Source: a virus
Strand: one strand, 5' to 3'
IMG/VR virus record: IMGVR_UViG_3300025697_003353
Coordinates: 1 to 22,668 of that record
DNA length: 22,668 bases
The first letter of the stretch is position 1; each line of letters starts with the position of its first letter. Below the pieces are notes generated by a model. That model saw nothing but the letters and a program-made list of their open reading frames with translations, was not told the DNA's origin and did not search any database. Both the position numbers and the translations under genes were made by a program. Below, piece after piece: positions 1 to 22,668 of this stretch.

Positions 1-954
1 GGAGGTGTCAGTATAAATGCAATTAATTTCAGAACTTTTGGAGGTTCTCATTGGGAAGCTTTTGTATCCGCAGTATCTAGCGAAGTAGTAGCATACACAG
101 ATTTGTATCCTGGTAATGATGCTATATATAGTCTTGGAACTTCTAGTTACAGATGGTTGTATGTATATGCAGGTTCTGGTAGGTTCGGAGATATATATTT
201 ACGTTCAGTAGCTGGAGCAACTGATTGGAAAGCTATTAGTTCTCTTAATTCAGGAGAAATTAATCTTTATGGTAATGTTTATCCTTCTGTTGATGATTCT
301 AAATGGTTAGGAAATACTTCACACAGATGGGCTCGTATATGGGGAGTTGGTGGATACTTCGGTGCAGCTGATTCTCATGTACTCTGTTACAGAGGTTCAT
401 CGTCCCAAGCAGTTATTCAAGCAACTGGCAACAGTGCAAGTGTAGGTTTAGTTCTTCAAACAAAAAATGCAATGCCAATCACATTAAATGATATAGCTGT
501 ATTAGCAGGAGGTGCGCAAACAAATTTAGGTATATATATCGGTTTATTTGCAGCTAATCAATTATTAGATGATTCTACTCACGGAACAGGGTCGACAACT
601 CTTTACATCGGCGACGAAACTATAGACACGACAGCTTCCGACAGAAGAATGAAAAAGAATATAGTGGATTCCTCTGTTGATACATTTAAAATACTAGACA
701 AGATGCGTATAGTAGATTTCGAATGGAAGTCTGGAAGGACTGGAAAATATACCGGACTTATAGCTCAGGAAGTTGATGAATATCTTCCTCAGGTTGTAAA
801 GAAGCCGAGTAATCCTGAAGAGATTGGTTGGGCTGTAGAGTATCATCATCTCGTCCCGTATCTCATCCTCGCTTTAAAGAAGCTTGATGAGAGAGTCAAA
901 GAATTAGAGTTCATCGCTCAGAAGAGCAATGATAAAACCGAAATTGAGGTGTAA
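1..954 (+). CDS. Tail fibre/spike protein, C-terminal part, with S74 chaperone domain (5' partial)
   Basis: The reading frame is open from base 1, so the gene starts outside the window and 317 residues are visible. Two copies of a loose repeat (YP..D....LG..S.RW, near residues 36-55 and 93-113) are typical of trimeric tail fibres that display host-binding surfaces. From Ser213 (in ASDRRMKKN) the sequence matches the S74 intramolecular chaperone: the SDRR/K start, LDKMRIVDFEWK, TGLIAQEV and a C-terminal helix (LILALKKLDERVKELE). In this family the chaperone drives trimer folding and then cuts itself off just before the Ser of the SD dyad, so about 105 residues would be released here. The next gene's ribosome site (GAGGTG) lies in the last codons. 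A structural tail role is secure; the receptor is unknown. Confidence 0.88.
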   Translation, partial: GGVSINAINFRTFGGSHWEAFVSAVSSEVVAYTDLYPGNDAIYSLGTSSYRWLYVYAGSGRFGDIYLRSVAGATDWKAISSLNSGEINLYGNVYPSVDDSKWLGNTSHRWARIWGVGGYFGAADSHVLCYRGSSSQAVIQATGNSASVGLVLQTKNAMPITLNDIAVLAGGAQTNLGIYIGLFAANQLLDDSTHGTGSTTLYIGDETIDTTASDRRMKKNIVDSSVDTFKILDKMRIVDFEWKSGRTGKYTGLIAQEVDEYLPQVVKKPSNPEEIGWAVEYHHLVPYLILALKKLDERVKELEFIAQKSNDKTEIEV

Positions 955-957
955 GTT

Positions 958-1149
958 ATGGAAAGACAAATAACAAAAAATGAAGACGGAACTTTCAAAG
1001 TAGTTGAGAGCAACGTAGTTGAGAGTGTAACCAGGGAGAATCTTGGTGTATTCAGAGACAAGTTGAAGGAAGACATTACTCGACTTGAAAAGAATGCTGA
1101 AGACCTAAAGAAACAACTCTTAGAAGTTGAAGGATTTCTAAAGGCTTAG
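958..1149 (+). CDS. Small coiled-coil protein following the tail fibre
   Basis: This 63-residue protein starts with ATG six bases after GAGGTG, which lies inside the end of the fibre gene, so translation is probably coupled. Residues 28-60 are rich in Lys, Glu and Leu in heptad-like spacing (LKEDITRLEKNAEDLKKQLLEVE) and should form a coiled coil. The N-terminal part is short and polar. Small coiled-coil proteins next to fibres are common in tailed viruses as fibre partners or assembly helpers, but no family is recognised, so any specific role is inference. Confidence 0.75.
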   Translation: MERQITKNEDGTFKVVESNVVESVTRENLGVFRDKLKEDITRLEKNAEDLKKQLLEVEGFLKA

Positions 1150-1157
1150 GTGTGTTT

Positions 1158-2642
1158 ATGATTGCGGATTGGATAAGAAATTATTGGAATGCCTTTACTG
1201 GTATGGATATCTTGGAAGATGAGAATTCTCTTCTTCTATCCAAAGTTAAGGCGCAGGATGATTTACTTTATCAAGTTGATAAGGCAAAACTCGAACTTGC
1301 AAAGGACAAGATTGAACTCCAAAAGAAATTGGATGCACAAATCATTGTCTCCAATGTCTTGAACGTCCGCATATCAGAACGAAACTCTAGTATAGAAAGC
1401 CTGAAGACTGAATTAGCAATGCATGGTGTAGAAATTCCTACATCAAATCCTTCTTTTTTATCAAAAGGTTTGTGCTATCAGCCGAACGTTCAAGTAGAAG
1501 GAGAGGATATCAGAATTACAAATCCACCAGATATCTATTCAAGAAGCGATCTTCTTTACAGAGAGCTTAGAGTTGATTCCATAAAGAGCCTTCCCAAATA
1601 TGAGAAGCTTTCAAAGATTTGGAATTATGTAATCAAAGCAATAGAATACAAGTACGATGCAGTAGATAATTGGCAGTATCATCCTATTACTATCCTCAGA
1701 AAATTTGGAGATTGTTTGCCAGAGGATACATTTTTGACAACTTCGGATGGAAATTTATTTGAGATTAAAGATTCAAAATGTGGCATGGAAATAATTGGTT
1801 TGAATGGAGAGCCTACAAAAATCCTGAACGTTTGGAATAAAGGAACTCTATCAACAAAAAGATTTTCTCTGTCAAATAAATCCGTTTTAGAATGTACCTC
1901 GAATCATAAAGTTTTTGTAGTGACTCCTCTCGGAGATATACGAGAGATACTTGCAAGTGAATTAAAAGTTGGGGATGAATTGCTTTCCATAAACAAATTA
2001 AAGTTAAAAAAAGGTTTAACAACTCGTAATAGTATATATCCGATTACAGTAGAAAAAATAGAGGAGGGTAGAAGTGTAATCTGCTACGATATAGAAACTG
2101 AAAATAATGGGATATACCTTCCAGAATCAGATATAATAGTACATAACTGCGAAGATGGAACTATTCTATTCCTTGATGCTTGTAGAATGTGTGGGATTCC
2201 TGCTGATAAAGTTTTCAACACAATAGGGAATACAAGTTTCGGTTATCATTCATATCCTATTGTTTGGATGGACGTTGAAGATTTAGTAGGAACTGCAAGT
2301 GAAGGACAGGGAAAAGGCTGGTACATTTATGAAACTACATTAGATTTTCTTCCGACTTCCCCGAAGAAATTGAAGGGAAGTAACTATTGGTGTGAAGGCG
2401 GCCTGCAGAACTGGAAATATTTTGGAGTTGTAAGGACTCTTAATTATTCAACATTCAACGGAGTAAGAATGCCTGCACCTGCGGGAGATATTAGGAATAA
2501 AAAGATTGACAATTCAGAGAGAAAAAGAAATGCTATCATAAAATACTGGAGGGATTCACATGGCAAGAAAAACAAAAAAACAAAATCCACAACAGAAACC
2601 GCAACTAAGAAATCTTCTTCTCGCAAGAGAAAGGGCTTATGA
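1158..2642 (+). CDS. Transglutaminase-like cysteine peptidase-fold protein interrupted by an intein
   Basis: Residue numbers count from an alternative GTG at 1152; ATG 1158 is preferred because AGGTG sits five bases before it. Order: a coiled coil at about 25-95; the first half of a transglutaminase-like domain; a 145-residue intein (188-332); the rest of the domain; and a Lys/Arg-rich tail (about 465-496). Joining the flanks gives KFGD-CEDGTILF, the usual transglutaminase-core nucleophile site (Cys333), then LDACRMCGIP, a His in FGYHSYP (His366) and an acidic site in YIYETTLD. The fold is used by peptidases and amidases, including pseudomurein endoisopeptidases of methanogen viruses. In this tail module it could be a virion wall-cutting or maturation enzyme, which is inference. 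The last 83 bases overlap the next gene. Confidence 0.82.
   Translation: MIADWIRNYWNAFTGMDILEDENSLLLSKVKAQDDLLYQVDKAKLELAKDKIELQKKLDAQIIVSNVLNVRISERNSSIESLKTELAMHGVEIPTSNPSFLSKGLCYQPNVQVEGEDIRITNPPDIYSRSDLLYRELRVDSIKSLPKYEKLSKIWNYVIKAIEYKYDAVDNWQYHPITILRKFGDCLPEDTFLTTSDGNLFEIKDSKCGMEIIGLNGEPTKILNVWNKGTLSTKRFSLSNKSVLECTSNHKVFVVTPLGDIREILASELKVGDELLSINKLKLKKGLTTRNSIYPITVEKIEEGRSVICYDIETENNGIYLPESDIIVHNCEDGTILFLDACRMCGIPADKVFNTIGNTSFGYHSYPIVWMDVEDLVGTASEGQGKGWYIYETTLDFLPTSPKKLKGSNYWCEGGLQNWKYFGVVRTLNYSTFNGVRMPAPAGDIRNKKIDNSERKRNAIIKYWRDSHGKKNKKTKSTTETATKKSSSRKRKGL
1713..2147 (+). other. Mini-intein (145 residues) in the transglutaminase-like gene
   Basis: The insert begins with Cys (CLPEDTFLTT, block A), has a TxxH-type block B (ECTSNHKVFV), a block F-like stretch (CYDIETENNGIYL) and ends VHN directly before a Cys (block G plus the +1 residue). 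At 145 residues there is no room for a homing endonuclease, so this is a splicing-only mini-intein. Splicing would join GD to CEDGT. The +1 Cys is also the predicted catalytic Cys of the host domain. The boundaries are set by the Cys1 codon (1713-1715) and the terminal Asn codon (2145-2147). Confidence 0.93.
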
Positions 2643-2949
2643 TTTTGAAGTTGAGATGGAACGTCTGAACTTTGAAGTTGGGAAGTTCATGCTATCTTTC
2701 GGTTCTGCTACACAGATAATCTGTCCTGATGAGGATCAGATGCTCTTGCATGCTAGAGAATATGATGCACGAACTAATTACATTACAAGGTCAGTTGTTT
2801 TACTCCCATTTGTAAAGATTCCTATTGAAACAAAGAGAAATGTAATCAAGTCAGTTCTGTTCAAGGAAGTGAATACAATTAGCGGAAACACAACATACCA
2901 GTTCATGAAGGACGCAAATACGATAGTAAGACTTACGATATCATCGTGA
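2560..2949 (+). CDS. Unknown protein in the tail module
   Basis: A 129-residue protein of no recognised family. The ATG at 2560 is supported by GGAGG seven bases upstream, inside the previous gene, so the first 27 codons overlap that gene in another frame. Both products are Lys-rich across the overlap. The body (MERLNFEVGKFMLSFG...) looks globular with mixed helix and strand, with no signal peptide, membrane segment or metal motif. The next gene's ribosome site follows its stop directly. A small virion or tail-assembly protein is plausible from location only. Confidence 0.75.
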   Translation: MARKTKKQNPQQKPQLRNLLLARERAYDFEVEMERLNFEVGKFMLSFGSATQIICPDEDQMLLHAREYDARTNYITRSVVLLPFVKIPIETKRNVIKSVLFKEVNTISGNTTYQFMKDANTIVRLTISS

Positions 2950-2969
2950 GAAAACAAGGAGGAGATAAT

Positions 2970-3206
2970 ATGAATCCGGTTGAAGAATATTTTAGTAAAC
3001 ACAAAGCGCAACTGTGGCTTTTCAAACATGCAGTAGTTGTATTTACCCCACTTATTGCAGCAGCATCGATTGAATACCTAGAAGGTTCAGATATTGCAGT
3101 CAAAGGAACAATTATTGTAGCCTTGACAGCATTGAATCTTGGTGTTTCAAAACTTAACCCAGATAAAGTTTGGGAAGGTGTAGGTGCAAAGAAAAAGAAA
3201 AGATAA
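2970..3206 (+). CDS. Small two-helix membrane protein, holin-like
   Basis: The ATG at 2970 is chosen because AAGGAGGA lies about seven bases upstream; a longer frame from 2946 would include that site. The 78-residue product has two hydrophobic stretches, roughly residues 17-36 (LFKHAVVVFTPLIAAASI) and 43-60 (AVKGTIIVALTALNLGV), with a short acidic loop between, a charged N-terminus and a Lys-rich C-terminus (GAKKKKR). Size, topology and place at the end of the tail module fit a holin or virion membrane protein, but holins share no sequence signature. The gene ends one base from the stop of a convergent gene. Confidence 0.72.
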   Translation: MNPVEEYFSKHKAQLWLFKHAVVVFTPLIAAASIEYLEGSDIAVKGTIIVALTALNLGVSKLNPDKVWEGVGAKKKKR

Positions 3207-3207
3207 A

Positions 3208-3582
3208 CTACGGTAGGCGGATTAGCTCCATAGCTGTTCGTCTTCCATCCTTTGTTTTAATAGCAAAGAAGCAATTCATCCCCATAAGACAGTACCTCTT
3301 TGCCCAATCGCGATACTTCTCTCCTTTTTTCCCGTAAGTATCTGATTTGTTGCATTTACACTGAACATAAATCCAAGAAAGAGTTCCGTCAATGTTGGCG
3401 CGAGTGGCGCAAATGTCCCAAACGTTAAAGATATCTACATTCTTTCTGATGTAGATCATCTTTCCTTTTATCCTCAAAATCTTCGTAGATAGGATAGCTT
3501 TCTGCTGAATAAAGTAGCCTGCTTCAATCAGTTTCTTCTCCACGAAGTTCTCGAAGTCCCTTCCTTTTGATGTTGTGCTCAT
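3208..3582 (-). CDS. PD-(D/E)XK nuclease, Mrr/Holliday-resolvase-like
   Basis: A 124-residue protein with the core of a PD-(D/E)XK nuclease: GRDFENFVEKKLIEAGY (Glu11), VWDICAT (Asp56) and WIYVQCKCNK (Gln74 and Lys76). The Q-x-K in place of E-x-K is known from Mrr-type members. The short length fits a resolvase-like or Vsr-like single-domain enzyme acting on branched or modified DNA rather than a restriction enzyme. The ATG directly abuts the TGA of a 15-codon ORF, so translation is probably coupled. It is the last gene of the leftward array and meets the rightward tail genes tail to tail. Whether it acts in recombination, packaging or host DNA breakdown cannot be told. Confidence 0.72.
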   Translation of the reverse strand: MSTTSKGRDFENFVEKKLIEAGYFIQQKAILSTKILRIKGKMIYIRKNVDIFNVWDICATRANIDGTLSWIYVQCKCNKSDTYGKKGEKYRDWAKRYCLMGMNCFFAIKTKDGRRTAMELIRLP

Positions 3583-3630
3583 TCAGACACCACGTTCTAT
3601 TTTTTCTTCTGATTGTACTTCAAATTTCAT
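3583..3630 (-). CDS. Tiny 15-codon ORF (leader or microprotein) coupled to the nuclease gene
   Basis: ATG is preceded by a near-perfect ribosome site (GAGGAGGT, six bases away) and the ORF encodes MKFEVQSEEKIERGV. Its stop touches the nuclease ATG (TGAATG), and its start overlaps the stop of the 31-codon ORF upstream (ATGA). Such tight links on both sides suggest real translation, either of a microprotein or of a leader that delivers ribosomes to the nuclease gene, which has only a weak site of its own. Confidence 0.5.
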   Translation of the reverse strand: MKFEVQSEEKIERGV

Positions 3631-3722
3631 GATTTACCTCCTCTGTTAGACTGCAATAGTTTTATTGCTTCTGTGAGTGTCACATCATCTGCATCTTGAA
3701 ATCCTTGTATTAGTATTTTCAT
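3627..3722 (-). CDS. Small 31-residue protein, unknown
   Basis: The ORF starts at ATG 3722 with GGTGAT five to ten bases upstream and encodes MKILIQGFQDADDVTLTEAI followed by KLLQSNRGGKS. Its C-terminal codons (RGGKS) contain the ribosome site of the next ORF and its stop overlaps that start as ATGA. The predicted strand-then-helix pattern looks like a real small protein and not random sequence, but no family is recognised. Confidence 0.55.
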   Translation of the reverse strand: MKILIQGFQDADDVTLTEAIKLLQSNRGGKS

Positions 3723-3735
3723 AATTTATCACCAT

Positions 3736-3763
3736 AAAAAAGGGTCAGAGGACAAAAGCCTCT
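3736..3763 (-). terminator. Weak hairpin plus T-run downstream of the 3787-4227 gene
   Basis: On the minus strand AGAGG pairs with CCTCT across a 7-base loop, then five bases later comes a run of six T. The stem is only 5 bp, but archaeal termination mainly needs the T-run. It sits in the 64-base gap between two leftward genes, so it may only partly stop transcription. Confidence 0.35.
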
Positions 3764-3786
3764 CCCCCCCAACCTTCTTCTTCCTG

Positions 3787-4227
3787 TCACTTCTTTTCAG
3801 TATCGAGAGCAACTACAGAATAGTTTCCTCTCAAGAGTTCTCCCTTTATTTCCACGACGAAAACTTTACTGGTTAGTAATTTGTTTTCCGCATAGGTTCT
3901 AAAGAGATTTCTCAACTTAGCATTCTTGCAGTTCCAAATCTTCAGACAAGGTTCTCCATCCCAAGAATTCACAACAAACTGCAGCACATATTTCTCCACA
4001 GTTTTTTCTGTCTTCTTTCCATTCTCCCAAACTGGCACAGCTTTCTTTACCATTCTCCCAGTAATACACTTCTGATCCGGGCTGTCTTTGTCTTCCATTG
4101 ATTCTGCCGAGAAGGTCAGCTTGTATTTCATATTGCTTTCAACTTGAAAGAATTTACTGTTCAACTTGTCCGACTTCTCCACTTCATCCCAAGATACGTT
4201 CAGGCTCTTCTGATTTTGTTCTACCAA
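3787..4227 (-). CDS. Possible OB-fold single-strand DNA-binding protein
   Basis: The frame is open to a GTG at 4269, but that would overlap the previous gene by 86 bases. TTG 4227 follows AAGGAG by nine bases and gives 146 residues, so it is preferred, with real doubt. The body reads W.EVE...KLNS.FF.VESN.KYKLTF, then a Lys/Thr-rich central part, a hydrophobic LQFVVNSW and a strand-rich end (KVFVVEIKGELLRGNYSVVALD). This resembles the short beta-rich ssDNA-binding proteins in many viral replication modules, and the MCM-like helicase is two genes upstream. The match rests on general pattern only. A replication accessory protein is the leading guess. Confidence 0.6.
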   Translation of the reverse strand: MVEQNQKSLNVSWDEVEKSDKLNSKFFQVESNMKYKLTFSAESMEDKDSPDQKCITGRMVKKAVPVWENGKKTEKTVEKYVLQFVVNSWDGEPCLKIWNCKNAKLRNLFRTYAENKLLTSKVFVVEIKGELLRGNYSVVALDTEKK

Positions 4228-4498
4228 TTTCTTCAACTCCTTTTTCTTGTCTTTGCGGGGGTGGCGCACTTGCCTTTCGATATATCACATCAACTCCACC
4301 AACCCGGACCATGCTTATATCTGCAAAATCTGGGGAAGCGAGCAATGTTTCAAGATGTTTCTCTACTGGCATCCTGCTTGCACTGACCCGTTTGACCATG
4401 TCTGATACTGAACAGGGCACCTCAAGTACCCTGAGTTCCTTTTCTACTAGGAATTTGATTTCAACACTGCGTTCCATAAGGTTCTGTTTTAGTGTCAT
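4184..4498 (-). CDS. Small winged-helix-like protein
   Basis: A 104-residue protein from ATG 4498 with GGTGAT just upstream. Residues 12-75 are helical and end in a strand pair (VEIKFLVEKELRVL, VSDMVKRVS, VEKHLETLLASPDF, ISMVRVGGVDVIYRKA), the order expected for a winged helix DNA-binding domain. The last 30 residues are Pro/Glu/Lys-rich and overlap the next gene. It follows the MCM-like helicase gene but has its own promoter-like motif at 4527-4540, so it may also be expressed separately. A transcription regulator or replication accessory role is inferred. Confidence 0.65.
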   Translation of the reverse strand: MTLKQNLMERSVEIKFLVEKELRVLEVPCSVSDMVKRVSASRMPVEKHLETLLASPDFADISMVRVGGVDVIYRKASAPPPQRQEKGVEEIGRTKSEEPERILG

Positions 4499-4526
4499 AT
4501 AATCACCGTTGTATATAATAGAGTTA

Positions 4527-4540
4527 TACTTTATAATACC
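4527..4540 (-). promoter_or_regulatory. Promoter-like motif GGTATTATAAAGTA
   Basis: It lies in the 45-base gap between the helicase stop and the next leftward gene. It differs at one position from the motif GGTATTATAAACTA upstream of the first leftward gene (15176-15189). TTATAAA would serve as a TATA box. A start about 26 bases on would leave only about 10 bases of leader. Confidence 0.5.
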
Positions 4541-4543
4541 CTA

Positions 4544-6835
4544 CTATATACTAAAGTCGTGAGTGAAGTAAATCTTGCATGCTCCTGGGCCAATCGCAAT
4601 CGCCGTCTTGAATATCTTCTTCTTGACGAGTTCGTCTGCAATATCTACTGCAGTAATTCCCTTGAGATTAGCAAGCATTACTTCGTCCACACCGCCTCCA
4701 ACTGTTGAAGCTTGGGTTGTCTTCACGAATTCAAAAATCTCTCGTTGTATGGTGCCTAGGTACGAAATTCGCATACTTGGAGACATCTGATTCTCATTTA
4801 AGTTTTCTGACCACGATTTTATTATCCGCCCAAGGATTTCATCACATTCTTTTACGTCATCATCAGTACAGATGAACTTCCCTCGATTTTCTACGACTGA
4901 TTTGTATTTAGCATAGCCATCTATCATTCTGTAGATGTGCATTATCATACGAGAGTCGTATATATCTAGTTCAAGACTTGCAGGGACAACTCCTCTATAC
5001 TTGTCTTGAATGTCTTGCGCGACTTTAATAGGGATGTCTATTGTGAAGGTGTGCATATAGTCTACCATACTTACAAAGTGTGGATCATGTTTTGGGAATG
5101 ATTCTTCCTTCTTGAACTTCATTACACTGCTTTTGTGGTCGTTGATAAATTTGATATGTTCCTCATTGTAAACATACCAGAGAATACGAGACATGAATGC
5201 CACGTTTAGTTTTTCATGCAAATCTACTAGATTTTTGATATGCTCGTAAGGTCTGATGTTTGAACAGAAGCACGTCCACATCTTTGGTTTGGCTTTGATT
5301 ATCCCAAACGCAGAGGAATGTTCTCCCTCAGAATGTTCAAGAACTTTGAGGAGTTGATAGCTTCCTCCGTCAAAATCACTACCGTTTCTTGAAGAAGACT
5401 GGATGATATGGATGAACTCATCCACAAATCCGAATCGCCTGCATTTAATTAGATATCCTTCTTTCGGGATTCCATTTGCAAACGAAGGTACAAGACCCTT
5501 GATAGTTCCTCCATCATTGAGAGGTTGCTTGAACGCAGTGCCCATAGTCTCAAGCATCTTTGTTTTGCCAAGAGCCGGAGGAGACATTAAAGACAGATGT
5601 GTAGGCATCTCTGAAAGTTTCCCAGAGAATGCCCAACTTATCATGAACCTCGAGAACCAATCAGGATGAGGATACATACCGAATAGGCATTTATGCAGAT
5701 GTTCTTTGTTGTAGTCTTTTGCAATTTCCCAGAATTTTTCCTTGCCGATTGTATCGACTGAAGGTTTCTGAGAATGAACGAAGAATACTTTCTGAGTTGT
5801 ATTTATCCTCGCCATGTTTCCTATCTTCATGTAGTCGTAGCAGTTTGCTTCCATTCCATATATTTTACATCCGCTTAAATCTAATTCTTCGGGAGATAAT
5901 AGGATTATTTCCTCAGTCGTATCTGACTGAAATTTATAGACATAAAAAAGAGAGTTGTATCTTACAAACGCAGCGAGTTTCTTACATTCAGTTGGTTTTG
6001 TTTCTCCAAAATACTGGTAGATAAATTTCCCTCCGAGAGTATATACTGTGATGAGAGTTACTGATTTCTTAGCTCCGTCTAGGTTGCTGATAACTTGTCC
6101 ACTAAGACATTGTTCTTTTGATATGATGAATGGCAGAAGGAGTTCGGAAGGGAAAGCGTTTGTGTTTTGATTGAAGTGAATAGGGAGGATAGTTCTGAGT
6201 GCATTTTTTATCTGTTCATAAGATAGATTCAGGTCGGTAGCTATCGAAACGAATGTCTTTCCCTGGTCGCGTAGTTCTTGTAGAGGAGGGAGGAATGCTG
6301 TTTTTATCTCGCTTCCAACTTCGTATTTTACAGATACTCCAGACTCAAGAGTTTTAATTTTCGTAGCTTCAATATAGTTTTCAAGAGGAGATACATCTAT
6401 GGTTGCGCTGAACGATCTTACTTCAGATAAGAGTTCATCGTTGGGTATTTTTCCAACCTTTTCTTCCCAAGTGTTCAGTAGAACTGCGTTCTTTACTCCA
6501 TCTTTGATTAAGCAACTCCGAAGAAGTTCTGTGATATAATTCTGGTTGAATTTTTTCTCAGGACGAGATGTCCCTTTATTCTGTTTTGATAAAATCTCTC
6601 CAATCGTTGTATAAACCTGATCCATTTCTTCTATGATAAAATTTTTGTTTCTAAGAAAAGGTTTGATATGCCGTGGCTCAGCTTTTTTATTCTTCTGTAA
6701 CAGTTCTTCTGCAAGAGTACAAATCTCATCACTTGTGAATTGATGTACTTTTATTTTTCCTTCTAGACGTTCCCTATTAGTAATCTCAGGGAAGTCTGGA
6801 AATCTATTATTCACGCCTCGTACATTTTGTGCCAT
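4544..6835 (-). CDS. MCM-like AAA+ replicative helicase
   Basis: The start at ATG 6835 (763 residues) is chosen over an upstream ATG at 6907 because GGTGAG lies just before it and the previous gene stops at 6840. Numbering from this start: an HTH-like stretch near 195-217; Walker A SPPALGKTK at 418-426; GTIKGLVPSF after it, matching the MCM GxxGLTAA region; Walker B FGFVDEF at 468-474 (MCM has VIDEF); sensor 1 CFCSN at about 522-526; and an arginine-finger SRILW near 549-553 (MCM has SRFD). The end looks like a winged helix (about 700-760), as in MCM. No N-terminal zinc site is obvious. It should unwind viral DNA at the fork as a ring. It differs enough from cellular MCM to be virus-type. Confidence 0.75.
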   Translation of the reverse strand: MAQNVRGVNNRFPDFPEITNRERLEGKIKVHQFTSDEICTLAEELLQKNKKAEPRHIKPFLRNKNFIIEEMDQVYTTIGEILSKQNKGTSRPEKKFNQNYITELLRSCLIKDGVKNAVLLNTWEEKVGKIPNDELLSEVRSFSATIDVSPLENYIEATKIKTLESGVSVKYEVGSEIKTAFLPPLQELRDQGKTFVSIATDLNLSYEQIKNALRTILPIHFNQNTNAFPSELLLPFIISKEQCLSGQVISNLDGAKKSVTLITVYTLGGKFIYQYFGETKPTECKKLAAFVRYNSLFYVYKFQSDTTEEIILLSPEELDLSGCKIYGMEANCYDYMKIGNMARINTTQKVFFVHSQKPSVDTIGKEKFWEIAKDYNKEHLHKCLFGMYPHPDWFSRFMISWAFSGKLSEMPTHLSLMSPPALGKTKMLETMGTAFKQPLNDGGTIKGLVPSFANGIPKEGYLIKCRRFGFVDEFIHIIQSSSRNGSDFDGGSYQLLKVLEHSEGEHSSAFGIIKAKPKMWTCFCSNIRPYEHIKNLVDLHEKLNVAFMSRILWYVYNEEHIKFINDHKSSVMKFKKEESFPKHDPHFVSMVDYMHTFTIDIPIKVAQDIQDKYRGVVPASLELDIYDSRMIMHIYRMIDGYAKYKSVVENRGKFICTDDDVKECDEILGRIIKSWSENLNENQMSPSMRISYLGTIQREIFEFVKTTQASTVGGGVDEVMLANLKGITAVDIADELVKKKIFKTAIAIGPGACKIYFTHDFSI

Positions 6836-6839
6836 AGTC

Positions 6840-7082
6840 TCACCGGTACATTGACATTGATGTGTCCTGTTTCTGTTTCTTTTGTATATGTTGTTGTTGA
6901 TGTTCATCTCTATGGAGTGCAGAGAATTTTATTCTCTCGATTATAAAAACACCCTCCGCAGTAGTAACTTTGTAGGTATCGAATACTCCAAGTAGTGCCC
7001 TCTCACACGCAACAAGTTCAGATGCGCGGACGTTTGACGAAGTTATATTTAACTTTTTAATCTCGTTTTTTTTCTTTGCCAT
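6840..7082 (-). CDS. Unknown small protein upstream of the helicase
   Basis: ATG 7082 (MAKKKNEIKKLN) is preferred over 7139 because GGGGAG lies about eleven bases before it and the longer form would cover much of the AbrB-like gene. The 80-residue product has a Lys-rich start, a central helix (RASELVACERALLGVFDTYK), two likely strands (TTAEGVFIIERIKFSAL) and a Gln/Lys-rich tail. Its last codons carry the helicase ribosome site. It overlaps the previous gene by 26 bases. No family is recognised; co-expression with the helicase is likely. Confidence 0.6.
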   Translation of the reverse strand: MAKKKNEIKKLNITSSNVRASELVACERALLGVFDTYKVTTAEGVFIIERIKFSALHRDEHQQQHIQKKQKQDTSMSMYR

Positions 7083-7248
7083 CTGAATCAACTCCCCAAA
7101 AGACTCCATATTTTCCATGCTTCTTTTTCTTGTCTTCAATTACAACTGTGTCATCTCCAACTTTGATGCCCAGATGTGCCTTTAGGGCTGGGGGAATTCT
7201 CATATAAGTAGTTCCATTATTTTCTATCACGCTTGTTTTAAATTTCAA
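7057..7248 (-). CDS. AbrB/SpoVT-type DNA-binding protein
   Basis: A 63-residue protein with the swapped-hairpin AbrB pattern: KTSVIENNGTTYMRIPPALKAHLGIKVGDDTVVIED. YMRIPPALKAHLGIKVGD is the typical (r)IPkalr..LgikkGD motif. The C-terminal third is Lys-rich. The start codon appears to be TTG at 7248, placed five bases after GGTGATTA; no ATG is available nearby. Such proteins are small dimeric regulators, often autoregulatory or the antitoxin half of a pair. A tandem repeat 18 bases upstream (7266-7287) could be its operator. A second AbrB-like gene lies at 7858-8010. Confidence 0.75.
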   Translation of the reverse strand: MKFKTSVIENNGTTYMRIPPALKAHLGIKVGDDTVVIEDKKKKHGKYGVFWGVDSDGKEKKRD

Positions 7249-7265
7249 TTAATCACCTTCGGATG

Positions 7266-7287
7266 TCCGTAGGTAATCCGTAGGGAA
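7266..7287. repeat. Tandem 11-base repeat, possible operator of the AbrB-like gene
   Basis: TCCGTAGGTAA and TCCGTAGGGAA stand head to tail with one difference, one helical turn apart, just before the ribosome site of the AbrB-like gene. The 11-base palindrome TGTTTAAAACA follows at 7288-7298. Regular one-turn spacing is what a small dimeric regulator would bind. Confidence 0.4.
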
Positions 7288-7298
7288 TGTTTAAAACA

Positions 7299-7505
7299 CT
7301 ATTGGATGGGTTCGGGAGGTGGTTTGTTTTTCTCTCTGAAATCGTTGATAGCTTTTGATATTGTCTTGTTCCTGCAACTGAGAATAATTCTCTCCATGTC
7401 GAAATTGCATAAATCAAAAGGATTCATTGACCAATTAATAAGGAGTTGTTTCTGCACGAATGTTTTTATTTTTGATATCTTTACACTCAGCATATTTTTT
7501 GCCAT
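7299..7505 (-). CDS. Unknown small basic protein
   Basis: A 68-residue frame from ATG 7505 (MAKNMLSVKISKIKTFVQKQ), lying 30 bases after the 43-aa membrane protein gene and in line with the leftward array. It is basic and mostly helical with a Pro-rich end (KPPPEPIQ). The ribosome site is weak. An equally long frame exists on the opposite strand, but gene order and orientation favour this one. No family is recognised. Confidence 0.5.
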   Translation of the reverse strand: MAKNMLSVKISKIKTFVQKQLLINWSMNPFDLCNFDMERIILSCRNKTISKAINDFREKNKPPPEPIQ

Positions 7506-7535
7506 GAATCCATCATGACTGCAATATTTTTAATT

Positions 7536-7667
7536 TTATCCAAAACGTATGAAGAGTTGGATTAGTCCGAATATCCCCATGCCACAAGACACGCCTAAAA
7601 TAAAAGCAAGAAGAAGATGATAGAGATATTCTATCGTTCTGTCGTTGATATCGAATGCGATTCTCAT
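7536..7667 (-). CDS. 43-residue single-pass membrane protein (paralogue of the 12205-12363 product)
   Basis: The ATG overlaps the stop of the 61-residue gene upstream (ATGA), so translation is probably coupled. The product begins MRIAFDINDRTIEYLYH, then a hydrophobic segment (about 18-40: LLLAFILGVSCGMGIFGLIQ) and ends FIRFG. It aligns with the 52-residue product at 12205-12363: both have an I-x-ID/ND...T...I-Y head, a Cys-Gly membrane helix, F.LI and a C-terminal RF. That similarity between two separate loci is strong evidence that both are real genes. The role is unknown. Confidence 0.75.
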   Translation of the reverse strand: MRIAFDINDRTIEYLYHLLLAFILGVSCGMGIFGLIQLFIRFG

Positions 7668-7849
7668 GCGTACCACTTATCTATTTTTTTATACTCCCTT
7701 GCTAGTCTATCAGGAACAAATTCTAATAGAATTTTGTCTGCTTCGGAATGGGCACTCTCAGTATCAAACCGATAATTTCCAGATGCTATCATCTCGTCTA
7801 TTTTTGTTTCATCGCCTGCTTTAGCAAGCATACATTTTTCTGTTTTCAT
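7664..7849 (-). CDS. Unknown 61-residue protein
   Basis: ATG 7849 is chosen because GGTGG lies three to eight bases upstream, immediately after the stop of the AbrB-like gene; a longer frame from 7903 would run back into that gene. The product is acidic in the middle (ETKIDEMIASGNYRFDTESA) with a C-terminal helix (DKILLEFVPDRLAREYKKIDKWY). It overlaps the next gene by four bases. An acidic partner of the neighbouring AbrB-like protein is possible, but there is no family match. Confidence 0.62.
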   Translation of the reverse strand: MKTEKCMLAKAGDETKIDEMIASGNYRFDTESAHSEADKILLEFVPDRLAREYKKIDKWYA

Positions 7850-7857
7850 TTTACCAC

Positions 7858-8010
7858 CTACAGTTTTTGTAACTCCCACTTCTTTGGCCCCACTCTGACC
7901 CATAATACTGAATCTCCGAGTTTTATTGCCAAATCTTCTCTTATCTCCTTGGACAAACCGACCACCAGGGAAGGATGTATCGGATTGTTGTTTCCCTTTC
8001 TTACTTTCAT
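7858..8010 (-). CDS. Short AbrB-like protein
   Basis: The start at ATG 8010 overlaps the stop of the AAA+ gene (ATGA) and follows GGGAGG; a longer frame from 8100 lies inside that gene. The 50-residue product (MKVRKGNNNPIHPSLVVGLS then KEIREDLAIKLGDSVLWV) shows the AbrB layout: a strand, a short helix, LAIKLGDSV, then a strand pair (VRVGPKKWELQKL). It resembles the 7057-7248 protein over the helix and LGD core. It is probably a small DNA-binding regulator; at 50 residues it is at the lower size limit for the fold. Confidence 0.65.
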   Translation of the reverse strand: MKVRKGNNNPIHPSLVVGLSKEIREDLAIKLGDSVLWVRVGPKKWELQKL

Positions 8011-9320
8011 ACTGATGCGCCTCCCTTGTTCACTTGAATTTTCACTCGGTTTATGGCTACGAGTATTCCACGATCCAATGCTGCACTTACCATCCTGCAC
8101 GCCTGTCTCTCACTGATTTGCTTCTGCAATGCAATAATCTCTGTGAGTTGCTTTCGAGTTAGGTCTGGCTTCTGTGTGAGAATTCTTACACAGATATCGT
8201 CCGCGTCGTCTGTTGCGATATACGGCTTGGCTATCTTCTCATAGACTTCCTTTACCTTGTCGTCGAATCTCAGGAATAAGGATTTCATACATCTTGCGAC
8301 TAGGATTGCTCTTGTCCTGGCTCTTGCTGATAGTGATTTGTTAAACACTGTCGCATTGTTCGCTATGTTTATTATGAAATCCATCACATACTGCGATTCA
8401 TCTGGGGTTAATTCTTCAACTCCATCAGTTCTGATGAGAGTTATTTTGTCTTTGATTATTGCCCAGACATCCTCATTCATACGATACGTTTGTGCAGATT
8501 TTATTTTCTCTACAACATGCTTGTTGTCGAGGTTTGTTCCGTTGAATAGAGTCCTATCGAATAGTGGTGCCGCAGCGGCATCTGTAACTCCGAAGTGATT
8601 CATATTCGCGATGATAGTTCCTTTGAAATCAAAGGCGTCGATTGTATCTCCCTTCATCGTTAGCCAACTAACCTTTCCTCCATACAATGCAGGACGCAGG
8701 ATAAACATGGACATCTCATCGTTCATGATATTCTCCGCCTCGTCGAAGCAAACTATTGAACAAAAGTTTTGCTTCAAAGTTTCATAGAGTTTCTTTGGAG
8801 TCATAAATCCACGGATAATTACAGCATCGATAATATCGAGTTTCTTCAGAAGGTCTGATGTTCCTCGAGATTTTCCTATGCCTTGCTTTCCCATGTTTAT
8901 GACGTTCGTCTTCTGCTTTCCCTGCTTACCATTCATGCAAGCAAAGAGAGTAGAGTACGTGACGTTCTCCATGTAGGGATTATACGCTGAGATTTCTTTG
9001 ATTATATCCTCACGCATAACCTCTATTTTCTGATTTATTGAGTCTTTCCTTCCCGCGATTGCTTGATACTTTGCAGTTTCCTTCTTTTCTATGTCTTCCT
9101 GCAGAGCATCAATCATACGGGTTGAAAGTTCTTTGTCCGCAACCATTTCAGAACGCATATCTACAGCTTTGCCCTCTCCTTTGAGCCAATCCTTTAACAC
9201 ACGTTTGTTTTGGTCGAAGGTGAGACGCTGATCTATTATCACCGTCTCGACTTTCTTTTCATCCGCCCCTGCTGCTTTCGCAATATCTTTCAGAGCTTCG
9301 ACTTCTAATGGATGTAACAC
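8007..9320 (-). CDS. AAA+ ATPase with C-terminal winged helix, replication-associated
   Basis: A 437-residue protein starting at GTG 9320, four bases after GAGGTGA; an ATG two bases upstream in another frame reads only five codons. Residues 1-115 are helical and charged. Walker A is GKQGIGKS (144-151), Walker B IVCFDEAE (189-196), sensor 1 IIANMN (236-241) and a probable arginine finger FDR (254-256). The end (about 380-435, LTEIIALQKQISERQACRMVSAALDRG) looks like a winged helix. This layout fits an initiator, helicase loader or second helicase-like motor. It sits directly after Ku and in the same array as the MCM-like helicase. No closer assignment is possible from motifs. Confidence 0.72.
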   Translation of the reverse strand: MLHPLEVEALKDIAKAAGADEKKVETVIIDQRLTFDQNKRVLKDWLKGEGKAVDMRSEMVADKELSTRMIDALQEDIEKKETAKYQAIAGRKDSINQKIEVMREDIIKEISAYNPYMENVTYSTLFACMNGKQGKQKTNVINMGKQGIGKSRGTSDLLKKLDIIDAVIIRGFMTPKKLYETLKQNFCSIVCFDEAENIMNDEMSMFILRPALYGGKVSWLTMKGDTIDAFDFKGTIIANMNHFGVTDAAAAPLFDRTLFNGTNLDNKHVVEKIKSAQTYRMNEDVWAIIKDKITLIRTDGVEELTPDESQYVMDFIINIANNATVFNKSLSARARTRAILVARCMKSLFLRFDDKVKEVYEKIAKPYIATDDADDICVRILTQKPDLTRKQLTEIIALQKQISERQACRMVSAALDRGILVAINRVKIQVNKGGASV

Positions 9321-9329
9321 ATATTCACC

Positions 9330-10109
9330 TCACTTCGCATTTACCATGGCAATACTCTCTTTGAGTAAGTCCTCCACGGATTTGTCTTTCGTAACAGTTG
9401 CCTTGATTACGGGTTTGGTTGGGATTGGTTGTCCTGTCAGCTTGGCTTCTACTAGCTGGTCGATTACTACGTTGCGTTTCTCCCCAACTTCAGGAAGGTT
9501 TGTTGCAGATAGACCGGTCAGCAGAGCATCCATGCTTTGTTGTAGTTCTGGCTTGCACACTGGAGCGCCCTGGTCTGGTGCCATTGCAACTTCGCTTGGG
9601 AAGTAGAGAACATACATCATCCCTTGGTTTCCTTCAACCTTGAGGATTGCTGTGCGTTCCTGACGTCCTTCCACATAGACAAAACGGAGCTGTTTTTTGC
9701 TATCAAGTAGCCTTCCTCCTATCAATCCCCAGAAAGTTGCATTCTGCGGAAGGAAGTTGTATAGGCTCTTTACATAGCTGGCGGGAATGTCTTCTAAGTC
9801 TTCAACTCTGACAGTTGAGACTTCGGCCTGCCTGCTCGCATAAGCCCCATTGAGTTCTTCCTCTGTGAAAGTTACGACGGTGTCACCGATTTTCTTTCCT
9901 TTGAGGATTTGGTCAGATGAGACTTCATCTCCAGTTATTTTATCTATTTTTTTGTACCCGATTGGGTTCCCTGCAGAGCTGAATTGTTTCAGTCCGCTGA
10001 GATTTTCGGATGCCATACGCAAAAGCCTGCCTTCAAGTGGGATATTCCCAAACTTGAGGGTAATCTTTGTGCGTGGAGTTCCGACTTTTCTAGTTCCTTT
10101 GTTCTCCAT
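9330..10109 (-). CDS. ku: Ku-like DNA end-binding protein
   Basis: ATG 10109 is chosen because GAGGTG lies seven bases before it (259 residues); an ATG at 10127 lacks a site. The order of features follows prokaryotic Ku along the whole length: TKITLKFGNIPLEGRL at the start (Ku SISFGLVNIPV), GYKKIDKITGDEV (Ku RYKKVDKETGEEV), ILKGKKIGDTVVTFTEEEL (Ku IVKGYEY..GKYVVLTDEEL), EVSTVRVEDLEDIPASYV, a strand-rich core (RFVYVEGRQERTAILKVEGN) with MYVLYFPSEV, and a C-terminal LVEAKLTGQPI...SVEDLLKESI matching the Ku ..LIEAKLeGk and VVDLMEALKaS ends. Ku forms a ring on double-strand ends and recruits a ligase. No ligase is in the window. It has its own promoter-like region and precedes the AAA+ gene. Confidence 0.88.
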   Translation of the reverse strand: MENKGTRKVGTPRTKITLKFGNIPLEGRLLRMASENLSGLKQFSSAGNPIGYKKIDKITGDEVSSDQILKGKKIGDTVVTFTEEELNGAYASRQAEVSTVRVEDLEDIPASYVKSLYNFLPQNATFWGLIGGRLLDSKKQLRFVYVEGRQERTAILKVEGNQGMMYVLYFPSEVAMAPDQGAPVCKPELQQSMDALLTGLSATNLPEVGEKRNVVIDQLVEAKLTGQPIPTKPVIKATVTKDKSVEDLLKESIAMVNAK

Positions 10110-10142
10110 ATATTTACACCTCATCATGTATATACGATTATT

Positions 10143-10156
10143 ATAGTATATACTAT
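10143..10156. promoter_or_regulatory. 14-base perfect palindrome upstream of ku, likely operator
   Basis: ATAGTATATACTAT is self-complementary. It lies between the TATA-like motif and the ku ribosome site, at or near the expected transcription start, where a bound repressor would block transcription. Confidence 0.5.
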
Positions 10157-10163
10157 GAACGTA

Positions 10164-10177
10164 ATACTTATAATGCT
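10164..10177 (-). promoter_or_regulatory. Promoter-like TATA motif for ku
   Basis: Minus strand AGCATTATAAGTAT shares the core GCATTATAA with the repeated motif upstream of the leftward array. A start about 26 bases downstream would leave a leader of about 35 bases before ATG 10109, similar to the leader expected for the 15043-15123 gene. Confidence 0.45.
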
Positions 10178-10201
10178 ATTGGAATGATTATAGCATTATA
10201 A
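10168..10201. terminator. 12-bp inverted repeat at the end of the VWA gene
   Basis: TTATAATGCTAT and its perfect complement ATAGCATTATAA are separated by ten bases. The right arm contains the TAA of the VWA gene and the left arm contains the TATA-like motif for ku. It may therefore end the upstream transcript, bind a regulator of ku, or both. There is no long T-run. Confidence 0.45.
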
Positions 10202-11962
10202 TAGCATGGATTTCCATGTTCGGAAACTTGCACTCTCTTCTAAGTAGATTTTCATGAGTTTCTCTGGGAGTTCTTCTATCTTTGTTATTGCGAATCCTTT
10301 GAGGTATGTTGCACCGATAAATGTCATTGCTTCGGGAGTTATACCTATGCCGATAATACTGATACCATCTTTCTCGGCTTCTCGCGCTAAGAAGTACATA
10401 TCCATGAAGGAATTCGCATTGAAGTGTCTTTCGTCGTTTGTTCCGTCTGAATGATTTGGTTTTCCATCGGATATAACAAAGATTATTTTCTTTCCTCGTT
10501 CTGAATTCATGATGTTCATAATATGGCGTATGCTCGAGCTGTCCCGATTTACGTCTCCGTCACCCCCCATAAATTCAATTTTATTCATATTTAATTTCTC
10601 GTCGAAGTCTTTTATTATTTCATCTTTTATCTCAAGAATGCCATGCTCCGCCCAAAATCCTCTGATTGTGTGGGGAACACTCATTTCCTCAAGAGCTGTT
10701 GCTAGCATAAGAGCTGCACTTCTTGCGTTCTGAATTTTAGCTCTCCCCATCGAGCCAGACATATCTATCATGATTGCTACGCAGTGGTCGTGGATTAGTG
10801 GAGTTGTATCTGTAAAGACGTTGAAGTCGGACAGTCTGCCTCTGTTTTCTTGCATATTTTCTATGACTGCCCCGACATCGAGTTCTCCGTCTTCAAGTCT
10901 GTGTCTGTTACCATCTTTGAATTTTAGTTCTTGTATTAACTTCTTTGCGATTTTGTTTCCTTCTTCGATTGAATATTGAGGATTAGTTATACCTCCTCGG
11001 GCCCCGAATTTTGGTTCGGTTATTTTTACTACTGTTGGATCGTAAGGTCGGACATACTCGGTTTGTTGTGTATATGAAGGAGGTTTCTGTTCTCTTGGGA
11101 TAAGTTTGGATTTTTCCCCTTCTTTTTCTTCGGATAGTTTTTTGGTAGCTTCCATGAATTTTACAAGAGCCGGAGTTCCGTCGTTTGTTTCTTTCGGACC
11201 GGGTTGGGTTGTGGTTATTATGTCGCCATCTTTGATTTCTTCAAATACGGGGTGCTTCTTTCTTCCTTTGCCAGTACGCCCAGATTCAAATTTGTCAGTA
11301 CGCCCAGATTCAAATTTGTTTGTTAAAGAGAAATTGCTACCATAAGAGTTTGTTGTAAATTGTTTGAGTCGTTTGTAAGCATCATAAGCGAGTGGGAATA
11401 ATGAGCGAGTTGATGGATATTTCTCAAAGTTTTTAGCTTTAAGTTCAGCTCTGAGTTCTCTGATTACTTTTCTCGGTTCTTTTTTAACGAACTTGCATAA
11501 ATCGATATTATCGAGGAGAAGATGAAGAACATACGAAGGAGTTCCCGTCATATCACTGACATATTGTTTCTGTGCGTAGTCAAGACGCCACCAGCGTGCT
11601 GTTTTTTTGAGATAATATTCTGAATTCGGGTAGAGAACTGCTATGCGGTTTTCTATTCGGTAGTCCTCGAGGGAATTTAGTTGGCTGTGAACTCCTTCGG
11701 CATCTTCGGGAGGTACGTTGAACTCTTGTGCATAGTCGATATATGAAGTTGCGATTGCATGCCCAAGTTCGTGAAAACCAAGACCGATTAATACTTCTAT
11801 ATCTTCTGATAAATCTTCTTTGATTGATATTTCTCCTGTCTGAACATCGCAAAATGTTCCTTTTTTTGTTAATTTTACATTTACATCTCGTCCTATCGCC
11901 ATTCTGGATAGGACGTTGAGATGCAAACTTATTTCTTGCTCTGCTTTCTTTTTGTCGAGCAT
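10196..11962 (-). CDS. HExxH metallopeptidase-like and VWA-domain protein, CobT-like
   Basis: A 588-residue protein; ATG 11962 follows GAGGTGAAACC. The N-terminal domain carries HELGH (64-68) and, about 30 residues on, LNSLEDYRIE (95-104), an HExxH zinc-site pattern with a likely third Glu ligand, as in gluzincins. A low-complexity linker (about 205-330) includes a tandem KFESGRT repeat. The C-terminal VWA domain (about 392-575) has the MIDAS residues DMSGSM (400-405), GGDGDVNRD and VISDGKP (Asp499). VWA proteins of this kind pair with MoxR/CobS ATPases to remodel protein complexes, and a MoxR-type gene lies about 400 bases upstream in the same operon. The target is unknown. The fusion suggests ATPase-driven cutting or metal handling, which is inference. 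Confidence 0.82.
   Translation of the reverse strand: MLDKKKAEQEISLHLNVLSRMAIGRDVNVKLTKKGTFCDVQTGEISIKEDLSEDIEVLIGLGFHELGHAIATSYIDYAQEFNVPPEDAEGVHSQLNSLEDYRIENRIAVLYPNSEYYLKKTARWWRLDYAQKQYVSDMTGTPSYVLHLLLDNIDLCKFVKKEPRKVIRELRAELKAKNFEKYPSTRSLFPLAYDAYKRLKQFTTNSYGSNFSLTNKFESGRTDKFESGRTGKGRKKHPVFEEIKDGDIITTTQPGPKETNDGTPALVKFMEATKKLSEEKEGEKSKLIPREQKPPSYTQQTEYVRPYDPTVVKITEPKFGARGGITNPQYSIEEGNKIAKKLIQELKFKDGNRHRLEDGELDVGAVIENMQENRGRLSDFNVFTDTTPLIHDHCVAIMIDMSGSMGRAKIQNARSAALMLATALEEMSVPHTIRGFWAEHGILEIKDEIIKDFDEKLNMNKIEFMGGDGDVNRDSSSIRHIMNIMNSERGKKIIFVISDGKPNHSDGTNDERHFNANSFMDMYFLAREAEKDGISIIGIGITPEAMTFIGATYLKGFAITKIEELPEKLMKIYLEESASFRTWKSMLL
11272..11319. repeat. Perfect 24-bp tandem duplication inside the VWA gene
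   Basis: Two adjacent identical 24-base units (starting CAGTACGCCCAG) encode KFESGRTD and KFESGRTG in the linker. The unit length keeps the frame. The two copies are identical at DNA level, pointing to a recent duplication and possible length variation between strains. Confidence 0.9.
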
Positions 11963-11972
11963 GGTTTCACCT

Positions 11973-12191
11973 CTATAAATTTGATTTATAACCTAAATCC
12001 CAATGTTGTTTAAACCCGCAATTTTTACAGAAGAAATAAGATATATTACCTATAACACGTGTTGTTAAATCTGGATTTATCAGTTTATGAGGTTCATAAA
12101 CTGCGTCTGTATTTTTTACTATGCTATCATATCCGCATCGTTCGCATTTGAATTTTACTTTATATACCATACCCCTATTCCCATTCTCCAT
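11973..12191 (-). CDS. Small zinc-ribbon protein
   Basis: A 72-residue protein from ATG 12191, five bases after GAGGTGA. Two CxxC knuckles (CERC at 16-19 and FCKNC near 54-58) about 35 residues apart form a zinc ribbon. The middle contains a basic, mostly strand-like region. Such single-domain ribbons bind nucleic acid or protein partners in transcription and replication. It sits between the MoxR-type ATPase and its VWA partner, so it may belong to that system. No specific family is recognised. Confidence 0.72.
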   Translation of the reverse strand: MENGNRGMVYKVKFKCERCGYDSIVKNTDAVYEPHKLINPDLTTRVIGNISYFFCKNCGFKQHWDLGYKSNL

Positions 12192-12204
12192 ATTCTCACC
12201 TCAA

Positions 12205-12363
12205 TCAATTAAATCTTAATCCGAAATGGATTAATGCGAAGATTGCAAAACCTGCACACATTCCAAGACAGAAAATTAGAAATCCGTAGAAGGAATACAT
12301 AATTATTCTTTCTGCGGTTGGTTCGTCTATTTTTATTATTACTTGTTTCCCATTGTTTCCCAT
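12205..12363 (-). CDS. 52-residue single-pass membrane protein (paralogue of the 7536-7667 product)
   Basis: The ORF starts at ATG 12363, five bases after the MoxR gene stop, with GGAGG in the last codons of that gene. It encodes MGNNGKQVIIKIDEPTAERI, a hydrophobic helix (about 22-47, YSFYGFLIFCLGMCAGFAI then FALI) and ends HFGLRFN. It aligns with the 43-residue product at 7536-7667 over most of its length. Two related tiny membrane proteins, one in the MoxR/VWA operon and one in the replication array, suggest a membrane link for these complexes. The role is unknown. Confidence 0.78.
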   Translation of the reverse strand: MGNNGKQVIIKIDEPTAERIIMYSFYGFLIFCLGMCAGFAIFALIHFGLRFN

Positions 12364-12367
12364 TTAT

Positions 12368-13204
12368 TTAATCATCCTCCTCGTTATATACTTTCTTTAC
12401 GAATACATTTTTTACGAATTGTCTGATTATCTCCCGTTCTTTTGGAGTTTCTGCCAAGGTTGGAATTACTGTGTTTTCCGCTGCGATTAATGGATCAAAC
12501 CCTTCTTTAGTTTGTTCTGCCCAGTTAATCATACAACGAGTTGATAGTGGAGCGAATCCTGATTTCTCTCTGTTCGCTCTGACTGCGGATGCGACTCTGA
12601 CCATATTCTTAGCTGTTTCCTTTGGGAGTTTTGTTTCCCTGATAAGAAGTTGTGCTTCTATTTCTTGTGAAAGATATGGGACATCTACCCATACGGCGAT
12701 TCGATTTTGGATTGCAGGATTGAAACGTTCTGTTCCTCTGTATCCAAGATTTCCAGTAAAGACGAATCTAAAATCGGGATGCGCCTTTACTACCTCGCCG
12801 TCCTTTCTTGTAAGGACAACTTCTTTCTTGAAGTCCATTGGAGAATAAAAACAAAGCGATACTGCACTTGACATAGCGTTCGCTTCTTCTCCAATAAAGA
12901 CTTTCCCTTCCCTCATACATCGTGTAAGAACACCATCGTTCCATACTACTTTTCCATCTTTATCAAAGTCGTACTTCCCGATGATTTCACCTTGGGTGAC
13001 AGTAGAATGGAAATTGATAGTTTCATATTTCCATCCTGAATGTTCGCAAAGTTCTCTTACTAAGAATGATTTGCCAGTTCCTGTGTCGCCTGTTAGCATC
13101 AATGGTTTTGCATTGTTAAGTGCGTAGCATACTGCAGGAAGGACATTCCATTCGTCGATATATTTGAGGTTCGGTTTGGTTTCCTCTAAAGATATCTTAT
13201 TCAT
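12368..13204 (-). CDS. MoxR/CobS-type AAA+ ATPase
   Basis: A 278-residue protein with Walker A GDTGTGKS (39-46), Walker B KVFIGEEAN (101-109), sensor 1 FVFTGNLGY (147-155) and NPAIQNRIAVWVDV (162-175), the MoxR-type arginine-finger region. The insert with FKKEVVLTRKDGE (125-137) before sensor 1 is usual in this clade. ATG 13204 follows AGAGGT. MoxR-type ATPases act as rings with VWA partners to remodel or insert cofactors into target complexes. The partner here is the HExxH/VWA protein two genes downstream, with a tiny membrane protein and a zinc ribbon between. CobS-like genes occur in other viruses, where their role is not settled. Confidence 0.87.
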   Translation of the reverse strand: MNKISLEETKPNLKYIDEWNVLPAVCYALNNAKPLMLTGDTGTGKSFLVRELCEHSGWKYETINFHSTVTQGEIIGKYDFDKDGKVVWNDGVLTRCMREGKVFIGEEANAMSSAVSLCFYSPMDFKKEVVLTRKDGEVVKAHPDFRFVFTGNLGYRGTERFNPAIQNRIAVWVDVPYLSQEIEAQLLIRETKLPKETAKNMVRVASAVRANREKSGFAPLSTRCMINWAEQTKEGFDPLIAAENTVIPTLAETPKEREIIRQFVKNVFVKKVYNEEDD

Positions 13205-13211
13205 GTTTATT

Positions 13212-13514
13212 CTACCTCTGTTCTACCTCTGTTTCGGTTATCTCTGTTTTCTGTTCTTCTTTCGGTTCTTTCGGTTCGTTCTCCTGAGCTATTTTGAGAA
13301 GTGATTTTGTGAAATAATCCATCATTTCTCCGACGATAGCTGAGTGTAGTGTTTTCTTATCTTCAGTTGTATAAAAGTATCTGAAGCCTGAAGGGGACGA
13401 AGGGGACGCTATCACAGTTATGTGTTTTAGACATAACTCAGAGATACGAGATACAGATGCTTTTAGTTTTCTGTATTCTCGCTCGTCTTCATCGGTTAAT
13501 TCTATTTCTACCAT
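13212..13514 (-). CDS. Unknown protein with acidic tail, upstream of the MoxR ATPase
   Basis: A 100-residue protein; ATG 13514 follows GAGGTGAATAA. Residues 7-35 form a charged helix (DEDEREYRKLKASVSRISEL), the middle is strand-like (ITVIASPSSPSGFRYFYTTED), then a helix (HSAIVGEMMDYFTKSLLKIAQ), then a Glu/Pro/Lys-rich tail. The final codons carry the ribosome site of the MoxR gene, so the two are probably translated together. No family is recognised; it could be an adaptor for the ATPase. Confidence 0.68.
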   Translation of the reverse strand: MVEIELTDEDEREYRKLKASVSRISELCLKHITVIASPSSPSGFRYFYTTEDKKTLHSAIVGEMMDYFTKSLLKIAQENEPKEPKEEQKTEITETEVEQR

Positions 13515-13523
13515 TTATTCACC

Positions 13524-13805
13524 TCATTCTTTTTCGTCAAAAAGGAAGCCGTCGTCGTCTGGGAGGATTTCTATTATTGTTTCCTCTTTTGACTGTGGTT
13601 TGCTTTCATCTTGAGAGATAGTCTCTTTTCGATGCCTTGTGCGGACAAACTCGATGTTTGACCAGGGTATGATATCCCGATATATTACGCCTCCATATGG
13701 GTATCTCACAGTTATGGCTGTTTCTGTCGCCGATAACGCAAGACAATTCATGGAGGTTTTCATTTTCCTCTTTAGGAGGATTTTACATGGTGTTTTTAGA
13801 TACAT
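13524..13805 (-). CDS. Unknown beta-rich protein with acidic tail
   Basis: A 93-residue frame from ATG 13805, with GAGGTGAATCC directly upstream. An internal ATG at residue 15 follows GAGGAAA and is a second candidate start. The central region (CLALSATETAITVRYPYGGV, IIPWSNIEFVRTRH) alternates hydrophobic and polar residues as in a small beta barrel (Sm-like or SH3-like), and the C-terminus is acidic (EILPDDDGFLFDEKE). No family is recognised. It is one of a run of small operon proteins with GAGGTGA sites. Confidence 0.65.
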   Translation of the reverse strand: MYLKTPCKILLKRKMKTSMNCLALSATETAITVRYPYGGVIYRDIIPWSNIEFVRTRHRKETISQDESKPQSKEETIIEILPDDDGFLFDEKE

Positions 13806-13818
13806 GGATTCACCTCAG

Positions 13819-14067
13819 TTATTGCTGTTCTATTTCAGATAGTTTTCTGATTAAATCGAGGATTTCCCTGCTGATTTCACAAGATTGGATTTCATACTGG
13901 GAAGCCATTTTTCCATAGCGATTCTTGTCGAAAACTACGGTCGCATCGTTTTGAGAACATCCTGGACAAATATTGTCTGGGTGTGCCGCGTCGAGTGCGA
14001 GATCCATAATTTTAGCTACGGATTGCTTCATAGCGTTGTTCTTTTCTTCTTCTATGTTTCCTGACAT
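13819..14067 (-). CDS. Unknown small helical protein with one CxxC
   Basis: An 82-residue protein with a strong GAGGTGA site before ATG 14067. It has an N-terminal helix (NNAMKQSVAKIMDLALDAAH), a single CPGC near residue 34, and a C-terminal helix (SREILDLIRKLSEIEQQ). One CxxC alone could bind zinc only as a dimer or with His. No family is recognised. It is spaced tightly between operon neighbours. Confidence 0.65.
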   Translation of the reverse strand: MSGNIEEEKNNAMKQSVAKIMDLALDAAHPDNICPGCSQNDATVVFDKNRYGKMASQYEIQSCEISREILDLIRKLSEIEQQ

Positions 14068-14076
14068 TGATTCACC

Positions 14077-14298
14077 TCAAATTTTGCGTGAAAGATGTTC
14101 TGAAATTCTCTCGCACATCTCACCGCCTAAGTTTTCTTTGACGAGGTCGAGCATTGATTCTCGCTCGTCGTGATTTGGTTCTTCACTTAGGATTTCTGCG
14201 ATTCTTGTGGATACCATACGTGAATTTGCATTGGAAAGTTCGGTTTGGAGAGCCAAACGTCTCCAAACTGTTCCTTCCTCGTCTATTTCTTCACTCAT
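14077..14298 (-). CDS. Unknown acidic helical protein
   Basis: A 73-residue, Glu-rich, mainly helical protein (MSEEIDEEGTVWRRLALQTE then LSNANSRMVSTRIAEILSEE). GGTGA lies seven bases before ATG 14298; another ATG six bases upstream opens only a two-codon frame. No motif is recognised. It is preceded on its upstream side by the structured element at 14338-14425, which may affect its expression. Confidence 0.62.
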   Translation of the reverse strand: MSEEIDEEGTVWRRLALQTELSNANSRMVSTRIAEILSEEPNHDERESMLDLVKENLGGEMCERISEHLSRKI

Positions 14299-14337
14299 AC
14301 CATATTCACCTTTGTTTTTTGGATTTAAAATCCATGT

Positions 14338-14425
14338 CTCGGGACAGCAATCAGTGTGGTGTGGGAACGCGCTGGAAGCGAGGGTGTCGCACTGGCGCGA
14401 TTACTCTGATTGAAGTCCTGTCGAG
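14338..14425 (+). ncRNA. GC-rich 88-base hairpin element, candidate structured RNA
   Basis: This gap between two leftward genes is about 59% GC by hand count, far above its surroundings, and folds into one long hairpin. Pairs from outside in: 14338-14341 with 14422-14425; 14342-14345 with 14415-14418 (3-base bulge between); a purine loop AG/AA; 14348-14354 with 14406-14412 (7 bp, perfect); 14356-14360 with 14400-14404; 14368-14375 with 14392-14399; and 14378-14381 with 14387-14390 closing a 5-base loop. Four pairs are G-T on the plus strand, which hold in plus-strand RNA (G-U) but become A-C mismatches in minus-strand RNA. So the fold favours rightward RNA, antisense to the operon. A DNA role is also possible. 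Confidence 0.5.
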
Positions 14426-14788
14426 TTAAATTAGTTGCCATATTGCCCAGCTTGGTGTGCCGGTTCGTTCAAGCTCTCCGTTGTTTTTGAGGAAATTCAA
14501 GTATATTCTTAGATTCCTTTCGTGGATATCTGGGAAGATATCTCTGAGGGATTTTGTTGAATGCTCTTCTCTGTTTTGTTGGAAGAACTCGCGGATGCGT
14601 TGTAGACGCTCTAATCTACGAGTTATGCATGGATGTGGTAATCCGGTGCTGCGGCAGGAACCTTTTTTTCTTTCTCCTTTTAATGCTTGGATTGAATTTC
14701 TTCCTTTGATTTGGTGGAGAGTTTTTCCTTTACGCCATTCTGCTTCTTCGTCTGATATTACTTCTCTGCTTCTGTTTGCTAAAAACAT
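14426..14788 (-). CDS. Winged-helix-like DNA-binding protein
   Basis: A 120-residue basic protein; ATG 14788 lies about eleven bases after AAGGAGG. The N-terminal half is Arg/Lys-rich and probably flexible (REVISDEEAEWRKGKTLHQI). The C-terminal half (about 60-120) has a helix (RLERLQRIREFFQQNREEHS), then SLRDIFPDIHERNLRIYLNF, then GELERTGTPSWAIWQL, the helix-helix-wing order of a winged helix. It is likely a regulator or nucleic-acid-binding protein. Its stop codon touches the structured element at 14338-14425. Confidence 0.65.
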   Translation of the reverse strand: MFLANRSREVISDEEAEWRKGKTLHQIKGRNSIQALKGERKKGSCRSTGLPHPCITRRLERLQRIREFFQQNREEHSTKSLRDIFPDIHERNLRIYLNFLKNNGELERTGTPSWAIWQLI

Positions 14789-14789
14789 T

Positions 14790-14828
14790 TTACATCAGCC
14801 TCCTTATCTCATCCTCATCTCCTGTCAT
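14790..14828 (-). CDS. Possible 12-codon leader ORF
   Basis: GGAGGT lies seven bases before ATG 14828, and the ORF reads MTGDEDEIRRLM. Its last codons contain the AAGGAGG site of the next gene, and its stop lies one base before that ATG. The arrangement matches the 15-codon ORF at 3583-3630. It is short enough to be chance, so it is offered as a leader or microprotein only. Confidence 0.35.
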   Translation of the reverse strand: MTGDEDEIRRLM

Positions 14829-14844
14829 TCACTCTACCTCCGCT

Positions 14845-15039
14845 TTATCTATACCGCAGTGCTGCATAATCCAAAGCATCTTGAATATAATCTAATAATT
14901 CAAGAAGTCCATCTTTCTCTTTTTTTGCTATGTTTGAATTAAGGACAGCCATCTTCTGCTGTTTGAGGAGTTTGAGGTCTATTCCTCCAATAAAACATAT
15001 GTCTATGTCCTGATTTCTGTTGTATTTGTAAGGTTTCAT
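14845..15039 (-). CDS. Unknown small protein, second gene of the leftward array
   Basis: A 64-residue protein; ATG 15039 follows GAGG by eight bases, inside the end of the acidic peptide gene. The N-terminus is polar with a likely strand pair (DIDICFIGGIDLK), followed by two helices (LLKQQKMAVLNSNIAKKEKD and LLELLDYIQDALDYAALRY). No family is recognised. Position near the promoter suggests early and strong expression. Confidence 0.62.
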   Translation of the reverse strand: MKPYKYNRNQDIDICFIGGIDLKLLKQQKMAVLNSNIAKKEKDGLLELLDYIQDALDYAALRYR

Positions 15040-15042
15040 ATT

Positions 15043-15123
15043 CTATGCCTCGAAATCTTCATTGTATCCGTAGTCTAAATCTTCATCTTCTACGTCGTCG
15101 CTAAAGTCTATACAGTCTCTCAT
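15043..15123 (-). CDS. 26-residue highly acidic peptide, first gene of the leftward array
   Basis: A near-ideal ribosome site (GAGGAGGT, six bases before ATG) opens an ORF of 26 residues starting MRDCIDFSDDVEDEDLDYGY. Twelve residues are Asp or Glu and only one is basic. It is the first ORF downstream of the repeated promoter motif, with an expected leader of about 33 bases. Small acidic proteins can mimic DNA and block nucleases or repressors; that role here is a guess. It could also be a leader peptide. Confidence 0.6.
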   Translation of the reverse strand: MRDCIDFSDDVEDEDLDYGYNEDFEA

Positions 15124-15175
15124 ATTAATTACCTCCTCATTATGCCCTTTAAAAAAGGCTGTGAGTGTTAAGTTA

Positions 15176-15246
15176 TAGTTTATAATACCATAGGTTTGAG
15201 GCATTAGTTTATAATGCCTTAAGTTGAATCGTTAGTATATAATACC
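15176..15246 (-). promoter_or_regulatory. Three evenly spaced promoter-like repeats upstream of the leftward array
   Basis: Plus-strand copies TAGTTTATAATACC (15176-15189), TAGTTTATAATGCC (15205-15218) and TAGTATATAATACC (15233-15246) start 29 and 28 bases apart. On the minus strand they read GGTATTATAAACTA and variants, with TTATAAA as a TATA box. The nearest copy would place transcription start near 15156, just before the first gene's ribosome site. Three copies could be alternative promoters or sites for a virus-coded activator or repressor. Confidence 0.6.
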
Positions 15247-15285
15247 CTCGGTTTGAACCATGGTTAATGGTGTAAGAACCACGTT

Positions 15286-15304
15286 ATTCCATATATAATG
15301 GAAT
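15286..15304. repeat. Inverted repeat ATTCCAT-ATATA-ATGGAAT
   Basis: Perfect 7-bp arms surround a 5-base TA-rich centre. It lies upstream of the promoter array, so it could be an operator or a small cruciform. No gene is attached to it. Confidence 0.45.
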
Positions 15305-15427
15305 GTTATATAGTACGATTATGGTAATATAGTTAAGTGTGATGGTTAAGCTATGTGTTTGTGTTGGTGTAGTAAATTGTTGGCGTGAGTGTCTTGAATA
15401 GCTTGAACACTTATATAATAGGCTACA

Positions 15428-15496
15428 CAAGGGTACCATCCTTGCAGCTGCTAAAAACCATACATAAGGGGTATGCCCCTGGTATGGTCAGGGGCA
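15428..15496 (+). ncRNA. GC-rich stretch with hairpins able to form kissing loops or a pseudoknot
   Basis: Two hairpins are visible: CAAGG/CCTTG (15428-15432 with 15440-15444) and TGCCCCTG/CAGGGGCA (15474-15481 with 15489-15496). The 7-base loop of the second, GTATGGT, is complementary to ACCAT in the loop of the first and to full ACCATAC copies at 15457-15463 and 15550-15556. GCAGCTGC (15444-15451) is a palindrome. A TATA-like CTTATATAATA ends at 15420, so a rightward transcript could begin near 15441, which would leave out the first hairpin's left arm. No known RNA family is recognised, and a DNA-level role is also possible. Confidence 0.4.
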
Positions 15497-15591
15497 CCCG
15501 CAACACACTGGGGGATGTACACACCTTTATACAAGCCCTCAATTACCACACCATACCTATCGCCTGAAGTAATTAACAAGATATCCACCCA

Positions 15592-15605
15592 TAGTATGTA
15601 ATACC
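15592..15605 (-). promoter_or_regulatory. Outlying copy of the promoter-like motif
   Basis: TAGTATGTAATACC differs at one position from the copy at 15233-15246. No gene starts close downstream on the minus strand, so it may act as a distant regulator site, as a remnant, or as a promoter for an untranslated RNA. Confidence 0.35.
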
Positions 15606-15643
15606 TCTATATACTATCTATAACTAAGTAGATTTCTTCCTTA

Positions 15644-15663
15644 AATCGCTTTTAATAGCGATT
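15644..15663. terminator. Hairpin AATCGCT-TTTAAT-AGCGATT
   Basis: Perfect 7-bp stem with a 6-base loop, about 145 bases after the end of the leftward 15808-16263 gene. It is not followed by a long T-run. It may end that transcript together with the hairpin at 15714-15731, or it may be a protein-binding site. Confidence 0.3.
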
Positions 15664-15713
15664 AGTTAATATGAATATAAATCATCAATGAATTAGAAAT
15701 AGTGCTTTAAATC

Positions 15714-15731
15714 AAATCCTCGCAAGGATTT
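15714..15731. terminator. Hairpin AAATCCT-CGCA-AGGATTT
   Basis: Perfect 7-bp stem with a 4-base loop, 77 bases after the stop of the leftward unknown gene and in line to end its transcript. The following minus-strand bases (GATTTAAAG) hold only a short T-run. Confidence 0.35.
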
Positions 15732-15807
15732 TATATCAAATACTCTAACAAAATGAGCCAACTTCTAACCGCAATCGTACAGCTCAAACAATTCCCCAAA
15801 TCATCTT

Positions 15808-16263
15808 TTATTCCTTGCAGGTATTGAATAGCTTTAATGTCTTGTCTAATATCTCCCGTCGTGCCTCTCGGCTCAATCGGAATTTAGCGGGTTTAACTGC
15901 TCGTAGCAATTCAGCCTTTCGCTCTAAGTTTATGCTCTTATACTTCTCGCCACACTTCAATGCTAACTTAGCTTTCCTATATGCCTCTCCGTCTTTGCTA
16001 AGCCCTGGGCGTGGTAATAATCTTGATGGGATAATCTTCTTTTTCAAATTCTTAAATCTCGCCTCGTTGTGTTGTGTGCTAATAAAGCTCGGACTGTTCG
16101 GGGTTTTTACTCCCCTGCTCATGTTGTATATTCTTAATGAGTTAGCTTGTATGTTTTGCTTCTTGAAAAGAAGATAGTTAATCTTAACGTCGTTTTTACT
16201 AAGAAATAGAGCAAGAGCTAACCCGTCCTTAGCTCTTGTTCTTTCTTCTTTTCTTAGCCTCAT
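15808..16263 (-). CDS. Unknown strongly basic protein
   Basis: ATG 16263 (151 residues) is preferred, with GAGGGTTGAG upstream; a GTG at 16278 overlapping the previous stop (GTGA) is also possible. The product is very rich in Lys and Arg (MRLRKEERTRAK; FKNLKKKIIPSRLL; REARREILDKTLKLF) with no membrane segment. Such charge suggests binding to DNA, RNA or the ribosome. No family is recognised. It forms a two-gene leftward unit with 16275-16676, separate from the main leftward array. Confidence 0.6.
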   Translation of the reverse strand: MRLRKEERTRAKDGLALALFLSKNDVKINYLLFKKQNIQANSLRIYNMSRGVKTPNSPSFISTQHNEARFKNLKKKIIPSRLLPRPGLSKDGEAYRKAKLALKCGEKYKSINLERKAELLRAVKPAKFRLSREARREILDKTLKLFNTCKE

Positions 16264-16274
16264 ATTCTCAACCC

Positions 16275-16676
16275 TCACAATACCCTGACAGCATCCGCGC
16301 TAAGCTGTATTTTCTTTTTTACATGGTCAGCCACTACAAGAGGCAGTTTTTGAGATGCTAACTTAACTGCTTTATACAAAGCAAAATAGCTCCCCTCAAA
16401 CCCTTCTGTATTGATTTTAACCTTCTCGCCTCCTTTAACGAGAAAGGTTAATTCTCTCTCAGGTGATAATAGCACAAGGTCTAATATTGTGTTCCTCATC
16501 CTCGCACTCTTAAACACACTAACAACAGGGCTATCTTGCTTTATCTCCCAGTTGAATAGTGGGTTAAGGCTCTTGGACAGGGCTTTTCTCATATCTGTTT
16601 TAGCCTCGTTAAGCGTCTTACCTATTGTGGCTTGAGCTTCTTTTACTTCCTCAGCCATCTTTTGTTTTTGTTCCAC
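16275..16676 (-). CDS. Unknown protein, first of a two-gene leftward unit
   Basis: A 133-residue protein probably starting at GTG 16676 (no in-frame ATG with a better site; the ATG at residue 7 has none). It opens with a helix of alternating charge (KMAEEVKEAQATIGKTLNEA), then a strand-rich middle (PVVSVFKSARMRNTILDLVL, RELTFLVKGGEKVKI) and a helical end. It reads outward from the divergent control region opposite the ribbon-helix-helix gene, a usual place for an early regulator, but no DNA-binding motif is clear. Confidence 0.6.
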   Translation of the reverse strand: MEQKQKMAEEVKEAQATIGKTLNEAKTDMRKALSKSLNPLFNWEIKQDSPVVSVFKSARMRNTILDLVLLSPERELTFLVKGGEKVKINTEGFEGSYFALYKAVKLASQKLPLVVADHVKKKIQLSADAVRVL

Positions 16677-16855
16677 TTTTCCACTTCCATAACAACATTA
16701 TTTGTTATACTATAATTACACTAGCATATATAAAGCTTATGGCATGATAATAATAATGTTATTGTTAGTGGTTGTATTGCTACGAGGGAGAGGGTGGGGG
16801 AGTAAGGAAATCTGTGGTGTGTGATGTACGACAGTGGTATAAAGAATTTCTGTGA

Positions 16856-16878
16856 TAAATACAAAAACTTTGTATTTA
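16856..16878. promoter_or_regulatory. Palindromic operator next to the ribbon-helix-helix gene
   Basis: TAAATACAAA and TTTGTATTTA are perfect 10-base complements three bases apart. The site is 15 bases before the TATA box of the ribbon-helix-helix gene. Dimeric ribbon-helix-helix repressors bind such palindromes, so autoregulation is likely. Confidence 0.6.
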
Positions 16879-16892
16879 CAAAACCAAACCAA

Positions 16893-16898
16893 TATAAA
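16893..16898 (+). promoter_or_regulatory. TATA box of a leaderless promoter
   Basis: TATAAA is centred about 26 bases before ATG 16920, and the bases just before the ATG hold no ribosome site. That spacing puts transcription start at the ATG itself, the archaeal leaderless layout. Confidence 0.6.
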
Positions 16899-16919
16899 CT
16901 TTCTCTTAATAACAAATCC

Positions 16920-17252
16920 ATGAAATCTCGCGTCCTAATTAATTTTGCAGTATCCTCCTCCGACAAAGCCTCATATACCGCTGCCTGCAAATCCCTCGGA
17001 ATATCCGTATCAGATGTATGCCGCCGAGCCCTAAATGAAGCAGTCCTCCTCTCCAAGAAGCTCCAGCCATCCACGCCAAAAGAAAAAGATAAATGCCCCA
17101 AATGTGGCAGCACAAAATTAGGACAGGTACACATCAACTTGCATCGCGGTGATACACAAACTCCAGCATGGAAAGAAAATCATAGTCGCATTCTTGCATC
17201 TCGCGGAAAAGATGGAAAATTCAAAGGAGGAAAAAATTATGATTGTACTTGA
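16920..17252 (+). CDS. Ribbon-helix-helix regulator with zinc-knuckle tail
   Basis: ATG 16920 gives 110 residues; the frame is open further upstream, but that part covers the operator and TATA box. Residues 1-45 (MKSRVLINFAVSSSDKASYT; LGISVSDVCRRALNEAV) have the strand-helix-helix pattern of CopG/MetJ-type repressors. The strand residues would contact DNA as a dimer. Residues 59-62 are CPKC, followed by His71 and His75, a possible zinc site. The tail is Lys/Gly-rich. It is first in the rightward unit and has a palindromic operator upstream, so it probably represses itself. It overlaps the exonuclease gene by 14 bases. Confidence 0.72.
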   Translation: MKSRVLINFAVSSSDKASYTAACKSLGISVSDVCRRALNEAVLLSKKLQPSTPKEKDKCPKCGSTKLGQVHINLHRGDTQTPAWKENHSRILASRGKDGKFKGGKNYDCT

Positions 17253-17883
17253 CGTGGAGACAACTGGCTTACACCCAGACCCAACACTCAGAATGCTTGC
17301 TGAAGGCAAGACAGAAGACTATATAGTAGCAAACGGATTGATGAACGATTCCAAACTAAACGTCTTTACACTTCCCTTCCACTGCTTCCAAGAGTCCCTA
17401 GAAGCATCAGAAAAAGAAATCCTCATCTCCTCCTGCAAATGGCTGCAGGAAAACAAACAAGAAACTATGATCACCTACAACGGCAAATCTTTCGACATTC
17501 CATTCATCACAACAAAACTTCTAAAATATCCCGAACTAGAAATCAATCCGGACTTCCTCCTCAGCATGAATCATATTGACCTCATGGATTTCTCAAAAAA
17601 AGTCTGCGGACGCTACATATCCAAAGAATCAGCCTGCCGCAAACTCGGAAATCTTTACGTCCCTAGAATTTCCGACGGAATGTGGAATGCTCGTATATAC
17701 AAGAATCCTCAACTATTAACTGCAAATGAACATATGGACATGATCCAACACAACGCAACTGACCTCACAGCCACAGCGCGTCTTTACAACGTGCTTAAAG
17801 ATTTCCCAGACTTCCAAGAATGGGTGGAATCAACTTGTCCTGAATCAAATATCTTTAGGCATTTACGGGAGGATGAGATATAA
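17239..17883 (+). CDS. DEDD-family 3'-5' exonuclease (RNase H-like fold)
   Basis: ATG 17239 is chosen because AAAGGAGG lies shortly upstream; a longer frame begins inside the previous gene. The 214 residues carry Exo I MIVLDVETTGLHP (Asp5, Glu7), Exo II TYNGKSFDIPF (Asp86) and Exo III HNATDLTATARL (His171, Asp175). The His-Asn-x-x-Asp form of Exo III matches the YprB/RNase_H_2 branch, not classical DnaQ. The enzyme would remove nucleotides from 3' ends of DNA or RNA with two metal ions. It is coupled to the regulator upstream and a tiny Cys-rich gene downstream (TAATG). Together with the Ku-like protein it could process DNA ends, though the two are in separate units. Confidence 0.82.
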   Translation: MIVLDVETTGLHPDPTLRMLAEGKTEDYIVANGLMNDSKLNVFTLPFHCFQESLEASEKEILISSCKWLQENKQETMITYNGKSFDIPFITTKLLKYPELEINPDFLLSMNHIDLMDFSKKVCGRYISKESACRKLGNLYVPRISDGMWNARIYKNPQLLTANEHMDMIQHNATDLTATARLYNVLKDFPDFQEWVESTCPESNIFRHLREDEI

Positions 17884-17966
17884 TGCTAACCCAAACTTGC
17901 CAAAAATGCGGATACCGTTGCGGATTATTCTGTAGTGTATGTCCTAAGTGCAAAGCTCCGAGGTAA
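17883..17966 (+). CDS. 27-residue cysteine-rich (zinc-ribbon-like) microprotein
   Basis: ATG 17883 overlaps the TAA of the exonuclease gene (TAATG), and GGGAGG lies about ten bases upstream. The peptide starts MLTQTCQKCGYRCGLFCSVC and continues PKCKAPR, with six Cys including CQKC and CPKC pairs, enough for one zinc ribbon. Spacing to the next gene is six bases. The metal-site pattern and tight coupling argue for a real gene despite its size. It may be a partner of the exonuclease. Confidence 0.68.
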   Translation: MLTQTCQKCGYRCGLFCSVCPKCKAPR

Positions 17967-17972
17967 AAATGT

Positions 17973-18230
17973 ATGCCTAGAAGACACAAACCTGAACTCC
18001 GCCTATCCAAAAAAGAACTTAACCGGGGATTCGTACTCCGTTCAGATGTCAGATGTGCAAAATATTTTCGCATCGGAGAAATCAGACGTGCAGTAGATAG
18101 AGATGGTCGTTCACATTCAGTAAAAATAAAAATAACATACATCGAAATAACTCCGAAAATAAAACTCGGAAAAATAGAATTTGTAAATCTGGAGGGATAT
18201 TGTGTCGTCAATACAAGAAATAAAAAATAA
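17973..18230 (+). CDS. Unknown basic protein
   Basis: An 85-residue protein; ATG 17973 lies about nine bases after GAGG. It is rich in Arg and Lys at the start (MPRRHKPELRLSKKELNRGF) and strand-rich later (SVKIKITYIEITPKIKLGKI). The last ten codons overlap the next gene and contain its ribosome site. A small nucleic-acid-binding or structural protein is possible, but no family is recognised. Confidence 0.66.
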   Translation: MPRRHKPELRLSKKELNRGFVLRSDVRCAKYFRIGEIRRAVDRDGRSHSVKIKITYIEITPKIKLGKIEFVNLEGYCVVNTRNKK

Positions 18231-19692
18231 AGAAAATGAGATTAAGAAACTCGCTATCTGCGTTCCAATGCGCGGAAAAGTAGATGTAATCTTTATGCAG
18301 TCCTACTTAGCACTGTTCATCCATCTCCTCAAAAAACGTGGCATCGTAGCTCAACCTGTTTTTTCAGATGCAATGCCTTTAGACAAAGCGCGCAATCAAC
18401 TTGCAAAATCTGCAATCCTCAATAAATCTGACTATGCCCTATGGCTCGATTCAGATATGGTAATGACAGAGGCGCACTTCGAAAAAGCGTGGAATACACT
18501 TCATAAACTTGACGACGAAGGAAAAGAGCGTTTCATCGTTTCTGGAATTTATTACGAGCGTGAAATTCCCTATGACGCAGTAATCCGAAATAAAAACGAA
18601 CTCGGTCTCTACTCGAAAATCATGGACTTCCCAGATGACAAACCATTCAAGATTGATGGAATGGGTTTCGGATTCGTCCTAATGAAATCACAACCGCTCA
18701 AAGATGCTTTTGCAGCAACACAAGGTAAACCGTTCCAATGGACTGAAAAGGTTTCAGAAGATTTGCACTTCTGTGATTTAATGTCTGGGAACTCAGAGCT
18801 TACCAATATCCGTATGGTAGATAAGGACAAGAATCCAATCACATACGATATCTGGTGCGACCCTGAAATACAGATTCCGCATTATGGTTCCTACACAACT
18901 CAATGGCATCATCTCCATTACAAACTGGATGAGTATGCAGATACGTCTGAACTTGCGAGATACTTGAAAATCCAATCAGAAGAGTGCTACACTAAATGTG
19001 TAAATGGGGCCCTCGCCATGTGCAAGGAGTGGCAATCAGTATTCGGAAAAAATCGCGACGACTCTACAATCCCAGAAGCGGAAGTTCTGAAATTCTATCG
19101 CAACACGAAAGGATATCTCTACGACCTCACCTGGTTCTGGTCACATAGCAGACAGACGAGAGATATGGTAGTGAAGAGATGGGTGAAAGATGCTCCTCGT
19201 GTTCTTGATTTCGGATGCGGACTTGGTGACTATGGATTGATGTATCTTACAGACTATCCCAAAACTAAGATGGATTTCTATGATATCAATATCGCAAATC
19301 TCGACTATCTGAAATACAGAATCGACAAGAAATCCGAAAAGGGACACTTCCAAAAAGAGAACTGTACTGTGTACGAAGGAGAGCTTCCACCAAACGAGGA
19401 CAAATACGACATGATATTCGCCCTCGACGTTCTTGAACATCTGAAGAATCCTTCAGTTGAAGTTGCAAAGATTCGCAAGATGCTCAAACGTAATGGAACT
19501 CTCATAGCGCAAGTGTCTCCAAAGGGTGCCTTCCAACCACAACATATCTCTGAAATCGATATATCTCGACATGGATTTATCCAAACGGATTTGTACACAT
19601 ACGTGCGAGACGACAGCGACATGGCAGTAAGTTATGCTGCCAATGTCAAAAGGATAAAGGACAATATGGTTGTCAACCCGATGAAGAGATAG
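18202..19692 (+). CDS. Glycosyltransferase-methyltransferase fusion
   Basis: A 496-residue protein starting at GTG 18202, five bases after GGAGGG. The N-terminal part (about 15-240) looks like a GT-A glycosyltransferase: KLAICVPMRG, MPLDKARNQLAK, and a DxD metal-sugar site in ALWLDSDM (Asp83, Asp85). The C-terminal part (about 300-470) is a class I SAM methyltransferase with VLDFGCGLGD (334-343), an acidic strand end FYDIN (Asp361) and DMIFALDVLEHL (403-414). Fused enzymes of this type usually build or cap surface glycans or modify proteins. In a virus it may decorate virions or host surface, or modify DNA bases. It sits just before the terminase genes. The substrate is unknown. Confidence 0.8.
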   Translation: MSSIQEIKNKENEIKKLAICVPMRGKVDVIFMQSYLALFIHLLKKRGIVAQPVFSDAMPLDKARNQLAKSAILNKSDYALWLDSDMVMTEAHFEKAWNTLHKLDDEGKERFIVSGIYYEREIPYDAVIRNKNELGLYSKIMDFPDDKPFKIDGMGFGFVLMKSQPLKDAFAATQGKPFQWTEKVSEDLHFCDLMSGNSELTNIRMVDKDKNPITYDIWCDPEIQIPHYGSYTTQWHHLHYKLDEYADTSELARYLKIQSEECYTKCVNGALAMCKEWQSVFGKNRDDSTIPEAEVLKFYRNTKGYLYDLTWFWSHSRQTRDMVVKRWVKDAPRVLDFGCGLGDYGLMYLTDYPKTKMDFYDINIANLDYLKYRIDKKSEKGHFQKENCTVYEGELPPNEDKYDMIFALDVLEHLKNPSVEVAKIRKMLKRNGTLIAQVSPKGAFQPQHISEIDISRHGFIQTDLYTYVRDDSDMAVSYAANVKRIKDNMVVNPMKR

Positions 19693-19702
19693 GAGAATAA
19701 AC

Positions 19703-20191
19703 ATGCCAATATACCAAGGGAGTGTATTCAAACAGTTCCTCATAGATAGATATGCCATGGGTTTCGAGCCGGCTGCAATATGCAACGAGTTCGAGACTCA
19801 GATGGGCGTACCTGTCAGTGAGTCCGAAGTCGAGATAATCCTCAAAGGATGCAATAACGAAATCCGCGCCAGAGAGGAAGAACTGATAACTGAACTCAAA
19901 TCCCAAAATGTAATTGGCGCACTCCTCTCAATCAAAGCGGAGTTGGTAGAAGTAGCATCAATGGCAAAGGCGGATAAGGATTACAAAACTTTTGCGCAAC
20001 TCTCAAATTCTTCTATGAAATCTATCGAAGTAATTATCAACATGACGGAGAAGTTCAGAACTCGAGAAGATACAAAAACTCTCGTAGCAGTACAGAATAA
20101 TTACTTCGCAATCGAAGTCCTCGTAAAAGACGGACTCATCGAGGTAAAAGATGAAGCAAAACTAAAAGAAATACTTGGAGATGAGAGGTAA
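19703..20191 (+). CDS. Probable terminase small subunit
   Basis: A 162-residue helical protein; ATG 19703 follows AGGAG. Its stop overlaps the large terminase start (TAATG), so the two are translated together, the usual terminase gene pair. Residues 5-50 (FKQFLIDRYAMGFEPAAICN; VPVSESEVEIIL) fit a helix-turn-helix that would recognise the packaging site. The middle is a long coiled coil (IRAREEELITELKSQNVIGA, SIKAELVEVASMAKADKDYK), suited to ring assembly. The assignment rests on position and fold pattern, since small terminases diverge strongly. Confidence 0.7.
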   Translation: MPIYQGSVFKQFLIDRYAMGFEPAAICNEFETQMGVPVSESEVEIILKGCNNEIRAREEELITELKSQNVIGALLSIKAELVEVASMAKADKDYKTFAQLSNSSMKSIEVIINMTEKFRTREDTKTLVAVQNNYFAIEVLVKDGLIEVKDEAKLKEILGDER

Positions 20192-21570
20192 TGCTCAATC
20201 TTTCTGACTCACTCTGCCGAGCATCCTTCGAGTATTTCTGCAAGATTATACTCAAACAGAAACTCGGAAGCATGCATAAAGCGTGGATTAAAGCTGTTCT
20301 TCAGAAAGACAAACATACTTGCATCATGTCAGCGCGTGGACACTTCAAAACTACTATCCTCTCCATATCTTTCCCTCTCTGGGTAATGTACAAAGAGCGG
20401 GACCCAAAGATGATAGTTATTCTTTCAGCAACTCTTGACCAATCAACTGAGATTATGAATCTCATAAAAAGATTGATTGAAGACACTCCAATCCTTCGAG
20501 ACATGATGTATCCTGAAAATATCCACAAAGCCAAATGGTCAGAAACTCAGATAGGAACTAAAAACAAACATAGAATCCTCTGCCTTCCTTTCGGAGATTC
20601 CGTCAGAGGAAAGCATCCTGACTACTGTATCTGTGATGATGTCCTAAAAGCTGAAGTTGCAACAGATATAGAAAGTTCAAAAAGAATATTCTACGGAATA
20701 GTATTCCCAATCGTTCAAGCCAGAAAGGGAAAACTTATCGTCGTAGGAACTCCAGTTTCATATACTGATTTACTTGCAGACCTATCAGAAAAACCTGACT
20801 TCACCTTCCTCAAATATCCTGCAATAATTTTCAACGAAGATGGAACATGGAAGGAATCGCAATTCCCTGAACACTTCGATATAGAACAACTCAGAAAGAT
20901 AAAGAATAACATGCCTTCCCATCTATGGGCCCGAGAATACCTCTGCAATCCTGCATCAGAAGATACAGCAGTATTCCCATGGTCAGTTCTCAACAAAGCA
21001 ACTGCAATGTATGAAGATGTAAAAGCAACATACAAAGCCCATGAAGCAAAACCTCGCAAGGTAATCGGTTGCGATATTGCTGTAAGTGAGGGTGCCAGGG
21101 CTGACTTCAGTGTCTTTAGTGTCGTGGACAGTATTCCCAACGAACCTCACCTACTTACTGATATAGTTCGCAAACATCTTACCCCTGAGAATAATGTCAT
21201 AGAAATACGGGCTCTTTACAAATATCATAATCCTGACCGCATCCTAATTGAGAAAACAGGTGTAGGGTGGGGAACAGCTAAAGCATGTGTAGATGATGAT
21301 ATGATGAAAGGAGTTACTGTGGATTTCGATACCAAGGCTGCCAGCAGAGAACGTATCCTTTCTCGTCTTGAAGTTCTAATGCGCAACGGACAAGTTGCCC
21401 TCCCAAAAAATGACGTCCTCTTATCAGAACTCTCCCAGTTTGCATACAAGAAAACGAAGCATGGTATGTCTTATCAATCGTTGGGAGAGCATGATGACTG
21501 TGTTATGAGCCTTGCAATAGCGCTCGAAGCGGCATCCGAAGCTTCTTTTGTCAGTTTGACTTTGGTATAA
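20191..21570 (+). CDS. terL: Terminase large subunit (packaging ATPase-nuclease)
   Basis: A 459-residue protein with all terminase landmarks. The Walker A is the deviant type SARGHFKTT (47-55). Walker B is DYCICDD (144-150), motif III is VVGTPVS (184-190), and the RNase H-like nuclease has GCDIA (Asp295), LIEKTG (Glu354) and EHDDCVMSLA (Asp435/Asp436). It cuts concatemeric viral DNA and pumps it into the prohead through the portal. ATG 20191 overlaps the small subunit's stop. Length and motif order are normal for the family. This gene is the best marker for placing the virus by phylogeny. Confidence 0.95.
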   Translation: MLNLSDSLCRASFEYFCKIILKQKLGSMHKAWIKAVLQKDKHTCIMSARGHFKTTILSISFPLWVMYKERDPKMIVILSATLDQSTEIMNLIKRLIEDTPILRDMMYPENIHKAKWSETQIGTKNKHRILCLPFGDSVRGKHPDYCICDDVLKAEVATDIESSKRIFYGIVFPIVQARKGKLIVVGTPVSYTDLLADLSEKPDFTFLKYPAIIFNEDGTWKESQFPEHFDIEQLRKIKNNMPSHLWAREYLCNPASEDTAVFPWSVLNKATAMYEDVKATYKAHEAKPRKVIGCDIAVSEGARADFSVFSVVDSIPNEPHLLTDIVRKHLTPENNVIEIRALYKYHNPDRILIEKTGVGWGTAKACVDDDMMKGVTVDFDTKAASRERILSRLEVLMRNGQVALPKNDVLLSELSQFAYKKTKHGMSYQSLGEHDDCVMSLAIALEAASEASFVSLTLV

Positions 21571-21606
21571 GCCATTCAAGACATTCCAGCCAACTATATA
21601 ATCGCG

Positions 21607-21616
21607 TTTAAATATA
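21607..21616 (+). promoter_or_regulatory. TATA box of the portal gene, leaderless layout
   Basis: TTTAAATATA is centred about 26 bases before ATG 21637, and no ribosome site stands between them. It lies in the 66-base gap after the terminase stop, so the portal and later head genes may have their own promoter. Confidence 0.55.
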
Positions 21617-21636
21617 TCTTCCTATTATAGTACTTG

Positions 21637-22668
21637 ATGGCGGCTAAAAAAGTTCCAATTTCAGCGCGATTAATAGACGATTACGTTCCGATGGGGAGCG
21701 ACCAGCCTCAACCACGCCCAGCCACGAACAGTGTAATGCGAGATAGTTTGTATATCTGGCATGGAAAGATGCCTGAACTTAGGGCAATCGTATCGGGAAT
21801 GACTTCAGATGTTTTTGGAGAAGGATACGGATTAGATGGAGACAAAGCGCGTCAAGCTAAAACCAAGCGTTTTCTAAGAAAAAACAAATTCAACTGCTAC
21901 GGAAAGGCAGTTCTTCGAGATGCTCTCATATCAGGAGATGGATATCTTGGTAAAGCTTCTCTAACAGAAACCCAAGTATTCGAAGCCATGGACTGTATTT
22001 ATACTGACGTGTTCCACAAATCAGCAGACCAACTTACAAAACAAGCTATAATCAATAAAGTAGTTTCTGCAAAACCTGACCTCTATTCTCCTAAAGTTTT
22101 ATTCCCTCTTATGTCAAGAGCAATGTGGATTAAGTACGACGTACACGGAAAGATAGTTGGATACGTACAGAAACCTAGAAATCGCGGAACAATGTTTGCT
22201 ACAAATTCAAATCCAAATCCAGATAAGCCATCTTCATTTGCTTATGGAAATATGGGTGCGCTTGGTGGAGTTGAGTTCAGCCCAGAAGAAGTGATTCACT
22301 TTCCTTATGAACCAATCGGAGACCAGATTTATGGAAACTCCCCACTTCAAACTGCAATCTTCGACGTAGTTTCATTATGGTATGCAAAAACTTACGGTGG
22401 ACTTTTCTTCCAAAACGACGCGACTCCGTCCTTCATCTTTAATCTTCCTGACGATTCTCCAGACAGTCAGAACTACAAGAAGTTCATAGAAGTTCTAAAA
22501 CAGCACCGCCAGAATCCTCATCGCAACATGGTAATTACTGGCAATCTTGGAATAAACAAAGTTGCCTCTCTAAGTAAGGACTTGGAATTCTCAAACTTCA
22601 TAGATAAATTCACCCAGCGTGTTATGCTTGCTTATGGTGCAACTGCTCGGTTCCAACATCTATTTGGA
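21637..22668 (+). CDS. Portal protein (3' partial)
   Basis: The frame runs from ATG 21637 (TTG 21634 is also in frame) to the window end without a stop, giving 344 residues. It directly follows the large terminase, where portals normally sit. Features fit the portal family: an N-terminal SLYIWHGKMPELRAIVSGMT, the basic helix-rich KTKRFLRKNKFNCYGKAVLR, a core with SGDGYLGKAS, VIHFPYEPIGDQIYGNSPLQ (the typical H(l/f)...D..YG.SPL motif), then PSFIFNLPDD and NMVITGNLG. It forms the dodecameric ring at the capsid vertex through which DNA passes and on which terminase docks. The C-terminal part is outside the window. Confidence 0.9.
   Translation, partial: MAAKKVPISARLIDDYVPMGSDQPQPRPATNSVMRDSLYIWHGKMPELRAIVSGMTSDVFGEGYGLDGDKARQAKTKRFLRKNKFNCYGKAVLRDALISGDGYLGKASLTETQVFEAMDCIYTDVFHKSADQLTKQAIINKVVSAKPDLYSPKVLFPLMSRAMWIKYDVHGKIVGYVQKPRNRGTMFATNSNPNPDKPSSFAYGNMGALGGVEFSPEEVIHFPYEPIGDQIYGNSPLQTAIFDVVSLWYAKTYGGLFFQNDATPSFIFNLPDDSPDSQNYKKFIEVLKQHRQNPHRNMVITGNLGINKVASLSKDLEFSNFIDKFTQRVMLAYGATARFQHLFG

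Follow-up and report, generated by a model that had tools for sequence, protein, structure and literature searches.

The DNA analysed here (the window) comprises positions 1 to 22,668 of the virus record IMGVR_UViG_3300025697_003353, and its relevant features are listed in Table 1. A preliminary description of this DNA had marked out four tightly spaced leftward ORFs, and we recovered all four with identical boundaries; reading from the ATPase through the membrane protein and the zinc ribbon to the VWA gene, they are separated by 4, 13 and 10 nt, and each of the three genes downstream of the ATPase has a purine-rich, Shine-Dalgarno-like stretch 5' of its ATG. However, the leftward run extends to both sides of these genes, with an ORF at 13212-13514 upstream and with the genes for a Ku-like protein and a P-loop protein downstream, so that tight spacing is nothing special to the four. 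The Ku-like protein is 42% identical to the product of positions 2500-3267 in L010, the closest relative of the window, and its gene, which stays beside the ATPase-VWA pair there, is a syntenic neighbour, which does not imply that the proteins act jointly.

Table 1. Features of the window discussed in the text, with the evidence for each
Feature	Position (nt)	Strand	Basis
CobS/CbbQ-type (MoxR class) AAA+ ATPase, 278 aa	12368..13204	-	AAA_5, CbbQ_C, phrog_249
Walker A GDTGTGKS, ATPase residues 39-46	13067..13090	-	motif
Membrane protein, 52 aa, single helix, between the two core genes	12205..12363	-	one clear hydrophobic helix
Zinc ribbon-like protein, 72 aa, two CxxC pairs	11973..12191	-	motif
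CobT-like VWA protein of 588 aa, with a zincin-like domain at the N-terminus, then a disordered linker and the VWA domain	10196..11962	-	CobT_C 4.3e-10
N-terminal metalloprotease-like domain, residues 1-203	11354..11962	-	AlphaFold pTM 0.83; Foldseek minigluzincin matches
HELGH, residues 64-68, inside predicted helix 55-71	11759..11773	-	motif and model
LEDYRIE, residues 98-104, inside predicted helix 85-110	11651..11671	-	motif and model
VWA domain, about residues 389-575	10238..10798	-	nearest NorD VWA, Foldseek 9qh6 E 2.0e-13
MIDAS motif DMSGS, residues 400-404	10751..10765	-	motif
Ku-like protein	9330..10127	-	Pfam Ku 3.3e-08
P-loop protein, 437 aa, no family	8007..9320	-	syntenic neighbour; 66% identical in L017

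The ATPase was matched by Pfam AAA_5 (7.7e-22) and CbbQ_C (5.4e-13) and by phrog_249 (2.8e-36), and it is 47% identical to its L010 orthologue. The Asp position of its Walker B element is occupied by Glu106, a replacement also present in the L010 ATPase that counts against the machine proposed below; Glu107 is invariant. Against the CobS equivalog TIGR01650 it scored 48.1 bits, far below the curated cut-off of 558.6. The VWA protein is 42% identical to its L010 counterpart and exceeded the Pfam CobT_C gathering cut-off of 21 with a score of 40 bits. Its AlphaFold model (pLDDT 77.5) has a low-confidence linker at about residues 206-262. The MIDAS residues D400, S402 and S404 were kept in 91/91 dereplicated relatives, and the sequence ISDG is found at residues 497-500. 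The neighbouring CbbQ-type AAA+ ATPase and VWA genes that mark a MoxR-VWA couple are thus both present in the window, and the core of the locus is very probably a machine of this kind.

The preliminary description had also pointed to the HELGH and LEDYRIE motifs as a zinc-site pattern accompanying the intact MIDAS, and we observed that these motifs are conserved across relatives. In the predicted model, strands within residues 28-48 precede the HELGH helix, which is the order of sheet and HExxH helix seen in zincins; Asp100 and Glu104 of the next helix are co-conserved with HExxH, and E99, D100 and E104 are candidate third ligands. When residues 1-203 were compared with the PDB by Foldseek, the top five matches were minigluzincins, including M. 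jannaschii selecase and jannalysin, and other HExxH enzymes ranked after them, although the minigluzincin matches were themselves marginal (prob 0.87-0.98, E 0.07-0.3). The Pfam CobT N-terminal domain PF06213 matched 25/44 homologues, the window protein not being among them. Shuffled versions of the VWA protein contained HExxH alone in 2.6% of cases and HExxH together with the ED..hE motif in 0.01%; a chance origin of the combination is untenable because it is conserved across relatives. For the HELGH region, a minimal zincin fold is thus predicted, and the modelled fold and the motifs suggest that the N-terminal domain probably holds a metal site.

Among 91 viral CobT-like proteins, the five site residues (those of HExxH, Asp100 and Glu104) were all present in 61, reduced to none or one in 28, and present as two or three in only 2. 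Such all-or-none retention is the pattern expected of a functional site. It should be noted that this sample is biased, in that the A9 loci (L229-L270) were retrieved by patterns overlapping the site and some other relatives by patterns overlapping the ED motif; with the A9 set left out, all five residues were found in 31/44 sequences dereplicated at 60%. The site was not found at the aligned place in any of 79 alphaproteobacterial CobT proteins, which are close kin rather than independent cases, and the site was likewise missing from the other cellular CobT proteins examined, a widened set drawn from Pseudomonadota only. Matches from 249 Pseudomonadota genomes included only two HExxH copies, both in mobile-element-like surroundings, and in two cellular-genome proteins (L121 and L145) an HExxH is present elsewhere in the sequence, off the aligned place. 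The site is not universal among viral CobT proteins either, being absent from a large clade (L152-L211) and from phages BUCTxx99 and nickie. Since that clade lacks the whole site and still has the ATPase-VWA pair and the MIDAS, the metal site must be dispensable for at least one role of the pair. A tree of the VWA part required the site state to change 5 times, with only 2 of these changes forced by well-supported branches, and it did not distinguish gain of the site from loss.

The membrane protein and the zinc ribbon do not travel with the pair. Neither has a counterpart among the relatives fetched, L010 included; in L010 the ATPase gene overlaps that of the VWA protein. A family search with the zinc ribbon gave nothing above cut-off. 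A paralogue of the membrane protein lies at 7536-7667; on sequence comparison its gene is a small one that this phage has duplicated, and a specific role for the protein was rejected on account of that paralogue. Hence the view that all four genes form one module had to be abandoned, and conservation of gene order, which had been offered as a check, failed for the four genes and held for the two-gene ATPase-VWA core.

Relatives in IMG/VR were obtained by querying with two or three moderately close sequences together; single-protein searches of IMG/VR found none, and a scan of genome contigs with the window pair gave no matches. In further viral contigs, the ATPase gene adjoins the VWA gene on the same strand in 74/78 and 35/37 cases. 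The pair was found in isolated phages of Gordonia, Vibrio, Rhizobium, Brevibacterium, Stenotrophomonas and Bacteroides, in Zobellviridae, in E. coli phages and on IncC-type plasmids, and by sequence the window pair is a divergent branch of this family of phages, phage-plasmids and conjugative elements. Its use by a virus, which had been thought undescribed, does have precedents: a cobST pair has been reported in tailed viruses of eight host orders (PMC8651126) and also in halovirus Hardycor1, and the Acidianus two-tailed virus has an analogous MoxR-VWA pair, p618/p892. We found no biochemistry in the literature for any viral member of the CobS/CobT-like pair. Genes near the pair in viral relatives include those for DNA polymerase, primase, helicase and UvsX, whereas distal control regions were mostly structural, and in a Salmonella genomic island the pair flanks ssb and bet. 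Replication genes cluster in phage genomes anyway, which makes this a weak argument, and we would put the chances that the machine serves replication or recombination at about even.

An ATPase-driven remodelling or proteolysis machine, as originally suggested, is the best reading of the adjacent genes and the predicted minimal zincin. In the arrangement that we envisage, the CobS-like AAA+ ATPase would assemble as a hexamer and the VWA domain of its CobT-like partner would dock on the ring, placing a finger in its pore as NorD does with NorQ; ATP hydrolysis would then turn or pull the VWA partner so as to remodel a target protein that the MIDAS and the N-terminal domain hold. The N-terminal domain, as a minimal zincin in which the HExxH helix is followed by the helix carrying Asp100 and Glu104, would bind a metal, probably zinc, and would most likely cut, or at least grip, the remodelled target. 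The machine probably works in replicating, recombining or repairing the DNA of the element rather than in cobalamin synthesis. Taken as a whole, this reading, in which a MoxR-VWA machine bearing a metalloprotease-like domain remodels proteins for phage DNA replication or recombination, seems to us reasonably likely; proteolysis by the VWA protein, considered separately, falls somewhat short of an even chance.

The published proposal for viral cobST is that the two proteins join host CobN as an auxiliary metabolic gene pair, insert cobalt and make more cobalamin available, to class II ribonucleotide reductase for instance (PMC8651126). In keeping with it, the viral family resembles cellular CobT over the full length in profile comparison (E 8.7e-56), there are CobT_C and CobT Pfam matches, and cobaviruses encode a B12-dependent ribonucleotide reductase. 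Yet CobN (PF02514) was found in 0/32 viral records, which may be fragments, and the equivalog cut-offs are far from reached: the CobT model TIGR01651 (cut-off 759 bits) gave no match for the window protein and 126 and 179 bits for other phage CobT-like proteins. In addition, the pair occurs on IncC-type plasmids and in phages of E. coli, a host in which de novo cobalamin synthesis had needed engineering. The zinc-enzyme-like site of the VWA partner is intact, whereas the CobT of B12 synthesis lacks it, so that the pair probably remodels or cuts proteins, and a part in cobalamin supply is quite improbable. A chaperone like NorQD or CbbQO, which would remodel or metal-load a phage or host complex without proteolysis and use the HExxH domain only for target binding or metal donation, is an alternative that we take seriously without thinking it probable. 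The VWA fold is nearest to that of NorD, NorQD inserts metal by twisting with its N-terminal domain as a lever, and one viral clade and cellular CobT manage without the site; against this, the catalytic Glu65 is strictly co-conserved with the two His residues, which is beyond the needs of a binding surface.

Two further roles come into question. A protease of counter-defence or host takeover, removing a host defence or regulatory protein, would suit the broad spread over unrelated phages and conjugative elements, and MoxR-VWA couples with peptidases are known in conflict systems (PMC7159879). A search of defence families, however, left the VWA protein unmatched and gave the ATPase only weak P-loop matches, following which assignment to a defence system was rejected, and the pair sits among replication genes and not in accessory clusters; we consider this role improbable. 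A chaperone of virion assembly or maturation has been proposed for p618/p892, which interact and of which p618 is a major virion component. The gene context here is one of replication and not of structural genes, and the Acidianus virus ATPase was modelled on RavA, of another MoxR group, which leaves a virion role very improbable for the window pair.

The literature repeatedly treats cobST as an auxiliary metabolic gene pair of viruses and takes its presence as viral control of vitamin B12. The metalloprotease-like site, the lack of CobN and the presence of the pair in elements of a host without de novo B12 synthesis lead us to argue that this is wrong for most members. Viral cobST has been named cobalt chelatase, and the 'peptidase' label of cyanophage cobT has been called a mistake; that dismissed label may be right. 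In that case, very widespread mobile elements would carry an undescribed ATP-driven protein-processing machine. A bolder extension, which we regard as doubtful, is that the 'CobT' proteins of viruses and conjugative elements are for the most part AAA+-driven metalloproteases and not chelatase subunits, that the zincin site is ancestral and was lost when cellular CobT became a chelatase subunit, and that mobile elements have a class of ATP-dependent proteases in which the VWA partner bears the protease and which act in DNA replication or recombination.

Several known systems bear comparison with the window proteins. Minigluzincins (M. jannaschii selecase, 4qhf; jannalysin, 4jix) share a predicted common core of strands, HExxH helix and next acidic helix with the window domain, at a marginal level of match (E 0.07, TM 0.3); they are small single-domain proteins, unlike the window VWA protein, and to our knowledge have no ATPase partner. 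Cellular CobS-CobT (PDB 9uka, 21vt) has the domain order of the window proteins and a full-length profile match, but its CobT is without the equivalents of His64, Glu65, His68 and Asp100, and its partner is CobN, which these viruses lack. With NorQ-NorD and CbbQ-CbbO the window shares a CbbQ_C-type ATPase and, most closely with NorD, the VWA fold. The N-terminal domains of NorD and CbbO are described as mutually unrelated (PMC9976466), and NorQD is described with a finger-in-pore arrangement and, in contrast to the window protein, with no mention of an HExxH site (PMC9976466, PMC13036017). The p618-p892 pair resembles the window pair as an interacting viral MoxR ATPase and VWA protein, and differs in the role assigned to it, extracellular tail development. 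The viral cobST pairs of Vibrio phage ICP2 (gp41-42), Roseobacter phage CRP-810 and Gordonia phage Gray (72-73) are only about 15-30% identical to the window proteins; as in the window, their CobS-like ATPase adjoins a CobT-like VWA protein, and most members share its HExxH and ED..E site.

The window is a tailed-phage fragment, since terminase and tail genes are present in this 22,668-base virus record of IMG/VR. We found the four leftward ORFs where the preliminary description had placed them, with spacings of 4, 13 and 10 nt and accompanying ribosome-binding-like sequences. However, the tight leftward run also takes in the Ku-like and P-loop genes; spacing alone therefore sets off no four-gene unit, and the proposal of a single four-gene module did not hold: the real module consists of 2 genes, for the ATPase and the VWA protein. 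No credible counterpart of the small membrane protein or of the zinc ribbon was detected in any relative fetched. The membrane protein has a second family copy in the window, 36% identical to the first (E 7e-7 for that one comparison; score above all 2,000 shuffles). The closest relative, the 43.7-kb contig L010, encodes Ku, ATPase, VWA, P-loop protein and DNA ligase in that order, and also a large protein matching window 4544-6907; its ATPase and VWA genes overlap, with neither small gene between them. Near this operon lies an L010 gene for a small membrane protein that carries a HELVH motif of its own.

Features discussed in the text, with coordinates or residues
Feature	Location
CbbQ/CobS-type ATPase	window 12368-13204 (-)
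Membrane protein, 2 copies	window 12205-12363 (-); 7536-7667
Zinc ribbon	window 11973-12191 (-)
VWA protein	window 10196-11962 (-)
HELGH	VWA protein residues 64-68
LEDYRIE	VWA protein residues 98-104
DMSGS (MIDAS)	VWA protein residues 400-404
Ku-like protein beside the pair, 2 distant phage contigs	window 9330-10127; L010 2500-3267
ATP-dependent DNA ligase	L010 8231-9112
HELVH membrane protein	L010 629-931
HExxH CobT-like protein, Salmonella genomic island/plasmid	L021 6947-8743; L283 9001-10797
Misannotated phage CobT-like protein	L025 3696-5804
DNA ligase vestige	window 7763-7849
Intein domain and transglutaminase core	window 1152-2642
phrog_1574-like/methyltransferase fusion	window 18202-19692
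Terminase large subunit	window 20191-21570

The ATPase is of the CbbQ/CobS type (AAA_5, 7.7e-22; CbbQ_C, 5.4e-13; phrog_249, 2.8e-36), and the VWA protein matches CobT_C (4.3e-10). Viral use of such a pair, previously thought undescribed, is already known. We observed adjoining ATPase and VWA genes in isolated phages of Gordonia, Vibrio (ICP2), Rhizobium, Brevibacterium, Stenotrophomonas and Bacteroides, and in Zobellviridae and SSU5-like phages; in a Salmonella genomic island the two flank ssb and bet and are thus separated from each other by a few genes. The island's HExxH VWA protein occurs on 1,153 plasmid records, many copies being identical or near-identical; 961 of these records are predicted conjugative, and the single record opened carries the type IncC,IncN.

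Chance seldom yields both zinc-enzyme motifs of the VWA protein in their observed arrangement: 0.01% of shuffles contained them. We added 122 further viral loci to the collection, and once near-copies were dropped at 80% identity it held 91 viral or element sequences. His64, Glu65, His68, Asp100 and Glu104 were all present in 61, none or one in 28, and an intermediate number in 2, the all-or-none pattern expected of residues working together; MIDAS residues D400, S402 and S404 were kept in 91/91. A large viral clade carries altered residues, for example GAAIQNAALASM ... LNTERIDK, and cellular CobT reads GLGDSMALRRACH ... VEQARVE at the aligned place. The site was absent from all 79 alphaproteobacterial CobT, as it was from every other pseudomonadotan cellular CobT that we examined. 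In the hits obtained from 249 Pseudomonadota genomes we found only 2 proteins (L141 and L142) with an aligned HExxH, and their neighbours, judged by eye, make these look like mobile-element genes. The conclusion that an all-or-none metalloprotease-like site divides most of the viral/element branch from cellular CobT is well supported. The clade at L152-L211, which has lost the site residues and kept the ATPase partner and MIDAS, offers a natural control group.

An AlphaFold model of the whole VWA protein (mean pLDDT 77.5) contains strands at 28-48, HELGH in helix 55-71, LEDYRIE in helix 85-110, a disordered linker and the VWA domain. Modelled alone, the N-terminal domain gave pTM 0.83, and its first 5 structural matches were Methanocaldococcus jannaschii selecase and jannalysin, both minigluzincin peptidases, with probabilities of 0.87-0.98 but E of 0.07-0.3. 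HExxH enzymes of other kinds ranked lower, ZMPSTE24, IrrE/PprI, ArdC and LTA4H among them; viral structures sharing the domain were CobT-like and VWA proteins.

It has been proposed that viral CobST recruits host CobN for B12 synthesis (PMC8651126), and elsewhere phage cobS function is called uncertain (PMC11288001). CobN was detected in 0/32 viral records, the control being positive in 5/14 named genomes, and the viral pair scores far under the CobS/CobT equivalog cut-offs. The pair also occurs in phages of E. coli, into which de novo B12 synthesis had to be engineered (PMC6249242). We thus judge it improbable that the HExxH branch serves cobalamin synthesis, although individual viruses may be exceptions, and the site makes the published verdict that the 'peptidase' label of cyanophage cobT is a mistake worth testing. 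The phage protein at L025 is annotated as dimethylbenzimidazole phosphoribosyltransferase, a confusion with the unrelated enterobacterial CobT; the same mix-up seemingly occurs in PMC11288001.

Several other genes deserve mention. The Ku-like protein and DNA ligase of L010 could possibly form a phage end-joining set. The window retains 29 codons of the ligase gene of another relative, L017 (69% identical), followed by ligase-unrelated sequence, the rest of that gene being missing. A single ORF with an intein splicing domain (E 5.7e-9) and a transglutaminase core is probably an intein within a transglutaminase-like gene, and another joins a phrog_1574-like N-terminal part, with glycosyltransferase-like similarity, to a methyltransferase domain. 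For the terminase large subunit, the nearest sequences come from large Bacteroides phages of the DAC16 group (26% identity), which hints weakly at a Bacteroidota host.

Among the neighbours of the pair in 22 viral loci, DNA polymerases, primases, helicases, UvsX and Cas4-type exonucleases predominated, and control distal regions in some of the same viruses held mostly structural genes. The pair accordingly sits in the replication module; because phage genomes are modular, placement does not prove a role. Proteins that combine HExxH with a conserved Glu most often act in proteolysis, and the putative metal site may contribute this activity. The VWA part is structurally nearest to NorD of NorQD (9qh6, E 2e-13). 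In NorQD, the pore of the ring holds the VWA finger, a second contact is made by the N-terminal domain, and ATP drives the turning of the partner (PMC9976466, PMC13036017). By homology, the phage pair would operate similarly, with the finger in the pore and its partner turned at the expense of ATP.
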